Shown: positions 1 to 64,000 of the stretch, one piece after another
How the letters are laid out: each line of letters begins with the position of its first letter
Numbering within the stretch: the stretch's first letter is position 1
Assembly: GCA_902595515.1 (NCBI GenBank)
Contig: CACJQK010000004.1
Location: 1-64,000, forward strand
Direction: 5' to 3'
Source of the DNA: an uncultured SAR116 cluster alpha proteobacterium
Lineage (GTDB): Bacteria; Pseudomonadota; Alphaproteobacteria; Puniceispirillales; Marisalimonadaceae
Length of the DNA: 64,000 bases
The notes under the pieces: generated by a model
Seen by the model: the letters and a program-made list of their open reading frames with translations, nothing else
The model's database searches: none
Told to the model about the DNA's origin: nothing
Program-made: the position numbers and the translations under genes

Positions 1-479
1 TTCTACTATGTTCTTTTTTTTATAAAATGTCATATTCTGAAGAAAAAAAATTTAATTATGATCAACATAAAGAAAAACTTATTGAAAAAAAACTTTTACT
101 AAATTCATTTAAAAAATGTGAAGAATATATTAATGAAACATCTGTTGAATTGTTTTTGAATTGTACTGACGGAAATGAATTTATAGGAAAATCAATAAAA
201 TGTGAAAAAAAAGAACCTACTATGAGAGGTTATCCATTTTATTTTTATTTTGAAAATCCAAAAACTTTGAACAGTTATTTTTTATCAAATAAACAAATAA
301 AAAGTAGAAATATAAATTATAATGAAAAAAAATCTCATATTGAAATAAGATATATTGGTACTGTTTACAAAGATAATTTAATTTTAATACATTCAAAAGG
401 TAGAAGAGAGTATAACTGTAGTTATTTGTCTTCAATTAAAGAAATAACTAAAGATTTAAAAAAGTATATTAAAAAATGA
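1..479 (+). CDS. Probable exported protein, unknown family (5' end outside window)
   Basis: I do not recognise this family. The frame is open to the left edge of the window. The codons before the first ATG (position 27) read LLCSFFYK, which matches the hydrophobic core of a signal peptide in a decayed second copy at 2356-2619. The real start and most of the signal peptide therefore probably lie outside the window. The visible part has about 150 Lys/Asn/Tyr-rich residues with four cysteines (in KKCEEY, LNCTDG, IKCEKK, YNCSYL), which could form disulfides in the periplasm. It ends with TGA. Function is unknown; export is inferred from the comparison with the pseudogene. Confidence 0.6.
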   Translation, partial: LLCSFFYKMSYSEEKKFNYDQHKEKLIEKKLLLNSFKKCEEYINETSVELFLNCTDGNEFIGKSIKCEKKEPTMRGYPFYFYFENPKTLNSYFLSNKQIKSRNINYNEKKSHIEIRYIGTVYKDNLILIHSKGRREYNCSYLSSIKEITKDLKKYIKK

Positions 480-586
480 AATCTGTAGAATTATGAGAAA
501 AGAACTTAAATTATTTTACAAAGTCATAAGTTTTGAAACTTTGTGTTGGGTTTTATTATTTATAAGTTTTATTTATTTCTTTTAAA

Positions 587-970
587 TTACTTCTTAATTG
601 AACAAATAAAATTATTAAAATATTCTCCTATAGAATTTTTTTGAATTGTAATCCATTCACCAACTTCATTTAGTGTTTTTGATTTTCCCATACCCATATG
701 TTCTTCAAAATACATATCTCTTAAAAATCTTGTTTTGAATTTTTTACAATCTGTTTCAAAATAGATAATGTTTGATTTTTCACCATATTTATCAAATTTT
801 TTATAATCTCTTAACCTCAAAAAAAATCTTTTATCATTTTTTATAGTTAATGATTTCATATCTACATAAAAATCACCATTATCTGATTTGGTGATGAGTT
901 TCCAATCATAATCACCTAAACAAATTGAAGGAAAAATGAAAATAATTAATGATATTAAAGTTCTAAACAT
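587..970 (-). CDS. Small exported protein, surface-adhesin-E-like
   Basis: 127 residues with a clear signal peptide (MFRTLISLIIFIFPSICLG, cleavage near residue 19). The mature part starts DYDWKLITKSDNGDFYVD and has two cysteines (ETDCKKF and FICSIKK) that could form a disulfide. The layout of Trp near the mature N-terminus, a YVD motif, an RxFLRLRDY strand and paired cysteines resembles the small surface-adhesin E-like proteins common in Gram-negative bacteria. That assignment is by eye and uncertain. It stands alone on the minus strand between an unknown secreted gene and a decayed stretch. No function beyond export can be claimed. Confidence 0.6.
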   Translation of the reverse strand: MFRTLISLIIFIFPSICLGDYDWKLITKSDNGDFYVDMKSLTIKNDKRFFLRLRDYKKFDKYGEKSNIIYFETDCKKFKTRFLRDMYFEEHMGMGKSKTLNEVGEWITIQKNSIGEYFNNFICSIKK

Positions 971-1029
971 ATGAATAAGTTACTATAAAAAAATAAATTG
1001 TGAATTATTTAAATTTATTTATATTTACC

Positions 1030-1235
1030 TTAGAACTCATTCCGTTACTGTGGAATAGATTTAGAACTACTTTTGGGGATGAAAAGTTTTACTTTAATAA
1101 TCCCAACGACAAAAAAATAATTGTGTTGTAAGTATTGATGATGAAGAAAATTTAACTCATATTTTATTTAAAGATGATTGAAATCCAAATGATTTTATTT
1201 CTTTAATTGATGATACTTTTAGTTTAGGATTTTAA
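1030..1235 (+). pseudogene. Decayed coding remnant, unknown family
   Basis: The 377-base gap between the genes at 970 and 1348 holds two adjoining stretches that still read like protein. One frame (1030-1131) gives FGDEKFYFNNPNDKKIIVL and then a stop. The next frame (from 1128) gives VSIDDEENLTHILFKDD, a TGA at 1179-1181, then NPNDFISLIDDTFSLGF and TAA at 1233-1235. One frameshift and one internal stop would explain this. There is no good start codon and no family I recognise. The rest of the gap (971-1029, 1236-1347) is AT-rich with nothing visible. Confidence 0.4.
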
Positions 1236-1347
1236 AAAAGACGATTTTGGGTGGAAAGAATAACATCAGAGAAGTATAGGATCACTATAAAATCATATTT
1301 AATATAATATACATCTTAAACGTTTCATGTCTTAAAGAGTGAATTAG

Positions 1348-2310
1348 TTGAAAATTATAATTACAGGTGGATCAGGTTTTATAGGATCGAATTTATTAAA
1401 ATTTTATTTAAAAAAAGAGGTTAAAGCTTATAACTTAGATATACAACCTCCTAAAAATAAAGAACATTATAAATATTGGTATAAAGTTGATTTAGCTAAT
1501 TATAATAATTTTTCAGCTTTGATTAAAGAAATTGAACCAACACAAATAATACATTTAGCAGGTAGAACAGATCTAAATACAAAAATAAATAGTGATTATT
1601 CTATTAATGTTGAAAGTGTAAAAAATATAATTAAGGTATGCAAATATCATACAAATATAAAAAGAGTAATATTCGCCTCTACGATGTTAGTTAATCAAAC
1701 AGGTTACAAACCAAAAAATATTATGGATTATAATCCAAATACAGAATATGGGAAGAGTAAAGTTTCTGGTGAAAATATCGTTTTAAAAAATAAAAATTTG
1801 TTAACAGAATTTTGTATAATAAGGCCAACTTCTATATGGGGTGAAGGTTTTAAGGAACCTTATAAAAATTTTTTTGATATTTTATTGAGTGGAAGATTTT
1901 TTCATCCTGGCAATAAAGCGTCTAACAAAACATTGGGTTATATAGGTAATTCGATTTATCAAATTGATAAGTTATTATTTGCAGATGCAAAACAAATTAG
2001 AAATCAAATATTTTACATAGGTGACAAACCCTCAGTTAACATTTCAACTTGGGCAGACGAGATTGCATTTTCGGCAGGAATTAAAAGTCCTAAGAAACTG
2101 CCAATTTTTATTTTCAAGTTCTTGGGTTTGATTGGAGATTTTTTTTTCAAAATAGGTGTGGAATTTCCTATGACAAGTTATAGACTAAGAAATATGATAA
2201 CTGATCAAGTGCATGATCTTGACGATACATACAAAATATGTGGACATCCACCTTTTGATAGAAAAGATGCAATTGAAAGAACTTTGAAATGGTACATTAG
2301 AAACAAATAA
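1348..2310 (+). CDS. NAD-dependent epimerase/dehydratase (extended SDR)
   Basis: 320 residues, usual length for extended short-chain dehydrogenases that epimerise or dehydrate nucleotide sugars. The N-terminal Rossmann motif GGSGFIG begins at residue 7, an Asp (NLDIQPP) at the end of strand 2 fits NAD(H) binding, and the catalytic YGKSK (YxxxK) follows a Ser/Thr region (FASTM). The C-terminus has a hydrophobic stretch (PIFIFKFLGLIGDFFFKIG) rather than a full membrane domain. It starts with TTG immediately before KIIITGG; no ATG is available upstream. The substrate cannot be told from sequence; a surface polysaccharide sugar is the likeliest guess. It lies between decayed sequences, so it may be part of a variable region. 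Confidence 0.8.
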   Translation: MKIIITGGSGFIGSNLLKFYLKKEVKAYNLDIQPPKNKEHYKYWYKVDLANYNNFSALIKEIEPTQIIHLAGRTDLNTKINSDYSINVESVKNIIKVCKYHTNIKRVIFASTMLVNQTGYKPKNIMDYNPNTEYGKSKVSGENIVLKNKNLLTEFCIIRPTSIWGEGFKEPYKNFFDILLSGRFFHPGNKASNKTLGYIGNSIYQIDKLLFADAKQIRNQIFYIGDKPSVNISTWADEIAFSAGIKSPKKLPIFIFKFLGLIGDFFFKIGVEFPMTSYRLRNMITDQVHDLDDTYKICGHPPFDRKDAIERTLKWYIRNK

Positions 2311-2355
2311 ACTACAAAAATTTCTTTAACAACGTATAGTATTTTAAAAAAATTA

Positions 2356-2619
2356 ATGAAAACAAAATCAAATAAAAAAGAACCTCAATTATTTCTCATA
2401 AGTCTACTATTGTGTTTTTTTTATAAAACAACATATTCTTAAGATAGAAAATTTAATTACAAACAAAATAAAGAGAAACTCATTGAAAAAAATTTTTAAT
2501 AATTCATTAATAAATTGTAGAGAATATATTAATCAAAAATCATTTGAAATCCTTTTGATTTTAGTAACAAAAATTACAAAAAAATGACTAAAGGTTTATG
2601 AAAGTATATTTAAAAATCA
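2356..2619 (+). pseudogene. Decayed duplicate of the exported protein gene at 1-479
   Basis: An ATG at 2356 opens a frame that reads as an intact signal peptide (ending SLLLCFFYKTTYS) and then hits TAA at 2440-2442. Past the stop the frame continues DRKFNYKQNKEKLIEK, close to EKKFNYDQHKEKLIEK of the gene at 1-479, before a second stop. DNA similarity resumes with a segment matching its GTGAAGAATATATTAAT region, then the middle of the gene is missing and the last bases resemble its 3' end. This is a duplicated copy with stops and a large internal deletion. The rest of the 513-base gap (2311-2355, 2620-2823) shows nothing else I can support. Confidence 0.75.
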
Positions 2620-2823
2620 AATAAAAATTATAATAATATTAAGTATCAACTAGTCTTGACCTGAAAAATTAAAATTAAACTTGATAAAATATATTAATGT
2701 GAATGCTAATGTTAGTTTATGTCAATATACAAAAATATTTTAAAAGATTGAAAAGATTTAAAAATTATAAAATAATTTATTTAGAAAATTAGATGCAGGT
2801 CAACAAACTTTTAAGCAATTGAA

Positions 2824-3327
2824 ATGAAAAAATTATTTATGATAACTTTGACAGTTTTAATACAGTCTTTTCCATCTTTTGGAAGTGTAGATGGTAAAGG
2901 AATTGTTTGTAAATGCTTAGATTGTAAGCTAGAACATTTAGATCCCTCTTCCTATATGCCGAATAATATACCAACAGAAATAGGATTTCATTTTAAAATT
3001 AATAAAGTAGCTATATATTACATAAGAAAAATTGGTGATAAAATTAATGTAGGTGAGAATGTTCAAACAACTCTTCGAAAGAAAAAAAGATTTTTGTCTG
3101 ATGAAAATGAAATTAAATGGACCTATAAAGACAGTGTAAATATTTACTCTTATTCTTTAGACAGAAAAACATTAATTCTAAGTAAAATGAATATTACCAA
3201 AACAGAAAAATATAACATTAGAAAGTGTGAGCCATTTTCAGAAATTGAATTCTTTAATAAAATGAATAAATTATCTGAAACTTATCAAAATGTATATGAT
3301 GCCAAACCTAACAAAAATAAAATATAA
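2824..3327 (+). CDS. Exported protein of unknown function
   Basis: 167 residues starting with a good signal peptide (MKKLFMITLTVLIQSFPSFG, cleavage near residue 20-21). The mature N-terminus carries the motif VDGKGIVCKCLDCKLEHL with three clustered cysteines; a fourth lies near the C-terminus (IRKCEPFSEIEF). The middle is beta-rich and charged. I do not recognise a named domain. The VDGKGxxC start is reminiscent of other small secreted proteins of AT-rich marine alphaproteobacteria, but that is memory rather than a search result. It stands alone between the pseudogene at 2356-2619 and a regulator on the other strand. Confidence 0.65.
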   Translation: MKKLFMITLTVLIQSFPSFGSVDGKGIVCKCLDCKLEHLDPSSYMPNNIPTEIGFHFKINKVAIYYIRKIGDKINVGENVQTTLRKKKRFLSDENEIKWTYKDSVNIYSYSLDRKTLILSKMNITKTEKYNIRKCEPFSEIEFFNKMNKLSETYQNVYDAKPNKNKI

Positions 3328-3388
3328 ATGAGGAAAAAAATTAAATTATGTAAAAAGTTATAAATTTTTAAATTTTATTTAAGAATTT

Positions 3389-3790
3389 TTACTTATATTT
3401 CCATCTAATTCCATCTTCGTTGACTTTCCATTCATCTAATTCTTTTATGAGCATTTCATAATTATGTATTATTTGATTTTTTGTGAACCATCCCTCTATT
3501 TTCAAATTGATATATCCTGGTTTTCTTTCATGAAATATTCTTTGAAAATTATTTTTTTGGTCATTTAAAAAATCATCTTCTATTTCTCTCAATTTTTTCC
3601 CCTTAAGAACCTCATTTGGTTCACAATTGAATATCTCAGACAATTTTTTTAAATGTTTACCTGGATTTGAGTCACCCTTTTCAATTCTAGAATACTGAGA
3701 TTGTGTAATACCAAGAAGTTTAGATATGTCTTGTTGGCTATATCCTAATAGAGTCCTTCTTCTTACAAGTGGATTAGTGACATTTACCAT
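3389..3790 (-). CDS. XRE-family helix-turn-helix regulator
   Basis: About 133 residues. The N-terminal 60 residues form a Cro/C1-type HTH: VRRRTLLGYSQQDISKLLG, then ITQSQYSRIEKGDSNPG, the hallmark recognition-helix region. The C-terminal half (residues 65-133) is charged with no recognised domain (KLREIEDDFLNDQ, then WFTKNQIIHNYEMLIKELDEW) and may serve for dimerisation. The frame can also start three codons upstream at 3799, but that start overlaps an inverted repeat (3794-3818), so I prefer the ATG at 3790. No Shine-Dalgarno is visible, so the message may be leaderless. Autoregulation through the overlapping dyad is inferred. Confidence 0.8.
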   Translation of the reverse strand: MVNVTNPLVRRRTLLGYSQQDISKLLGITQSQYSRIEKGDSNPGKHLKKLSEIFNCEPNEVLKGKKLREIEDDFLNDQKNNFQRIFHERKPGYINLKIEGWFTKNQIIHNYEMLIKELDEWKVNEDGIRWKYK

Positions 3791-3793
3791 ATA

Positions 3794-3818
3794 ATGCATA
3801 ATTATACATATTATGTAT
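3794..3818. promoter_or_regulatory. Inverted repeat, candidate operator of the XRE regulator
   Basis: A perfect dyad ATACAT-ATT-ATGTAT lies at 3804-3818. An imperfect larger one pairs ATGCATAAT (3794-3802) with ATTATGTAT (3810-3818), matching at 8 of 9 positions. It lies directly upstream of the preferred XRE start at 3790, where an autorepressor would be expected to bind. The region is AT-rich, so chance dyads are not excluded. Confidence 0.45.
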
Positions 3819-3880
3819 TTTTAATTATAAGTCAACTTAATTTATAGTTTTTTACTCATAAAGCCTATTGATAATTTGAT

Positions 3881-5011
3881 TTATATATCAGCTCTGTCAA
3901 TTAAATTAGGTATATTTTTTTTAAATTTAAAAAAACCTTTTGTGGCATAAGGAAAAGCATTATTATCCCAATCTCTTATTAAAAAAATATAATTTATATT
4001 CAATTCTTTTAATTTATTTTTGAATTTTTCATTATTAAAAATTTTATTACCTACAGTCTCGTATGGTATAATTAGATTTTTAATTTTTTTAATAATTAAC
4101 CAATCAATAATTTGATTATATTCTTCAGTAAAATAAAAATTTCTATTATTTTTTAAAATATCTTGAATAATATTCTTGTTGAAATCATTTATTAATTTAT
4201 TTTCATGCTCAATTGAAAAAATACAACATTCATATGTTATTTGCTTATTTTCAAAAATATGATTCAGTGTTAAATCATTTTTATTTAAAATAACTCCTAA
4301 TTTATCAATATTTCTAATTTGAATTTTTGGTTCAATAGATTGTAATGCGTGATTAATATATTGATCATTATAATTTAAGTTTACTTTTTCTTTCAATTGG
4401 CCACTTGGGTTAAATCTATTATTTGTAAAGTATTTAATATTATCTGACATCGCTAAATATGGCTTATTAATTGTCTGCAAACCTGCTACCCACCTCCAAC
4501 CTAGAGTATTTGAGGCAGGACAAAAATCAAGTAAGTTTTTTTTAAAAAAATCAGCACCTGATTGCCAACTATAACCTAGAGTGAAGATCCAAATACTAGC
4601 AAACCACATTCTAGAGTGATTATGTAAATATCCAGTATCAATTAATTCTTCTTTCCACCAATCAAAGCATTTGATCCCAGTTTTTTGAGGCAAAGATTGA
4701 TGTTTATTAGTGTTTAAATATTCTTCATAGATCCAGGGATGTGATTCTAGCCAACCCCTCCAGTATGTTCTCCAAAAAATTTCTTCAATAAATTTTTCAA
4801 CATTTTTTATATTACTTTTACTAAGTATTATTTTCAAAACTTCTTCTTCATTTATAAATCTTGTTCTTAAATAAGGAGAGAGTTTTGAAACATTTTTATG
4901 AGGAGGTCCAAAATCAAAATTTCTTTTTTTTGAATAATTTGAAAGTTCTGTTTCACTAAAACTAATTAAGTTTTCAATAACCTTAGATCTTTCTGTTGGA
5001 AACATTTTCAC
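3881..5011 (-). CDS. Photolyase/cryptochrome-like flavoprotein with FAD domain first
   Basis: 376 residues. Residues 20-215 resemble the helical FAD-binding domain of DNA photolyases: LSPYLRTRF, FWRTYWRGWLESHP, GYLHNHSRMWFASIWIF (compare the family's GYMHNRxRM), PASNTLGWRWVAG, then KPYLAMSDNIKYF. The usual N-terminal alpha/beta antenna domain is absent, as the FAD part begins almost at once. Residues 260-372 instead look like the second half of that alpha/beta domain (helix EYNQIIDWL, KIKNLIIPYETVGN, LNINYIFLIRD, ATKGFFKFKK), suggesting a swapped order. The start is GTG at 5011 directly after the DUF3429 stop, or ATG at 5005. Probable light-driven DNA repair or signalling; activity untested. 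Confidence 0.75.
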   Translation of the reverse strand: MKMFPTERSKVIENLISFSETELSNYSKKRNFDFGPPHKNVSKLSPYLRTRFINEEEVLKIILSKSNIKNVEKFIEEIFWRTYWRGWLESHPWIYEEYLNTNKHQSLPQKTGIKCFDWWKEELIDTGYLHNHSRMWFASIWIFTLGYSWQSGADFFKKNLLDFCPASNTLGWRWVAGLQTINKPYLAMSDNIKYFTNNRFNPSGQLKEKVNLNYNDQYINHALQSIEPKIQIRNIDKLGVILNKNDLTLNHIFENKQITYECCIFSIEHENKLINDFNKNIIQDILKNNRNFYFTEEYNQIIDWLIIKKIKNLIIPYETVGNKIFNNEKFKNKLKELNINYIFLIRDWDNNAFPYATKGFFKFKKNIPNLIDRADI

Positions 5012-5497
5012 TTAATCACCACTTACTAAAAAATAAGAAAATATCAAAATAAGTATAACAACTATTGTTAATGATCGTCTTAAAAGCAGATACCAAATTG
5101 GAAATTTAAAATATTTTATGATAAACTCATCAACAAATTGAACGATTAAATAGAATAACGCTAAAACTATTATAGTTATGTTATGAGTAAAAATTAAAAT
5201 TAATATACTCCACAAAGACGGCATAATTGACCAACATATGATGTATATTTTAATTTTTTCAGATATTAAATTTTTATGACTATCATAAAGAATAATTCCC
5301 CAATAAGTCGCTCCTAAGAATGTCAAAATTATCGAACCATAATATTTTGGCAAATTGATTACAAAAAATAAATTATCTTTATTTATCAAAAGATCAACTA
5401 ATCCAAGGAAAAATGGTAATAAGCCTAAAATACTCAAAATAATAATTAGTTTAAAGTGAATATTTTTAAAATATAAATAATTTGAAAAATTCATCAT
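5012..5497 (-). CDS. DUF3429 family membrane protein
   Basis: 161 residues with five likely transmembrane segments (IILSILGLLPFFLGL; YYGSIILTFLGATYWGIIL; IYIICWSIMPSLWSILILIF; ITIIVLALFYLIVQF; LTIVVILILIFSYFL). The patterns LGLLPF, FLGATYWG and the Asp in QFVDEFIIKY are typical of DUF3429 proteins, whose function is unknown. The frame ends directly before the start of the photolyase-like gene, so the two are translationally coupled. The ATG at 5497 is followed at once by a second ATG, and either could serve. The coupling suggests a membrane partner or a shared light/oxidative-stress role, but this is inference. Confidence 0.75.
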   Translation of the reverse strand: MMNFSNYLYFKNIHFKLIIILSILGLLPFFLGLVDLLINKDNLFFVINLPKYYGSIILTFLGATYWGIILYDSHKNLISEKIKIYIICWSIMPSLWSILILIFTHNITIIVLALFYLIVQFVDEFIIKYFKFPIWYLLLRRSLTIVVILILIFSYFLVSGD

Positions 5498-5576
5498 AGA
5501 TATACTTATTTTATAATCAAAATTAATTTATAATGTAACATAGTATTTTATTTATAGATTACAAAAAGTATTATTT

Positions 5577-6215
5577 ATGAATACATGCAAAGTGTGTAAG
5601 AGTTCTAATATTAATTTTTTTCTAAAATCTGGAGGATTAGTGTATTGGGATTGTAAAATTTGTGGTGCAAAAATTTTAGATCCACAACATTACGTATCTA
5701 ATAGTTATGAAAAAAAACATTATTTAAAACACAACAATTCAACAACTGACAAACAATATAAAAATTTTCTATTAAAATTAATTAAACCGATGAAAGATAA
5801 AATTTCTATTAGTGATATAGGTCTTGATTATGGGTGTGGGTTTGCTCCTGCTTTAGCTAACATATTAAAAACTTACGGATACAAGGTAGAATTATACGAT
5901 CCGTTTTTTTTTCCTAATAAGGATTTATTATTAAAAAAATATAAGTTTATTACTTGTTCTGAAGTAGTTGAACATTTTTTTAATCCATATGAAGAATTTA
6001 ATAAAATCAATGATCTTCTCGACAAAAATTCATGGTTTGGAGTAATGACCACATTTTTACCTGAGAAGGATTCACTCTTTGAAAAATGGTATTACAGAAA
6101 AGATCCAACACATGTCGTTTTTTATAAAAAGCAAACCTTCAAGCATATTGGGTTTAAAAGAAATTGGCATGTTTTTTTTCCGTCAGAAAATATAGTTCTT
6201 TTTCATAAAAAATAG
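5577..6215 (+). CDS. SAM-dependent methyltransferase with N-terminal zinc ribbon
   Basis: 212 residues. The N-terminus carries CKVC (residues 4-7) and CKIC (residues 27-30), a four-cysteine zinc ribbon. A class I methyltransferase core follows: LDYGCGFAPAL (SAM motif I), VELYDPFF (motif II acidic residue), ITCSEVVEHFFNP (motif IV region, the common EVxEH). The protein is shorter than typical and ends soon after the last core strands. The substrate is unknown; relatives methylate sugars or small molecules. It stands alone on the plus strand between the DUF3429 gene and a decayed region, so context does not help. Confidence 0.8.
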   Translation: MNTCKVCKSSNINFFLKSGGLVYWDCKICGAKILDPQHYVSNSYEKKHYLKHNNSTTDKQYKNFLLKLIKPMKDKISISDIGLDYGCGFAPALANILKTYGYKVELYDPFFFPNKDLLLKKYKFITCSEVVEHFFNPYEEFNKINDLLDKNSWFGVMTTFLPEKDSLFEKWYYRKDPTHVVFYKKQTFKHIGFKRNWHVFFPSENIVLFHKK

Positions 6216-6944
6216 ATTAAAGTTAATTATATGTGTAATGGATCTACAATCAAAATATATAGATAGTTTGATGAAAAAATTAAGAATAAAAACTTCCTGT
6301 GGTATTGATAAATATAATAAATTAAAAATGAATAATACTATTTTGGGTAAAATTCGTTTTTATTGGTTTTACTTTTTTGCAATTTTAAGAGATTTAAATA
6401 AATAATTAAAAAAATATAATAAGATGAAAATCTCTTTTTGATAGCGACTATTATCTTCACAAAAGTTACATAAAAATTGTAATATTCACTTTGAGTATGC
6501 TGTTGATGACACAACCATTTAGTTTTAGAAAATACATCATCCATAATAATATCTGCACATACAGATAAAAAATGGGTTTATCCAAAATAAAATAGATATT
6601 AATTTTATTAATCTTGGCGAATTAGAAAATTGGTTTTAACCTTAATTATTCAAATATTATTATTTTTAATTATATCAGTAATATTTTGACATTCTAGTTT
6701 GAAGTGAATGTAATTATAATTAATAGTGAGTTTCGCATGGTTTGTTTTTTATTTAGTCTGATTAACGCAAATGAAGATAGTATAATATTTTTTTGATGAC
6801 TATCTCGTAAGACCTCACTAACATGTTGTTAAATAAATATTGAAGTCTATAATAATTTTGGTCGCCAAGTTATTTTTAAAGCTCCCCATATATTTAATAA
6901 AAAATTAGCAGAAGCATAATTGCAAATTTCATTTATGTTGTGGA
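6216..6944. other. Gene-free stretch with decayed coding fragments
   Basis: No intact gene is convincing in these 729 bases. Short plus-strand stretches still read like protein: around 6546-6590 IIISAHTDKKWVYPK; in another frame just downstream NKIDINFINLGELENWF ending in TAA; and 6842-6919 EVYNNFGRQVIFKAPH followed by IFNKKLAEA and TAA. They lie in different frames broken by stops, consistent with one or more dead genes. The 68-residue minus-strand frame at 6338-6544 has no start context or domain and I do not call it. Confidence 0.35.
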
Positions 6945-9134
6945 TTAGTTATTTATACTTTCACTTAAAGTTCTCATAATAGCTTTAGGTTGATATTTAA
7001 AATCACCAAGATTTCTGAAACTAAAAGTCAAATAAACAGAGTCTTCAGGTAGTATATCTCTATCCGCAACTCCACCCGTACTTTTGTATTGAAACAAAAC
7101 AGTTAGGCAGTTATCAAACATATAACCAGTACCATTATATTCTAATCCTAAAGTCTCAGATATTAGTTCTTCATCATTATTATTCAGGTCATAAGTTCTA
7201 GAATAGATTGTTTTTAAATTAGAAAAATTTTTTGAAAAATTTAGTACTAATTCTTCTCTATCATTATTATCATATAAATATTCTTTATTCACCGATCTAT
7301 GATTAGCGGAATATGACCAACCGTCAAAAGAACCATTAAATTTAAAATCTGAAGTGTCAGACTTTAAATTATGATGATTATAAAGTGAAAACCAAGAAAA
7401 ATTATACATTTCATTAATATTCCAGCTCATTGTATTAATGAAATGTGATTGCCTATCTTTATTAGCAATGGAAATATTTTTTTGAGTACCACTTAGTTTA
7501 TGACTTTGTCCAACAAAAAAGTCTAATTTACCCAATTTTTCTGTCATATATAGAGCTGTTAATCCAAGATTTAATCTATCGTTTGATTGTATATTGTCCC
7601 TCCCTTGAAATTGATTACTTAGAAATAAATTAGCTTGATCTAAAATAAACTCAGAAGAGTCTCTGTTTGGAACTTCATTTGTTCTATCAGTAGCATTGAT
7701 AGAACTTAATTGCATTTTAGGTTCTATCATGAAACCGGAAGTTTCATTAATAAAATTAAATTGTTTACTAGCAGCAATAGATAATCCAGATGAAATTCTA
7801 TCAATGTATCTACTATTATTAGTATCGGTTGATGGTCTTCCTTGTATAGAATATAGATCAAGTCCTAAATTTGCATCAGCCTCGAATAGTAAATTCTCAA
7901 AATATAATTTTTTATTTATGTTACCAAATCCTGACCATCTTTTAATATCATAACTTTCATCATTATATATTGAATGAGCGCTGAGCTTAACATCATAATT
8001 GTAATTATATTTTTTATTAGTATTAAAAATGTGATGGGATATTGAAGGAGCTAAAACAGGTTCATTATTATTGCTTGTTTCATCAAGATTTTGAATATTG
8101 TAAACTTCAATATTTGATAGCGAATTATTATTTATTTTTTTTAATTCAATATAGCTTTTATAGCTTGTATTGCTATCAAAGCCGTACCTTCTCATGAATG
8201 TTTCTTGATCAGCATACTTGCCTTCAATTTTCATATCCCAATTATTTTTTAAAGAAGTTGATGCTTTTAAATTAACTGCAAATACATTATCACCATTTGA
8301 TTTATTAGTATCTAAATTACCATTATATATATTAGTCTCTAGAGATGTATTTTCATATTCCTTTCTAATATTTAATTGATCCGCATGACCTGTTTTACCA
8401 TTTTGATGAGTAGTAAAGGTCATATCCCATGTCGCATCATTTTCAGGAGCATAATAATATGGAACTTTAATATGAAATCTATTTCTATTTGAATAACCAT
8501 AGGTGGGAGTCAAAAAACCTGACCTTCTTTTAATTGTCCAATCAGGAAAACTTAAATATGGTAAATAATATACAGGTAAAGAAAATATTTTCATTACTGG
8601 GTGCTTGAGGTAAATAGTTTGTGTTTTTGGGTCATGATGTATTTGTTTAGATTCTAATCTCCAAACAGGTGTTTCTTGTTTTTTTAAATCACAATCACAA
8701 GCTGTATATACACCCTCGTTAAAGAAACTTTCACCAATATCATTTTTTTTGAAATTTTCAGCACTTACACTAGATTTATCTTCTAATTTTCCAAAAAGCG
8801 GAATTGCAACAACTGACTTGAATTCATTAGTTAAAACTACTTCATTAGATTCATATATAGATCCATCTTTTTCTCTTAAGATAACTTTACCTGTTGCTAT
8901 GGCCTTATCAATATTTTGATCGTAAACTACCTTATCAGCAATAATTTTTCTATTTTCATTTATTATTACAACATTTCCTGATGCCGTAACTATTTTGTTT
9001 TTTTCGTCAACTTTTATTATATCACTAGTAAACTCTACATCTTTAGTATTTGGAGATAAATTATTTTTGGTTTCTCCAAAAGATTTACTGGAGACGATTA
9101 TTATTAATGTAAAGATTATACTTAAAATTTTCAT
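6945..9134 (-). CDS. lptD: LPS-assembly outer membrane protein LptD
   Basis: 729 residues. LptD is the outer-membrane barrel that, with the LptE lipoprotein, inserts lipopolysaccharide into the outer leaflet. A signal peptide (MKILSIIFTLIIIVSSKSFG) is followed by an OstA/LptA-like beta-jellyroll (residues 30-140; repeats such as KIVTASGNVVI and KAIATGKVIL). Then comes the family signature region YLKHPVMKIFSLPVYYLPYL and RRSGFLTPTYGYS, and a long C-terminal barrel. Cysteines occur as YTACDCDLK near residue 147 and in DNCLTVLFQ near the C-terminus, fitting the inter-domain disulfides of the family. The usual surA-pdxA-ksgA neighbours are absent. It lies 54 bases downstream of the FAD-linked dehydrogenase gene. 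Confidence 0.93.
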   Translation of the reverse strand: MKILSIIFTLIIIVSSKSFGETKNNLSPNTKDVEFTSDIIKVDEKNKIVTASGNVVIINENRKIIADKVVYDQNIDKAIATGKVILREKDGSIYESNEVVLTNEFKSVVAIPLFGKLEDKSSVSAENFKKNDIGESFFNEGVYTACDCDLKKQETPVWRLESKQIHHDPKTQTIYLKHPVMKIFSLPVYYLPYLSFPDWTIKRRSGFLTPTYGYSNRNRFHIKVPYYYAPENDATWDMTFTTHQNGKTGHADQLNIRKEYENTSLETNIYNGNLDTNKSNGDNVFAVNLKASTSLKNNWDMKIEGKYADQETFMRRYGFDSNTSYKSYIELKKINNNSLSNIEVYNIQNLDETSNNNEPVLAPSISHHIFNTNKKYNYNYDVKLSAHSIYNDESYDIKRWSGFGNINKKLYFENLLFEADANLGLDLYSIQGRPSTDTNNSRYIDRISSGLSIAASKQFNFINETSGFMIEPKMQLSSINATDRTNEVPNRDSSEFILDQANLFLSNQFQGRDNIQSNDRLNLGLTALYMTEKLGKLDFFVGQSHKLSGTQKNISIANKDRQSHFINTMSWNINEMYNFSWFSLYNHHNLKSDTSDFKFNGSFDGWSYSANHRSVNKEYLYDNNDREELVLNFSKNFSNLKTIYSRTYDLNNNDEELISETLGLEYNGTGYMFDNCLTVLFQYKSTGGVADRDILPEDSVYLTFSFRNLGDFKYQPKAIMRTLSESINN

Positions 9135-9188
9135 TATTACTTACTTGATTATTAAAAATAAAATTAATTTATTTGAATTAGATATAAT

Positions 9189-10646
9189 TTAAAATAATAC
9201 TTTTCCTGGGTTCATTATTCCTTGTGGATCTAATTGATTTTTTATTTTCCCCATGATTGAATATGCTACTTCATCTTTATGGGTTTTTAAACTATCTTTT
9301 TTTAACTGGCCTATCCCATGTTCTGCAGAAAATGATCCATTATAGTTGTGGACAATTTTATAAAGTTCTTTTGTTAATTCTAAACTCTTTCCATCAAAGC
9401 CATCAGGTAAAGATCCATTTCCAAAAACATTGTAATGAAGGTTACCATCACCTAAGTGTCCAAAATAAATTGTTTTAAGATTAGGTAAGAAATTAGTTAT
9501 CATAATTTGCGCTTCTTTATGAAAGTTTTCAATTGATTCAACTGGTAAAGATATATCATGTTTTAGACACTTTATTAGATTTGAATTTTCGAGCTCTTTT
9601 TTTTCTGACTCAGCAGCAGCTTCTCTTATAGACCATAAGGCTCTTTTTTGATTTTCGTTTATACAAATGGTGGCATCGGAGATTAAATTAACTTCAAAAC
9701 ATTCTTCTAATACATTTTCAATTGATTTTATAATTTGAATTTCTCCTTTTTCATTTGGAGTAATCTCATTTTTTGAAAAACTAGAAACATCTATTAAAAC
9801 GCCCATTTCAGGTATATTTTCAAGGGGCATAATAATATTATCAATATTATTTTTCGCCACTTCCCAGAAACTTTTTGGCATAAGTTCAAAAGATTCAATT
9901 CTATCTGGGAAATGAGATCTGAAAGTATTTAACAACTTTACCGCATTAGAAATTTCATTTGCTTCTACAAATAAGGTTGTGATCATTTTAGGTAATTGAA
10001 AAAGCTTTAAGGTAGCAGCTGTAATTATTCCAAGTGTGCCTTCAGCTCCTATAAAAAGATTTTTTAAATCATAACCAGTATTATCTTTTTTAAGTTCTGA
10101 AATTAAGTTCATGATTTTACCATTTGGTAAAACAATTTCTAAACCAAGACAGAGTTCTCTTGTATTTCCATACTTTAAAACATTCACTCCACCAGCGTTT
10201 GTGGATAAATTACCACCTATCATACATGAACCTTGAGCTCCCAAACTTAGTGGAAAAAATAAATTTTCTTTTTCTACAACATCATGGATTTGACTTAAAA
10301 TAACACCAGATTCTACAGTTATTGTTTGAGATTCTTTATTAAACTGCCGAACTTTATTCATTTTTTCAAATGAAATCACAATTGATGTTCCACTATTATC
10401 TGGTGTTGCTGCTCCACAAAGACTTGTATTTCCACCCTGAGGTACTACACCAATTTTGTTTTTATCAGCAAGTTTCAGGATACGCGAAACTTCTTTTGTG
10501 TTAATTGGTTTTAATATTGCAGCCGCATCACCTTTATATTGTTCTCTCCAATCTTGAACATATTTCAAATGATCTTTTTTTGTGAATATTGGATTATGTT
10601 TTAGGTTTAGTGATTTAAGTTTTATTTCTAAAGAAGTATTGTCCAT
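9189..10646 (-). CDS. FAD-binding oxidoreductase, GlcD / D-2-hydroxyglutarate dehydrogenase type
   Basis: 485 residues, full length for this family of flavoenzymes that oxidise D-2-hydroxy acids. The FAD-binding (PCMH/VAO-type) half has QGGNTSLCGAATP, then LGAQGSCMIGGNLSTNAGG and IGAEGTLGIITAATLKLF. The C-terminal half has FGHLGDGNLHYNVFG and SAEHGIGQLKKD, which supply the metal and substrate ligands in this family. It resembles D-2-hydroxyglutarate dehydrogenases more than glycolate oxidase subunits, since no GlcE/GlcF genes follow. It lies 6 bases after the CysQ-TsaC fusion in a four-gene minus-strand run (alkA-like, fusion, this gene, lptD). The exact substrate is inferred. Confidence 0.85.
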   Translation of the reverse strand: MDNTSLEIKLKSLNLKHNPIFTKKDHLKYVQDWREQYKGDAAAILKPINTKEVSRILKLADKNKIGVVPQGGNTSLCGAATPDNSGTSIVISFEKMNKVRQFNKESQTITVESGVILSQIHDVVEKENLFFPLSLGAQGSCMIGGNLSTNAGGVNVLKYGNTRELCLGLEIVLPNGKIMNLISELKKDNTGYDLKNLFIGAEGTLGIITAATLKLFQLPKMITTLFVEANEISNAVKLLNTFRSHFPDRIESFELMPKSFWEVAKNNIDNIIMPLENIPEMGVLIDVSSFSKNEITPNEKGEIQIIKSIENVLEECFEVNLISDATICINENQKRALWSIREAAAESEKKELENSNLIKCLKHDISLPVESIENFHKEAQIMITNFLPNLKTIYFGHLGDGNLHYNVFGNGSLPDGFDGKSLELTKELYKIVHNYNGSFSAEHGIGQLKKDSLKTHKDEVAYSIMGKIKNQLDPQGIMNPGKVLF

Positions 10647-10652
10647 TTTTCC

Positions 10653-12434
10653 CTAATTCTGATATGATGCTCTTTTTAATCTATCATTTATTGCAACACC
10701 AATACCCCTCATGGGAATAGGCATAACTTGTATATTTTTAACTCCAAATGAATCTAAATATCGCAGACCAGAATATAATAAATTACAAGCCTGAAATAAA
10801 TTTCCACTAGGACTTAAATTAAACATAATCTGTTCTTTCTGCAATGTTTTTGGAACATTCCCAAAAGTTAGCCAAGCACTATCATCAATTCTAAATTTTT
10901 GGTTTATATAGACATTAGCTTTTGGAGAATAATGACTTTTCATTTGCCCAGGTGATATTAATTCATCAAAATCTTGAGGGTCTAAAATGTTAGAGTTAAA
11001 TATATTTGAGATCATTTTGGAAGTAATGTAACCATGTCTCAGTATAATTGGAAGTTCTCCCCTACAATCAACTACTGTTGATTCGATTCCTACTTCACAT
11101 GATCCATAATCAATTATTTTAGATAAATTCCAATCTTTTCCTTTAAACTTAGGTCCAAAATCCTCTTTTACGTGATTGATTTTTGTTGGACTTATACCAC
11201 CAGATTTGTTTGCACTTGGTGCTAAAATAGGGATTTTTATCTTTTCCAATAGTTCTCTTGCTACAGGATGTGATGGCACTCTAATGGCTATTGTACTTTT
11301 ACCTTGGGATAATAAATTTGCTAAATCATTTCTTTTTGTCTGTAAAATTATTGTTAATGGACCAGGCCAATATCTTTCCGTTAAGATATTACTTATTTTT
11401 GTAAATTCACCATATTTTTCAGCTTCTTTTTTGTTAAAGGTGTGTACAATTAGTGGGTTATTTAATGGTCGGTTTTTTGCATTATATATGCTTTTAATTG
11501 CTTTTTTACTATTACCTATAGCGCCAAGTCCATAGACGGTTTCAGTTGGAAACACTACTAAATTTTCTTTTTTTAATTCAGTAATACTCTCGTCCAAATC
11601 TTTTTTATAACTATCATAGTTTTTATTTTTTAATTTTATTAAAAATGTATTTGGTATATTTTCTGTTTTTCCATGGGCTAAAAAAATATCATTTAGGAAC
11701 TTCGTCTTTCCATATTTAATTTCAATACCAGAATCAGAAATTATATTACCACCAGCAGATTTTAAAATACTATGTCCTGCTGCAATATCCCATTCCATAG
11801 TAGGTGATGTTCTTGGATAAAAATCTACCTTGCCTTCAGCTAAATAACAAAACTTGATACTAGATCCTAAGTATTGATCTGAAATTGGTTTAACAAAAGA
11901 CATCCAGTCCTCTAATTCTTTTGATCTATGATTAAAGCTGCTTAAAGTTTTCAGTTTTTTGTAATTAATTTCAGTACATTGTATTATCTGAGAATTCTTG
12001 AAATTTTGACCTTTATCTAATCTCCATGCCTTATTATTATAATTGTACCAAATTGTTCCGGTTGTTGGCTGGGCAATTAAACCAAAAATAGGTGAGTTGT
12101 GTTTTATGAGGGCAAAATTAACAGTAAAATTTGGTCTTTTATTTATAAATTCTTTAGTTCCATCGATAGGGTCAATTAACCAAAAATAATTTTTGTTTTT
12201 AAATATATATTTTGGATTATAAAGCTCTTCACTAATTATTTCTACATTTGGGAATAATTTCTGTAGTCCAATTACAGCAATTTCATTAACTTTAATGTCT
12301 GCATTTGTTAATGGTGAATTATCATCTTTATAACTTACTAATTTATTATCAAATTCTTTATAATGATGAAGAGCACATTCATTACATTTTTTTGCTAATT
12401 CAATTATTTTAACTATTTTATTTTTAGTAATCAT
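10653..12434 (-). CDS. Fusion: CysQ-like phosphatase + TsaC/Sua5 threonylcarbamoyl-AMP synthase
   Basis: 593 residues in one uninterrupted frame carrying two enzymes. Residues 1-258 are an inositol-monophosphatase-fold protein of CysQ type (3'(2'),5'-bisphosphate nucleotidase): SPLTNADIKVN, DPIDGTKEF and MEWDIAAGHSILK provide the metal site. From residue 272 a complete Sua5/TsaC follows: VVFPTETVYGLGA, IAIRVPSHPVARELL, LAPSANKSGG and VGIESTVVDCRG, then the Sua5 C-terminal domain beginning SPGQMKSHYSPKA. Sua5 makes threonylcarbamoyl-AMP for the t6A37 modification of ANN-decoding tRNAs. No start codon or stop lies at the junction (LDESITELKKENL), so it is a true fusion. The gene start overlaps the upstream stop by one base. 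Confidence 0.9.
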   Translation of the reverse strand: MITKNKIVKIIELAKKCNECALHHYKEFDNKLVSYKDDNSPLTNADIKVNEIAVIGLQKLFPNVEIISEELYNPKYIFKNKNYFWLIDPIDGTKEFINKRPNFTVNFALIKHNSPIFGLIAQPTTGTIWYNYNNKAWRLDKGQNFKNSQIIQCTEINYKKLKTLSSFNHRSKELEDWMSFVKPISDQYLGSSIKFCYLAEGKVDFYPRTSPTMEWDIAAGHSILKSAGGNIISDSGIEIKYGKTKFLNDIFLAHGKTENIPNTFLIKLKNKNYDSYKKDLDESITELKKENLVVFPTETVYGLGAIGNSKKAIKSIYNAKNRPLNNPLIVHTFNKKEAEKYGEFTKISNILTERYWPGPLTIILQTKRNDLANLLSQGKSTIAIRVPSHPVARELLEKIKIPILAPSANKSGGISPTKINHVKEDFGPKFKGKDWNLSKIIDYGSCEVGIESTVVDCRGELPIILRHGYITSKMISNIFNSNILDPQDFDELISPGQMKSHYSPKANVYINQKFRIDDSAWLTFGNVPKTLQKEQIMFNLSPSGNLFQACNLLYSGLRYLDSFGVKNIQVMPIPMRGIGVAINDRLKRASYQN

Positions 12435-13063
12435 TACTTTGAGGATTTTAATTTATTTTTATTATAAAAATGCCACAGGAACAAGGCCGCTGCACCTCTG
12501 TAAGGTTCCCAATTTTGACCCAAATTTTCCATTTCAATTTGACTAGGTCTTTTAATTAAATTCAATAATATTTTTATTGCTTCTTGAAGCGCTAAGTCAG
12601 CTGACGGCCAAGCATTTACATCTTGTAAGACAAAGAGTTTGAAATTATTAATTGTCCATTGCCCAATTCCTTTTATAGGTAACAAAACTTTAGTAACCTC
12701 ATCACTTGATAATTTATCTAGGGAACTTACGTCCAGTTGTTTATTTAATGACAATGTAGCTAAGTTTTTGATGTAAAATGATTTTTGAGTAGATAACCCA
12801 AAATTTTTTAAATCTTCAATACTAGATTTTGATAAAACTTGTTCACTCAACATTTTATTTTTATCAAGTTTTTCATATATTTTTTTTGCAACACTTGTTG
12901 AAATTTGTTGGCCAATAATTATTTTCACGATGCTTTCAAATTTTTTTTCAATAGCACGATTTTCTGGCAATCCAAAATCATCAAATATTTTTTTGAAGTT
13001 TTCATCTATTTTTTTGATCTCGTAAAATGCGTTGAGCATTTTACTATTCCATTTTAAATTCAT
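12434..13063 (-). CDS. HhH-GPD DNA glycosylase (3-methyladenine DNA glycosylase II-like)
   Basis: 209 residues. Base-excision-repair glycosylases of this group remove alkylated purines. The helix-hairpin-helix is LLPIKGIGQWTINNF (residues 127-141) and the catalytic Asp lies in WPSADLALQEA, both in the usual spacing. The N-terminal half, VKIIIGQQISTSVAKKIYEK, matches the family's QQ(I/L)S motif. It lacks the long N-terminal TATA-box-like domain of E. coli AlkA and is nearer the short alphaproteobacterial and eukaryotic MAG forms. It is the first gene of the minus-strand run and overlaps the CysQ-TsaC start by one base, so the genes are translationally coupled. Confidence 0.88.
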   Translation of the reverse strand: MNLKWNSKMLNAFYEIKKIDENFKKIFDDFGLPENRAIEKKFESIVKIIIGQQISTSVAKKIYEKLDKNKMLSEQVLSKSSIEDLKNFGLSTQKSFYIKNLATLSLNKQLDVSSLDKLSSDEVTKVLLPIKGIGQWTINNFKLFVLQDVNAWPSADLALQEAIKILLNLIKRPSQIEMENLGQNWEPYRGAAALFLWHFYNKNKLKSSK

Positions 13064-13117
13064 TTCTAATTTCTATATAATAAATAAAAATTACAATTAA
13101 CATAAAGAAGAATTATT

Positions 13118-13768
13118 TTGAAAGAAATTATAAGAAATAAAAAAATATGGGATCTCCCTTTGAGATTATTTCATATTAGTTTAATTTTTCTTGTCATAGG
13201 CTCTATATCATCAGCAAAATTAAATATGTTAGATCTTCATCAGTATTTTGGTGTGGCATTGTTAGGTTTGGTTTTTTTTAGAATAATATGGGGATTTTTT
13301 GGCACTTACTATTCGAGATTCAAAAGCTTTAATTTATCAATTATAGATGCATTATCCCAGTTTTCAAAAACTAATACCATTACATCAATTAGGACACCAA
13401 TAGGATGCTATTCTACTTTAATATTTATAATAGTTTTATTATCAATATCTATATCAGGTTTATTTTCAAGTGATGATATTTTATATGACGCACCACTTTC
13501 GTTTTTAACTCCAAATCATATAAGTGATTGGACCTATCTTCACAATATTCTTCATTATATTTTATATATTTTAATTGGAACACACATCTCAGCCATCTTA
13601 TATTATCAAATTGTAAAGAAAATTAAAATTATAGAAAGAATTCTGGATGGTTACTCAAGAATTGAAAAAATGAACATTGTTTCAATTAATGAAAAACCAT
13701 TAATAGGCATTCTTATATTATTCATTTTAACGATTTTACCAGTTTTAATTTTACTATATTTTAATTAA
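13118..13768 (+). CDS. Cytochrome b561-type membrane protein
   Basis: 216 residues with four main transmembrane helices and a C-terminal fifth (IGILILFILTILPVLILLYF). Histidines sit in the helices as expected for a di-haem cytochrome b of the b561/Ni-hydrogenase type: RLFHISLIF, LDLHQYFGVALLG, YLHNILHYILYILIGTHISAI. The family passes electrons between quinol and periplasmic partners such as c-type cytochromes. The start is TTG at 13118 with AAGAAG upstream; no ATG fits better. It converges on the GlcG-like gene with only one base between them. No cytochrome c partner is nearby, so its role is open. Confidence 0.8.
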   Translation: MKEIIRNKKIWDLPLRLFHISLIFLVIGSISSAKLNMLDLHQYFGVALLGLVFFRIIWGFFGTYYSRFKSFNLSIIDALSQFSKTNTITSIRTPIGCYSTLIFIIVLLSISISGLFSSDDILYDAPLSFLTPNHISDWTYLHNILHYILYILIGTHISAILYYQIVKKIKIIERILDGYSRIEKMNIVSINEKPLIGILILFILTILPVLILLYFN

Positions 13769-13769
13769 C

Positions 13770-14216
13770 TTATCCAACATCAGGTACAAATCCAGCTGCT
13801 TCAATGCCAAAAACAGCAGCAATTTCATCATTATCAGATGTATCTCCTGATATACCCACAGAACCTATAATGTTATTGTTTTTGTCTCTTATTAAAACAC
13901 CTCCAGGGACTGGCACTAATTCGCCATTTGTAAGTGCATTTACAGCATTAATGAAATAAGCTTGTTGTTCAGCTCTATTAAATAATGCTCTTGATCCCAT
14001 TCCCATTTGGAAAGCTCCATTTGCTTTACCATGTGCAATCTTAAAACGTAAACTACTTATTCCATCTTCTCCTAAACATGCTTTGATCGCACCACGATGA
14101 TCTAAAATTACAACCATTATTGGATTAATTTTAATTTCTCTTGCTTTTTTAATTGAGTTTTGGATTATCAAATTTGCTTTTTCTAAAGTAATTTGTTCCA
14201 TAATTATTTCAGACAT
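13770..14216 (-). CDS. GlcG/HbpS family protein
   Basis: 148 residues of the GlcG/HbpS family (formerly DUF336), small oligomeric proteins found beside glycolate or glycerol catabolic genes or as haem-binding sensors. Diagnostic stretches are MVVILDHRGAIKACL, SLRFKIAHGKANGAF, PVPGGVLIRDKNN and GSVGISGDTSDNDEIAA. The start at 14216 (MSEIIMEQITLEKAN) has an alternative ATG five codons in. There is no signal peptide, so it is cytoplasmic. Convergence with cytochrome b561 and proximity to a GlcD-type dehydrogenase (3 kb away) are suggestive but not an operon. Molecular function is not settled for the family. Confidence 0.82.
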   Translation of the reverse strand: MSEIIMEQITLEKANLIIQNSIKKAREIKINPIMVVILDHRGAIKACLGEDGISSLRFKIAHGKANGAFQMGMGSRALFNRAEQQAYFINAVNALTNGELVPVPGGVLIRDKNNNIIGSVGISGDTSDNDEIAAVFGIEAAGFVPDVG

Positions 14217-14322
14217 ATAAATTCTCCATATTGATTAAGAAATTTTAATTTTTTTTTAACTTATATACTTATTTATGCTAATAGGCTTAAATCTTCTACA
14301 TTAAAATTTTAAATAGAACAAA

Positions 14323-15312
14323 ATGTTACCTAAATCAAATTATCTTAATTTTTTAAAACTGAATGAAAAAAAACTAAATACACCAGATATTACAATTGTA
14401 GTTGCTTTTTATAAATTTTTTGAAATTCAAGATACTATTGCATTACAAAATTCATTAAAATCAATTTTAAATGACAATGAAATTAAAGGTACAATTTTAA
14501 TAGCAAAAGAGGGTGTTAATGGAACAATTGCAGGAAAAATAAATGAGATAACAATAGCATTAGAAAAACTTTGGAGTTTAGATTTTTTAATTGATTTAGA
14601 GCCTAAATACTCATTTGCTTTTAAAAATCCTTTCTTCAGAATGAAAATAAGACAAAAAAAAGAAATTGTTACTATTGGAATGCCAGAAATTTCGCCTAAT
14701 AAGATTGTTGGAAATTATGTTAAGCCAGAAAATTGGAATGATTTAATATCTGATAAAAACTTGTTGTTAATTGATACAAGAAATAGTTATGAAGTATCAA
14801 TAGGCTCATTTGAAAATGCTTTAAATCCCAATATAAAAAATTTTAGGGAATTTCCAGACTGGGTTACTAAAAATTTAATAAATAAGGATCCTGATATAAA
14901 AAATAAAAAAGTTGCTATGTTTTGTACTGGTGGTATCAGATGTGAAAAATCTACCTCTTATCTAAAGTCTCTTGGTTTTGAAAAAGTGTATCATTTAGAG
15001 GGTGGAATTTTGAAATATCTTGAAAAGATTCCAAAAAATGAAAGTAAATGGAATGGAAGTTGTTTTGTATTTGATTATAGAGTTTCTGTTGATCACAACT
15101 TAGAACTAGGTCATTATGAAATGTGTTTTGCTTGTAGAATGCCTATAAGTCAAAATGATAAAATGCATAAGTATTTTGTCCAAGGAGAGAGTTGCCATCA
15201 TTGTTTTAAATCTTCAAACGACAAACAAAAAAAGAGATTTAAAGAACGACAAAAACAAATTGAACTTTCTAGAAAAAAAAATGAAACTCACATTGGTAAA
15301 GTTAAGTCTTAA
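14323..15312 (+). CDS. trhO: tRNA uridine(34) hydroxylase, rhodanese family
   Basis: 329 residues, standard length for TrhO (YceA), which hydroxylates U34 of certain tRNAs towards 5-hydroxyuridine. An N-terminal acylphosphatase-like domain (TIVVAFYKFFEI, then GTILIAKEGVNGTIAG) precedes a rhodanese domain with LLIDTRNSYEVSIG and the catalytic loop CTGGIRCEKS (Cys near residue 202). A C-terminal cysteine cluster (CFACRMPIS and CHHCFKSS) is also characteristic. It is a single gene flanked by opposite-strand neighbours. Its presence beside queA-tgt-queG and TsaC in this window shows several wobble or anticodon-loop modification routes. Confidence 0.93.
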   Translation: MLPKSNYLNFLKLNEKKLNTPDITIVVAFYKFFEIQDTIALQNSLKSILNDNEIKGTILIAKEGVNGTIAGKINEITIALEKLWSLDFLIDLEPKYSFAFKNPFFRMKIRQKKEIVTIGMPEISPNKIVGNYVKPENWNDLISDKNLLLIDTRNSYEVSIGSFENALNPNIKNFREFPDWVTKNLINKDPDIKNKKVAMFCTGGIRCEKSTSYLKSLGFEKVYHLEGGILKYLEKIPKNESKWNGSCFVFDYRVSVDHNLELGHYEMCFACRMPISQNDKMHKYFVQGESCHHCFKSSNDKQKKRFKERQKQIELSRKKNETHIGKVKS

Positions 15313-15315
15313 AAT

Positions 15316-15690
15316 TTAGTTAAATAAACTAAGAACTGTTTCTGGAGACCTTCCAATAACTGATTGGATTAACTCATTATTTTGATATTTACAAATTATT
15401 GGTCTTTGCAATAAAATAGGAAACTTATAAATATAATTAATTATTGCATCTTTAGACAAATCTTTTTTTGTTAATTTTAATTCTTTATATAAACTTTCAT
15501 TCTTTCTTATTATTTCGTCTTCAGATATTTTATTTAAGCTAAGTATGGATTTAAGTTCAATAATATCAATTCCTTCTTCTAAGTATTTTATTATTTTAAA
15601 ATCTTTGGTTTTGGAATTAAGAATTTCTAATGCTTTTCTGGATTTTGAACATCTTGCGTTATGATAGATATTAAAACTAATCTTTGTCAT
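15316..15690 (-). CDS. ArsC-family thioredoxin-fold protein (arsenate reductase-like)
   Basis: 124 residues, the usual size for glutaredoxin-dependent ArsC. The active site YHNARCSKSRKALEIL carries Cys-13 followed by Ser, as in ArsC (HNPRCSKS). LQRPIICKYQNN near residue 98 corresponds to the family's arginine-bearing RPI motif. Arsenate reduction by transfer to glutathione is the family reaction, but many members are YfgD-like proteins of unknown role and no arsenite exporter or ArsR is nearby. The start overlaps the upstream molybdopterin-binding gene by four bases (ATGA), so the two are co-translated. Confidence 0.82.
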   Translation of the reverse strand: MTKISFNIYHNARCSKSRKALEILNSKTKDFKIIKYLEEGIDIIELKSILSLNKISEDEIIRKNESLYKELKLTKKDLSKDAIINYIYKFPILLQRPIICKYQNNELIQSVIGRSPETVLSLFN

Positions 15691-16679
15691 AATAATCCCC
15701 CATTGCCCATATGATTAATGTCCTCTGAAGAAATTTTTAAGTCACATAATTTTCTCCATAAGATCCAATCAACACCATTTTCTTTTTTTGATCTGGCACA
15801 TCCAGGCATGCCAATTATTGAAATATGTTTTTTTGAAATTTTAATATCAGCTAGCAGAATTAAATTTCCAGGTTCAACTGGCATTCCTAAACGTAAAATA
15901 GTACCATTAATATGAATTATTGACTGTGGTATTGTATCATTAATATCAGATATAGCAGATGTGCCAAATATTAAAATTATATCTGCATCTTCATTAACAC
16001 TTTTTTTTAATTGCTCACATATAGATTTAATTTCATGAGAACATTTTTTTTCTATAATTTTATTAATTCCACAAGATGACAATCTATATTTTGTAACTTC
16101 TAAAGTTTTTTCTAATATTTTTGCACGAGTATTTTGATTAGTTGTTTGAATAAGGTGGACATTCTTTTTTTGAAAAGGCAAAATTTTAAAACAATTCTTT
16201 GAAATATTGATTAAATCCTGAAGGTAATTTTGTTTAATGCCAAAAGGAATAGCTTTAATTGATGCAACCACCTGATTTTTTTTTACCTTTGAATAAGCTT
16301 TTAAGGAAGCTATTCCAATGTCATTTGTTACGGAATTAATAGAAAGCAGCTGGTTTGGTTGAAATATTATTATTCCATCAACACTTGATACTAAGTTGCA
16401 TCTTCCATTTTTTGGTTCTTGAGTTTTAATATTTGATTTCTTTGAAGTAATAATCTTTTTTGATATCTCATAAACTGCTGAGTTTTCGTCGATTTCATCG
16501 TCATCCAACTTAGCACATTTTATGCGTTCAACTTTATTTAACAATAAAAGATCAAGTAAATTTTTGTTGATAACTGTTCCTTTTGAAATTTTTATTTTAT
16601 TTTTATTTTTATAAATTTCTATGGAGGATGATAGAATTCCACCTAATGATGACTCAGTTTTCACTTCACCAAAAAACAT
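15687..16679 (-). CDS. Molybdopterin-binding (MoaB/MoeA-like) protein
   Basis: 330 residues. The C-terminal part (residues 160-330) resembles the MoCF/molybdopterin-binding fold: DADIILIFGTSAISDINDTI, then INGTILRLGMPVEPGNLILL and ISIIGMPGCARSKKENG. These correspond to the GGTS, GxPxxPGN and GLPGxP motifs of MoeA and CinA relatives. The N-terminal 150 residues include a MoeA-like beta segment (ISKGTVINKNLLDLLLLNKV). Such proteins accompany cytidylyltransferases for molybdenum hydroxylases, but no such partner is visible here. It heads a two-gene unit with the ArsC-like gene. The role is probably Mo-cofactor maturation; the precise step is unknown. Confidence 0.75.
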   Translation of the reverse strand: MFFGEVKTESSLGGILSSSIEIYKNKNKIKISKGTVINKNLLDLLLLNKVERIKCAKLDDDEIDENSAVYEISKKIITSKKSNIKTQEPKNGRCNLVSSVDGIIIFQPNQLLSINSVTNDIGIASLKAYSKVKKNQVVASIKAIPFGIKQNYLQDLINISKNCFKILPFQKKNVHLIQTTNQNTRAKILEKTLEVTKYRLSSCGINKIIEKKCSHEIKSICEQLKKSVNEDADIILIFGTSAISDINDTIPQSIIHINGTILRLGMPVEPGNLILLADIKISKKHISIIGMPGCARSKKENGVDWILWRKLCDLKISSEDINHMGNGGLL

Positions 16680-16768
16680 TTTATTCCTTATTGATTGTTA
16701 TATAACTAAGCAACATATAATATATATTAAAAAAAGTTAATTAAATTGAATTATATATATAAAAAATC

Positions 16769-16797
16769 TTGACGATGTGGTTTTCAAGAGATATCTA
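16769..16797 (+). promoter_or_regulatory. Promoter of tRNA-Ala
   Basis: A housekeeping promoter is visible: TTGACG at 16769-16774, a 17-base spacer, and TATCTA at 16792-16797. It lies 17 bases before the tRNA 5' end and so fits a transcript beginning just ahead of the tRNA. Read-through into rpmF, 31 bases after the tRNA, is likely because no terminator separates them. Confidence 0.6.
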
Positions 16798-16814
16798 GAC
16801 AAATATAAACGTAT

Positions 16815-16890
16815 GGGGCTGTAGCTCAATTGGGAGAGCGCCTGCTTTGCAAGCAGGAGGTCGTCGGTTCGATCCCGTCCAGCTCCACCA
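16815..16890 (+). tRNA. tRNA-Ala (anticodon TGC)
   Basis: 76 bases with encoded CCA. The acceptor stem GGGGCTG pairs with CAGCTCC. The anticodon arm is CCTGC-TTTGCAA-GCAGG with anticodon TGC at the loop centre, and the T arm has GGTTCGATCC. It sits alone, outside any rRNA operon, directly upstream of rpmF. Confidence 0.97.
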
Positions 16891-16921
16891 TATTTATATA
16901 TTTTAAAGTTGAGAGTGAGTT

Positions 16922-17107
16922 ATGGCTGTACCAAAAAGTAAAATTACAAGATCAAGAAGAGGCATGAGACGTTCTCATGATTCCTTAAGTCCTGACGCGT
17001 ATGTTGAAAGTAAAGATACTGGTGAACTACATAGACCTCATCATATTGATCTAAAAACAGGTATGTATAAAGGAAGACAAGTTATAAATGTTAAGTCAAA
17101 AACGTAA
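16922..17107 (+). CDS. rpmF: 50S ribosomal protein L32
   Basis: 61 residues, normal for bL32, a small protein of the large ribosomal subunit. The N-terminus [20 protein letters not shown] is the family signature, and [19 protein letters not shown] completes the conserved C-terminal half. The alphaproteobacterial form lacks the four zinc cysteines of some bL32 proteins, as here. The ATG is preceded by GAGAGTGAG. In many bacteria rpmF precedes plsX-fabH; here that linkage is lost and hspQ follows. Confidence 0.97.
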
Positions 17108-17144
17108 ATTTATAAAATTTGAACAAAGCATTGAAGGTAATGAA

Positions 17145-17546
17145 ATGTCTAGTAAAAAAGAAGATGATGACAAAATAGATAGTTCTAGTTCGCAAACACA
17201 AATTTCTACTAAAATTAAAGTCTATAAGGATCCTTTATTCAACATTGGAGATATAGTAAAGCATCGTATTTATCCTTTTAGAGGGGTTATTGTTGATGTT
17301 GATCCTGAATTTTCAAATACTGAAGAGTGGTATCAATCTATACCAGCAGAAATTAGACCTTCTCGTAATCAACCCTATTATCATCTAATGGCTGAAAACA
17401 CAGAAACTTTTTACACAGCTTATGTTTCTCAACAAAATTTAATAGATGATGGAGAAAATGGTCCCCTTGAACATCCAGATTTAGACGAAATTTTCAGTGG
17501 CATGAAAAAGGGAAAGTATCATTTAAGAAATGAAGTAAGAAACTAA
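17145..17546 (+). CDS. hspQ: Heat-shock protein HspQ (YccV family)
   Basis: 133 residues if translated from the ATG at 17145, which has an AAGG site upstream. A longer frame reaches back to 17088 inside rpmF but has no support. After a charged, Ser-rich N-terminal tail (residues 1-30) comes the HspQ domain: LFNIGDIVKHRIYPFRGVIV, DPEFSNTEEWYQSIP, then QPYYHLMAENTETFYTAYVS. In E. coli HspQ binds hemimethylated oriC DNA and acts as a Lon specificity enhancer, and its domain is shared with the polymerase-related FBXO21 proteins. The gene lies immediately before the suf regulator but a 49-base gap with its own operator separates them. Confidence 0.9.
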   Translation: MSSKKEDDDKIDSSSSQTQISTKIKVYKDPLFNIGDIVKHRIYPFRGVIVDVDPEFSNTEEWYQSIPAEIRPSRNQPYYHLMAENTETFYTAYVSQQNLIDDGENGPLEHPDLDEIFSGMKKGKYHLRNEVRN

Positions 17547-17566
17547 TTTTAACTTTAATCTTTAAT

Positions 17567-17585
17567 TAGTACTAAAACTGTACTA
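17567..17585. promoter_or_regulatory. Perfect inverted repeat, candidate SufR/Rrf2 operator
   Basis: TAGTAC (17567-17572) and its exact complement GTACTA (17580-17585) flank a 7-base spacer, ending 10 bases before the start codon of the Rrf2 regulator. The right arm overlaps the most plausible -10 sequence (TACTAT or TATATA). A bound dimer would block transcription of the regulator and the whole suf operon. This matches the autoregulatory logic of IscR/SufR-type Rrf2 proteins. Confidence 0.55.
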
Positions 17586-17595
17586 TATAAATATT

Positions 17596-18057
17596 ATGAT
17601 CAAATTAAGTAAAATGACAGACTACGCTGTTGTTTGTCTCGGTACTTTAGCACGAAGACCTGAGTGTTCAATGTCGGCAAATGAATTGTCAAAAGAAACT
17701 GGATTAACATTGTATACAGTTCAAAAATTATTAAAATTATTGGTTTCTAAGAGTGATTTTATAAAGGCAAATCGTGGAGCATTAGGTGGTTATATGTTAA
17801 ACAGAAATCCTTCGGAAATTTCAGTTGTAGAAATTATAGAAGCATTGGATGGACCTATAACTTTAACTTCCTGTGTTGACAATTCTGAAAGTTTTTGTAA
17901 GGCGAGTGATATTTGTTTTTTAGGCGGAAAATGGAATAAAATTAATGAGATTATTAGAAAATCTCTAAATGATGTATCTCTAAAAGATCTTTTAAGTTAT
18001 GAAAATCCATTTTTAATAGATGATAACAAAGATGTTTTGATAGGTAGAATTAATTAA
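17596..18057 (+). CDS. sufR: Rrf2-family iron-sulfur regulator of the suf operon
   Basis: 153 residues. The N-terminal winged helix is typical of Rrf2 proteins: MIKLSKMTDYAVVCLGTLAR, then NELSKETGLTLYTVQKLLKLL, RGALGGYMLNRNPSEIS and IIEALDGPITLTSC. Three cysteines follow in SCVDNSESFC and ASDIC, with spacing close to the [2Fe-2S] ligands of IscR. It is therefore expected to sense cluster supply and repress or release suf expression. It is the first gene of the operon, with sufB starting 11 bases after its stop. The symbol refers to the proteobacterial SUF Rrf2 regulator, not the unrelated cyanobacterial SufR. Confidence 0.9.
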   Translation: MIKLSKMTDYAVVCLGTLARRPECSMSANELSKETGLTLYTVQKLLKLLVSKSDFIKANRGALGGYMLNRNPSEISVVEIIEALDGPITLTSCVDNSESFCKASDICFLGGKWNKINEIIRKSLNDVSLKDLLSYENPFLIDDNKDVLIGRIN

Positions 18058-18068
18058 AAGGAAATTAG

Positions 18069-19520
18069 ATGGTTGCTACTAAGGAAACAATTGATAAGGT
18101 AAAAGAAGTTTCTAGTACTTATAAATATGGTTTTGTTACTGACCTTGAAGCTGAAAAAGCTCCTATTGGTCTTAATGAAGATATCGTCAAGTTTATTTCA
18201 CATAAGAAAAAAGAACCTAAATGGTTATTAGAATGGAGACTTAAGGCTTACAAAAAATGGCTTTCAATGGAAGCACCTAATTGGGCTATGGTTGATTTTC
18301 CTAAGATTAATTTTCAAGATATTTATTACTATTCAGCTCCTAAAGCCAAACCAAAATTAAATAGTCTTGATGAAGTTGATCCAGAATTACTAAGAACTTA
18401 TGAAAAATTAGGTATACCAATCAAAGAACAAGAAGTTTTAGCTGGTGTTGCTGTAGATTATGTATTTGACTCTGTCTCAGTTGCAACCACATTTAGAGAA
18501 AAATTAGCAAAAGAAGGTATAATTTTTTGTCCCATTTCTGAAGCAGTTCAGACACATCCTGATCTAGTAAAAAAATATATTGGATCAGTCATACCAATTG
18601 GTGACAATTATTATGCTGCTTTAAATTCTGCTGTTTTTACAGATGGGTCTTTTGTCTACATACCAAAAGACGTTAAGTGCCCAATGGAATTATCAACTTA
18701 CTTCCGAATTAACGAACAAAATTCTGGACAATTCGAAAGGACACTTATTATTGCAGAAGATAATACTTATGTATCTTATTTAGAAGGATGTACTGCTCCT
18801 CAAAGAGACGAAAACCAACTTCACGCAGCAGTAGTTGAATTAGTTGCTATGGATAATGCAGAGATAAAATATTCAACGGTTCAGAACTGGTATCCAGGCG
18901 ACAAAGATGGTAAAGGTGGAATTTACAATTTTGTTACTAAAAGAGGGAATTGTATCGGAAAGAAATCTAAAATTTCATGGACGCAAGTAGAAACTGGTTC
19001 TGCTATTACATGGAAATATCCTTCATGCGTGCTCAAGGGTGATGATTCTGTTGGTGAATTCTATTCAGTGGCTGTTGCGAATAATGCACAACAAGCTGAT
19101 ACTGGAACAAAAATGATCCATATCGGAAAAAATACAAAATCAACTATCATTTCAAAAGGAATTTCAGCTGGTAAAGCGCAAAACACATATAGAGGACAAG
19201 TTCAAATCCAAAAAAATGCAAAAGGCTCAAGAAATTTTACTCAATGTGACTCTTTACTTATTGGTGATAAATGTGGAGCACACACTGTTCCATATATTAA
19301 TCAATTCACACCCCATGCTCGGGTAGAACATGAAGCAACAACCTCAAAAATATCTGAAGATCAGCTTTTCTATTGTTTGCAAAGAGGTCTTGATACAGAA
19401 CAGGCTACATCTTTAATCGTCAATGGATTTTGTAAAGAGGTTATGAAAGAATTACCTATGGAATTTGCAGTTGAAGCACAAAAGCTGATAGGAATCAGTT
19501 TGGAAGGATCAGTTGGCTAA
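18069..19520 (+). CDS. sufB: Fe-S cluster assembly scaffold protein SufB
   Basis: 483 residues, full length. SufB forms the SufBC2D scaffold on which [Fe-S] clusters are built in the cytoplasm. Family features include [56 protein letters not shown] and the C-terminal [20 protein letters not shown]. The last motif carries conserved His and Glu residues, and the nearby [14 protein letters not shown] holds the conserved Cys. AAGGA precedes the ATG. It is the second gene of an eight-gene operon with short gaps. Confidence 0.97.
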
Positions 19521-19550
19521 TTATAATAGTTAACTAATATTGGAAGAAGT

Positions 19551-20303
19551 ATGCCACTACTTGAAATTAAAAATGCTAAATTAAAACTCGATAATAAAGA
19601 TATTCTAAAAGGTTTGTCTTTATCAGTAAATGAGGGTGAGGTTCACGCTATAATGGGACCTAATGGCTCAGGTAAAAGTACTTTATCATACATGTTAGCT
19701 GGAAGAGATGGATATGAATTAGAAAGTGGAGAAGTTTTTTTAGAGGGACAGTCTTTGTCAGAGATGGAAGCTGACGAGAGAGCAAGGTCTGGTTTGTTTT
19801 TAGCTTTTCAATATCCTGTTGAATTACCGGGTGTAGGTGGGATGAGTTTTCTAAGAGAAGCTGTTAATTCTAGAAGAAAGTTTATTGGGGAGGAAGAACT
19901 AGATCATTTAGCATTTGTTAAAGAAGTCAGAAAAGTCGCTTCAAAAATGTTTGTTAAAGATGAGATGTTAAAAAGAGCTGTAAATGTTGGTTTTTCTGGT
20001 GGAGAAAAAAAACGTTTTGAAATATTACAAATGGCAATGCTTAAGCCAACAGTTTCAATTTTAGACGAAACTGATTCAGGTCTAGATGTTGATGCGTTAA
20101 AAATAGTTTCTGAAGGAGTTAATTCACAAAGAAATGAAGATAATGCAATTGTTGTAATAACGCATTATCAGAGACTGTTAGATTATATAGTTCCAGATTT
20201 TGTTCATATTTTATCTGACGGTAGAATTATAAAATCTGGAGGTCCTGAACTGGCATTGGAAGTTGAAAAGAATGGTTATGCAGGTTTGATTAATGCTGCA
20301 TAA
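19551..20303 (+). CDS. sufC: Fe-S cluster assembly ATPase SufC
   Basis: 250 residues. This ABC-type ATPase drives conformational change of the SufBC2D scaffold rather than transport. Walker A is MGPNGSGKSTLSYMLAG, the signature is VGFSGGEKKRFEILQMAML and Walker B is VSILDETDSGLDVDAL, with the LDETDSGLD typical of SufC. The switch His is VITHYQRLLDY. No membrane segments are present. Its end overlaps the start of sufD by 11 bases. Confidence 0.97.
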   Translation: MPLLEIKNAKLKLDNKDILKGLSLSVNEGEVHAIMGPNGSGKSTLSYMLAGRDGYELESGEVFLEGQSLSEMEADERARSGLFLAFQYPVELPGVGGMSFLREAVNSRRKFIGEEELDHLAFVKEVRKVASKMFVKDEMLKRAVNVGFSGGEKKRFEILQMAMLKPTVSILDETDSGLDVDALKIVSEGVNSQRNEDNAIVVITHYQRLLDYIVPDFVHILSDGRIIKSGGPELALEVEKNGYAGLINAA

Positions 20304-21552
20304 TGTTAAGGATAATTATATCACTTCCGTAAAAAATCACGTTAGTCATTTCGAAGAAAAAAGTTTTAGAAAATTAGCATCGAATGATTTTAAAAGTTGG
20401 CCCAGTCCTCGAGAAGAAACTTGGAGATTAAGTAGGTTGGGTATTTTATCTAGAAAAGAATTAACCCCAATAATACCTAATTTTAAAAAAAAATTTACCT
20501 CATCCTCTCAGTTTAACGGTTCTAAAATAATAAGATTTGTAGATGGTGCTCTTCGAGCAGATTTATCATCAAAATTGCCACCAGGCACTTCTCTTGATAC
20601 CTTAGACGAAGAAGATTCTCTTAAATGTTTTAATAAATTTAAAGATAGTAACTTAAAGAATCACCCTTCTATAAATGTTTCATTTTCTTGTACCCCTTCA
20701 ATAGTAAAATTAACTATTGATAAAGGCCTAAATATAAGAGATCTCTTTGAAATAATTTATGAAGGTGGTGATGACAACTTATCTGTTCATCCTGCGTTAT
20801 ATATAGAGTTGAAAGAAAATAGTAGCATAACAATAATTGAACGATTTAATCATTTAAGTTCTCTTATTATGCCTTTGCAATTAGTTGAACTCAAAAAAAA
20901 TGCGTCAATGAATTCATTGAAAATTTTTAATGATAATCAACAATCTTATAATTTGTCAGCTAATTGTGCTTTTTTATCAGATAAATCTAACTATAACTCC
21001 TTTTCTCTGATTAAGGGTGGCTTGTTTACGCGCTCAGAAACTCATGCTTATTTGAAAGGTGAAAACTGTAATTTAAATCTTAATGGGGTATATTTGTCTT
21101 CTAAAAATCAACACCATGATCTTACAACAGCTATCTATCATGATGTACCTAACTGTACTTCAAAACAAATTGTTAGAGGTGTATTAGGTGGAAAATCTAC
21201 AGGTGTTTTTCAAGGTAAAGTTAGGGTAGCACCAGATGCACAGAAAACTGATGGACAACAAATGAGTAGGGCAATTCTATTATCAGAAAATGCAATCGCA
21301 AATGCAAAACCTGAACTTGAAATTTATGCTGATGATGTGATTTGTGCACATGGTGCAACTGTTGGAGAGATAGATAATGAGCAAATTTTTTATCTAAAAA
21401 GTAGAGGCATTTCAGAAAAAAAAGCAAAACAAATAATTATAACCGCTTTTCTTAAAGATATAATTAATGAGTCAGTTGAAGAAGCTATGCAAAATTTTGT
21501 TTTTGAAGAAGCTGAGCTAGCGTTGTCAGAAATTATTAGTAAAGAAATATAA
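20293..21552 (+). CDS. sufD: Fe-S cluster assembly protein SufD
   Basis: 419 residues. SufD is the SufB paralogue that completes the scaffold. The N-terminus is variable (SWPSPREETWRLSRLGIL is the typical RxExWKYT-like entry). The C-terminal core is conserved: GVFQGKVRVAPDAQKTDGQQ, ENAIANAKPELEIYADDVIC and CAHGATVGEIDNEQIFYL, with the catalytic-region His in AHGAT. The start at 20293 lies inside sufC and gives MLHNVKDNY; no better start is seen. Confidence 0.96.
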   Translation: MLHNVKDNYITSVKNHVSHFEEKSFRKLASNDFKSWPSPREETWRLSRLGILSRKELTPIIPNFKKKFTSSSQFNGSKIIRFVDGALRADLSSKLPPGTSLDTLDEEDSLKCFNKFKDSNLKNHPSINVSFSCTPSIVKLTIDKGLNIRDLFEIIYEGGDDNLSVHPALYIELKENSSITIIERFNHLSSLIMPLQLVELKKNASMNSLKIFNDNQQSYNLSANCAFLSDKSNYNSFSLIKGGLFTRSETHAYLKGENCNLNLNGVYLSSKNQHHDLTTAIYHDVPNCTSKQIVRGVLGGKSTGVFQGKVRVAPDAQKTDGQQMSRAILLSENAIANAKPELEIYADDVICAHGATVGEIDNEQIFYLKSRGISEKKAKQIIITAFLKDIINESVEEAMQNFVFEEAELALSEIISKEI

Positions 21553-21556
21553 TTAC

Positions 21557-22780
21557 ATGAAACCATATGATATAAATTTAATTCAAGATCAATTTCCAGC
21601 TCTTCAAAGGAAAGTTTGGGATAAAAAACTTGTTTATCTTGACTCTGCCGCTTCCATGCAAAAACCTAAAAGGGTATTGGATGCTATAAGTAAAGGTTAT
21701 TCCTTTAATTATTCTAATGTACACAGAGGTCTTCACAAATTGTCTGAGGAAGCAACTGCTAACTACGAAGGTGCAAGAGTAAAAGTAGCTAAATTTATAA
21801 ATTGCTCTGAAAAGGAAGTAATTTTTACATCTGGTGCTACAGCAGCATTAAATCTCGTAGCATATAGTTGGGGATTGAAGAATTTATTTGCTGGTGATGA
21901 AATAATTATTACTATTGCAGAACACCATGCCAATATAGTTCCATGGCAAATTATTGCGCAACAAAAAAATGTTAAGATAAAAGCCGCACATGTCGATCCA
22001 AACTCTGATTTTAATCCAGATATAATTAGAGATTTAGTAACAGATAAGACTAAAATTGTTGCTTTTCCTCATGTTTCTAATGTTTTAGGGACTACTTTCC
22101 CTGTTAAAGAAATCTGCAAAATAGCTAAAGAATGTGGAGCAATAAGTGTGGTAGATGGATGCCAGGGTATTATTCATGAAAAAGTTGATATAATTGATTT
22201 GGATTGTGATTTTTACTGTTTTTCAGGACATAAATTATATGGTCCTACTGGTATAGGAATTTTATTTGGGAGATATGAGTTGTTAGATAAAATGCCACCA
22301 TTCTTAGGTGGTGGTGACATGATAGATATTGTGAAAATCCAAAAATCTACATATGCTGATCCTCCTTTAAGATTTGAGGCTGGAACACCACCAATTGTTG
22401 AAGTAATTGCTTTAGGAGAAGCAATAGATTGGGTTAATGAAATTGGTATCAAAGAAATAGGAAGTCATGAAAAAAATATCATCGACTATGGTACTGCTTT
22501 ATTAGATTCAATTGATGGTGTATCTGTATTTGGAAAAGCTCCTAATAAAACAGGTGTTGTATCTTTTACAATGGATTGTGCTCATCCGCATGATATAGCT
22601 ACAATTATTGACAGAGAAGGGATTGCAGTAAGAGCAGGGCATCATTGTGCACAGCCTTTAATGGATGCTTTTAAATTAGCTTCAACTACAAGAGCATCGG
22701 TTGGAGCCTATTCAACAAAAGAAGATTTTGATAAGTTAGCAAATTCACTTACAAAAGTAAAAAAAATATTTGGTGTTTAG
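21557..22780 (+). CDS. sufS: Cysteine desulfurase SufS
   Basis: 407 residues. This PLP enzyme mobilises sulfur from cysteine for the SUF scaffold. VYLDSAASMQKPKRVL opens the type II desulfurase fold. The PLP lysine is in FSGHKLYGPTGIGIL and the active-site cysteine in RAGHHCAQPLMDAF (about residue 364), with the short RxGHHCA loop of group II enzymes. No sufE or sufU sulfur-transfer partner lies in this window, so it must be elsewhere or dispensable. It begins 4 bases after sufD. Confidence 0.96.
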   Translation: MKPYDINLIQDQFPALQRKVWDKKLVYLDSAASMQKPKRVLDAISKGYSFNYSNVHRGLHKLSEEATANYEGARVKVAKFINCSEKEVIFTSGATAALNLVAYSWGLKNLFAGDEIIITIAEHHANIVPWQIIAQQKNVKIKAAHVDPNSDFNPDIIRDLVTDKTKIVAFPHVSNVLGTTFPVKEICKIAKECGAISVVDGCQGIIHEKVDIIDLDCDFYCFSGHKLYGPTGIGILFGRYELLDKMPPFLGGGDMIDIVKIQKSTYADPPLRFEAGTPPIVEVIALGEAIDWVNEIGIKEIGSHEKNIIDYGTALLDSIDGVSVFGKAPNKTGVVSFTMDCAHPHDIATIIDREGIAVRAGHHCAQPLMDAFKLASTTRASVGAYSTKEDFDKLANSLTKVKKIFGV

Positions 22781-22781
22781 T

Positions 22782-23198
22782 ATGAATAAAGATGACAAAC
22801 TTCCATTATCAGCATTTATGCCTAATCACTCTTCTTTAGATCCTTATGCGCCTTTTATTGCAACAGCAGGTAAAAAAAATAATAGCTCTACTAGGATTAT
22901 CGAAAAAAGTGAAATAGTCGAGAGCCTTAAAACCATTCATGATCCTGAATTACCAGTAAATATTTATGATTTAGGACTTATATATGATATTAAAATAATC
23001 GATAAAAACGATTTAAATATTAAAATGTCTCTTACAGCTCCAGGTTGTCCTGTAGCTGGAGAAATGCCTGTACTAGTTGCGAACACACTTGCAAAAATCC
23101 CAAATGTTGGCTTAATTCAGGTAGAGCTTGTTTGGGAGCCTGCGTGGACTAAGGACAAAATGAGTGAAGATGCAAAATTGGCACTTGATATTTATTAG
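22782..23198 (+). CDS. sufT: SufT-like MIP18/DUF59 Fe-S assembly factor
   Basis: About 138 residues starting from ATG at 22782, two bases after the sufS stop; weaker TTG or GTG starts exist just upstream. After a 40-residue leader the DUF59/MIP18 domain begins: IVESLKTIHDPELPVNIYDL, LTAPGCPVAGEMPVLVANTL and VELVWEPAWTKDKMSEDAKL. The TAPGCP cysteine is characteristic. SufT proteins help mature or deliver Fe-S clusters when demand is high. Position within the suf operon supports this. Confidence 0.92.
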   Translation: MNKDDKLPLSAFMPNHSSLDPYAPFIATAGKKNNSSTRIIEKSEIVESLKTIHDPELPVNIYDLGLIYDIKIIDKNDLNIKMSLTAPGCPVAGEMPVLVANTLAKIPNVGLIQVELVWEPAWTKDKMSEDAKLALDIY

Positions 23199-23203
23199 TT
23201 TTC

Positions 23204-23563
23204 ATGGAGTCTTTAATGAATAATGAAAAAAAACCTTTATTAACTCTAACAGATGCAGCAGCTAATAGAGTTAAAGACTTAATGAGCAAAGCTGATTCAG
23301 AAGTAATTGGTCTTAGAATTGGGATTAAAACAGCTGGTTGTTCTGGGATGAAATATAACGTGGAATACGCAAAGGAAATCAAACCATTTGAAGAGAAAAT
23401 TGTATCAAAAGATATTACTATTTGTATTGATCCTGCTGCAATAATGTTTTTGATAGGATCTGAGATGGATTATAAAGAGCAAAAATTTAGCTCAGGCTTT
23501 GAGTTTAATAACCCAAATGAAATTGCACGCTGCGGATGTGGTGAAAGTTTTACTGTAGCATAA
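23204..23563 (+). CDS. sufA: A-type Fe-S carrier protein (SufA/IscA)
   Basis: 119 residues. A-type carriers accept a cluster from the scaffold and hand it to apo-proteins. The three ligand cysteines are present: TAGCSGMKY and the C-terminal RCGCGESFTV. The core LTDAAANRVKDLMSKAD is typical. ATG at 23204 is followed by another at 23216 (MNNEKKPLL); the second is an equally good start. It is seventh in the suf operon and 27 bases before the exporter gene. Confidence 0.94.
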   Translation: MESLMNNEKKPLLTLTDAAANRVKDLMSKADSEVIGLRIGIKTAGCSGMKYNVEYAKEIKPFEEKIVSKDITICIDPAAIMFLIGSEMDYKEQKFSSGFEFNNPNEIARCGCGESFTVA

Positions 23564-23590
23564 AAATACTAAATATTTCAGGAATAAACT

Positions 23591-25387
23591 ATGAAAAATG
23601 CAGAAGCATTTTCTTCAAATGATAAAATTTTAACACCACTCAGAACACTAAATGAATTGTTAAGATTTGTTATTCCAAAAGGCAATAAAGAAATGCCGAT
23701 TAGAATAACTTTAGCTTTAATTTTTTTGATTTTAGCAACACTTGTTAGTGTATATACCCCATTCTTATACGGTAAAGCAGTTGATTTAGTATCTGATAAA
23801 AACTCTATAAATTTAGGTTTACTTTGGTTAGTCATTGGTTCATATGCTTTAGCTAGGTTAGGACAAGTTTTTTTTGATGAAGCAAAAGAGTTTGTTTTTG
23901 CAAGAGTTGCACAAAGAGCTGTAAGAGGTGCCGCTTTAAAAGCTTTTAAACATATGCATAATTTATCTCTAACTTTCCACTTAAATAGACAAACTGGTGG
24001 ATTAACCAGAGCTATTGATAGAGGAGCAAAAGGTATTGAGTTTTTATTAAGATTTACAGTTTTCGAAATAGTCCCAGTTTTAGTTGAACTAATTACGGTT
24101 GGAATAGTTTTATGGGTAACTTTTGGATTTAGATACTCAGCTATAACAATATTAACAGTTGTAATTTATATAGTATTTACAATTAAAGTAACTGAATGGA
24201 GAATCGCCATCAGAAAAAAAATGAATATAGCCGATGAAAATGCCTCTACCAAAGCTGTAGATAGTTTATTGAATTATGAGACTGTAAAATACTTTAATGC
24301 TGAAATAATGGAGGCAGATAGATTTAACAATGCTATGAAAATTTATGAAGATTCTGCTGTAAAAGCTAGGGCATCTTTATCAATAGTAAATATAGGTCAA
24401 GGTGGAATAATAGCATTAGGACTTTTTTTAGTTATGGGTATAGCTGGAGAAGATATAGCAAAAGGGAATATGTCTGTTGGAGATTTTGTGGTTGTTAATA
24501 CTTTTTTGTTACAATTATACTTGCCATTAAATTTTTTAGGTTTCGTTTATAGAGAAATCAGACAGTCATTATTAGATATGGGTAGAATGTTTGCTCTTGT
24601 AGACGAAAAACCAGATATTGTTGATAAAGAAAATGCATATGAATTAAGGGTTAAAAACGGAAAAATTGAATTTATCAATGTAAATTTCTCATTTGGTAAA
24701 CGCAAAATTTTAAATAACTTAACGTTCACCATTGAGTCAGGAGAAAAAGTTGCTATTGTAGGACCAACAGGTGCTGGTAAATCTACTATATCAAAGCTTT
24801 TATTTAGATTCTATGATCCGTCTTCAGGTAAAATTTATATTGATGGTCAATGTATATCTGAAGTAACTCAAAATTCTTTAAGATCAAGTATAGGAGTGGT
24901 TCCTCAAGATACAGTTCTCTTTAATGATACAATTAAATATAATATTGCTTATTCAAAACCTAATTCTTCTATGAAAGAAATTGTTAATGCAGCTAAATTA
25001 TCTTCTATAGATAAGTTTATTTCAAATCTTGAAGCAGGATACGAAACTGTAGTAGGGGAGAGAGGATTAAAACTATCAGGAGGTGAAAAACAAAGAGTTG
25101 CAATTGCCAGGGTCCTTCTAAAAAATCCTCAAATATTTGTTTTTGATGAAGCAACATCTGCACTGGATACAAAAACTGAGAAATCAATTGAAAAATCTCT
25201 TAAAAAATTATCCAGTAAAAACACCACACTTATAATTGCCCATAGATTATCAACAATAATCGATTCAGACAAAATCATCGTACTAGATAATGGTACAATC
25301 ATTGAAATAGGCAGTCATCAAGATCTTATAAACAAGAACGGGTTATATGCTGAAATGTGGATTAGGCAGCAAGAAAACATTAATTAA
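23591..25387 (+). CDS. Atm1/ABCB7-type ABC exporter
   Basis: 598 residues: six transmembrane helices (residues 30-330) fused to an ATPase domain (residues 355-590). The membrane part has the Atm1 hallmarks LTFHLNRQTGGLTRAIDRG and GIEFLLRFTVFEIVPVLVEL, then STKAVDSLLNYETVKYFNAE. The ATPase has GPTGAGKSTISKLLFRFYD, LSGGEKQRVAIAR and VFDEATSALDT. Mitochondrial Atm1 and bacterial homologues export glutathione-linked sulfur or metal species, and this family is the bacterial root of the mitochondrial one. Location as last gene of the suf operon supports a role tied to Fe-S or sulfur homeostasis. Functions as a homodimer in the inner membrane. Confidence 0.92.
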   Translation: MKNAEAFSSNDKILTPLRTLNELLRFVIPKGNKEMPIRITLALIFLILATLVSVYTPFLYGKAVDLVSDKNSINLGLLWLVIGSYALARLGQVFFDEAKEFVFARVAQRAVRGAALKAFKHMHNLSLTFHLNRQTGGLTRAIDRGAKGIEFLLRFTVFEIVPVLVELITVGIVLWVTFGFRYSAITILTVVIYIVFTIKVTEWRIAIRKKMNIADENASTKAVDSLLNYETVKYFNAEIMEADRFNNAMKIYEDSAVKARASLSIVNIGQGGIIALGLFLVMGIAGEDIAKGNMSVGDFVVVNTFLLQLYLPLNFLGFVYREIRQSLLDMGRMFALVDEKPDIVDKENAYELRVKNGKIEFINVNFSFGKRKILNNLTFTIESGEKVAIVGPTGAGKSTISKLLFRFYDPSSGKIYIDGQCISEVTQNSLRSSIGVVPQDTVLFNDTIKYNIAYSKPNSSMKEIVNAAKLSSIDKFISNLEAGYETVVGERGLKLSGGEKQRVAIARVLLKNPQIFVFDEATSALDTKTEKSIEKSLKKLSSKNTTLIIAHRLSTIIDSDKIIVLDNGTIIEIGSHQDLINKNGLYAEMWIRQQENIN

Positions 25388-25389
25388 AA

Positions 25390-26190
25390 TCAGCCAATAG
25401 AAAATTGCTCTTTCAGATATTTATCCTCCATACTGTTTGTCTTGTCATAAAGAATTCGAAGATTTATGTCATTTTTTTGAGAGATAAAGACTCTTGATAT
25501 ATTTTTTACTTCAAAGGCATCGGCACTGGCACTTACAGGTCTCATTTTAGGATTAATAACATTAAACTCTATTGTAGAATTATTTTTGATTAATGCCCCT
25601 CTCCATCTTCTTGGTCTGAAAGGGCTTATTGGTGTAAGTGCTAAAAGTTCTGACCCAATTGGTAATATAGGACCATGAGCAGATAAATTATAAGCAGTCG
25701 ACCCAACTGGTGTTGCAACCATAACGCCGTCACACGTTAATTCATTTAATCTTTCTGTACCATCAATTTTTATTGAGATTATGGCACTTTGGGGCGTTCT
25801 TCTAAAAATAGCTACTTCATTAATAGCAAGTTCGGTATGTTTTTGATTTTTTGTGTCTAAAGCTATCATTTCAATAGGGTGAACTAAAATTTCGTTAGCT
25901 TCTTTTAATCTATCAATTAGATTTGAATTATTATATTCGTTCATCAAGAATCCTATATTTCCCCTATTCAATCCAAAAACTGGAACGTCATATAAGATAC
26001 TTTCACGCATGGCAGCTAACATAGCTCCATCTCCACCAACGGCTACAATTACCTCAGCCTTAGAAACTTCTTCTTGTCCATATAACTTAAGTAAATTATT
26101 AGAAACTAATTTAGCTTTCTTATTTTTAGCAATACTAAAGTGAATCTTCAAAATTTTTTGCCCTTTTTGTGGTATTTTAAATAATTTCAA
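25390..26190 (-). CDS. nadK: NAD kinase
   Basis: 266 residues, usual size. NAD kinase phosphorylates NAD to NADP. The diagnostic GGDGAMLAAMRES motif is at about residue 54, and CDGVMVATPVGSTAYNLSAH holds the conserved substrate-binding loop. HPIEMIALD and the beta-rich C-terminus also fit. It converges on the Atm1-type gene with two bases between them and is divergent from kdsD with a 33-base gap, so the two promoters there must be compact. Confidence 0.95.
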   Translation of the reverse strand: MKLFKIPQKGQKILKIHFSIAKNKKAKLVSNNLLKLYGQEEVSKAEVIVAVGGDGAMLAAMRESILYDVPVFGLNRGNIGFLMNEYNNSNLIDRLKEANEILVHPIEMIALDTKNQKHTELAINEVAIFRRTPQSAIISIKIDGTERLNELTCDGVMVATPVGSTAYNLSAHGPILPIGSELLALTPISPFRPRRWRGALIKNNSTIEFNVINPKMRPVSASADAFEVKNISRVFISQKNDINLRILYDKTNSMEDKYLKEQFSIG

Positions 26191-26223
26191 GTTAAAACAT
26201 AGTCATATTAAATGGTGATTTAT

Positions 26224-27159
26224 ATGAAAGCAATAGAAACAGCATTAAGTTTAACTCAAGCATACAAGCTAGGTATTGAGAGATTTGAAAAAATGCTTGG
26301 AAATGAATTTGCAAAAGCTGTAGAAACTATGAACAATTCGTCTACACATATTATTGTTTGTGGGATGGGTAAATCAGGGCTTGTTGGAAGAAAAATATCA
26401 TCTACACTTGCATCTACAGGGACGCCTAGCATCTTTCTTCACCCAGCTGAAGCTATACATGGAGACTTAGGCAAGGTTCAAAAAAATTCTGTTGTTGTAC
26501 TTATCTCATATTCAGGAGAAACAGGTGAAATAATTGCTTTAATTCCAGCATTCAAAAGACTTGATGTTAATATTATAGCTTTAACTGGAGTTAAAAATTC
26601 AACTTTAGCTAACATATCTGACATAGTTTTGGATACTTCAGTTGATAGAGAGGCATGTCCATTAAATTTAGCACCTACAACATCAACCATGATTACGATG
26701 GTTTTGGGGGACGCATTAGCTGTTTCATTAATGGAATTAAAAAACTTTAAGCAAGAAGATTTTGCCTTAACTCATCCTGGCGGATCTCTTGGTAAAAGAT
26801 TATTATCAAGTGTTAAAGATGAGATGAAACAAAATAACTTACCATTTATTGATCAAAACTCCATAGTACAAGAAGTTTTAGTTAAAATGACAGAAGGTCG
26901 TCTTGGTCTTGCTCTAGTTGGTACGAAAGAAGATTTAAAGGGTGTGATTACAGACGGAGATATCAGAAGAGCTTTAATTGATAATAAAAACTTTGCTGAA
27001 TTGAAAGCTAAAGACTTAATGAATAAAAATCCATTAACAGCACTTGAGAGTGACAATTTGCAAGTTGCAGAAAATAGAATGAGAGAAGCAAAAGTACAGT
27101 GTTTGATAGTAAAAAATTTAATGAATGAAGTTGTAGGTGTTATTCAGATTTTTGAATAA
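26224..27159 (+). CDS. kdsD: Arabinose-5-phosphate isomerase
   Basis: About 311 residues from the ATG at 26224, which has GGTGA five bases upstream; an in-frame ATG at 26212 lacks such a site. The enzyme interconverts ribulose 5-phosphate and arabinose 5-phosphate, the first step to Kdo for LPS. An N-terminal SIS domain (VCGMGKSGLVGRKISSTLAS, ISYSGETGEIIALIP, LNLAPTTSTMITMVLGDALA) and two CBS domains (residues 200-311, ending VVGVIQIFE) give the full KdsD/KpsF layout. It fits with LptD in showing LPS. The usual lptC/lptA neighbours are missing; queA follows directly. Confidence 0.94.
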   Translation: MKAIETALSLTQAYKLGIERFEKMLGNEFAKAVETMNNSSTHIIVCGMGKSGLVGRKISSTLASTGTPSIFLHPAEAIHGDLGKVQKNSVVVLISYSGETGEIIALIPAFKRLDVNIIALTGVKNSTLANISDIVLDTSVDREACPLNLAPTTSTMITMVLGDALAVSLMELKNFKQEDFALTHPGGSLGKRLLSSVKDEMKQNNLPFIDQNSIVQEVLVKMTEGRLGLALVGTKEDLKGVITDGDIRRALIDNKNFAELKAKDLMNKNPLTALESDNLQVAENRMREAKVQCLIVKNLMNEVVGVIQIFE

Positions 27160-27175
27160 ATGCATGGTGCCAACA

Positions 27176-29337
<2,162 letters not shown>

Positions 29338-29363
29338 CCTAAATAATAATTATTATTTATAAT

Positions 29364-30488
29364 ATGTATAAATTAAATGAAAAAAAAATAATCCAAGATT
29401 TAGCCAAAGAATTCAATTTTGATGTTTGTAAGATTACAGATACTAATTTACCAATAAATACTGACGTAAGGTTAAAAGAATTTATTGAGTTAGGCTTTCA
29501 TGGAGAAATGAACTGGCTTGCAGATAGTTATGAAAGACGAAAATCACCGTTAAATTTATGGGAAGAAGCAAAATCTGCAATTATACTTGGTTTAAATTAT
29601 GGACCTAAAGATAATCCTTTAAAAAAAATAAATATAAAGAATTTAGGAAATATCTCTGTTTATGCTCAGGGAAAAGATTATCACAAAATAATCAAAGGAA
29701 GACTAAAGTTATTTTCAAGTAAATTAATTTCTAAATTACCAAAAGCCAAAAATACGAAAATCAAAGTCTTTGTTGATACAGCTCCTTTAATGGAAAAACC
29801 TCTAGCGGAAAAATCAGGTTTAGGGTGGCAAGGGAAGCATACAAATTTAGTTTCAAGAGATTTTGGATCATGGCTATTTTTAGGGATTATTCTTGTAAAT
29901 CATTCTTTTGAATATGACTCAAAAGAAAAAAATTATTGTGGTTCTTGTACGAAATGTCTTGATATTTGCCCAACAGATGCTTTTTATGAAGAAAATAAGT
30001 TAGACGCTTCAAAATGTATTTCATATTTAACCATTGAGCACAGAAATGCTATCCCAAAAAAATTTAGAACTGCCATAGGAAATAGAATATTTGGGTGTGA
30101 TGATTGTTTAGCGATTTGCCCTTGGAATAAATATGCAAAGATTACAAATGAAATTCATTTTAACGAAAATAAATATAATTTTAATTTAAATGAATTATTG
30201 AATCTTTCAGATCAAGAATTTAGAAAAAAATTTACTGGGTCACCAATAAAAAGGATAGGTAGGGATAGGTTCATAAGGAATTGTTGTATTGCGGCGGGTA
30301 ACAGTAAAAATAAAGAATTAATACCCAAATTAGTGAATTTAATAATAAAAGATCATTCTTTTTTGGTAAGAGGTGCAGCTATATGGGCACTTCAACAATT
30401 AGATAATAAAAACAACCTTAAAAATATAAAAAGAAGACATTTAAGTTTTGAAAAAAACAATGATGTGTTAGCTGAATGGTATGTCTAA
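29364..30488 (+). CDS. queG: Epoxyqueuosine reductase
   Basis: 374 residues. This cobalamin- and Fe-S-dependent enzyme reduces epoxyqueuosine to queuosine in tRNA. Two [4Fe-4S] cysteine clusters are clear: CGSCTKCLDICPTDAF and FGCDDCLAICPWNKYA. The N-terminal part has the DUF1730-type region with GFHGEMNWLADSYERRKSPL and FVDTAPLMEKPLAEKSGLGW. A HEAT-like C-terminal repeat (LVRGAAIWALQQL) closes the protein. It follows tgt and converges on glnK with 5 bases between. Confidence 0.95.
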   Translation: MYKLNEKKIIQDLAKEFNFDVCKITDTNLPINTDVRLKEFIELGFHGEMNWLADSYERRKSPLNLWEEAKSAIILGLNYGPKDNPLKKINIKNLGNISVYAQGKDYHKIIKGRLKLFSSKLISKLPKAKNTKIKVFVDTAPLMEKPLAEKSGLGWQGKHTNLVSRDFGSWLFLGIILVNHSFEYDSKEKNYCGSCTKCLDICPTDAFYEENKLDASKCISYLTIEHRNAIPKKFRTAIGNRIFGCDDCLAICPWNKYAKITNEIHFNENKYNFNLNELLNLSDQEFRKKFTGSPIKRIGRDRFIRNCCIAAGNSKNKELIPKLVNLIIKDHSFLVRGAAIWALQQLDNKNNLKNIKRRHLSFEKNNDVLAEWYV

Positions 30489-30493
30489 CTTAA

Positions 30494-30832
30494 TTAAAGT
30501 GCGTTATTTTCAGTTTCACCTGTTCTTATTCTTGTTGCACTATGAAGGTCTAAGACAAATATTTTACCGTCTCCAATTTGTCCTGTGCAAGCACTTTGAA
30601 GTAAAGCTTCATGAACAGCATCTTCCATATCATCAGTAACAGCTATTTCGATTTTAAGCTTAGGAACAAATGACACACTATATTCTGCTCCTCTATAAAT
30701 TTCAGTTTGCCCTCTTTGTCTTCCAAATCCACGAACCTCAGATGCAGTCAATCCTTCAACTCCAATCTCAGTTAATGCATTCCTAACATCATCAAGTTTA
30801 AAAGGTTTTATAATCGCAATAAAGTATTTCAT
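30494..30832 (-). CDS. glnK: PII nitrogen regulatory protein, GlnK type
   Basis: 112 residues. PII proteins read 2-oxoglutarate, ATP/ADP and glutamine status; GlnK plugs the ammonium channel. The T-loop TEIYRGAEYSVSFVPKLKIE has the uridylylatable Tyr, and the C-terminal DGKIFVLDLHSATRIRTGE is the nucleotide-binding signature. It is directly downstream of amtB (11-base gap), the classic amtB-glnK pair, here in the order amtB first. A second PII gene lies at 60492-60830 next to glnA. Confidence 0.95.
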   Translation of the reverse strand: MKYFIAIIKPFKLDDVRNALTEIGVEGLTASEVRGFGRQRGQTEIYRGAEYSVSFVPKLKIEIAVTDDMEDAVHEALLQSACTGQIGDGKIFVLDLHSATRIRTGETENNAL

Positions 30833-30843
30833 GATGAAATCTC

Positions 30844-32148
30844 CTAATCTGAATGATATCCTTTTTCTCCATGAGAACGCAAGTCTAAACCTTCAATTTC
30901 TTCTTGTTCATCTACTCTTAACGACACAATTAAAGAGGTTACTTTTAAAATTAAATATGTAAAAAAAGACGTCCAAAATACAGTAAGCACAACTGCTTTA
31001 AGCTGTATTATAAATTGAGATATTCCTGTTTGTCCTTCAGCAAGACCTAACCCAGAGAATGAAGAGGTAGCTAAAAATGCAACAAGTAGTGTGCCTAGTA
31101 TACCACCTACACCGTGAACCGCAAAAACATCAAGGCTATCATCTATTTGAAGTTTTCCTCTGATGTAATCAACAGCAAAGTAACATAGCAGGCCACCTAA
31201 AAATCCTAAAATCAGACCTCCGGGTACACCAATGTAACCTGAAGCAGGTGTAACAGTAGCAAGTCCAGCCACCATTCCAGTAACTATGCCAATTAAAGAT
31301 GGTTTGCCAAATCTTTTCCATTCAATAAACATCCAAACTAATGAGGCAGTTGCAGCAGATATATGTGTGACTAACATAGCCATTCCCGCACCTCCATTAG
31401 CACCTAAAGCTGAACCAGCATTAAAGCCAAACCATCCAATCCATAACATTGAAGCTCCTATCATAGTCAATATAGGGCTATGTGGTGGAGTAATAGATTT
31501 TGGAAAACCTCTTCTCTTACCAAGTGTTAAGGCAGTAACTAAAGCAGCGGTGCCAGCTGTTGCATGCACAACGATGCCTCCAGCAAAGTCCATTGTTCCC
31601 CAAGATGACAAAATACCACCGCCCCAAACCCAATGCGTTACAGGAACATAGACAATTAAAACCCAAAGACTTAAAAAAATTAACATTGCTGAAAATTTAA
31701 TTCTTTCTACAAAAGCACCTATCATTAGAGCAGGGGTAATGATTGCAAAAGTCATTTGAAATGTTGCAAAAATGCTTTCAGGTAAGCTCCCAGATGGTGT
31801 TTCTAATTCAATTGAATTCATAAACAAGTTATTAAACCCACCAATCCATGCATTTCCCTCAGAAAACGCTAAACTATAACCTACAACCACCCAAATTATA
31901 GATACTACACAGGCAAGGGAGAAGTGTTGCATTAATACTGATACAACATTTTTTGAGTTTACCAATCCTGCATAGAATAGAGCTAAACCTGGTAAAGTCA
32001 TAAATAATACTAGAGCAGTTGAGGTCAAAATCCAGGCTGTATCACCATTATTAATTTCAGCAAAAGCTGGAAAAGAAATCATAATCAAGAGTAAAGTTGA
32101 AAATACACTAAAAAACTTAATCTTATTTTTGGAAGTAAAAAAATCCAT
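30844..32148 (-). CDS. amtB: Ammonium transporter AmtB
   Basis: About 434 residues from ATG at 32148, chosen because an A/G-rich ribosome site (GGGGGG preceded by AA) lies just upstream; the frame extends nine codons further. A signal-like segment ending FPAFAEINNGDTAW precedes eleven transmembrane helices. Family motifs: ALVLFMTLPGLALFYAGLV, then DFAGGIVVHATAGTAALVTA (first pore His), WFGFNAGSALGANG and DVFAVHGVGGILGTLLVAF (second pore His). AmtB conducts ammonium under nitrogen limitation and is gated by GlnK, encoded next. The gene is divergent from the binding-protein-like gene at 32355. Confidence 0.96.
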   Translation of the reverse strand: MDFFTSKNKIKFFSVFSTLLLIMISFPAFAEINNGDTAWILTSTALVLFMTLPGLALFYAGLVNSKNVVSVLMQHFSLACVVSIIWVVVGYSLAFSEGNAWIGGFNNLFMNSIELETPSGSLPESIFATFQMTFAIITPALMIGAFVERIKFSAMLIFLSLWVLIVYVPVTHWVWGGGILSSWGTMDFAGGIVVHATAGTAALVTALTLGKRRGFPKSITPPHSPILTMIGASMLWIGWFGFNAGSALGANGGAGMAMLVTHISAATASLVWMFIEWKRFGKPSLIGIVTGMVAGLATVTPASGYIGVPGGLILGFLGGLLCYFAVDYIRGKLQIDDSLDVFAVHGVGGILGTLLVAFLATSSFSGLGLAEGQTGISQFIIQLKAVVLTVFWTSFFTYLILKVTSLIVSLRVDEQEEIEGLDLRSHGEKGYHSD

Positions 32149-32354
32149 AACATCCCCCCTTGTAATGAAATACAATTAAATAATTTTTTTCAAAAAAACA
32201 TAAAATGTATAAAAAATATTCAAATAAAATTACATTTGCTTAAATTTTAGACAATTATTTTTTGTTGTAGGTAATAAATTAATTTTATTTCAGTTTATAA
32301 TCAAATTTTTTGAGTGTATAAAATAATTATTAACAATTAATTTGAGAGTTTATT

Positions 32355-33080
32355 TTGATAAAAAATGTCATAAAACAATTAGTGCCGAAAGGATACCTAA
32401 GAGCCGCTATAAATTTAAGTAACTTTTTATTAGTTACTGGTAATGAAAGTAATGGTGATCCGCAAGGAGTTTCTCCAGACATGGCAAGAGCGCTTGCCAA
32501 AGAATTTAATGTAGATATTGAATTTATTACTTTTAATAGACCTGGGGAACTTGCAGATGCAATTTCACAGGATGCTTGGGATATTGGAAATATTGCAAAT
32601 GAACCAGCAAGAGCCAAATCAATCACATTTAGTCTGCCATACACTACTATTGAATCAACTTTCTTAATTAGGAATGGACTTAATATTAATACATTAAAGG
32701 ATGTGGATAAAATAGGAATTAAAATTGCCGTTGCCGAAAGAAGTGCATATGATCTTTGGTTAACTGAGAATATAAAAAATGCAGATTTAATAAGAGCAAA
32801 ATCTATAGATGAATCTTTTGCAATTTTTCAAGAAAATAAATACGAAGTATTGGCTGGATTAAGACCTCAATTAGTTGATGATATAAAAAAAACTACTGAC
32901 TGCTTTATATTAAATGAGCCATTTACTAATATAAATCAGTGTATTGGAATGAAACCTGGAAATTTAGAAGCTGAAAATTTTATAAATAATTTTGTAAAAA
33001 AAAATATAGAAAATGGTTTTGTTAAAAACCTCTTATCTAAGTATAATGTCTTAGGCAAATTATCACTCCCTAAAAACTAG
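32355..33080 (+). CDS. Solute-binding-protein family 3-like protein, no visible signal peptide
   Basis: 241 residues with the fold pattern of family 3 periplasmic amino-acid-binding proteins: GYLRAAINLSNFLLVTGNES, QGVSPDMARALAKEFNVDIE, WDIGNIANEPARAKSITFSL and a second lobe starting IKIAVAERSAYDLWL. The start is TTG at 32355 and the N-terminus (MIKNVIKQLVPKGYLR) is not a signal peptide, so as called the protein would be cytoplasmic. It may be a soluble sensor or enzyme of the cyclohexadienyl-dehydratase-like group rather than a transporter component. No permease or ATPase genes adjoin it. It is divergent from amtB-glnK, which could suggest nitrogen control, but this is inference. Confidence 0.7.
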   Translation: MIKNVIKQLVPKGYLRAAINLSNFLLVTGNESNGDPQGVSPDMARALAKEFNVDIEFITFNRPGELADAISQDAWDIGNIANEPARAKSITFSLPYTTIESTFLIRNGLNINTLKDVDKIGIKIAVAERSAYDLWLTENIKNADLIRAKSIDESFAIFQENKYEVLAGLRPQLVDDIKKTTDCFILNEPFTNINQCIGMKPGNLEAENFINNFVKKNIENGFVKNLLSKYNVLGKLSLPKN

Positions 33081-33102
33081 AAGATTTATTATTGTACGAT
33101 TA

Positions 33103-33987
33103 ATGAAAAAAATAGTTCCAATGATAGCTATAATTTGTACTGTTTTTTTCTGGGGATCTTCATTTCCAGCAATGTCGTTTCTTTTAGAAACATCAAGTCC
33201 TTTCATCTTGGCAGCAGGAAGATTTTCTTTAGCAGCTTTTCTAGCTATAATTTGGTGTATATATAATTATAAACAAAAGGTAAAATTAAATCATTTATTA
33301 CGCTATATTTTTGCAGGGTTTATTGGAATTTTTTTATATAATTTATTTCTTAACCATGGACAACAAATTGTTTCAGCAGGGGCAAGCAGCTTCATTGTCA
33401 ATTGCAATCCATTATTTACTGCTTTAATTGGCTTTTTTATCTTGAAACAAAAGGTTTCATATATACATTGGCTAGGAATAATTATGTGTATGTTTGGTGT
33501 TTGTTTAATATCTTTTGATCAAGAGGGTGGCTTAAATTTAGGAAGTGGATCAAGCTTGATATTATTTGCTGCTATCTTGACTGCAACCTATTTTCATATA
33601 GTAAAACCTTTAGTAGTGATATATGGTGCAGTAACTTCTAATGCGTATATAATAATTTTTGGAACCATACCCATGTTATTTTGGTTCCCAGAAACTTATA
33701 ATTTTATTTCTCAATCTTCTAATGAAGTTAAATTAACGTATTTTTGGTTGGCCTTATTTCCAACTGCATTAGGTTACTTAACTTGGACTTATTCAATTGG
33801 TTATTATGGAGCTAATAAAGCTTCTTTGTTTCTTTATTTAATTCCACCAATTTCAATTATTTTGAATTTTTTATGGTATGGAAAAAATCCTTCTTTAGTT
33901 ACCATAATTGGAGGTTTTATTATATTATTAAGTGTTTTTTTTACTCTTTTTTTTCAACAAAATAAAAACAAAATACAAAAATTTTGA
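33103..33987 (+). CDS. EamA/DMT-family permease
   Basis: 294 residues with ten transmembrane helices in two EamA repeats. Typical features are FFWGSSFPAMSFLLETSSP in the first helix, GASSFIVNCNPLFTALIGF at the repeat junction and LFPTALGYLTWTYSIGYYG in the second repeat, with LFLYLIPPISIILNFLWYG near the end. Drug/metabolite transporters of this type move amino acids, nucleotides or other small compounds; the substrate cannot be read from sequence. It follows the binding-protein-like gene by 22 bases and may share its transcript. Its TGA stop abuts the left edge of the tRNA-Gly island. Confidence 0.88.
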   Translation: MKKIVPMIAIICTVFFWGSSFPAMSFLLETSSPFILAAGRFSLAAFLAIIWCIYNYKQKVKLNHLLRYIFAGFIGIFLYNLFLNHGQQIVSAGASSFIVNCNPLFTALIGFFILKQKVSYIHWLGIIMCMFGVCLISFDQEGGLNLGSGSSLILFAAILTATYFHIVKPLVVIYGAVTSNAYIIIFGTIPMLFWFPETYNFISQSSNEVKLTYFWLALFPTALGYLTWTYSIGYYGANKASLFLYLIPPISIILNFLWYGKNPSLVTIIGGFIILLSVFFTLFFQQNKNKIQKF

Positions 33988-33988
33988 T

Positions 33989-34006
33989 TGGAGCAGGTAG
34001 CAAGAA
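33989..34006 (+). repeat. Degenerate copy of tRNA-Gly 3' end (left attachment-site remnant)
   Basis: TGGAGCAGGTAGCAAGAA here corresponds to TGGAGCGGGTAGCGAGAA at 39364-39381, the complement of the tRNA-Gly 3' end including CCA. The two differences are both G to A. Similarity fades after this point. It sits directly after the eamA stop codon and marks the left island boundary. Confidence 0.6.
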
Positions 34007-34094
34007 GTTATACTCATCTACAGTGCACCACTTGTAGTTGAATACAAGCTCTACCCTCAGTTTATGTATTCCTGAATCTGTGTCAACAGGCACA

Positions 34095-34120
34095 AAATGG
34101 TCTACCGTTTGGTCTACCCT
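34095..34120 (+). repeat. Left copy of 26 bp end repeat (paired TGGTCTACC motif)
   Basis: This 26-base sequence recurs at 39275-39300 in the same orientation with one mismatch. Each copy contains two TGGTCTACC units in tandem, separated by two bases. Repeats like this near the ends of tRNA-integrated elements are usually arm-type binding sites for the integrase or its accessory protein. That role is inferred. Confidence 0.7.
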
Positions 34121-34342
34121 AAATGTTACACACAAAATTAGCGTTCTTAGTATAGAGAACGTGAACATGAATATGTATCACTTAACTGTAACACTATAAG
34201 TGTTATCCTACCCCACACGTGTGCCACCCCGCCCTTGTAGGTATAGTATTCATAAGCTCTGCAGCAGATAGGGTATTTACAATAACTAGACAGTGAAATA
34301 TTCTACTATTAATCACTTTAACTTTTTAAATAGGACACTTTT
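34121..34342. other. Dyad-rich non-coding island end
   Basis: No gene is supported here. Three inverted repeats lie close together: CGTTCT/AGAACG (34142-34147 with 34156-34161), AACACT-ATA-AGTGTT (34190-34204) and the perfect palindrome CACACGTGTG (34214-34223). The stretch 34205-34240 is notably GC-richer than its surroundings. A partial copy of the intergenic repeat found elsewhere in the island (TCTGCAGCAGATAGG, about 34258-34272) follows. These may be protein-binding sites for integration/excision or remnants of an RNA gene. Confidence 0.4.
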
Positions 34343-34687
34343 ATGACTTCTTCAAAACTAGTAAATTATACCACAAGAGAATTTATGTCAGACCATGAAC
34401 TTGAACATTACATAGTTAAACAAAACGAAATATTTACACCAAAAGTTGTTGAAGAATTTACGAAAGCTGGAATGTTAAGAAGAGTTTTGACAAAACTTTG
34501 GAATAAAGAAGGTGTTCATAGAGTTGGTATATTATTTGAGTATAGAGATGAAAAAGCATATGTTGCATGCCAAAGTCTATTAGAAAAGCATTATATCCCA
34601 ATGGTAAAAACATTTATTACTAAAGTAATAGGAAGCCGGGGTATAGTAGTCCATGAATTTAGCTCTGAAGAATTCACAAAGGGATAA
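34343..34687 (+). CDS. Small protein A of a paralogous pair, dimeric alpha/beta-barrel-like
   Basis: 114 residues, no signal peptide. It shares a strongly conserved core with the opposite-strand gene at 34841-35194: KLWNKEGVHRVGILFEYRDE here against VWNKEGGFALSTLFEYKDEN there, then AYVxxQxxxEKH in both. Size and pattern (strand, long helix, LFEYxD strand, helix AYVACQSLLEKHYIP, closing strand) fit the ferredoxin-like fold of dimeric alpha/beta-barrel proteins such as antibiotic-biosynthesis monooxygenases. I do not recognise a named family. AGGACA precedes the ATG. It is the first cargo gene of the tRNA-Gly island. Confidence 0.65.
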   Translation: MTSSKLVNYTTREFMSDHELEHYIVKQNEIFTPKVVEEFTKAGMLRRVLTKLWNKEGVHRVGILFEYRDEKAYVACQSLLEKHYIPMVKTFITKVIGSRGIVVHEFSSEEFTKG

Positions 34688-34762
34688 AATAAATAAAGTG
34701 TTAACCATTTTAATGACAAATACTGAGTCATTACTGTTATAAAAGTAAAATTGTACATCCAA

Positions 34763-34835
34763 TGTGGATACAGTGGCTGTATGTGTCAGCGATGGATATG
34801 TCTAGATATGTATAGTTAGGGTCTGCAGCGGATGG
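34763..34835 (+). repeat. Island intergenic repeat, copy 1
   Basis: Starts TGTGGATACAGTGGCTGTAT and ends with TATGTATAGTTAGGGTCTGC plus AGCGGATG. Both blocks recur in copy 2 (36227-36313) and, more diverged, in copy 3 (38560-38610); the end block also recurs at 34258-34272. It lies between two converging paralogous genes. Confidence 0.6.
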
Positions 34836-34840
34836 AGGAG

Positions 34841-35194
34841 TTAATAATTATAATCTAATAAATTAAGTGTTCTTGTAGTTAATCTTTTCACAGTGATTTT
34901 CTTAAAGAAATTTTCATTCTCTTTAAAATGTTTTTCTATAACTTTTTGTCCCTTAACATAGGCATTTTCGTCTTTATATTCAAATAACGTTGATAATGCA
35001 AAACCACCTTCTTTGTTCCATACCTGATTCAATCTAAAGCGCATCAATCCAATTTTTTTCATACTTTCATAAAAGTTTGAACCTGTTTTTTCTACATAAT
35101 TTATAAATAATTCCATTTCTGCTTCACTAGAAAAATCTATTAAAACATGACTAATTAGTTTTGCTGATGGTATTGAATTTTTTTGTTCATTCAT
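34841..35194 (-). CDS. Small protein B of the paralogous pair, dimeric alpha/beta-barrel-like
   Basis: 117 residues, paralogue of the gene at 34343-34687 (shared WNKEG, LFEYxDExAYV, QxxxEKH; similar length and ends). The N-terminal 13 residues are extra. HVLIDFSSEAEMELFINYVE is the first strand-helix, and KKITVKRLTTRTLNLL the closing strand. No catalytic residue can be assigned. The two paralogues converge with a repeat between them, as might arise from an inverted duplication followed by divergence. Function unknown; a role with small hydrophobic or aromatic ligands is typical of the fold but not shown. Confidence 0.65.
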   Translation of the reverse strand: MNEQKNSIPSAKLISHVLIDFSSEAEMELFINYVEKTGSNFYESMKKIGLMRFRLNQVWNKEGGFALSTLFEYKDENAYVKGQKVIEKHFKENENFFKKITVKRLTTRTLNLLDYNY

Positions 35195-35261
35195 ACATAT
35201 AACCTATCGGCTAATTTAAAACATTAAACAATAAAATTATAACTTTACAGTTACTATATTA

Positions 35262-35552
35262 TTATATTCCTTCAACCATAAGTATGTTTGAAGTAGAATT
35301 TTCTAATCTTATTTTCTTATAAGGTCTGTATTCTTCACTATCATACCATTTCATAGCTGATTTTTTGTCAGGAAATTTTACTAATACCATTCTAGTAGGT
35401 TTCCATAAATTTGTTTCTAAAGAATCTATCTCTCCACCCCGAATTAAGTATTCACCTCCATAGCTTTCAATCATAGGTTTAACTTTATCCATATATTTTT
35501 TGTATTCTTCTATGTTGTGTATATCCACGTCACCAATCATATAAACTGACAT
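35262..35552 (-). CDS. DUF1330 family protein
   Basis: 96 residues from ATG at 35552, preferred over the ATG at 35564 because GGAG lies six bases upstream of it. The sequence is a clear DUF1330: VYMIGDVDIHNIEEYKKYMD, then IESYGGEYLIRGGEIDSLE, MVLVKFPDKKSAMKWYDSEE and YRPYKKIRLENSTSNILMVE. These are small cytoplasmic dimeric alpha/beta-barrel proteins without established activity. It is the third such small protein in the island and is read in the same direction as the gene at 34841-35194, with a 67-base gap. Confidence 0.88.
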   Translation of the reverse strand: MSVYMIGDVDIHNIEEYKKYMDKVKPMIESYGGEYLIRGGEIDSLETNLWKPTRMVLVKFPDKKSAMKWYDSEEYRPYKKIRLENSTSNILMVEGI

Positions 35553-35779
35553 AATCGTCTCCATGTTTTGTTTTCTATATTTATCTCGCTAATCAAATAC
35601 CTACAAAGTAAATATATAAACTACCAAACAATAAAATATCAATTATGACAATTTTCATAAAGCTATTCATGCTAATAGTTTAATCCAAAGAAACACTCCT
35701 CGTAAAGTATTAACCAAAGATAAATATTACTTTTAGTCCAAGCATTAATAATAGTTTATTATCTACATTAAAAAAATAA

Positions 35780-36115
35780 TTACTTGATAAGAGTACATTG
35801 ATAATAGGCCAACTTTTTATTTTTTGACTTTGAATCGTAAGTATTGACAGACATCCTACCAGTTGGTTTATGAAATATAATTGACCTGAATAAGGTATCA
35901 TTATTTTGATATGAAACTGTATCCCAATAAATGAAATCAATTTGAACAGAATATTTCTTTTGTTCACCCATTCCAATCATAACAGTTTTATTATTATGAT
36001 TAAATAAAACATAAAGTTTACTTTTATTTTCATTACAAGAATAGATTTTATTGTCGGTATCAGCGAGCAAGACATTTGGGAAAAATAAAAAAATTATAAT
36101 AAGTATTTTTAACAT
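35780..36115 (-). CDS. Small exported protein of unknown function
   Basis: 111 residues with a signal peptide (MLKILIIIFLFFPNVLLA, cleavage near residue 18). The mature part has two cysteines, NKIYSCNENKSKLY and AYYQCTLIK, at its ends, and a beta-rich middle (VMIGMGEQKKYSVQIDFIYW). It resembles other short secreted proteins in the first 4 kb of the window in style but not clearly in sequence. It is the only exported cargo protein of the island. I do not recognise the family. Confidence 0.6.
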   Translation of the reverse strand: MLKILIIIFLFFPNVLLADTDNKIYSCNENKSKLYVLFNHNNKTVMIGMGEQKKYSVQIDFIYWDTVSYQNNDTLFRSIIFHKPTGRMSVNTYDSKSKNKKLAYYQCTLIK

Positions 36116-36434
36116 CTTTTTATCATAATCTAGCTAAAGACCCCTAATAAATTTTTAAACAATTTAATAATTTATACTGTGTTATTTAAAAGGGTTTATG
36201 TAATCAAAGTCAAATAATGTATGAAGTGTGGTTACAGTTGCTGTGTGTGTATTTATGTGTAAAGGTTAGTAGAGCTATGGATAAATATGTATAGTTAAGG
36301 TCTGTAGCAGATGCATTTAATATTATTTTAAAATGCTTAAAAATTACTCAGAATATAAATTTATTCCAGCAAAAAACAAATTTAACTTGTTAATAATGTG
36401 TAACAAATAAGAATTAATATTAAGTTTAAATTTT
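36116..36434. other. Intergenic stretch with island repeat and upstream region of duplicated-domain gene
   Basis: These 319 bases hold no gene. Copy 2 of the island repeat occupies 36227-36313. The remaining bases up to 36434 are AT-rich and should contain the promoter for the gene at 36447; no clear -35/-10 pair stands out. Confidence 0.5.
36227..36313 (+). repeat. Island intergenic repeat, copy 2
   Basis: Starts TGTGGTTACAGTTGCTGTGT and ends with TATGTATAGTTAAGGTCTGT plus AGCAGATG, matching copy 1 at most positions in both blocks, with a longer and more diverged middle. Same orientation as copies 1 and 3. Confidence 0.6.
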
Positions 36435-36446
36435 GTGAGGTCAAAA

Positions 36447-37067
36447 ATGAGCGATACAAACTACGTTATTTTAACAGTTGCATCTGTTAATTTTAGTTAT
36501 AGGGAAACCATGACTAAACTTATGTCTCAACATTCAAAAGATTTAATTGCAAACGCGGGAGCTAAAGGAACTCGTTTTGGTTCTATAGGAACCGGGGAAC
36601 ATGCTGGAAGCCTAATCTTTATCCAATTTTATGATGAGTTAAAAGACTATGAAAAAGCTATGGACTTTCAAGCTGAGTCCCCTGTATTTAAAGAAATTAT
36701 GGATAGTGGAAAAGTTAATATCTATTTAAGAAATATAGCAACTTCACTGCCAACAAAATTTGATAACAGTGGCGAGCATCCTAAATATATTGTTATATCA
36801 AGAGCAGAAGCTTCAATGTCTGATAAGACTAAATTTCTAGATTGTATTAATGATACTGTTTCCTGTTTTAAAGATAATGGCGCAGTAACATTGAGGTTTG
36901 GTAATTTATTAACTGGCTCCAATGCGGGTAATTTCCTACTTGGAGTAGGTTACCCATCAATGGAGGCCATAGAAAAAACTTATGATGAGTTATTGGTCCA
37001 TAGTTCTTATAAAGAACTCATGACTTTTGCAAAGATGAATATGAGAAATATTATTAAAATTCTCTAA
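36447..37067 (+). CDS. Tandem dimeric alpha/beta-barrel protein, unknown function
   Basis: 206 residues from the ATG at 36447, which has GAGG upstream; the frame extends four codons further. The protein is an internal duplication. Half one has [20 protein letters not shown] and half two [20 protein letters not shown]; each begins with a strand ([26 protein letters not shown]) and ends in a helix and strand ([19 protein letters not shown]). This is the single-chain version of a dimeric ferredoxin-like barrel. No catalytic residues can be named. It precedes the AEC transporter by 82 bases on the same strand, suggesting a shared pathway. Confidence 0.75.
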
Positions 37068-37149
37068 CATTAATAGATTGGTTGCAATAAGTTGAATTTA
37101 ACATTTTGATATTTCCATCTACATATGCTGCTTTTTTGGATTATTATAA

Positions 37150-38061
37150 ATGTTTTTAAATTTATTTTTCTCAACCCTACCTCTTTTTGCTCTAGTTTTT
37201 ATTGGGTACTCTTTAGGGAAATTTTCACTATTTAATAACACTGAGGCAAAAGTATTTTCTAAACTTGTTGCGATAGTTGTGGTACCTGCTTTTGGAATTA
37301 AAATAATTGGAAACTTCAATTATGAGTTCATAAATTGGAAATTATATTTTTCCTACCTTTTAGCGCAAGGGATAATCTATTTTATTGGATTTATTATAGC
37401 AAAAAAAGTGTTTAATAGAGAAAATCCAGAATGCATCATAATTGGAATGACTGCATCTTTTGGAAACCATCTCTTTTTTTTATATCCTATTTTATTGGTT
37501 GAATTTACAACTAAAGATATTGTACCAATTGAGACAGTTATTGCTGCTGACTTTGTAACAGTTGGACTAAGTGTATGTGCTTTAGATTTTACTACTCAAC
37601 AAAAAATAGATATTAAAAAAGCGATTTTAAAACAGATAAAAAATCCTGCTTTTATAGGATTGGGACTTGGATTAATAATTTATCTTAGTTCTGCAAATCT
37701 TCCAGAGAGTACTAATAGATTAGTAAATTTTATATGTGCCTCAGGTGTTCCATTAACTTTATTGGCGATGGGTATCTTACTATCTTACAAGACAGATACA
37801 ACACAAATACAATTATCCTTTTTAATTACATTTTTAAAATTGTTTGGTTTCTTGATAATATTAACTTTAATTGTTTGGTTATTAGATATCACTTTCACGG
37901 ATGCAAAAACAACTTTAATGCTCTCTGCAACACCCATTGGTGCGATGGGATTAGTATTTGCTTCCATTTATAAAGTAAAAACAGATGCAGTTGTAAGGTC
38001 AGGTATTATGACATATACAACAGCACTGTTTTTAATACCGTTTGTAGGTAGTGTATTTTAA
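37150..38061 (+). CDS. AEC-family (auxin efflux carrier-like) transporter
   Basis: 303 residues with ten hydrophobic segments, the usual AEC length. The first helix is LPLFALVFIGYSLGKF. KVFSKLVAIVVVPAFGIKII, then IIIGMTASFGNHLFFLYPIL and GVPLTLLAMGILLSYKT in the second half are typical; the late helix ATPIGAMGLVFASIYKV also fits. Bacterial AEC proteins export or import organic acids such as malonate or malate. It lies between the tandem-barrel gene and a DUF1330-like gene on the same strand, with no permease partner needed. The substrate is unknown; the neighbours suggest a small organic compound. Confidence 0.85.
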   Translation: MFLNLFFSTLPLFALVFIGYSLGKFSLFNNTEAKVFSKLVAIVVVPAFGIKIIGNFNYEFINWKLYFSYLLAQGIIYFIGFIIAKKVFNRENPECIIIGMTASFGNHLFFLYPILLVEFTTKDIVPIETVIAADFVTVGLSVCALDFTTQQKIDIKKAILKQIKNPAFIGLGLGLIIYLSSANLPESTNRLVNFICASGVPLTLLAMGILLSYKTDTTQIQLSFLITFLKLFGFLIILTLIVWLLDITFTDAKTTLMLSATPIGAMGLVFASIYKVKTDAVVRSGIMTYTTALFLIPFVGSVF

Positions 38062-38109
38062 AAAATTAATAAATGAATATATCTTTTAAATTTTAAAATA
38101 AGAAGGAAT

Positions 38110-38508
38110 ATGATGGATACAATTATACAAAAAGATAGAGACGAAATGGAAATCATAGCTAAATCAAATAATGATTTTCCAGTTCTTATGATTAATCAAA
38201 ATAGATATTTAAAGGGTGAATTTCCAAATGGTGACCTATATTCAAAATGGAGGTCAATTAATAAAAAAATGATAAGTGAGGTTAAAGGAGAAGTTATATG
38301 GTCTCTGAAAGTGTATGCTCCATACTTAATTAACGGAAATTTAGAACCATTAGATGAAATATTAGCTTTTTGGTATCCGTCTCATAAAGCTTTTTTATCA
38401 ATGATTAATAGCCCTCATAGAAAAGATAATTTTGAATTAAGAAAAAAGTTAATAGTCTATGCTGTAATTCATAGATGTGATGGAAGAAACGCTCCACAAA
38501 TCAAGTAG
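38110..38508 (+). CDS. DUF1330-like small protein
   Basis: 132 residues. VLMINQNRYLKGEFPNGDLY begins the fold. PLDEILAFWYPSHKAFLSMI followed by NSPHRKDNFELRKKLI matches the DUF1330/NIPSNAP-like pattern (strand ending in a YPS turn, helix, then SPxxxxxxxLR). The closing strand is VYAVIHRCDG. It belongs by pattern to the dimeric alpha/beta-barrel superfamily, as do other cargo proteins of this island. AAGGAA lies close upstream of ATG. It follows the AEC gene by 48 bases, probably in one transcript. Activity unknown. Confidence 0.7.
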   Translation: MMDTIIQKDRDEMEIIAKSNNDFPVLMINQNRYLKGEFPNGDLYSKWRSINKKMISEVKGEVIWSLKVYAPYLINGNLEPLDEILAFWYPSHKAFLSMINSPHRKDNFELRKKLIVYAVIHRCDGRNAPQIK

Positions 38509-38559
38509 ACTTCCATAATGAAATACTAATAGTGTAATCAGTGTCGCTGGTACATTAGA

Positions 38560-38610
38560 TGTGGTTATAGTGTCTGTATGACTATGTATGAGTAAGGTAT
38601 AGATAGTTAC
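38560..38610 (+). repeat. Island intergenic repeat, copy 3 (partial)
   Basis: Starts TGTGGTTATAGTGTCTGTAT, like copies 1 and 2, and retains a GGTATAGATAGTTA segment. The final GGTCTG(C/T)AGC block is absent. It abuts the truncated 3' end of the integrase pseudogene at 38613. Confidence 0.5.
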
Positions 38611-38612
38611 TT

Positions 38613-39272
38613 TTATTTAAAAACAGCAGACACATCTCCAAACAAAGATGATGTAACTTCTATTAACTTTTTATCATTTATTGGAATTGGCTTTCTAATC
38701 TCTACATTATTGCTCTCTGGCATATAGGTTTTACTAAAAGCGTTTATACAACCAATACCTTCTTCAGTTATTGATAAGTTGATGATTGAACGGATAGACG
38801 AAAATATTCTTTTAACAGATGATATCAATAAGCCTCTATCTAACAAAAAGTCACGTAACTTGGCTGCATCTTTACTGCTATATTCATCAATAGGTAAATT
38901 ACCTAAAAGTTCTATTACATATTTGATGTTTCTATTAGCAGCACGGACAAATATTTTATCTTTACCTTCACCTTTAAGTTTCAGATAAGTGGTGAGAGCT
39001 TCAGATAATAAAGGAGCATTTGAATTGCTATTTATAGGTGGTTTGCTCACAAGCATATGTTGAAGCAGGAACTTGCATCTTGGTTAACCTGATAGATGTC
39101 CAATAATCATCAAGCTTTTGATAGAGTGATTTACTTGAACGAATAGCTGATACATTTGATTTAGTTCTAAGTCATATAACTATTCGGTCACTCTTATAAT
39201 ATGACCTCACATCACACGGAACACGCTTGCTGAAATAATACACACCACACTTTTTATATAAGTAGGAAACAT
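38613..39272 (-). pseudogene. Truncated, frameshifted tyrosine integrase
   Basis: The minus strand starts near ATG 39272 (MFPTYIKS). After a frameshift it reads YFSKRVPCDVRSYYKSDRIV, an integrase N-terminal arm domain, with an in-frame TGA at 39172-39174, then LRTKSNVSAIRSSKSLYQKL and DDYWTSIRLTK. A second frameshift leads to the open stretch 38613-39056, which holds the core-binding domain (LSEALTTYLKLKGEGKDK, LLGNLPIDEYSSKDAAKLR, FSSIRSIINLSITEEG). The frame ends after KPIPINDKKLIEVTSSLFGD, so the Arg/His/Arg/Tyr catalytic domain is missing. Its position beside the tRNA-Gly 3' end is canonical for the integrase of a tRNA-targeting element. Confidence 0.85.
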
Positions 39273-39274
39273 TT

Positions 39275-39300
39275 AAATGGTCTACCATTTGGTCTACCCT
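39275..39300 (+). repeat. Right copy of 26 bp end repeat
   Basis: Matches 34095-34120 in the same orientation at 25 of 26 positions. It lies just upstream of the integrase start and 63 bases from the tRNA-Gly 3' end, where arm-type integrase sites are expected. Confidence 0.7.
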
Positions 39301-39363
39301 CCAAGCACACATTACAAAATATGCTTACATATCAACTACTTAGGGCGATTGATTTACATGAGA

Positions 39364-39437
39364 TGGAGCGGGTAGCGAGAATCGAACTCGCGTCATTAGC
39401 TTGGAAGGCTAAGGTCTTACCACTACACAATACCCGC
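39364..39437 (-). tRNA. tRNA-Gly (anticodon TCC)
   Basis: 74 bases with encoded CCA, read on the minus strand. The acceptor stem GCGGGTA pairs with TACCCGC. The anticodon arm is TTAGC-CTTCCAA-GCTAA, giving TCC, and the T arm contains GTTCGATTC. Its 3' end faces the island at 33988-39363 and served as its integration target; the tRNA remains intact. Confidence 0.97.
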
Positions 39438-39521
39438 TTAATAATTATTTTATAAGTGTTAATGCCATAATTGTAAATACTAACTTTAAAAATCTAAATT
39501 AGTTATAGTGACTATTAAAAT

Positions 39522-40550
39522 TTAATTCCAACCTAATAGATTTTGTTTAATAATTTCGTTTAAAAATTTAATTGAAAATTCGTTGTCATTTAGACATGGA
39601 ATATATTGAAAAGTTTTTCCACCGTTCTCAAAAAACAATTCTCTTGCCTCAACATTTAGTTCTTCAAGTGTTTCTAGGCAATCAGATATGAAACCTGGAG
39701 CAATAATAGCAATGTTTTTAGACCCTTTTTTAGCTAATTCTACAATTGTTTCGTCAGTATAAGGTTGAAGCCATGGCTCTGGGCCAAATCTAGATTGAAA
39801 AGTAACTAAAAATTTATTTTTTGGCCATTTTAACTCTTCTTTAAGTAATCGGGCAGTTTTAATACAATGACAATGATAAGGATCACCCGCCATGAAATAT
39901 CTCTTTGGTATACCATGGAAAGATACTACTAACTTGTCTATTTTACTTTTATTTTTTAAAAATTTTGAAATGGTTAAAGCTAGGGCTTTTATATAATTTT
40001 TATTATCAAACCAAGGAGGAACTGTTCGGATATCTGGTTGCCATCTTTGTTTTAATAGCCATTTAAAAACTTCATCTTTAACAGTTGCAGTAGTACTAGC
40101 TGCATATTGAGGATAAAGAGGAACTAATAGAATTTTTGAACATCCATTTTTTGTCATTTTATTTAAAATTTTATCTATACTAGGATTTCCATATCTCATG
40201 GCATATTCTATAAAAATATTGCGGTTGTTTTTAAAAAAATGTTGTAATTTTGTTGTTTGTTTGACTGTAAATCCCCTTAAGGGTGATCCATGATTTTTTT
40301 CATCCCATATTTTTTTATAAGCTCTTCCTGATTTTGACGGTCTAAATGTAAGTATAGGCCCATTTAGTATTAACCACCATAAAGGTCTGAAAAAATCTAC
40401 AACTCTTTTGTCCATAAGAAATTGTTTTAAATATTTTCTCATAGACCAATAGTCAGTACCATCGGGTGTACCTAAATTTACAAGTAATACGCCAATCTTA
40501 TTTTTATCAGGAAAAACGGGGTGATCATTAGGTTTTTTTAAAATGGTCAA
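39522..40550 (-). CDS. hemH: Ferrochelatase
   Basis: 342 residues. Ferrochelatase inserts Fe2+ into protoporphyrin IX to make haem. IGVLLVNLGTPDGTDYWSMR opens the protein, VPLYPQYAASTTATVKDEV and LVVSFHGIPKRYFMAGDPY (the latter with the catalytic His) follow, and CLETLEELNVEARELFFENG is the C-terminal signature. It lies 18 bases downstream of hemA on the same strand, forming a haem operon of first and last enzymes. Confidence 0.97.
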   Translation of the reverse strand: MTILKKPNDHPVFPDKNKIGVLLVNLGTPDGTDYWSMRKYLKQFLMDKRVVDFFRPLWWLILNGPILTFRPSKSGRAYKKIWDEKNHGSPLRGFTVKQTTKLQHFFKNNRNIFIEYAMRYGNPSIDKILNKMTKNGCSKILLVPLYPQYAASTTATVKDEVFKWLLKQRWQPDIRTVPPWFDNKNYIKALALTISKFLKNKSKIDKLVVSFHGIPKRYFMAGDPYHCHCIKTARLLKEELKWPKNKFLVTFQSRFGPEPWLQPYTDETIVELAKKGSKNIAIIAPGFISDCLETLEELNVEARELFFENGGKTFQYIPCLNDNEFSIKFLNEIIKQNLLGWN

Positions 40551-40568
40551 TTTAATATCTTTAAATTT

Positions 40569-41789
40569 TTAAGCAATTTTTGAGTAATTATTTTTGTTAG
40601 CTATATTGAAAGCATATTTAAGAGCAATTGTTAAATCAGAAATCATTTTTTCCGTATGTAAAGGACCAGGTGTAATTCTTAATCTTTCTGTACCAATTGG
40701 AACAGTTGGATAATTAATCGGTTGAATGTAATGATTAAATTCATTTAACAAAATATTACTAATTTCTTTACATTTTACAGGGTTATTTACCATTACTGGG
40801 ACTATATGGCTTTTGTTATCAATAAAATTTATGTTTTCTTTTGTTAGATAAGTTTTAAGTGTCATTGTGTTTTTTTGTTGAAGCTTCCTTTCTATATCAG
40901 AATTTTTCAAATAACAGACAGAAGTACATGCAGCGCTTACAAGGGCAGGTGGTAAAGCAGTTGTAAATATATATCCACTAGCATAACTTCTTACAGCATC
41001 ACAGATTATGTTTGAAGAAGTAATATATCCACCCATTGTTCCAAATGCTTTTCCTAATGTTCCTTGAATTATATCAATTGAATTTTGTAATCCTAATTCT
41101 TCACTTACACCTGATCCCTTTTTCCCATACATACCAACAGCGTGAACTTCATCTAAATAAGTCAAAGCATTATATTTTTTTGCTATTTTAGAAATTCCAC
41201 TAATATCTCCAAAATCACCATCCATAGAGTAAATAGATTCAAAAATTATAACTTTAGGTTTGTTTTCTGAATATTTTTTAATTAGAGCTTCTAAATGAAC
41301 TAAATCATTATGTTTGAAAATTTCTTTCACAGCTCCCGATTTTTTAATACCTGAAATGATCGATGCATGATTTTTCTCGTCAGAAAAAACAACTACGTTA
41401 TCTAGTAAATTAAGAAGAGTACTTATTGTTGACTCATTTGCGACGTATCCAGATGAAAATACTACAGCTTTTTCTTTCGAATGAAGATTAGCTAGTTCAT
41501 TTTCTAAATCTACAATAGAACTACTGTTCCCAGATATATTACGTGTTCCACCTGAACCTATTCCCATTCTTTTAATTGAATTTATCATTGAATTTATAAC
41601 AATTTTATTTTGACTCATCCCCAAATAATCATTTGAACACCAAACAATTACATTTTTCTTTTTTGAATCTTTTACCCACGATGCATTAGGATGTTCACCA
41701 GCTTTCCTTTCAATTTCGTTGAAATTCCTGTATTGACCTTCGTTTTTAAGTTTATTTATGGATGATTTAAAAATATTAGAATAGTTCAA
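40569..41789 (-). CDS. hemA: 5-aminolevulinate synthase
   Basis: 406 residues. This PLP enzyme condenses glycine and succinyl-CoA, the C4 (Shemin) entry to tetrapyrroles used by alphaproteobacteria and mitochondria. Motifs: WCSNDYLGMSQNKIV, GIGSGGTRNISGNSSSIVDL, LDEVHAVGMYGKKGSGVSEE and the PLP lysine loop IIQGTLGKAFGTMGGYI. The C4 route supports the alphaproteobacterial assignment. It is followed by hemH and is divergent from dksA. Confidence 0.97.
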   Translation of the reverse strand: MNYSNIFKSSINKLKNEGQYRNFNEIERKAGEHPNASWVKDSKKKNVIVWCSNDYLGMSQNKIVINSMINSIKRMGIGSGGTRNISGNSSSIVDLENELANLHSKEKAVVFSSGYVANESTISTLLNLLDNVVVFSDEKNHASIISGIKKSGAVKEIFKHNDLVHLEALIKKYSENKPKVIIFESIYSMDGDFGDISGISKIAKKYNALTYLDEVHAVGMYGKKGSGVSEELGLQNSIDIIQGTLGKAFGTMGGYITSSNIICDAVRSYASGYIFTTALPPALVSAACTSVCYLKNSDIERKLQQKNTMTLKTYLTKENINFIDNKSHIVPVMVNNPVKCKEISNILLNEFNHYIQPINYPTVPIGTERLRITPGPLHTEKMISDLTIALKYAFNIANKNNYSKIA

Positions 41790-41902
41790 TGGAATACCTA
41801 CTTTAAATTATATAATTAATACTAAATTTCAAATTTTCAATGTATTATTTATTTAATTATTAGCACAGAATTTAAGCAAAATTTAAATTTTTATTTTCGC
41901 AC

Positions 41903-41930
41903 TTGAACTTTTTTAAAGTTTTTATATAAC
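41903..41930 (+). promoter_or_regulatory. Candidate promoter of dksA
   Basis: TTGAAC at 41903-41908, a 16-base spacer and TATAAC at 41925-41930 lie 32 bases before the dksA start in the hemA-dksA divergent gap. Spacing and hexamers fit a housekeeping promoter. Confidence 0.5.
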
Positions 41931-41961
41931 AGATGATATTTAATTTTTAGGAAATATAAAA

Positions 41962-42456
41962 GTGAGTACAACAAGAAAATTAAAAGTAACAATGGAAGAA
42001 AATTTTGAAAATGGTGCTGATCGAGGCGGTATATTCGGAAATAGAATTGTTTTACCAGAAGGTTATATACCTTCTGTTAATGAAGAATTTATGAATGATA
42101 ATCAATTAGAGTATTTTAGACAAAAATTAATTAATTGGAAATCAGAATTACTTGAAGAAGCAACTGACACCAAAGGTACTTTATCTGCTGAAGGCTTACA
42201 AAGACCTGATATGGCTGACAGAGCTCAGGTAGAATCAGATGCTTCTATTCAGTTGCGAACTAGGGATAGGGAAAGAAAACTTATTAGTAAAATCGATGCT
42301 GCATTAAGAAGAATAGATTTAAAAACATACGGATATTGTGAAGAAACAGGCGAGCCAATAGGATTAGGTCGTTTGAAAGCAAGGCCAATTGCTTCTTTAA
42401 GTGTAGATGCACAAGAACGACATGAAAAAATGGAAAAAATCCATAAAGACGAATAA
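41962..42456 (+). CDS. dksA: DksA/TraR-family RNA polymerase regulator
   Basis: 164 residues starting at GTG 41962, supported by AGGAAA upstream; an internal ATG lies at codon 11. DksA works with ppGpp in the secondary channel of RNA polymerase to adjust rRNA and biosynthetic promoters. The coiled coil (LEYFRQKLINWKSELLEEAT, then RAQVESDASIQLRTRDRE) carries the conserved Asp-Ala region near its tip (RPDMADRAQ). The zinc-finger region YGYCEETGEPIGLGRLKARP keeps one cysteine of four, as in other alphaproteobacterial DksA proteins, so it is unlikely to bind zinc there. Confidence 0.92.
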   Translation: MSTTRKLKVTMEENFENGADRGGIFGNRIVLPEGYIPSVNEEFMNDNQLEYFRQKLINWKSELLEEATDTKGTLSAEGLQRPDMADRAQVESDASIQLRTRDRERKLISKIDAALRRIDLKTYGYCEETGEPIGLGRLKARPIASLSVDAQERHEKMEKIHKDE

Positions 42457-42487
42457 TTTCCTTTAAAATAACTTTTTTACAACATAA

Positions 42488-42502
42488 GAACAAAATAAGA
42501 AC
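42488..42502 (+). promoter_or_regulatory. LexA (SOS) box upstream of recA
   Basis: GAAC at 42488-42491 and GAAC at 42499-42502 are separated by exactly seven bases, the alphaproteobacterial LexA operator GAAC-N7-GAAC. It ends five bases before the -35 hexamer of the recA promoter, where a repressor would block polymerase. Confidence 0.8.
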
Positions 42503-42507
42503 ATTGG

Positions 42508-42536
42508 TTGACAAAAGAACAAAAGGTGAATATTAT
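42508..42536 (+). promoter_or_regulatory. recA promoter
   Basis: TTGACA at 42508-42513, a 17-base spacer and TATTAT at 42531-42536: a near-consensus sigma-70 type promoter, directly downstream of the LexA box and 58 bases before the recA ATG. Confidence 0.8.
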
Positions 42537-42593
42537 CTTATGATATTTATTTGTTGAAAGAATTGTAATCGTGTGTCAGTAAGGAGATAGAGA

Positions 42594-43664
42594 ATGAGTG
42601 CTGAGGTTATTAAGATGTCAAATCAAGATAAAAATAGAAACATAGCTTTAGAGTCTGCAATTGGACAGATAGAAAAAGCTTTTGGTAAAGGCTCTGTTAT
42701 GAAGTTAGGCACATCTGGAGAAAATTTAGATGTGCAAGCTATATCTACCGGTTCACTAGGTCTAGATATAGCTCTTGGTATAGGTGGATTACCTAAAGGA
42801 AGAATTGTAGAAATTTATGGACCTGAAAGTTCAGGTAAAACAACGTTAGCACTGCATGTTGTAGCAGAAGCGCAAAAAACAGGAGGGACTTGTGCGTTTG
42901 TAGATGCAGAACATGCTCTTGATCCAGTATATGCAAAAAAATTAGGAGTAAATATTGATGATCTACTAATTTCTCAACCTGATGCAGGAGAACAGGCATT
43001 AGAAATAGCAGACACATTAGTTAGATCAGGGGCTATATCTGTTTTAGTAGTTGATTCTGTAGCAGCATTAGTTCCTAGAGCTGAACTAGAAGGGGATATG
43101 GGTGACAGTCATATGGGTCTGCAGGCTAGGTTAATGAGTCAAGCTCTAAGAAAGTTAACTTCATCAATTTCTAAATCTAATTGTTTAGTAATATTTATAA
43201 ACCAGATTAGACAAAAAATAGGAATTATGTTTGGTAATCCAGAAACAACTTCAGGAGGAAATGCCCTTAAGTTTTATGCATCTGTTAGATTGGATATAAG
43301 AAGAATAGGAGCAATTAAAGACAAAGATGATATAATAGGGAATCAAACTAGAGTAAAAGTTGTAAAAAATAAGGTTGCACCTCCATTTAGAACAGTCGAA
43401 TTTGATATTATGTATGGTGAAGGTATTTCTAAAAATGGTGAGATAGTTGATCTCGGAGTATCTGCAGATATAATTGAAAAATCTGGGTCATGGTTTTCAT
43501 ATAATGATCAAAGGATAGGTCAAGGCAGAGAAAATGTTAAAAACTTTCTTAATGAAAATTTTGAAATTGCTACAGAAATAGAGGATAAAATTAAAGGAAA
43601 TACAGTTCTAGTTGAAGAAATTTTAATGAATCCTGAACAACAAATCCCTGAAGAAGAAAAATAA
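42594..43664 (+). CDS. recA: Recombinase RecA
   Basis: 356 residues. RecA pairs homologous DNA and triggers LexA autocleavage. Motifs: [20 protein letters not shown] at the N-terminus, Walker [14 protein letters not shown] near residue 75, [20 protein letters not shown], and the L2 loop [20 protein letters not shown]. The C-terminal acidic tail ends PEEEK. AAGGAGA lies eight bases before the ATG. Expression is expected to be SOS-controlled, given the LexA box and strong promoter just upstream. Confidence 0.99.
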
Positions 43665-43703
43665 ATTTATTGTAGTTTTGTATTTTGTTAAATTGATGTT
43701 ATC

Positions 43704-43731
43704 AAGGAGTATAGGTAATATGCTAGTTTAA
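43704..43731 (+). other. Possible three-codon leader minigene before alaS
   Basis: The only strong ribosome site before alaS, AAGGAGT at 43704-43710, is placed for an ATG at 43720, which opens ATG-CTA-GTT-TAA. The alaS ATG (43735) comes three bases after that stop. Ribosomes may translate the tripeptide MLV and reinitiate on alaS. It could instead be chance. Confidence 0.35.
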
Positions 43732-43734
43732 CAC

Positions 43735-46407
43735 ATGAATAATTCTAAAAATTCTGTAAATGCAATTCGTTCTAAGTTCATAAATTATTTTAATAAAAAT
43801 GATCATGAAGTTATAACTTCGAGTAATCTTGTGCCGAATAATGATCCAACTCTGCTTTTTACAAATGCTGGTATGGTACAGTTTAAAAATGTTTTTACTG
43901 GGTTAGAAATAAGAGACTACAATAGAGCTGTAAGTTCGCAAAAGTGTCTACGTGCTGGTGGAAAGCATAACGATCTTGAAAATGTAGGTAGAACAGCTAG
44001 ACATCATACATTTTTTGAAATGTTAGGTAATTTCTCATTTGGAGATTATTTTAAAGAGAAAGCAATATTTCAAGCTTGGGAATTATTAACAAAAGAGTAT
44101 GGTCTTCCAAAAGAAAAATTGCTGGTTACAATCTTTCATGATGATACAGATGCTGAAAATTTATGGAAAAAAATTTCTGGATTGAGTGATGAAAAAATAA
44201 TCAAAATAAGTACTAGTGATAATTTTTGGAGTATGGGCGATACAGGTCCTTGTGGTCCTTGCTCAGAAATATTTTATGATCATGGTCCCTTGATTGAAGG
44301 AGGACCTCCTGGTTCTAAAAATGAAGATGGTGACAGATTTATTGAAATTTGGAATTTAGTGTTTATGCAATTTGAACAAATTTCAAAAAATGAAAGAGTT
44401 AATTTACCTAAGCCAAGTATTGATACAGGAATGGGTCTAGAAAGAATATCGGCCGTTCTGCAAAATACTCATAATAATTATGAGACAGATATGATGAAAG
44501 ATCTAGTTGATGCTTCTTCATTAGTTACAGGTGTAGAAAAAACAAAAGATAATATTGTATCTCATAGAGTTGTAGCGGATCATTTAAGATCAATTTCTTT
44601 TTTAATTGCTGAGGGAGTTTTACCCAGCAACGAAGGTCGTGGATATGTATTAAGAAGAATAATGAGAAGAGCAATGCGCCACACTCATCTTTTAGGCGCA
44701 AGTGATCCAGTGATATTCAAGTTAGTTAAATCTTTAATTGAACAAATGGGTGAGGCTTTTCCAGAATTAATAACTCAAAAATTGACTATAGAAAACATAA
44801 TAAAGGATGAAGAAATTAAATTTAAAGATACACTTGATAGAGGTATGAGTTTATTAATGAATGAAATAGACGATAAAATTTCTCCAGGCGTACTTTCAGG
44901 TCATAAAGCTTTTGAATTATATGATACATACGGATTTCCATTAGATTTAACAGAGGATGTATTAAAATCGTATGGATGGAAGGTTGATCACCAGGGTTTT
45001 GAAAAATCTATGAATCAACAAAAAATTAAAGCAAGACAGACCTGGTCAGGTTCAGGTGATAATGCTTATAGCCAAGATATTTTAAAATTATTATTAGATT
45101 TACCATCCACTAACTTTAAAGGATATGATGAAAATACTTTAGAAACTAAAATTGATTTAATTATAAAGAATAATAAAATTTTAGATAATGTTTTTGCTAA
45201 TGAACGAGCTGATATTATATGCAATGAGACAATTTTTTATGCTGAATCTGGTGGCCAGATATCTGACAAGGGGGTTATTGTAGCAAAAAATTTTAAAGCT
45301 AATATTTTAAGTTCTAAAAAAATTAATTTTGGAAACAGTAAAATTATATATGTTTCAACAATAGAAATTGTATCAGGAAAAATCACAGTTGGTGATATAA
45401 TCAAACAAATAATAGATTTAGATTTCAGAAAACAAATATGTTCACATCATTCAGCAACTCATCTTCTTCATGAAGCATTAAGACAAAAATTAGGTTTACA
45501 CGTCGCTCAAAAAGGTTCATTGGTTACTAATGAAAAGTTAAGATTTGATTTTAGTCACCAAAAACCAATTTCCTCAGAATTAATTAAAGAAATTGAAGAT
45601 GAAGTAAATTATAGAATATTTTGTAACGATAGAGTTACCACTAAAGTTATGTCTCCCGATAGGGCTATTGAAAAAGGAGCTATAGCTCTATTTGGAGAAA
45701 AATATGGAGATGAAGTCAGAGTAGTATCAATTGGGAAGAGTTTAGATAATGAAAGAGAGGCTTGGTCAGTTGAATTATGTGGAGGTACACACGTGAAAAA
45801 TACTTCTGAAATTTCAACCTTTAAAATATTATCAGAGACTGGTGTTTCATCTGGAGTTCGTAGAATTGAAGCTTTAACAAATATTGCTGCGATAAACTAT
45901 TATAACACCCAGATAGATAAAATTAGATATATAACCTCTTCTCTAAAAACAAATAGTACTCAAGTCACAAAAAAAATTGAGCAATTAGTCTCAGAAAATC
46001 AAAAGATGAACAAAGAATTAAAACTTCTGAAAAATAAATCTCATACAAATTACGATAATAAGTCAACTAAAGAGACATTAAATGGAATAGTATTTGAGTA
46101 TAAAATTTACGATGATTTAGTAGTTAAAGAGTTAAAGCCTAACGCCGAAAACTTTATCAAAAACAATAATTCAAATATTGTTTGTTTAATTAGTAAAATT
46201 GACAAGAAAGCATCAATTGTAGTTGCGGTAGATAAAACACTCACTTCTAAATTTAGTGCAGTTGAAATGGTAAATGAAGTTTCAGCAATTTTAGGAGGTA
46301 AAGGAGGTGGTGGAAGACCGGATATGGCTCAATCTGGAGGATCAGATCCAAAAAATAGTCTACAAGCTATTAATAAGATAAAAGATTACATTAAACTTAA
46401 AATTTAG
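43735..46407 (+). CDS. alaS: Alanyl-tRNA synthetase
   Basis: 890 residues, full length. The class II catalytic domain begins NSVNAIRSKFINYFNKNDHE and includes LFTNAGMVQFKNVFTG and ARHHTFFEMLGNFSFGDYF. The editing domain has CSHHSATHLLHEALRQKLG (HxxxH at about residue 570) and the zinc-ligand VELCGGTHVKNTSEI near residue 679. The C-terminal DHHA1-type domain ends with GGKGGGGRPDMAQSGGSDP. Charging tRNA-Ala and hydrolysing misacylated Ser/Gly-tRNA are its roles. It lies 70 bases after recA, a gene order (recA-alaS) common in alphaproteobacteria. Confidence 0.99.
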   Translation: MNNSKNSVNAIRSKFINYFNKNDHEVITSSNLVPNNDPTLLFTNAGMVQFKNVFTGLEIRDYNRAVSSQKCLRAGGKHNDLENVGRTARHHTFFEMLGNFSFGDYFKEKAIFQAWELLTKEYGLPKEKLLVTIFHDDTDAENLWKKISGLSDEKIIKISTSDNFWSMGDTGPCGPCSEIFYDHGPLIEGGPPGSKNEDGDRFIEIWNLVFMQFEQISKNERVNLPKPSIDTGMGLERISAVLQNTHNNYETDMMKDLVDASSLVTGVEKTKDNIVSHRVVADHLRSISFLIAEGVLPSNEGRGYVLRRIMRRAMRHTHLLGASDPVIFKLVKSLIEQMGEAFPELITQKLTIENIIKDEEIKFKDTLDRGMSLLMNEIDDKISPGVLSGHKAFELYDTYGFPLDLTEDVLKSYGWKVDHQGFEKSMNQQKIKARQTWSGSGDNAYSQDILKLLLDLPSTNFKGYDENTLETKIDLIIKNNKILDNVFANERADIICNETIFYAESGGQISDKGVIVAKNFKANILSSKKINFGNSKIIYVSTIEIVSGKITVGDIIKQIIDLDFRKQICSHHSATHLLHEALRQKLGLHVAQKGSLVTNEKLRFDFSHQKPISSELIKEIEDEVNYRIFCNDRVTTKVMSPDRAIEKGAIALFGEKYGDEVRVVSIGKSLDNEREAWSVELCGGTHVKNTSEISTFKILSETGVSSGVRRIEALTNIAAINYYNTQIDKIRYITSSLKTNSTQVTKKIEQLVSENQKMNKELKLLKNKSHTNYDNKSTKETLNGIVFEYKIYDDLVVKELKPNAENFIKNNNSNIVCLISKIDKKASIVVAVDKTLTSKFSAVEMVNEVSAILGGKGGGGRPDMAQSGGSDPKNSLQAINKIKDYIKLKI

Positions 46408-46415
46408 AGAATATA

Positions 46416-47585
46416 TTGTTAGAAAATTTAAATGAAGAAATAGTTTCCTTTAAAGAAACTGCAATTATGAAAATTGCAAATTTTGGAAGAAAATATCAAC
46501 TAGAGAGTGGAAATTATATTTATCCTGCTTGGTTTGGGGAAGGTGATACATCCACAAGTAATTTAATTAACAACAAAACTATTGAGGCTTTAAATGAAGG
46601 AAAAACATTTTATACATATCAAAACGGCGTACCTCAATTACGTTCAGAAGTCTCAAAATATATGAATGAAGTTTTTAATATCAATACGAAGCCTGAACAT
46701 CATAGTGTTGTTACAGGTGGAATGATGGGACTTAGGTTGATTTGTGATTTGATTATCAGTGATGGAGATGAAGTTGTAATGGTTGGTCCTGTATGGCCTA
46801 ACATAAGGTCATCAGTTTTATTAAAAAAAGGTAATATAAAAGAAGTTTCACTAAGTTTAAAAGATAGTCAATGGATACTAGATTTTGAAAAACTATTAAA
46901 TACAATCACGCACAAAACAAAAATGGTTTTTGTTAATAGTCCTGGAAATCCAACAGGATGGGTAATGTCAAAAAAACAGCAAGAAACCCTATTAAATCAT
47001 GTTCGAGAAATGGGGTGCTGGTTAATTTCTGACGAAGTTTATCATCAAATAATGTTTAATGATGATGTGTCGCCAAGCTTTCTTCAATTATCTAAGCCAA
47101 ATGATAAATTAATAGTCATCAATTCAGCTTCAAAGAGCTTTAATATGACAGGATGGAGAATTGGTTGGATAACACATCCTGAAGAGTTAGGACCTCACAT
47201 AGCTAAATTAGTCCAAATCACAACAACGGGTGTTCCAGAATTTCTCCAAACTGGTTTAATGTCAGCATTGCAAAATTATAAAATTCTTACCAAAGAAGTA
47301 CGTCAAAATTTAAAAAAATCTAGAGATATTATGTTTGAAAGATTAGTTGATTGGAAGCAAGTTGAGTGTAGTGTTCCTGAAGCCGCATTTTATGCTTTTT
47401 TTAAAGTGAAGGGTATAAAAGATTCTTTAGAATTTGCAAAAAAATTAATTATTGATACTAATGTTGGTGTTGCACCAGGTATTGCATTTGGAGAGTCAGG
47501 TGAAGGTCACTTAAGAATATGTTTTGCAGCTCAGCAAAGCTTCATAAACGAAATTATGGACAGATTAGAGCCAGCCTTGAATTAA
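46416..47585 (+). CDS. Class I/II pyridoxal-phosphate aminotransferase
   Basis: 389 residues starting at TTG 46416, eight bases after alaS. Fold type I aminotransferase motifs: FVNSPGNPTGWVMSKKQQ, LISDEVYHQIMF and the PLP lysine in INSASKSFNMTGWRIGWITH; the C-terminal substrate Arg lies in GHLRICFAAQ. It resembles the aspartate/aromatic aminotransferase subgroup, but the amino donor and acceptor cannot be determined. Converges on the unknown gene at 47588 with two bases between. A second class I aminotransferase lies at 60937-62112. Confidence 0.88.
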   Translation: MLENLNEEIVSFKETAIMKIANFGRKYQLESGNYIYPAWFGEGDTSTSNLINNKTIEALNEGKTFYTYQNGVPQLRSEVSKYMNEVFNINTKPEHHSVVTGGMMGLRLICDLIISDGDEVVMVGPVWPNIRSSVLLKKGNIKEVSLSLKDSQWILDFEKLLNTITHKTKMVFVNSPGNPTGWVMSKKQQETLLNHVREMGCWLISDEVYHQIMFNDDVSPSFLQLSKPNDKLIVINSASKSFNMTGWRIGWITHPEELGPHIAKLVQITTTGVPEFLQTGLMSALQNYKILTKEVRQNLKKSRDIMFERLVDWKQVECSVPEAAFYAFFKVKGIKDSLEFAKKLIIDTNVGVAPGIAFGESGEGHLRICFAAQQSFINEIMDRLEPALN

Positions 47586-47587
47586 AA

Positions 47588-48952
47588 TCACCATGGCTTA
47601 ATGGCCTTTTTAAGGGCCTTATAACCTTCAATAAAACCAGGTCTATTATTACCATATATCCCATCAAATATATTTAGAACATTATCTAACCAATTTCTAA
47701 GTTCAACATTATTTGGATTAGCATCTAAGTACGCGTCTCTAATTAAAACAAAATGAATTCTTGGGTCGTAAGGTTTTTTTGTTCCACCCATGGTTTCATC
47801 TCCATCAAGAAGTCTTAAAAGCATAGCATCAGCTGATCCTAGTGTTTGCTCATGGATAGGTGGTCCAGACATTCTATGCATTACTGAGGTCATGTCTCTT
47901 CCGTTACCAGTTGTGTAACCCATAGATTTCCAAGCTGTATCTATATCAATATTACTATTAGCATAATTAAGAATTTTTGTGCCAAAATCTCTTAATGGGT
48001 CAGATATATCAGCAAGTAAATCAGTCAATCTATCACCATCTAAATCAGTTGCTAATATTATACATTCTTGTTTGTTAATTATATCCCACACTAATAATCC
48101 ATAATTCGTATCAGAAATGTGTTGTTCAATTCTTCCAGACCAATTTTCCATACCATCTTTAAAGTCTTTAGGTAAAAGAGAAATTATCTTGTCAATGTTT
48201 GTTTTATGTTCTTCATAAGCATTTACAGCCCATTTTCGACCAACAGTGAATTTTGTTCCTTCAAGAAGCCATATTAATATACCTGCATTAATTCCATCTT
48301 CCATAGCTTGTGTTGGTTTAAAAGCAACTCTACCTAATTTACCTGTATCATTAATCATCTTTAAAAATAGACGACAAGCATAAGCCATCTGAATTCCAGG
48401 AGTGTTCATTTCAGTATGTACAATACCAGTTTTTTCATTAACACTAAATTTGGATTTATCTTGTGAATAAGGCAAACATGGCATACATCTCACAACTGTG
48501 ATAGGACCGTATGGACGAACGTTACAAAATACTCCTGCTTGTGTTCTTAAAGGTGCATTACCAGATTTTCCCATTACAACAACTCTATTTCCAGAACTGT
48601 CATTAACATATGCATCACCAGCAGTTGACCATTTTATAGATGTGTTTTGCATGTTTCCAAACCAGCTTAATGCCTCAAGTTTTGTATCATGTCGTATTTG
48701 TGACCACATTGGCACTGCATAAAAAGGAAGATTTAAGATATCAGCGGCAGCAATAGTTCCTAATAATGCGTAAGCGTCTGTCAATGAATGGCATACTGGA
48801 TTTATAATCTTATCATGTTTTCCGCCTTTCCAAACGATTGCATTCGGATACCCATTTGGTCTTGTGTCGGTATTTTGATAAAGTTGTTCAAGAACAGTTT
48901 TTAAGTCACCACCTTCAGATTCAGTAACAGCTATTTTCATTAAATCTAACAT
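47588..48952 (-). CDS. Unrecognised 454-residue protein
   Basis: I do not recognise a family. The protein is soluble, has no signal peptide and no long hydrophobic helix. Notable stretches are NPVCHSLTDAYALLGTIAAA, VVVMGKSGNAPLRTQAGVFC, TVVRCMPCLPYSQDKS, CIILATDLDGDRLTDLLADI and MTSVMHRMSGPPIHEQTLG. These look like conserved enzyme loops, with several Cys, His and Asp residues. Composition is less Lys/Asn-rich than its neighbours and resembles a well-conserved metabolic protein. AAGGA precedes the ATG at 48952; a second ATG lies four codons in. It is a single gene converging on an aminotransferase. Confidence 0.75.
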   Translation of the reverse strand: MLDLMKIAVTESEGGDLKTVLEQLYQNTDTRPNGYPNAIVWKGGKHDKIINPVCHSLTDAYALLGTIAAADILNLPFYAVPMWSQIRHDTKLEALSWFGNMQNTSIKWSTAGDAYVNDSSGNRVVVMGKSGNAPLRTQAGVFCNVRPYGPITVVRCMPCLPYSQDKSKFSVNEKTGIVHTEMNTPGIQMAYACRLFLKMINDTGKLGRVAFKPTQAMEDGINAGILIWLLEGTKFTVGRKWAVNAYEEHKTNIDKIISLLPKDFKDGMENWSGRIEQHISDTNYGLLVWDIINKQECIILATDLDGDRLTDLLADISDPLRDFGTKILNYANSNIDIDTAWKSMGYTTGNGRDMTSVMHRMSGPPIHEQTLGSADAMLLRLLDGDETMGGTKKPYDPRIHFVLIRDAYLDANPNNVELRNWLDNVLNIFDGIYGNNRPGFIEGYKALKKAIKPW

Positions 48953-49024
48953 TTTATGTCCTTATTTTTCTCAGAAAAGTTATGCTTATAAATATACCTA
49001 TACATACATAAATAAATACAATTT

Positions 49025-49585
49025 TTAAATATTTTTTAGAAAAAATTTTAAAGAATTTGTGTTTCTCAATTCTTCAAAATAATTCAAATTATATGTTTCC
49101 ATATATCCTTCTTTAATTAGATGATTGATCAAAGAAATAAGAGGATCCCAAAAATTGTTAAAATTAATAATTCCAACTTTTTTATTTACAATTTGACTTA
49201 ATTGGCACCAAGTTAAAACTTCGAAACATTCATCAAGCGTTCCTATCCCACCTGGTAAAACCAAAAAAGCATTAGATTTTTCGTACATCATTTGTTTTCT
49301 TTGGTGCATACTCTCAGTAATTATTAAGTTGGTATTATATTTTTTTGAATGTTTTGTCTCTTGTATGTCTTTTTTAATTAAAAATTTAGGTATTATTCCA
49401 GTTGTTTTAGAACCGTATTTAACAGCTGCTTCAGATACTGATCCCATTATACCATTTTCACCACCACCAAAAACAATATCAAAATTATTTTCTGCAATAA
49501 TTTGACCAATAGTTTGAGCATTAATTATGTTTTCACTATTTTTACCTAATTTAGAACCGCCAAACACACATATCTTTTTTTTCAA
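49025..49585 (-). CDS. LOG-family protein (cytokinin riboside 5'-monophosphate phosphoribohydrolase-like)
   Basis: 186 residues. The family hydrolyses the N-glycosidic bond of nucleoside monophosphates and is often misnamed lysine decarboxylase. Its two signatures are present: FGGGENGIMGSVSEAAVKYG and LPGGIGTLDECFEVLTW (PGGxGTxxE), with MHQRKQMMYEKSNAFLVLPG between them. ICVFGGSKLGKNSE opens the Rossmann fold. The physiological substrate in bacteria is uncertain. It is a single gene, divergent from the LysM protein gene. Confidence 0.9.
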   Translation of the reverse strand: MKKKICVFGGSKLGKNSENIINAQTIGQIIAENNFDIVFGGGENGIMGSVSEAAVKYGSKTTGIIPKFLIKKDIQETKHSKKYNTNLIITESMHQRKQMMYEKSNAFLVLPGGIGTLDECFEVLTWCQLSQIVNKKVGIINFNNFWDPLISLINHLIKEGYMETYNLNYFEELRNTNSLKFFLKNI

Positions 49586-49678
49586 AACTACCTCTCGTAA
49601 ACAATAAAATTAAAAAATTAATATATTATTCTAATTATTTATCCTAAAATAAAATATCGGATTTTAACAAGGTTTTCT

Positions 49679-50707
49679 ATGAAGTCTTCAAAAGCAATAT
49701 ATTTTTTAATATCTGGTGCATTAATAGCAGCATTAGCTTTATTTGTAGTTTTTTATGAAACTGAAACTATTGATAATAAGGAAGTGGTTGTACCTTTAGT
49801 TAAAAAAGTAATTGATGCAAAGCCAATTGAAGTCAAACCAACTAGAGAAGAAACTGCTGAAATAATTCAACTAGAAGTTGTTAGAGTAAGACCAGACGGC
49901 AGCCTTGTTATTGCTGGAAAAGGATTACCAAATTCAAAAATAGAGATTATTTCTAATTCAGAAGTAATTGCTATTACGACTAGTGATAAGATTGGAGATT
50001 TTGTTGCTGTTCCAGAAAAACAGTTAAAAGGTGGAGAATACTTTTTATCTTTTAGACAAACAACTCAAGATAATAAAATAGTTATTGCAAAGAAATCTGT
50101 TGCTATTAATGTAACAGGCAATCAAAATGACATTCCAATTGTTGCCATTATTGATACTCAAGGAAAATTAGATGCCAAAGTAATTCAGGCTCCTGGTTTA
50201 GAAAAAAAGGAAAATATAACCAAAGACGATGAAAAAACAAATATAAAAATCACAGAGAAACCTAACATTAAAATTTTAGCATTAGCACATGACTCAAAAG
50301 TAGGACAACTTGTCTTGTCTGGAATAGCTTATAATGGTGTTCAGGTAAATGCTGGTTTTTCTGGAAAAGAAACCTCCTCAACTAAAATAATTAATGGTGA
50401 ATGGACATTATCTATTCCTGGTAAATTAATTGCTGGGAAACAAAAGATATTTGCTGTTTTGTTAGGAAAAAATGGTAAAATATTGCATAAAAACTCTATA
50501 ATGATAAGTGGTAAAAGTATTGAGAATGCAGAAGGAAAAACATTAGTAATAGTCCAAAAAGGAGATGCCCTTTGGAATATAGCTTTTCAAAGGTTAGGAT
50601 TAGGAAATCGTTATATTGATATTGTTGAGCTCAACAAAGATAAAATTAAAAACCCTGATTTAATTTACCCCAAACAACTATTCATAATACCAAATAAATT
50701 AAACTAA
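49679..50707 (+). CDS. Membrane-anchored LysM-domain protein
   Basis: 342 residues. One N-terminal transmembrane helix (AIYFLISGALIAALALFVVF, no cleavage site evident) anchors a periplasmic region. Two beta-rich segments follow (VRPDGSLVIAGKGLPNSKIE; GQLVLSGIAYNGVQVNAG), and each may be an Ig-like fold. A C-terminal LysM domain closes it: VIVQKGDALWNIAFQRLGLG, then IDIVELNKDKIKNPDLIYPK and QLFIIPN. LysM binds peptidoglycan. This layout occurs in alphaproteobacterial proteins of unknown cell-envelope role. The CDP-alcohol transferase gene follows by 12 bases, so the two are probably co-transcribed. Confidence 0.87.
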   Translation: MKSSKAIYFLISGALIAALALFVVFYETETIDNKEVVVPLVKKVIDAKPIEVKPTREETAEIIQLEVVRVRPDGSLVIAGKGLPNSKIEIISNSEVIAITTSDKIGDFVAVPEKQLKGGEYFLSFRQTTQDNKIVIAKKSVAINVTGNQNDIPIVAIIDTQGKLDAKVIQAPGLEKKENITKDDEKTNIKITEKPNIKILALAHDSKVGQLVLSGIAYNGVQVNAGFSGKETSSTKIINGEWTLSIPGKLIAGKQKIFAVLLGKNGKILHKNSIMISGKSIENAEGKTLVIVQKGDALWNIAFQRLGLGNRYIDIVELNKDKIKNPDLIYPKQLFIIPNKLN

Positions 50708-50719
50708 AAATTATTTTTT

Positions 50720-51322
50720 ATGATTGATGCAAAAATAAATAAAATAATTAAGCCGGTTTTGAATAAATTTGCAAAAAAATTACTAAAATATAACATCAAA
50801 GCTAATTTAGTTACTTTTACAGGGTTCTGTTTTGGACTTTTTTGTTCTTATTTTATTATAAACGAAATGTTCGTTTATGCAGGAATTTTTTTATTCCTAA
50901 ATAGATTTTGTGACGGATTGGATGGAGCTTTAGCGAGATTAATTGGAGAAACGGATATTGGTGCTTTTTATGACATAGTCTTTGATTTTTTATTTTACAT
51001 TATTTTTCCTATGTCTTTTATACTTTTAGATTTAAAAAACACTTATTCAATATGTTTTTTATTGTTAAGTTTTGTAGCTACTCAAACAACATTTCTTGCT
51101 ACTTCGTGGTTAGTAGAAAAAAATAAATTATTAATTTCTGAGGGGCAAAATAAATCATTTTTTTATGTTGGTGGGATTACCGAAGGCTTTGAAACAATCA
51201 TTTGTTTTATAATGATGCTTATATTTTATGAGTTTATTAATTATATTGCATATATTTTTGGAATATTATGTTGGATTACTTTCATAAGTAGAGTTTTATT
51301 TATCAGAAATTTACTTAAATAA
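50720..51322 (+). CDS. CDP-alcohol phosphatidyltransferase family protein
   Basis: 200 residues, polytopic. The family motif is visible as CDGLDGALARLIGETDIGAF followed by YDIVFDFLFYI, giving the Asp residues that hold the metal ions. It has about six transmembrane helices. The enzyme joins a CDP-linked lipid to an alcohol (for example in phosphatidylglycerol or phosphatidylinositol synthesis), but the alcohol cannot be told. It is shorter and more divergent than PgsA or PssA. Follows the LysM gene in one likely operon. Confidence 0.87.
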   Translation: MIDAKINKIIKPVLNKFAKKLLKYNIKANLVTFTGFCFGLFCSYFIINEMFVYAGIFLFLNRFCDGLDGALARLIGETDIGAFYDIVFDFLFYIIFPMSFILLDLKNTYSICFLLLSFVATQTTFLATSWLVEKNKLLISEGQNKSFFYVGGITEGFETIICFIMMLIFYEFINYIAYIFGILCWITFISRVLFIRNLLK

Positions 51323-51404
51323 TAAAATACAAATTTATTTTTTTGAGAATTTATATTAATAATAGAATTCGAATTATATAAATCAAAATTTTGGCAATTA
51401 TACA

Positions 51405-51785
51405 ATGATAAAAAATACTAAATATTTGACGGATGAACAATACAGAGTAACCCAAGAGCATGGAACGGAACCAGCTTATTCTGGACAATATTGGGATAAC
51501 AAAGAATTTGGTGATTATAACTGTATTTGTTGTAATACACTTCTATTTTCAAGTGAAACAAAATATGATTCTGGGTCAGGCTGGCCTTCTTTTTACAAGC
51601 CAGTCTCAGAAAAAGTGCTTGGTAAATCAGTTGATAATTCATTTTTTATGAAAAGAACAGAGGTACATTGTTCAAAGTGTCAGGCACATCTTGGACATGT
51701 TTTTCCAGATGGACCTGAGCCTACAGGGTTAAGGTATTGTATTAATTCTGCGTCTTTAAATTTTAAAAAAAATGAAAATAATTAA
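51405..51785 (+). CDS. msrB: Peptide-methionine (R)-S-oxide reductase MsrB
   Basis: 126 residues. MsrB repairs the R isomer of methionine sulfoxide in proteins. The zinc site has two CxxC pairs ([10 protein letters not shown] and [17 protein letters not shown]). The catalytic cysteine is in [14 protein letters not shown], and [11 protein letters not shown] is the substrate-side signature. It lacks a signal peptide, so acts in the cytoplasm. It is followed by aroE with three bases between. Confidence 0.96.
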
Positions 51786-51788
51786 ATC

Positions 51789-52586
51789 ATGTTTGGCTCT
51801 ACTAAACTTTATGGCTGTATTGCAGATCCAATTAATCATGTAAAAGCTCCTACAATTTTCACTTCTATTTTTAAAGAAAAAAAAATAGACGCAGTTTTGG
51901 TGCCGATTCATACTAATGAAAATAATTTAGAGTCTGTAATTAATTCCTTAAAACTAGTTAAAAATTTTAAAGGAATGACTGTTACTATTCCTCATAAAAA
52001 AGCAGTAGCAAAATTATGTGATTACCTTGAGCCTGATGCGGAATTTACAGAATCTGTAAATTGGATAAAATTTGATAGTAATAGAAAATTAATCGGTAAT
52101 AACTTTGATGGAAAAGGTTTTATAACTGGTTTTAAGTCTCAAAATTTTTTATTAAAAAATAAAAATATCTGCATTTTTGGCGCTGGTGGTGCAGCTGTTT
52201 CAATAGCTTGTTCTATTGCAAACGAAGAGATTAAGTCTCTTAAAATAATAAATCGTGATGTGACTAAAGCAGATAATTTATTAAAAAAAATTAAAGTTAT
52301 ATCTAATGATTTAAACGTTGAAGTTGTTAATATTAAAGATGAATATTTTTTAAGTGAGATTGATGTGATAATCAATGCTACTAGCTTAGGCTTAAATAAG
52401 AATGATAAATTACCGTTTGATGTTACAAAAAGCTCTCCTCAATCAGTAATTGCAGATATAATTATGGAGCCAGAAGAGACCGAATTGTTAAAAAGAGCCA
52501 AAAATTTGGGTCGTTCTATTCATTATGGAAAATATATGATAGAAAGTCAGATTAATTTAGCAGGAAATTTTTTAGATCTATGGTAA
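51789..52586 (+). CDS. aroE: Shikimate dehydrogenase
   Basis: 265 residues. AroE reduces 3-dehydroshikimate with NADPH in the aromatic amino acid pathway. LYGCIADPINHVKAPTIFTS starts the substrate domain, GMTVTIPHKKAVAKLCDYLE holds the catalytic Lys, and NFDGKGFITGF the Asp. The NADP site is ICIFGAGGAAVSIACSIANE; INATSLGLNKNDKLPF and GKYMIESQINLAGNF complete the family motifs. The open frame starts 3 bases after msrB and ends 12 bases before gcrA, so these three are likely one transcript. Confidence 0.93.
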   Translation: MFGSTKLYGCIADPINHVKAPTIFTSIFKEKKIDAVLVPIHTNENNLESVINSLKLVKNFKGMTVTIPHKKAVAKLCDYLEPDAEFTESVNWIKFDSNRKLIGNNFDGKGFITGFKSQNFLLKNKNICIFGAGGAAVSIACSIANEEIKSLKIINRDVTKADNLLKKIKVISNDLNVEVVNIKDEYFLSEIDVIINATSLGLNKNDKLPFDVTKSSPQSVIADIIMEPEETELLKRAKNLGRSIHYGKYMIESQINLAGNFLDLW

Positions 52587-52598
52587 GAGGGATGTATT

Positions 52599-52997
52599 AT
52601 GGAAAATAACTCCGTGTGGGACGAACAAAAATTAAATAAATTAAAAAAATTATGGGATGAAGGTCTACCAATTACAAAAATTGGAATTGAAATAGGTGTT
52701 TCAAGAAATGCTATTGCTGGTAAGGCTCATAGACTAGGTTTACCAAAACGAAACTCTCCAATTTCCAAATCAGGCGATCCAAGAAAAAATCAAAAAACTT
52801 TTTCTAAAAACACTGCACAGCAATTGCCTTTAAAAATAATGTTAAGAGAAGTTGAATGGTCAAGAAATAGATGTTGTTGGCCCATAGGTGATCCTAAATT
52901 ACCTGGTTTTTCATTTTGTGGAACTCCTATTATACCTGGAAGACCATACTGTGAAGAACATTCAAATCTTGCATACACTAATACAAGAGAAAGTTAA
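52599..52997 (+). CDS. gcrA: GcrA cell-cycle regulator
   Basis: 132 residues. GcrA is specific to alphaproteobacteria; in Caulobacter it binds sigma-70 and methylated GAnTC promoters to activate cell-cycle genes. The N-terminal HTH is VWDEQKLNKLKKLWDEGLPI followed by IGVSRNAIAGKAHRLGLPKR. The C-terminal sigma-interacting part has CCWPIGDPKLPGFSFCGTPI and PGRPYCEEHSNLAY. GGGATG-type ribosome site precedes the ATG. No ccrM or ctrA gene is in this window, so whether the full circuit exists cannot be judged. Confidence 0.96.
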   Translation: MENNSVWDEQKLNKLKKLWDEGLPITKIGIEIGVSRNAIAGKAHRLGLPKRNSPISKSGDPRKNQKTFSKNTAQQLPLKIMLREVEWSRNRCCWPIGDPKLPGFSFCGTPIIPGRPYCEEHSNLAYTNTRES

Positions 52998-53009
52998 AAA
53001 AAATGTGTT

Positions 53010-55622
53010 ATGAAAAAAGTTATTAAAAGAAGAATTGATTACACACCATTATTTTGGCTTCCATACGAAATTTTCCTTGAAATATTAATTTTTGATGAAT
53101 TTACAATTGTAAAATCACAAGTTACATATAAAAAAAATAACAATAAAGTTGTACATACTTTTGATCTTAAGAGTCATTTGGAATTGAATGGTGAAGATTT
53201 AGTTACAAAAAAATTCCAATTAATTATTGATGATAATGCACCTAAAAATATAAAAATTGATAAATTAAAAAAAGTAAATGAAGTTCTTGAAATAAGCGTT
53301 CCCAGTAATTCAAAAATCATCAAAACAATTACTGAAGTTAAAATATTTCCTTCAAAAAATCATGCATTAGAAGGTATTTATCAAAGTAATAATATGTTTT
53401 GTACTCAATGTGAACCTGAAGGCTTTAGAAAAATTACTTGGTTCCCAGATAGACCAGATTGCTTAAGTTTATTTACAGTAAAAATAGAAGTTTCAGATCA
53501 ATATAAAACTATTCTTTCAAATGGAAACTTAATAGAAGAAGGTATTATTAGAAATAAAAAAGAAGGTGGTAGATTGTTTAAAATTTGGCACGATCCATTT
53601 CCAAAACCCTCTTATTTATTTGCTATGGTTGTAGGAAATTTAGAAGTTAATAGATCTAAATTTAATACTTTATCAAAAAAAGAAATTGAAATCAGTATTT
53701 ATACAGAAATAGGAAATAAACATCTTACTAATTATGCTATGAAAAGTTTAAAAAAAGCAATGAAGTGGGATGAAGACAAATATGGTTTAGAATACGATCT
53801 TAAAAAATTTATGATAGTAGCTGTAAGTCACTTTAATATGGGAGCAATGGAAAATAAAGGTTTAAATATATTTAATTCAAAATTTATTCTTGCGGATGAA
53901 AATACTGCTACTGATAAAGATCTACAAAATATAGAAAGTATTGTTGCACATGAGTATTTTCATAATTGGACGGGAAATAGGGTAACTTGTAGAGATTGGT
54001 TCCAACTAACTCTTAAAGAGGGATTGACTGTTTTTAGAGATCAGGAATTTTCAGCTGATACTAATAATAGAGGTGTAAAGAGAATAGAAGATGTTTCAAT
54101 ATTAAGATCAGTCCAGTTTGTAGAGGACTCAGGATCAAATAGTCACTCAATAAGACCAAATGAATACCAAGAAATTAATAATTTTTATACTCCTACAATT
54201 TATGAAAAAGGAGCAGAGGTAATTAGAATGATTTATAATTATCTCGGAAATAAGCTTTTTAGAAAAGGAATGGATTTATATTTCCAAAAATATGATGGAA
54301 AAGCTATTACTTGCGAGGATTTTTTGCATGCCTTAGCTGAAGGTAGTAAAGTAAATTTAAGTATATTCGAGAATTGGTATTCACAATCTGGCACACCTAA
54401 TTTGAAAATTACAAGAAAAGCTAATGAAACAGGATTGGAGTTGAATTTTTTTCAAAGTGTGAATAATCAAAATAGCAATTTACCAATTCCAATTAGAATT
54501 GCTATTTTAAATAAAACAGGATCTCTTTTAAAATTTAGGTTAAATAACTCTCAATTAAAAATAGAACATGTATATTTATTATATAAAAGTAAAGACAAAA
54601 TTAATATTGTTTGTAATGAAAAAGAAATAATACCATCAATTTTACGTGATTTCTCAGCTCCTGTAATATTAAAAACAGACTTTAAATTCAATGAATTCAT
54701 CCATATACTTAAATATGATAACGATTCATTTAACAAATGGGATGCGGCTCAAAATTTATACCTTAGATGTTTTGAAAATGATGATAATCTAGAAATTTTT
54801 GTAACCACGCTTGAAAAATTAATTTTAGAAGAAAGTATCAATTATTCTTTGTTGGCATTGCTTTTAGAATTACCATCTCGTAATTCATTTGAAAGTTTAT
54901 CAGATACTGTTGACCCAATTATTATGTATAAAAGAAAAAAAGATTTTATGAAAAAGATTGCGTCAAGTTTAAAAGAAGTTTTTGAAATTAGTATTCTTAA
55001 ATTAATGAAAAATAAAATACATGACCATCAATTTATAGATGAAAGAGCTTTAGTTGAAAAAATACTTAAATATCTATTATTGATTGATAATAAAATTGGT
55101 ATTGAAATAGCTAAAAAAATTTCAACTAGTAAAAACATGACCCTTTCAATAATAGGTTTAAAATCACTTTGTTTAGGAAATCATAAAACAGCATTAGAGT
55201 ATCTAAGCAATTTTTATAAAAAATGGGAGAAAAATGATCTAGTGGTAGAAAAATGGTTTGAAATGATGGCAACTTTAAATATCAGAGCAGAAGGCTTAAA
55301 TTTTATAAAAACTTTGTTAAAACATAAAGCCTTTGATTATAAAAATCCTAATAAACTGAGATCTGTATTAAACACTTTTCAAAGAGAAAATATTTTATTA
55401 TTTCATTCAAATGACTCCTCTGGATATAAATTCATTTCTGAACAAGTGGCAATTATTGATAAAAGTAATCCCCAGGTAGCTGCAAGATTAATCCTACCTC
55501 TAACTAGATTTAATAACTATACAAATGAAAGAAAAAATAAAATAAGGAGAGTCTTAAAAAATATAAATAAACCTATTATTTCTAATGATTTATCAGAAAT
55601 AATTCAAAAAGCTTTAATTTAG
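53010..55622 (+). CDS. pepN: Aminopeptidase N (M1 family)
   Basis: 870 residues, full length. PepN removes N-terminal amino acids from peptides in the cytoplasm. The zinc site is VAHEYFHNWTGNRVTCRDWF with the third ligand in LKEGLTVFRDQEF; the exopeptidase motif is FNMGAMENKGLNIFNSKF. The C-terminal helical domain extends to the end (residues 545-870). It starts 12 bases after gcrA and converges on rhlE with no gap, so the two coding ends meet. Confidence 0.96.
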   Translation: MKKVIKRRIDYTPLFWLPYEIFLEILIFDEFTIVKSQVTYKKNNNKVVHTFDLKSHLELNGEDLVTKKFQLIIDDNAPKNIKIDKLKKVNEVLEISVPSNSKIIKTITEVKIFPSKNHALEGIYQSNNMFCTQCEPEGFRKITWFPDRPDCLSLFTVKIEVSDQYKTILSNGNLIEEGIIRNKKEGGRLFKIWHDPFPKPSYLFAMVVGNLEVNRSKFNTLSKKEIEISIYTEIGNKHLTNYAMKSLKKAMKWDEDKYGLEYDLKKFMIVAVSHFNMGAMENKGLNIFNSKFILADENTATDKDLQNIESIVAHEYFHNWTGNRVTCRDWFQLTLKEGLTVFRDQEFSADTNNRGVKRIEDVSILRSVQFVEDSGSNSHSIRPNEYQEINNFYTPTIYEKGAEVIRMIYNYLGNKLFRKGMDLYFQKYDGKAITCEDFLHALAEGSKVNLSIFENWYSQSGTPNLKITRKANETGLELNFFQSVNNQNSNLPIPIRIAILNKTGSLLKFRLNNSQLKIEHVYLLYKSKDKINIVCNEKEIIPSILRDFSAPVILKTDFKFNEFIHILKYDNDSFNKWDAAQNLYLRCFENDDNLEIFVTTLEKLILEESINYSLLALLLELPSRNSFESLSDTVDPIIMYKRKKDFMKKIASSLKEVFEISILKLMKNKIHDHQFIDERALVEKILKYLLLIDNKIGIEIAKKISTSKNMTLSIIGLKSLCLGNHKTALEYLSNFYKKWEKNDLVVEKWFEMMATLNIRAEGLNFIKTLLKHKAFDYKNPNKLRSVLNTFQRENILLFHSNDSSGYKFISEQVAIIDKSNPQVAARLILPLTRFNNYTNERKNKIRRVLKNINKPIISNDLSEIIQKALI

Positions 55623-56903
55623 TTATTTTGTATTTAAGAAATTTGGAATTTTACCACTTTCCTTAAAATTCAAATAATTTTCAACAGGTAGTAAATCTAG
55701 TTTGATTTTATTTTTATGCTTAATTTTATTATTATCATTATTTAGATTAGACAATTTTTGATTTGAAAGTTTATTAGAAATAATATAATTATCAATAGTA
55801 ATTTTATTTACTTTTTTCTTTATAAGTTTTTCAATAAGAAAAATATTTTTTTCATCATTTTTATTAAAAATTGTATATGCTTTACCTTTATTACCTGCTC
55901 TTCCAGTACGGCCAATACGATGGACGTAATCCTCAGGGTTATTGGGTACATCAAAATTAAAAACATGGGTTAAACCTTCAATATCAATTCCTCTAGCCGC
56001 AACATCGGAAGCAATTAAAATTTCAGCCGATCTATTTTTAAATTTTTTAAGAGATTCTAATCTCAAACTTTGACTCAAATTTCCGTGAAGAGAAACTGTT
56101 TTGAAATTATTTGCTTTTAAATAATTATTCAGCTTATTAACATCAGATTTTTTATTACAAAAGATTATTGCATTATTAATGGTTTCAATATGTAGTATTG
56201 TCCTAAGATCGTTCATTTTATTTTTGTTCTTTGACTGAATAAAAATACTGTCTATGTTGCCCGATATTGAAGAATAATTATCAATAGTGATTTCTTTAGG
56301 GTTGATTAACAGGTCTTTCCCTATATTTCTAATTCCATGCGAAAGAGTGGCAGAAAAAAATAAAGTTTGCCTAATTTTAGGTAATAATTTGTTAATTTTA
56401 ATTATATCTGGGATGAAACCCATATCTAACATTCTATCTGCTTCGTCAATAACTAGAAATTTTATGTATTTTGTTAAAACTTTACCTCTTTCAATATGAT
56501 CCAAAAGTCTACCAGGAGTTGCAACGACCATGTCAACACCTTTAGATAATTGACTGTCCTGTTCAGTAAATGGAACTCCACCTATTAATAATACCATTTG
56601 AAGTTTAAGATATTTGTTAACTTTATTAAATTCTTCAGCAATTTGTATAGCTAATTCTCTAGTAGGAGCTAAAATTAGAGACCTTGGCATTCTTGATTTA
56701 GAAATTCCACAATTTAAAATTTCAATTAAAGGTATAATAAATGAACCAGTTTTACCAGTTCCAGTTTGAGCACAACCTAATATATCTCTTCCCATCAAAA
56801 TACCAGGTATAGCTTTTTTTTGTATTTCTGTTGGTTTGGTGTAGCCTATATCATTTATAGAGGATAAAATTTCATTACATAAACCAAAATCTACAAACTT
56901 CAC
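55623..56903 (-). CDS. DEAD-box RNA helicase, RhlE-like
   Basis: 426 residues. All core helicase motifs are present: QKKAIPGILMGRDILGCAQT and GTGKTGSFIIP (Walker A), LILAPTRELAIQIAEEFNK, VATPGRLLDHIERGK, FLVIDEADRMLDMGFIPDI (DEAD), FFSATLSHGI, and VHRIGRTGRAGNKGKAYT. The C-terminal tail (residues 370-426) is basic and Asn-rich. Such helicases unwind short RNA duplexes in ribosome assembly or mRNA turnover, and are important at low temperature. RhlE type is the best fit; SrmB or DbpA are less likely. Confidence 0.9.
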   Translation of the reverse strand: MKFVDFGLCNEILSSINDIGYTKPTEIQKKAIPGILMGRDILGCAQTGTGKTGSFIIPLIEILNCGISKSRMPRSLILAPTRELAIQIAEEFNKVNKYLKLQMVLLIGGVPFTEQDSQLSKGVDMVVATPGRLLDHIERGKVLTKYIKFLVIDEADRMLDMGFIPDIIKINKLLPKIRQTLFFSATLSHGIRNIGKDLLINPKEITIDNYSSISGNIDSIFIQSKNKNKMNDLRTILHIETINNAIIFCNKKSDVNKLNNYLKANNFKTVSLHGNLSQSLRLESLKKFKNRSAEILIASDVAARGIDIEGLTHVFNFDVPNNPEDYVHRIGRTGRAGNKGKAYTIFNKNDEKNIFLIEKLIKKKVNKITIDNYIISNKLSNQKLSNLNNDNNKIKHKNKIKLDLLPVENYLNFKESGKIPNFLNTK

Positions 56904-56982
56904 TATAATTTCCTCTTCGTAATAAAATTTCTTTAATTATATATTCAAGAAAAAGTCAAATAATTGAGAATATTCTAATTTT

Positions 56983-58941
56983 TTAGATATCAAATTGATT
57001 TACACTACTAGCGTTTTCTTGAATATATTTAAATCGGAGTTCTGGCTTTTTTCCCATTAAAACATTTACTAAATTATCCACAGCTCTTCTATCATCAGCT
57101 TCTTTTAAATTTCTTTTCGGAAGAGTTATTTTGATTAAATTTCTAGTTTTAGGTGACATGGAAGTTTCCTTTAATTGATATGGTGGCATTTCACCTAATC
57201 CTTTAAAGCGGCTTACTTGTCCTTTTCCATTAAATTTCTCATTTATAATTTTATTTTTGCTTTCTTCTGTAAGAGCATAATACGACTTATCGTTTAATGA
57301 TATCCTATATAAAGGTGGTTGAGCTATGTAAAGATGTCCCTTTTCAATAATTTCAGGGAAGTTAGTGTAAAAAAAAGTTAGTAGTAAAGCTGCAATGTGA
57401 GCACCATCAACATCTGCATCTGTCATTATTATTATTTTATTGTATCGAAGACTTTCAATACTATCAACTTTGGAGTTTTCAAGACCCATCGCTTGTTTTA
57501 AGTTATTAATTTCTTGATTCTGTAACATTTTGTCATTTGAAGCACTTGCAACATTCAAAATCTTTCCCTTCAGAGGGAGAACCGCTTGAGTAGTTCTTTC
57601 TCTAGCTTGTTTTGCAGAACCTCCAGCACTATCTCCTTCAACTATAAAAAGTTCAGACTCACTAAAACTATCGCTTGAGCAATCAGCAAGTTTGCCAGGT
57701 AAACGAATTTTCTTCGAAATTGTTTTTCTAGAAATTTCTTTTTCTTTTTTTTTTCTTTTTCTTTCCTCAAAATTATTAATAGTTCGATTTAATATTGCCT
57801 CTCCAATTTCTTTTAAGTTTGATAACCAAGTTTCAAACCTATCTTTAATAGCAGTTTCTACAATTTTAGTAGTAAATGAATTTACAAGTTTTTCTTTTGT
57901 TTGACCTTGAAATTGTGGCTCCTTAATGAAGACTGACAAAATTGTTCCAGTTGATGTCATTAAGTCATCAAATACAATTTCATTAGCTTTTTTAAATCCC
58001 TTTAATTCAGAGAAATTTCTAATTCCTTTAGTCAGTGCAAGTCTTAAACCATTTTCATGTGTTCCACCAAGTGGGGTATGTACAGTATTACAGAAAGTTT
58101 CTACGAAACCTTGTTCATAATCTGCTAACCAACTAATAATCCATTCAACAGTTTCATCTTCAATTTTTACACTTCCATGAAAAAAAGAAGAGGAAAAAAG
58201 TGCATTAGAAGAAGTTTTATGTTTCATGAAGTCTAAAATTCCATTTACATAGCAAATTTTTTTAGAAGCTGGAAAATCATTATCTGTTTTTATTAAAGTT
58301 TCATCACACTGCCAATTGATTTGTACACCCTTAAATAAATAGGCTTTATTTTCCAACATGTTAAAAATTTTTGCAGGGTTAAACAGGTTATTTTTACCAA
58401 ATATTTCAGTGTCAGGTTTAAAAGTAATAGACGTTCCATTATTTCTATTAATTTTTTCTTTTTTTATGAGACGTGTTATTGGTAAACCTTTTGAAAATTC
58501 TTGAACATACATGTAGCCCTCTCTTATGACTTCCACTTTCATGTAAGATGAAAGAGCATTTACAACAGACGCACCAACACCATGTAAACCACCTGAAGTT
58601 GTATAGTTTTTATTTGAAAATTTTCCACCAGAGTGAAGAGTGGTCATTATAATTTCTAAAGCTGATTTATCTTTAAATTTTGGATGGTTATCTACAGGTA
58701 TACCTCTACCATTATCAAATATATTAATAGTATTATCACAAAGTAGATTTACGTTTATCGCTGTCGCGTATTTAGCTACTACCTCATCCATTGAATTATC
58801 AATTATTTCATTAACTAAATGATGTAGTGCATTATTGTCTGTACCACCAATATACATACCTGGTCTGTGACGAACAGGTTCTAACCCTTCTAAAATTTCA
58901 ATTTCTGAAGCACTATAATTATCTAACAAATTTTGTTTCAT
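56983..58941 (-). CDS. parE: DNA topoisomerase IV subunit B
   Basis: 652 residues. ParE supplies the ATPase for decatenating daughter chromosomes with ParC. GHKL ATPase motifs: NEIIDNSMDEVVAKYAT, FDNGRGIPVDNHPKF and GGLHGVGASVVNALS. The Toprim domain has VEGDSAGGSAKQARERTTQA and IMTDADVDGAHIAALLLTFF. The length and GLEPVRHRPGMYIGGTDNNA start favour ParE over GyrB, which is usually about 800 residues. The gene is single, downstream of the glnA terminator. Confidence 0.92.
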   Translation of the reverse strand: MKQNLLDNYSASEIEILEGLEPVRHRPGMYIGGTDNNALHHLVNEIIDNSMDEVVAKYATAINVNLLCDNTINIFDNGRGIPVDNHPKFKDKSALEIIMTTLHSGGKFSNKNYTTSGGLHGVGASVVNALSSYMKVEVIREGYMYVQEFSKGLPITRLIKKEKINRNNGTSITFKPDTEIFGKNNLFNPAKIFNMLENKAYLFKGVQINWQCDETLIKTDNDFPASKKICYVNGILDFMKHKTSSNALFSSSFFHGSVKIEDETVEWIISWLADYEQGFVETFCNTVHTPLGGTHENGLRLALTKGIRNFSELKGFKKANEIVFDDLMTSTGTILSVFIKEPQFQGQTKEKLVNSFTTKIVETAIKDRFETWLSNLKEIGEAILNRTINNFEERKRKKKEKEISRKTISKKIRLPGKLADCSSDSFSESELFIVEGDSAGGSAKQARERTTQAVLPLKGKILNVASASNDKMLQNQEINNLKQAMGLENSKVDSIESLRYNKIIIMTDADVDGAHIAALLLTFFYTNFPEIIEKGHLYIAQPPLYRISLNDKSYYALTEESKNKIINEKFNGKGQVSRFKGLGEMPPYQLKETSMSPKTRNLIKITLPKRNLKEADDRRAVDNLVNVLMGKKPELRFKYIQENASSVNQFDI

Positions 58942-59016
58942 GAGTATTTAATTAAGTAATTTGTGTTTAAAAATTTTAATACGATATTTAGCAAAATATA
59001 TATATTTTTCAAATAA

Positions 59017-59043
59017 AAAAACCCAACTAAAAGTTGGGTTTTT
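59017..59043 (-). terminator. Intrinsic terminator after glnA
   Basis: A 12-base stem (59017-59028 with 59032-59043, core CCCAACT/AGTTGGG) closes on a three-base loop and is flanked by an A tract on the left and a T tract on the right, so it can terminate in both directions. It lies 18 bases past the glnA stop on the minus strand and ends the glnB-glnA operon before parE. Confidence 0.9.
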
Positions 59044-59061
59044 AAAAAAAAATCTACTAAT

Positions 59062-60471
59062 TTAACTAGAGTAATACATTTTGAATTCTATAGGATGTGG
59101 AGCATGTTCAAATTCAATAATTTCCTCCATTTTTAAATCAATATAAGCTTCTAATTGATCTTCCGTAAAAACTTCGCCTTTTGTTAAGAAAGACATATCA
59201 TTTTTCAGTGCGTCAACAGCTTCTCTAAGTGAACCACAAACTGTTGGAATGTCCTGCAATTCGCTTTCAGGTAATTCATACAAGTCTTTATCCATTGGAT
59301 CACCAGGATGAATTTTGTTTTGAATACCATCTAATCCAGCCATTAACATCGCTGAAAATGCTAAATAAGGGTTGGCGGTAGCATCAGGAAATCTAACTTC
59401 AACTCTTTTGCCATTAGGGCTTCCAACAAAAGGAATTCTGCATGAAGCGGATCTATTTCTAGCTGAATAAGCTAAAAGTACAGGGGCTTCGAAGCCAGGA
59501 ATTAACCTTTTGTAAGAATTGGTTGAAGGGTTAGTAAAACAATTAATTGCTTTCGCATGTTTAATAATACCTCCAATATAGTGTAAACATGTTTCTGACA
59601 AACCTGAATATTCGCTACCAGCAAATACTGGTTTTCCATTTTTCCATATTGACTGATGAGTATGCATCCCAGTACCATTATCACCTGCCACGGGTTTTGG
59701 CATAAAAGTTGCTGTTTGCCCAAATGAATGAGCAACATTATGAACTGCATATTTATACAATTGAACGTTATCTGCAGTGTCTATTAAGGTTCCGAATTTT
59801 AGTCCTAATTCATGTTGAGATGGGGCCACCTCATGGTGGTGTTTTTCCATAGGAACCCCCATTTCAACTAATGATAGTACCATTTCACTTCTCAAGTCTT
59901 GTGCAGAATCTACAGGTGGAACAGGGAAATAACCACCTTTGATACCAGGCCTGTGACCCATATTACCTTCTTCAAAATCGCTGCCTGAATTGTATGGGCC
60001 TTCGGTTGAATTGATTTTGTAGAAAGATGAGTTCATTTCAGCTTGATATTTAACATCGTCAAAAACAAAAAACTCTGGTTCAGGCCCAAAATAAGCTGTA
60101 TCGCCAACGCCTAAACTTTCCATGTATTTTAATGCAGCTTTGGCTGTTGATCTTGGATCTCTTTCATATGGATTACCTGAAATAGGATCTAACACATCGC
60201 AGAAAATAGATAATGTAGGCTGAGAAAAAAAAGGATCGACTATAGATCTTGAACAATCAGGCATTAACTTCATGTCGGACTCATTTATAGCTTTCCAACC
60301 GGCAATCGATGATCCATCAAACATAAATCCTTCAGCTAGCGATTCTTCATCAATCGTACTCACATGTTGAGATAGGTGCTGCATTTTTCCTCTAGGGTCA
60401 GTAAAGCGTAAATCCACAAATTGAATTTCTTTTTCTTTTATAGTATCGATGATTTTTTTTGCATCTGACAT
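59062..60471 (-). CDS. glnA: Glutamine synthetase type I
   Basis: 469 residues, GSI-beta length. It makes glutamine from glutamate, ammonia and ATP and is the main ammonia-assimilation entry. Motifs: [69 protein letters not shown] and [20 protein letters not shown]. The adenylylation tyrosine is in [13 protein letters not shown]. The glnB gene precedes it by 20 bases. Control by adenylylation and PII is expected from the family, not shown here. Confidence 0.98.
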
Positions 60472-60491
60472 TTATCTACTCCATAAATTTA

Positions 60492-60869
<378 letters not shown>

Positions 60870-60936
60870 TTAAACAAAATAAATTTTACGCAAATGCACT
60901 AATAAATAAAAAATGATTAAAAATTAAGCATAAAAT

Positions 60937-62112
60937 TTAATTAAAATAATTTTTAATTCTTGAAATCGCTTCTTCAATTGCAGATTCTGAATTAGCACAT
61001 GATAGTCTAATATAACCTTCACCATATTTACCAAAAGATGTACCTGCCACTGTAGCAACTCCTAAATTATCTAATAATATATTTTGAATTTCTATAGAGT
61101 TTTTCCCTGTTCCAGTTATGTTTGGAAAACAATAAAAAGCCCCATTTGGTTTTTGACAAGAAAATCCACCTATTTCATTTAATTTAGTATACATTAATTG
61201 AGCACGTCTTTTAAAGTGATTATTCATTTCTGAAACACAGTTTTGAGGACCATTTAATGCTTCCAATGCCGCATATTGAGCGCTTGAATTAACACATGAA
61301 TGAATATTCACAGCAAGTTTTTCTGCTATTTCGTAAAGTTTAATTGGGAAAATACCGTAACCTAAGCGCCATCCAGTCATTGCATATGTTTTAGACCACC
61401 CATTTAAAATTATTAGCCTATCTCTGAGTTCAGGAAATTGTAACATTGATGTAAACTCATTTTCACCAAAACAGAATTGATCATAAATTTCGTCACTCAT
61501 TAAAACTATATCTGGATATTTTTCTAAACCCATAACTAGCTTTTCCAGTTCACTTTTAGGAACTACACCTCCGGTTGGGTTTGCTGGGCTATTAATTATA
61601 ATTAAACTAGTATTTCTATTAATTTTACTAAGTATATCTTCAGCTGAAAATGAAAAGCCTTTGTCCTCTCTTAATTGATAAGGTATTGATTTTGCGCCGG
61701 AATAATTTATGGCTGATTCATAAATTGGAAATCCTGGATTTGGGTATAAAATTTCTTTATTTTTTTCACCCATTAACATTGCTGAAAAAAATATTATAAC
61801 CTTACCGCCTGGAACAATCATAATACGTTCTGGTGAAATATTTTGATTATACCTTTTTTTAATATCATTTGAAACGGCTTCTCTTAGATTTGGAATACCA
61901 GTAGATTGCGTATAACCGTGATGTCCATCTCTGAGAGCCTTTATGCCTGCCTCTACAATATGTTGAGGTGTTTTAAAGTCTGGTTGACCAATTCCTAGAT
62001 TGATTATGTTTTGTCCTTCAGAAGCTAGCTTGTTTGCCTTTGCTAATACAGTGAAAGCAGTCTCAGTTCCAAGTTTATAACTTCTAGATGCTAAATCATA
62101 ATTAGTTTTCAT
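60937..62112 (-). CDS. Class I aminotransferase (aspartate aminotransferase-like)
   Basis: 391 residues. Motifs: INLGIGQPDFKTPQHIVEAG, GYTQSTGIPNLREAVSNDIK, IINSPANPTGGVVPKSELEK and the PLP lysine in LNGWSKTYAMTGWRLGYGIF. The C-terminal Arg is in GEGYIRLSCANSE. It falls in the I-gamma aspartate aminotransferase group; alanine or aromatic substrates are possible. Different from the aminotransferase at 46416-47585 in sequence and context. It sits on its own, minus strand, upstream of which are two tRNAs on the plus strand. Confidence 0.9.
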   Translation of the reverse strand: MKTNYDLASRSYKLGTETAFTVLAKANKLASEGQNIINLGIGQPDFKTPQHIVEAGIKALRDGHHGYTQSTGIPNLREAVSNDIKKRYNQNISPERIMIVPGGKVIIFFSAMLMGEKNKEILYPNPGFPIYESAINYSGAKSIPYQLREDKGFSFSAEDILSKINRNTSLIIINSPANPTGGVVPKSELEKLVMGLEKYPDIVLMSDEIYDQFCFGENEFTSMLQFPELRDRLIILNGWSKTYAMTGWRLGYGIFPIKLYEIAEKLAVNIHSCVNSSAQYAALEALNGPQNCVSEMNNHFKRRAQLMYTKLNEIGGFSCQKPNGAFYCFPNITGTGKNSIEIQNILLDNLGVATVAGTSFGKYGEGYIRLSCANSESAIEEAISRIKNYFN

Positions 62113-62223
62113 TTAATAAACCTTGATTAATTTTAATTTTTTAAATATTTATACCTACACTATATTTAAAATAAAGATTTTATTAAATTATTTGACTTAA
62201 ATGTTATTGTTTATAATTATTAT

Positions 62224-62301
62224 GGCGGGTGTAGCTCAGTTGGTTAGAGCGCGGGTTTGTGGTACCTGAGGTCGCCGGTTCGAAGCCGGTCACTCGCCCC
62301 A
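62224..62301 (+). tRNA. tRNA-His (anticodon GTG)
   Basis: 78 bases with encoded CCA. The 8-base acceptor stem GGCGGGTG pairs with CACTCGCC, including the extra G-1:C73 pair specific to tRNA-His. The anticodon arm is CGGGT-TTGTGGT-ACCTG with GTG, a target for queuosine. A TTGACT hexamer (62192-62197) upstream may be its -35 element. Confidence 0.97.
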
Positions 62302-62373
62302 TTTTAATTTTAATCATTCTAACTTGACCTTTGTGCTCTCCTAAGTTAGCTATTTGATAAATATAATATAAAT

Positions 62374-62458
62374 GCGGGCGTGGCGGAACTGGTAGACGCG
62401 CAAGATTTAGGTTCTTGTATCGAAAGGTGTGGGGGTTCAAGTCCCTTCGCCCGCACCA
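62374..62458 (+). tRNA. tRNA-Leu (anticodon TAG)
   Basis: 85 bases with encoded CCA and a long variable arm. The acceptor stem GCGGGCG pairs with CGCCCGC, and the anticodon arm is CAAGA-TTTAGGT-TCTTG with anticodon TAG. It lies 72 bases after tRNA-His and 42 bases before tig. Confidence 0.97.
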
Positions 62459-62500
62459 ATAATTTTAAAATGACTATCAGTTTTAAGAGGTAAAATCAAA

Positions 62501-63934
62501 ATGGCTGTTACGCAAACCCTATCAGAAGGATTAAAACGAGAATTTGAAGTAATAATAACTAAGAATGAGATTGAAAAATTAGTTGACCAAAAGCTTGAGG
62601 GTATAGCTAAGGAGGCGAATCTTCCAGGTTTTAGACCAGGAAAAGTTCCTGTTTCAGTTGTTAAGAATAGATTTGGGAAACAAGTTCTTGGTGAGGTAGT
62701 TAGAGAATCGGTAGATACTGCTACCAAAGATACAATGGAAAAAAATAAATTAACACCATCATCTCAACCAAAAATAGAAATAGTATCATTTGAAGAAGGT
62801 AAGGATCTAAAGGCAAAGCTATTAGTTGAAATAATGCCTGATTTTGAAATACCAGAATTATCATCCCTAAACATAATTAAACCAGTTGTTAAAATAAGTG
62901 AAAAAGATATTAAAGCCGCGGTAGAAAAAATAGCTAAAGAAAATGTTGGTACAAGAGTAATAACTAATGATAGAGCAGCAAAGAAAGGTGATACGCTTGT
63001 AATTGATTTTGTAGGTAGAGTTAACGATGAACCATTTGAAGGTGGAGAAGCAAAAGGTCATAACTTAAAGTTAGGTTCAAACACATTTATACCTGGGTTT
63101 GAAGATGCATTAATTGGATCTACCAAAGGAAAAACTACTGAAGTTAAAGTAACCTTTCCCAAAAATTACCAAGTTAAAAATTTGGCAGGTAAAGATGCTG
63201 TTTTTGAAACAAAAGTAAATGAAATTAGAGAAGATGTTGAAACTAAAATAGACGATGAATTTGCAAAAACATTGGGTATGAATGATTTAGATGGATTAAA
63301 AAAAGCTGTTCGGGAACAAATTTCAAAACAGTATGATCAAGCCAGCCGAGAAAAAGCAAAAAGACAAATATTAGATAAGTTGGCTGATGCGGTGTCTTTT
63401 GAATTACCAGAAACGCTTGAAAAAGAAGAATATATAAATATTTGCAAAGCTATGAATCCTAATTCAAAACCCGATACAAACAGAGGTGGAGAAACAAACC
63501 CAGATCCTGATAAGGGTATGACAAAAGAAGAAAAATTAGATGCCTCTGAAATTGCAAAAAGAAGGGTTAGGTTAGGATTGTTACTTTCAGAAATAGGAAG
63601 AAAAAATAATATTAAAGTTGAAGAAGAAGATACAAGAAACGCAATGATGACAGAAATACAAAAATATCCAGGTCAGGAAAAGCAGATTATGGACTATATG
63701 AAAAATAATCCTGAAGCTCAACAGCAATTATCGGGGCCAATATTTGAAAATAAAATCATAGATTTTATTTTAGAATTAGCAAACGTTAAAGAAAAAACAG
63801 TGACTGTTGAAGAACTGTACAAAGAAGATGAAGTGGATTTGAAAAATGAAGCCAAAAAAGCAAAAAAATCAAATAAATCTATTGATAAAAACAAAATAAA
63901 AAAATCAATAAAAAAAACAACTCAAAAATCCTGA
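62501..63934 (+). CDS. tig: Trigger factor
   Basis: 477 residues. This chaperone binds the ribosome exit tunnel and nascent chains. The ribosome-binding domain contains LPGFRPGKVPVSVVKNRFGK, the FKBP-like domain runs from about residue 155 to 245 (GDTLVIDFVGRVNDEPFEGG; FIPGFEDALIGSTKGKT), and the C-terminal domain contains RRVRLGLLLSEIGRKNNIKV. A Lys-rich tail ends it. The stretch around residues 318-345 is Asn/Asp/Pro-rich and probably a flexible loop. AAGAGG precedes the ATG. clpP follows by 38 bases, the usual tig-clpP order. Confidence 0.97.
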   Translation: MAVTQTLSEGLKREFEVIITKNEIEKLVDQKLEGIAKEANLPGFRPGKVPVSVVKNRFGKQVLGEVVRESVDTATKDTMEKNKLTPSSQPKIEIVSFEEGKDLKAKLLVEIMPDFEIPELSSLNIIKPVVKISEKDIKAAVEKIAKENVGTRVITNDRAAKKGDTLVIDFVGRVNDEPFEGGEAKGHNLKLGSNTFIPGFEDALIGSTKGKTTEVKVTFPKNYQVKNLAGKDAVFETKVNEIREDVETKIDDEFAKTLGMNDLDGLKKAVREQISKQYDQASREKAKRQILDKLADAVSFELPETLEKEEYINICKAMNPNSKPDTNRGGETNPDPDKGMTKEEKLDASEIAKRRVRLGLLLSEIGRKNNIKVEEEDTRNAMMTEIQKYPGQEKQIMDYMKNNPEAQQQLSGPIFENKIIDFILELANVKEKTVTVEELYKEDEVDLKNEAKKAKKSNKSIDKNKIKKSIKKTTQKS

Positions 63935-63972
63935 TCTAGAGGCAATAACTATTATTTAAGGAGTTTAGAAAT

Positions 63973-64000
63973 ATGATCGATAAAATTTATAATCCCATTT
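63973..64000 (+). CDS. clpP: Start of clpP (ATP-dependent protease subunit), cut by window end
   Basis: ATG at 63973 opens MIDKIYNPI and runs off the window. AAGGAG lies 10 bases upstream. Only nine codons are visible, so the identification rests on position directly after tig and on fit with the start of alphaproteobacterial ClpP proteins. Confidence 0.6.

Follow-up and report, generated by a model that had tools for sequence, protein, structure and literature searches.

The 3' end of a tRNA-Gly gene in a SAR116-clade alphaproteobacterium is the insertion point of a 5.4-kb island, which lies within the 64,000-nucleotide stretch of DNA that was analysed (the window). We favour, at a probability of roughly 0.55, the reading that this is a modular tRNA-Gly island with a broken recombinase and a cargo dominated by barrel proteins for which small-molecule handling is inferred. 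Considered together with its counterparts in related genomes, the cargo is probably a mobile kit for small organic molecules that has been reshuffled among relatives (Table 1).

In 13 related genomes nothing is inserted at this site and the EamA gene directly adjoins tRNA-Gly; these empty sites were used to set the left end of the island together with locus L257, a relative in which TGGAGCGGGTAGCGAGAA is present at both island ends (that is, the att core is duplicated). The island thus combines att duplication at a tRNA 3' end with empty sites in relatives, and both observations bear out the first-pass annotation, which had called an island here. The genes for SBP3 and EamA (32355–33987) were considered as cargo and ruled out, given that both flank the empty site in relatives. 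All seven cargo open reading frames (ORFs) are present, lying on both strands. The recombinase is a chimeric pseudogene with a stop at the join of its two pieces; its catalytic half is absent, and the final ~25 residues of a hydratase-like gene are joined to the remnant. The intact tyrosine recombinase expected of such an island is found only in relatives (for example, L098:5356–6525, which consists of DUF6538 and Phage_integrase domains), and the recombinase start lies 36–53 bp from the tRNA.

Table 1 Features of the tRNA-Gly island, in window coordinates.
Feature	Position	Strand	Basis
Left island end	33989–34006		Degenerate tRNA-Gly 3'-end copy TGGAGCAGGTAGCAAGAA, 2 mismatches to the right copy
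Left-end island segment	33989–34300	+	blastn matches to island segments of L098, L104, L110, L111 and L093
Divergent copy of the repeat's right half	34181–34300		Inside the left-end island segment
D6974a, DUF6974 dimeric barrel protein	34343–34687	+	Pfam PF22388, 147.8 bits (cut-off 26)
Repeat copy 1 (left and right parts)	34691–34840	+	nhmmer; model R1 match 34693–34837, E 9e-26
D6974b, divergent DUF6974 paralogue	34841–35194	-	Pfam PF22388, 40.5 bits (cut-off 26)
DUF1330 protein	35262–35564	-	Pfam PF07045, 97.3 bits (cut-off 23)
Small protein with N-terminal hydrophobic signal-like segment	35780–36115	-	Sequence
Repeat copy 2	36145–36319	+	nhmmer; model R1 E 7e-25
Tandem DUF6854 barrel protein	36447–37067	+	Pfam PF21614, two stretches; frame open from 36435
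AEC-family carrier	37150–38061	+	Pfam Mem_trans PF03547, 78.7 bits (cut-off 25.7)
C38, DUF1330-like barrel protein	38110–38508	+	AlphaFold model and Foldseek
Repeat copy 3 (mostly left part)	38511–38631	+	nhmmer; model R1 E 1e-19
Chimeric recombinase pseudogene	38613–39312	-	Recombinase residues 1–84 and 83–220, in two pieces
Right island end	39364–39381		18-bp att core within the tRNA-Gly 3' end
tRNA-Gly(tcc), target site	39364–39437	-	ARAGORN and Rfam; empty or occupied among relatives

Five of the cargo proteins had been assigned to the dimeric alpha/beta-barrel (ferredoxin-like) fold by pattern, and our comparisons indicate that this fold, with its beta-alpha-beta-beta-alpha-beta arrangement, is common to all five: four through homology to solved structures and one through a model, with unrelated folds not found among them. 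The suspected paralogue pair are both DUF6974 proteins, a family that matches the PDB entries 2op5 (E 6e-17; titled 'dimeric ferredoxin-like protein ... from uncultured marine organism') and 2od6 (E 2e-8). The protein recognized as a clear DUF1330 is one by Pfam and matches 2fiu and 3lo3; the previously given end at 35552 is an internal ATG and the ORF runs to 35564. The presumed tandem two-domain protein indeed carries two copies of DUF6854 and aligns with 2pgc from end to end (E 4e-113, ~83% identity as counted from the alignment). In this superfamily a dimer or a tandem pseudo-dimer would form the barrel; DUF6854 has two domains in tandem, and 2op5 is dimeric according to its PDB title. For C38 (present in 16 of 101 genomes), the predicted barrel fold comes from an AlphaFold model of moderate confidence (pLDDT 69) and from Foldseek, which ranked 3dca, 3hhl and 3lo3 highest, followed by 4-methylmuconolactone methylisomerase and 2fiu. 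The guess of a DUF1330-like protein is consistent with these matches, and we retain the name in the sense of fold similarity only, because the Pfam search gave no match (that is, the cut-off of DUF1330, PF07045, was not reached). The remaining two cargo genes encode a genuine AEC-type carrier, as proposed, which exceeds the Mem_trans cut-off and scores below that of NCBIfam TIGR00946, and a small, apparently secreted protein that matched nothing in Pfam or PDB searches and whose family has 5 members within island intervals.

A ~165-bp repeat, always in one orientation, divides this cargo into three blocks: DUF6974; DUF6974-DUF1330-secreted protein; and DUF6854-AEC-DUF1330-like protein. Model R1 of the repeat finds three matches in the window's own genome, all inside this island, and the repeat occurs in 43 of 57 family genomes, often with several copies per island; it matched no Rfam family. 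One interpretation, which we consider rather doubtful, is that the repeats are true site-specific sites of an integron-like cassette exchange, run by this recombinase family or another. Directionality speaks for it, given that neighbouring repeat pairs are co-oriented in 69 of 81 cases, that the orientation of gene families relative to the repeat is nearly fixed (105 of 123, against a shuffle mean of 81 and maximum of 93) and that recombinase and repeat are co-oriented in all 8 distinct loci with a repeat ≤1.2 kb from the recombinase 3' end. Homology breakpoints are also moderately concentrated there, with 41% of intergenic ends ≤30 bp from repeats versus 30% expected, and one-sided matches outnumber two-sided ones by 163 to 19 at repeats and by 141 to 42 at other gaps; this expected share and these control gaps weaken the stronger claim of homology ending precisely at repeats. 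However, the tRNA end that the recombinase itself targets is dissimilar to the repeat, break positions spread across the whole repeat and scatter over ~200 bp without one crossover point, and RNAalifold returned only two 5-bp hairpins (-2.2 kcal/mol), a very weak conserved fold rather than a strong secondary structure. More broadly, we tentatively entertain as a possibility an undescribed SAR116 cassette-exchange system in which repeat-bounded single genes or small operons are swapped in tRNA islands that store the barrel-fold small-molecule enzymes of the clade.

Whether the cargo forms one pathway or sensing system for a single compound, as the first-pass annotation suggested, can be judged from its neighbourhoods in relatives. 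DUF1330, DUF6974 and DUF6854 lie close together and in one direction in three genomes of a sister genus (L084, L086 and L102), followed in two of these (L086 and L102) by the AEC carrier, and an AEC carrier of one of two divergent types stands immediately or closely after DUF6854 in 11 of 31 genes examined; the homologues therefore do occur near one another and near AEC carriers. A second set, DUF6854-tautomerase-NTF2-DUF6974-YdhR, recurs in about eight genomes. This part of the suggestion stands, and the genes at 36447–38508 (DUF6854-AEC-C38), extended by the sister-genus comparison to DUF1330 and DUF6974, probably form a functional unit. By contrast, acquisition of the whole cargo as one system seems unlikely, given that the window holds three repeat-separated blocks on both strands rather than one operon and that subsets occur in other combinations (for example, L110 and L111 carry D6974b-DUF1330 but no DUF6854, and L098 and L093 carry DUF6854-AEC-C38 but no DUF1330). 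Because the blocks are separated by repeats and other islands hold other sets (that is, different barrel families accompanied by cupins, tautomerases, NTF2-like proteins or transporters of other kinds), we suggest that the gathering largely reflects island assembly.

Neutral accretion, in which islands collect genes short enough to survive insertion and barrel proteins are there simply because they are a common kind of short gene, would fit both the strong reshuffling of the islands and the median length of 117 amino acids for ORFs between repeats, yet we judge it improbable. Some loci in our comparisons were picked because they carry DUF6974 or DUF6854, and genomes that are related do not count as independent samples. 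Of 100 sampled ORFs in repeat-bounded intervals, 28 match DUF6974, DUF1330 or DUF6854, none of which appears among the 25 families listed for a random set of 100 small ORFs from the same organism's chromosome. At loci fetched solely for holding the repeat, the barrel fold was found in 29 of 83 ORFs between repeats (~35%), whereas a single barrel gene was detected in 400 kb of chromosome with 372 ORFs (~0.3%), a fresh background sample from which loci chosen for holding barrel genes were left out. The commonest family lacking a Pfam match also yields a barrel model (pLDDT 89.5; nearest 2od4, 2op5, HapK and SnoaB). Families f3_130 and f9_101 were left out of the barrel count because profile comparison with this modelled family gave no support, and f13_94 (81% probability in that comparison) was counted apart. 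The near absence of barrel families from size-limited chromosomal ORFs already weakens neutral accretion, as do the recurrence of the same families in conserved runs and the dN/dS values (D6974a, 0.06–0.13; DUF1330, 0.10–0.13; DUF6854, 0.06–0.07; 0.06–0.21 overall when AEC and C38 are included; secreted protein, 0.33), which indicate that purifying selection maintains these six genes. A phage satellite or a defence island with small anti-phage proteins is highly improbable: the element is small and tRNA-targeted and its recombinase is related to phage integrases, but PADLOC returned no match and no capsid or packaging genes were seen. A viral or phage-borne origin was likewise rejected, given that neither D6974a nor the repeat had relatives in viral contigs, where the recombinase had only two weak ones, and that the repeat was not found in the phages and plasmids searched.

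For the favoured reading of a modular island, we propose that a tyrosine recombinase, now broken, inserted the island at tRNA-Gly, and that blocks may have been exchanged through recombination, as their reshuffling suggests. The AEC carrier would transport a lipophilic acid or a small organic anion through the inner membrane, and the barrel proteins would bind that compound in the barrel cavity, where they may either sequester it or convert it by cofactor-free chemistry (oxygenation, isomerisation or ring/lactone rearrangement). Separate islands would provide versions for separate substrates, and the lineage would therefore alter its kit by replacing islands and blocks.

SAR116 is an abundant surface-ocean clade. 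Structures for these barrel families were determined in 2007 from ocean-metagenome proteins that came with no host, context or function. The families are now placed in mobile SAR116 islands, beside AEC carriers and in recurring runs, which provides concrete sets for joint testing, and the repeat offers a sequence handle for following the movement of gene blocks between ocean genomes.

Among known systems, tycheposons, reportedly first described in Prochlorococcus, share with this island a border tRNA, a tyrosine recombinase at one end, metabolic cargo and marine oligotrophic hosts. The features listed for them in Methylophilaceae (tRNA border, tyrosine recombinase and cargo, 4–200 kb; PMC10872708) are all found here; however, this island spans only 5.4 kb, its cargo is dominated by one fold, a ~165-bp directional repeat lies between its blocks and its recombinase is of the DUF6538 plus Phage_integrase type. 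We do not file it as a tycheposon because such features are common to many tRNA islands and the likeness is one of architecture. Integrons similarly place short directional repeats between small genes, mostly of unknown function, whereas this island sits at a tRNA end rather than a known attI, its blocks may comprise up to four genes, and the repeat is not recognizable as attC by RNAalifold or Rfam. The cofactor-free oxygenases and isomerases of ABM type (SnoaB, ActVA-Orf6, HapK, LsrG and 4-methylmuconolactone methylisomerase) resemble the island proteins in fold and size, a likeness of fold rather than of sequence-level family membership. Further counterparts are the marine-metagenome structures 2pgc, 2op5 and 2od6, homologues of the DUF6854 and DUF6974 proteins of the window (and 2od4, related by fold): the PDB titles name neither an organism nor a gene neighbourhood, and such genes are found here in SAR116 islands.

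All seven cargo ORFs that the first-pass annotation had reported for the 5.4-kb island beside tRNA-Gly are present where it placed them, and its five calls of a dimeric alpha/beta-barrel (ferredoxin-like) fold hold, because four are upheld by homology to solved structures and the fifth, C38 (the protein at 38110–38508), by a moderate-confidence model and its Foldseek matches. By sequence, the DUF6974 proteins (D6974a and its divergent paralogue D6974b) are related to 2op5 and 2od6 (the latter reportedly deposited with a fatty-acid-like ligand), the DUF1330 protein to 2fiu and 3lo3, and the DUF6854 protein to 2pgc along its entire length (35 differences in 206 residues, that is, about 83% identity, counted by eye on the alignment). 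Pfam searches gave no match for C38 or for the secreted protein (35780–36115). The C38 model, built from an alignment of relatives (pLDDT 69), has a helix followed by strand-helix-strand-strand-helix-helix-strand, with 3dca, 3hhl and 3lo3 as best matches and 4-methylmuconolactone methylisomerase and 2fiu next. Purifying selection acts on D6974a, DUF1330, DUF6854, AEC and C38 (dN/dS 0.06–0.21); the value for the secreted protein is 0.33.

Repeat copies and Pfam-assigned cargo genes of the island
Feature	Position	Strand	Basis
Divergent right part of repeat	within 34181–34300		
DUF6974 (D6974a)	34343–34687		Pfam
Repeat copy	about 34691–34840	+	
DUF6974 (D6974b)	34841–35194		Pfam
DUF1330	35262–35564		Pfam
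Repeat copy	about 36145–36319	+	
Tandem DUF6854	36447–37067		Pfam
AEC-type Mem_trans family	37150–38061		Pfam
Repeat copy	about 38511–38631	+	

The cargo blocks are separated by a directional repeat, some 165 bp long and made up of a left and a right part, the profile of which matches 45 of 101 related genomes, often several times per contig; 43 of these 45 belong to the same family (57 genomes plus the window's own). The window's genome has only three matches, all inside this island, and a 400-kb chromosome sample gave none. Neighbouring repeats share their orientation in 69 of 81 pairs, and the orientation of gene families to the nearest repeat is nearly fixed (105 of 123; mean 81 and maximum 93 in 2000 shuffles). 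Repeats no more than 1.2 kb behind a recombinase share its orientation in all 8 distinct loci; the sole repeat of locus L086, 3.7 kb from the recombinase, has the opposite one. The repeat has no match in Rfam, no strong conserved fold was found, and it was not found in phage, plasmid and viral-contig collections at the sensitivity used. A weak match about 440 bp after a recombinase at G069:C1:1635708-1637374 (a single-contig genome from another family of the order) hints that the repeat–recombinase pairing is old.

Barrel proteins are enriched between repeats. The 78 intervals hold 174 ORFs (median 117 aa), of which DUF6974 forms the largest family (33 ORFs) and a 109-aa family without Pfam match the second (12 ORFs); as the model of the latter (pLDDT 89.5) resembles 2od4, 2op5, HapK and SnoaB, it is a barrel too. 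Further families comprise C38, cupins, AEC, DUF6854, DUF1330 and unknowns. Among 100 sampled interval ORFs there were 28 matches to DUF6974, DUF1330 or DUF6854; the 25 families listed for a set of 100 small ORFs from the window's own chromosome include none of the three. Where the repeat was the only criterion for selecting a locus, 29 of 83 ORFs fall in families with the fold, against a background of one ABM-like gene among 372 ORFs in the 400-kb sample.

In 13 related genomes tRNA-Gly lies directly behind EamA, and in others an island lies in between. The 18-base 3' end of the tRNA gene (TGGAGCGGGTAGCGAGAA) recurs at both island ends in locus L257 and, in the window, at 39364–39381 (right) and 33989–34006 (left, with two changes); given these ends, SBP3 and EamA lie outside the island and were ruled out as cargo. 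An intact recombinase in a relative consists of DUF6538 and Phage_integrase; such genes start 36–53 bp from the adjoining tRNA, on its strand, wherever one was detected (Gly, Leu, Arg or Asn). This recombinase family is represented at these tRNA genes throughout the order (in 82 of 101 genomes, with as many as 11 matches in a single one). The window's recombinase gene (38613–39312) is broken into pieces matching residues 1–84 and 83–220, then fused to the final 25 residues of a hydratase-like gene, which L104 and other loci carry intact in their islands; the island is probably immobile here unless helped in trans. Near both ends (34095–34120 and 39275–39300) lies a near-identical 26-bp repeat, AAATGGTCTACC(G/A)TTTGGTCTACCCT, itself composed of two half-copies, which looks like a candidate recombinase arm site.

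That repeat-bounded blocks behave as cassettes is partly borne out. The islands are strongly reshuffled overall, and intergenic ends of homology blocks fall within 30 bp of repeats in moderate excess (41% versus 30% expected). Between loci, repeat pairs share one flank only in 163 cases and both in 19, as against 141 and 42 for other gaps, these being pair counts and not independent events. Breakpoints at repeats are scattered across about 200 bp, a spread that suits homologous recombination no less than site-specific crossover.

Some cargo combinations recur. AEC adjoins or closely trails DUF6854 in 11 of 31 genes (usual spacing 51–86 bp), the carriers being of two types only about 24% identical. 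In L084, L086 and L102 (sister genus), DUF1330, DUF6974 and DUF6854 point the same way within about 550 bp; AEC follows 51 bp further on in L086 and L102, and repeats bound the run in L102. Another run, in about eight genomes (L075:5842-9700; also L076, L077, L080, L082, L085, L089 and L099), comprises DUF6854, a tautomerase, an NTF2-like protein, DUF6974 and YdhR, frequently accompanied by an EamA transporter and a divergent ABM-like gene, and looks like a putative small-molecule operon. The own genome (81 contigs, 80% complete; the window is part of C4) has six DUF6974 hits, one DUF6854 gene, one ABM gene, and one intact and one degenerate DUF1330 gene (the latter with several stops; G000:C2:21216-21482, L015). 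A second D6974a, 89% identical, lies outside any detected repeat at L012:12505-13684 (contig C12), adjoining ABM-like and YdhR-like genes.

SnoaB, HapK and 4-methylmuconolactone methylisomerase share the fold and act on small molecules. Because of these roles elsewhere, the barrel proteins may bind a small organic compound, or convert it, and the AEC carrier would move that compound. A system for a single compound, as first proposed for the whole cargo, is possible for DUF6854-AEC-C38 with DUF1330 and DUF6974; for the cargo as a whole, modular assembly is the simpler account. Most loci of the closest DUF6974 relatives come from genomes that were obtained from single cells or metagenomes and bear the label SAR116 cluster, and in the open literature (most subscription papers lay outside the search) we found no paper on such SAR116 islands or the repeat. 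Among known systems are the tycheposons (PMC10872708), elements of 4–200 kb that are bordered by a tRNA and carry a tyrosine recombinase and cargo.
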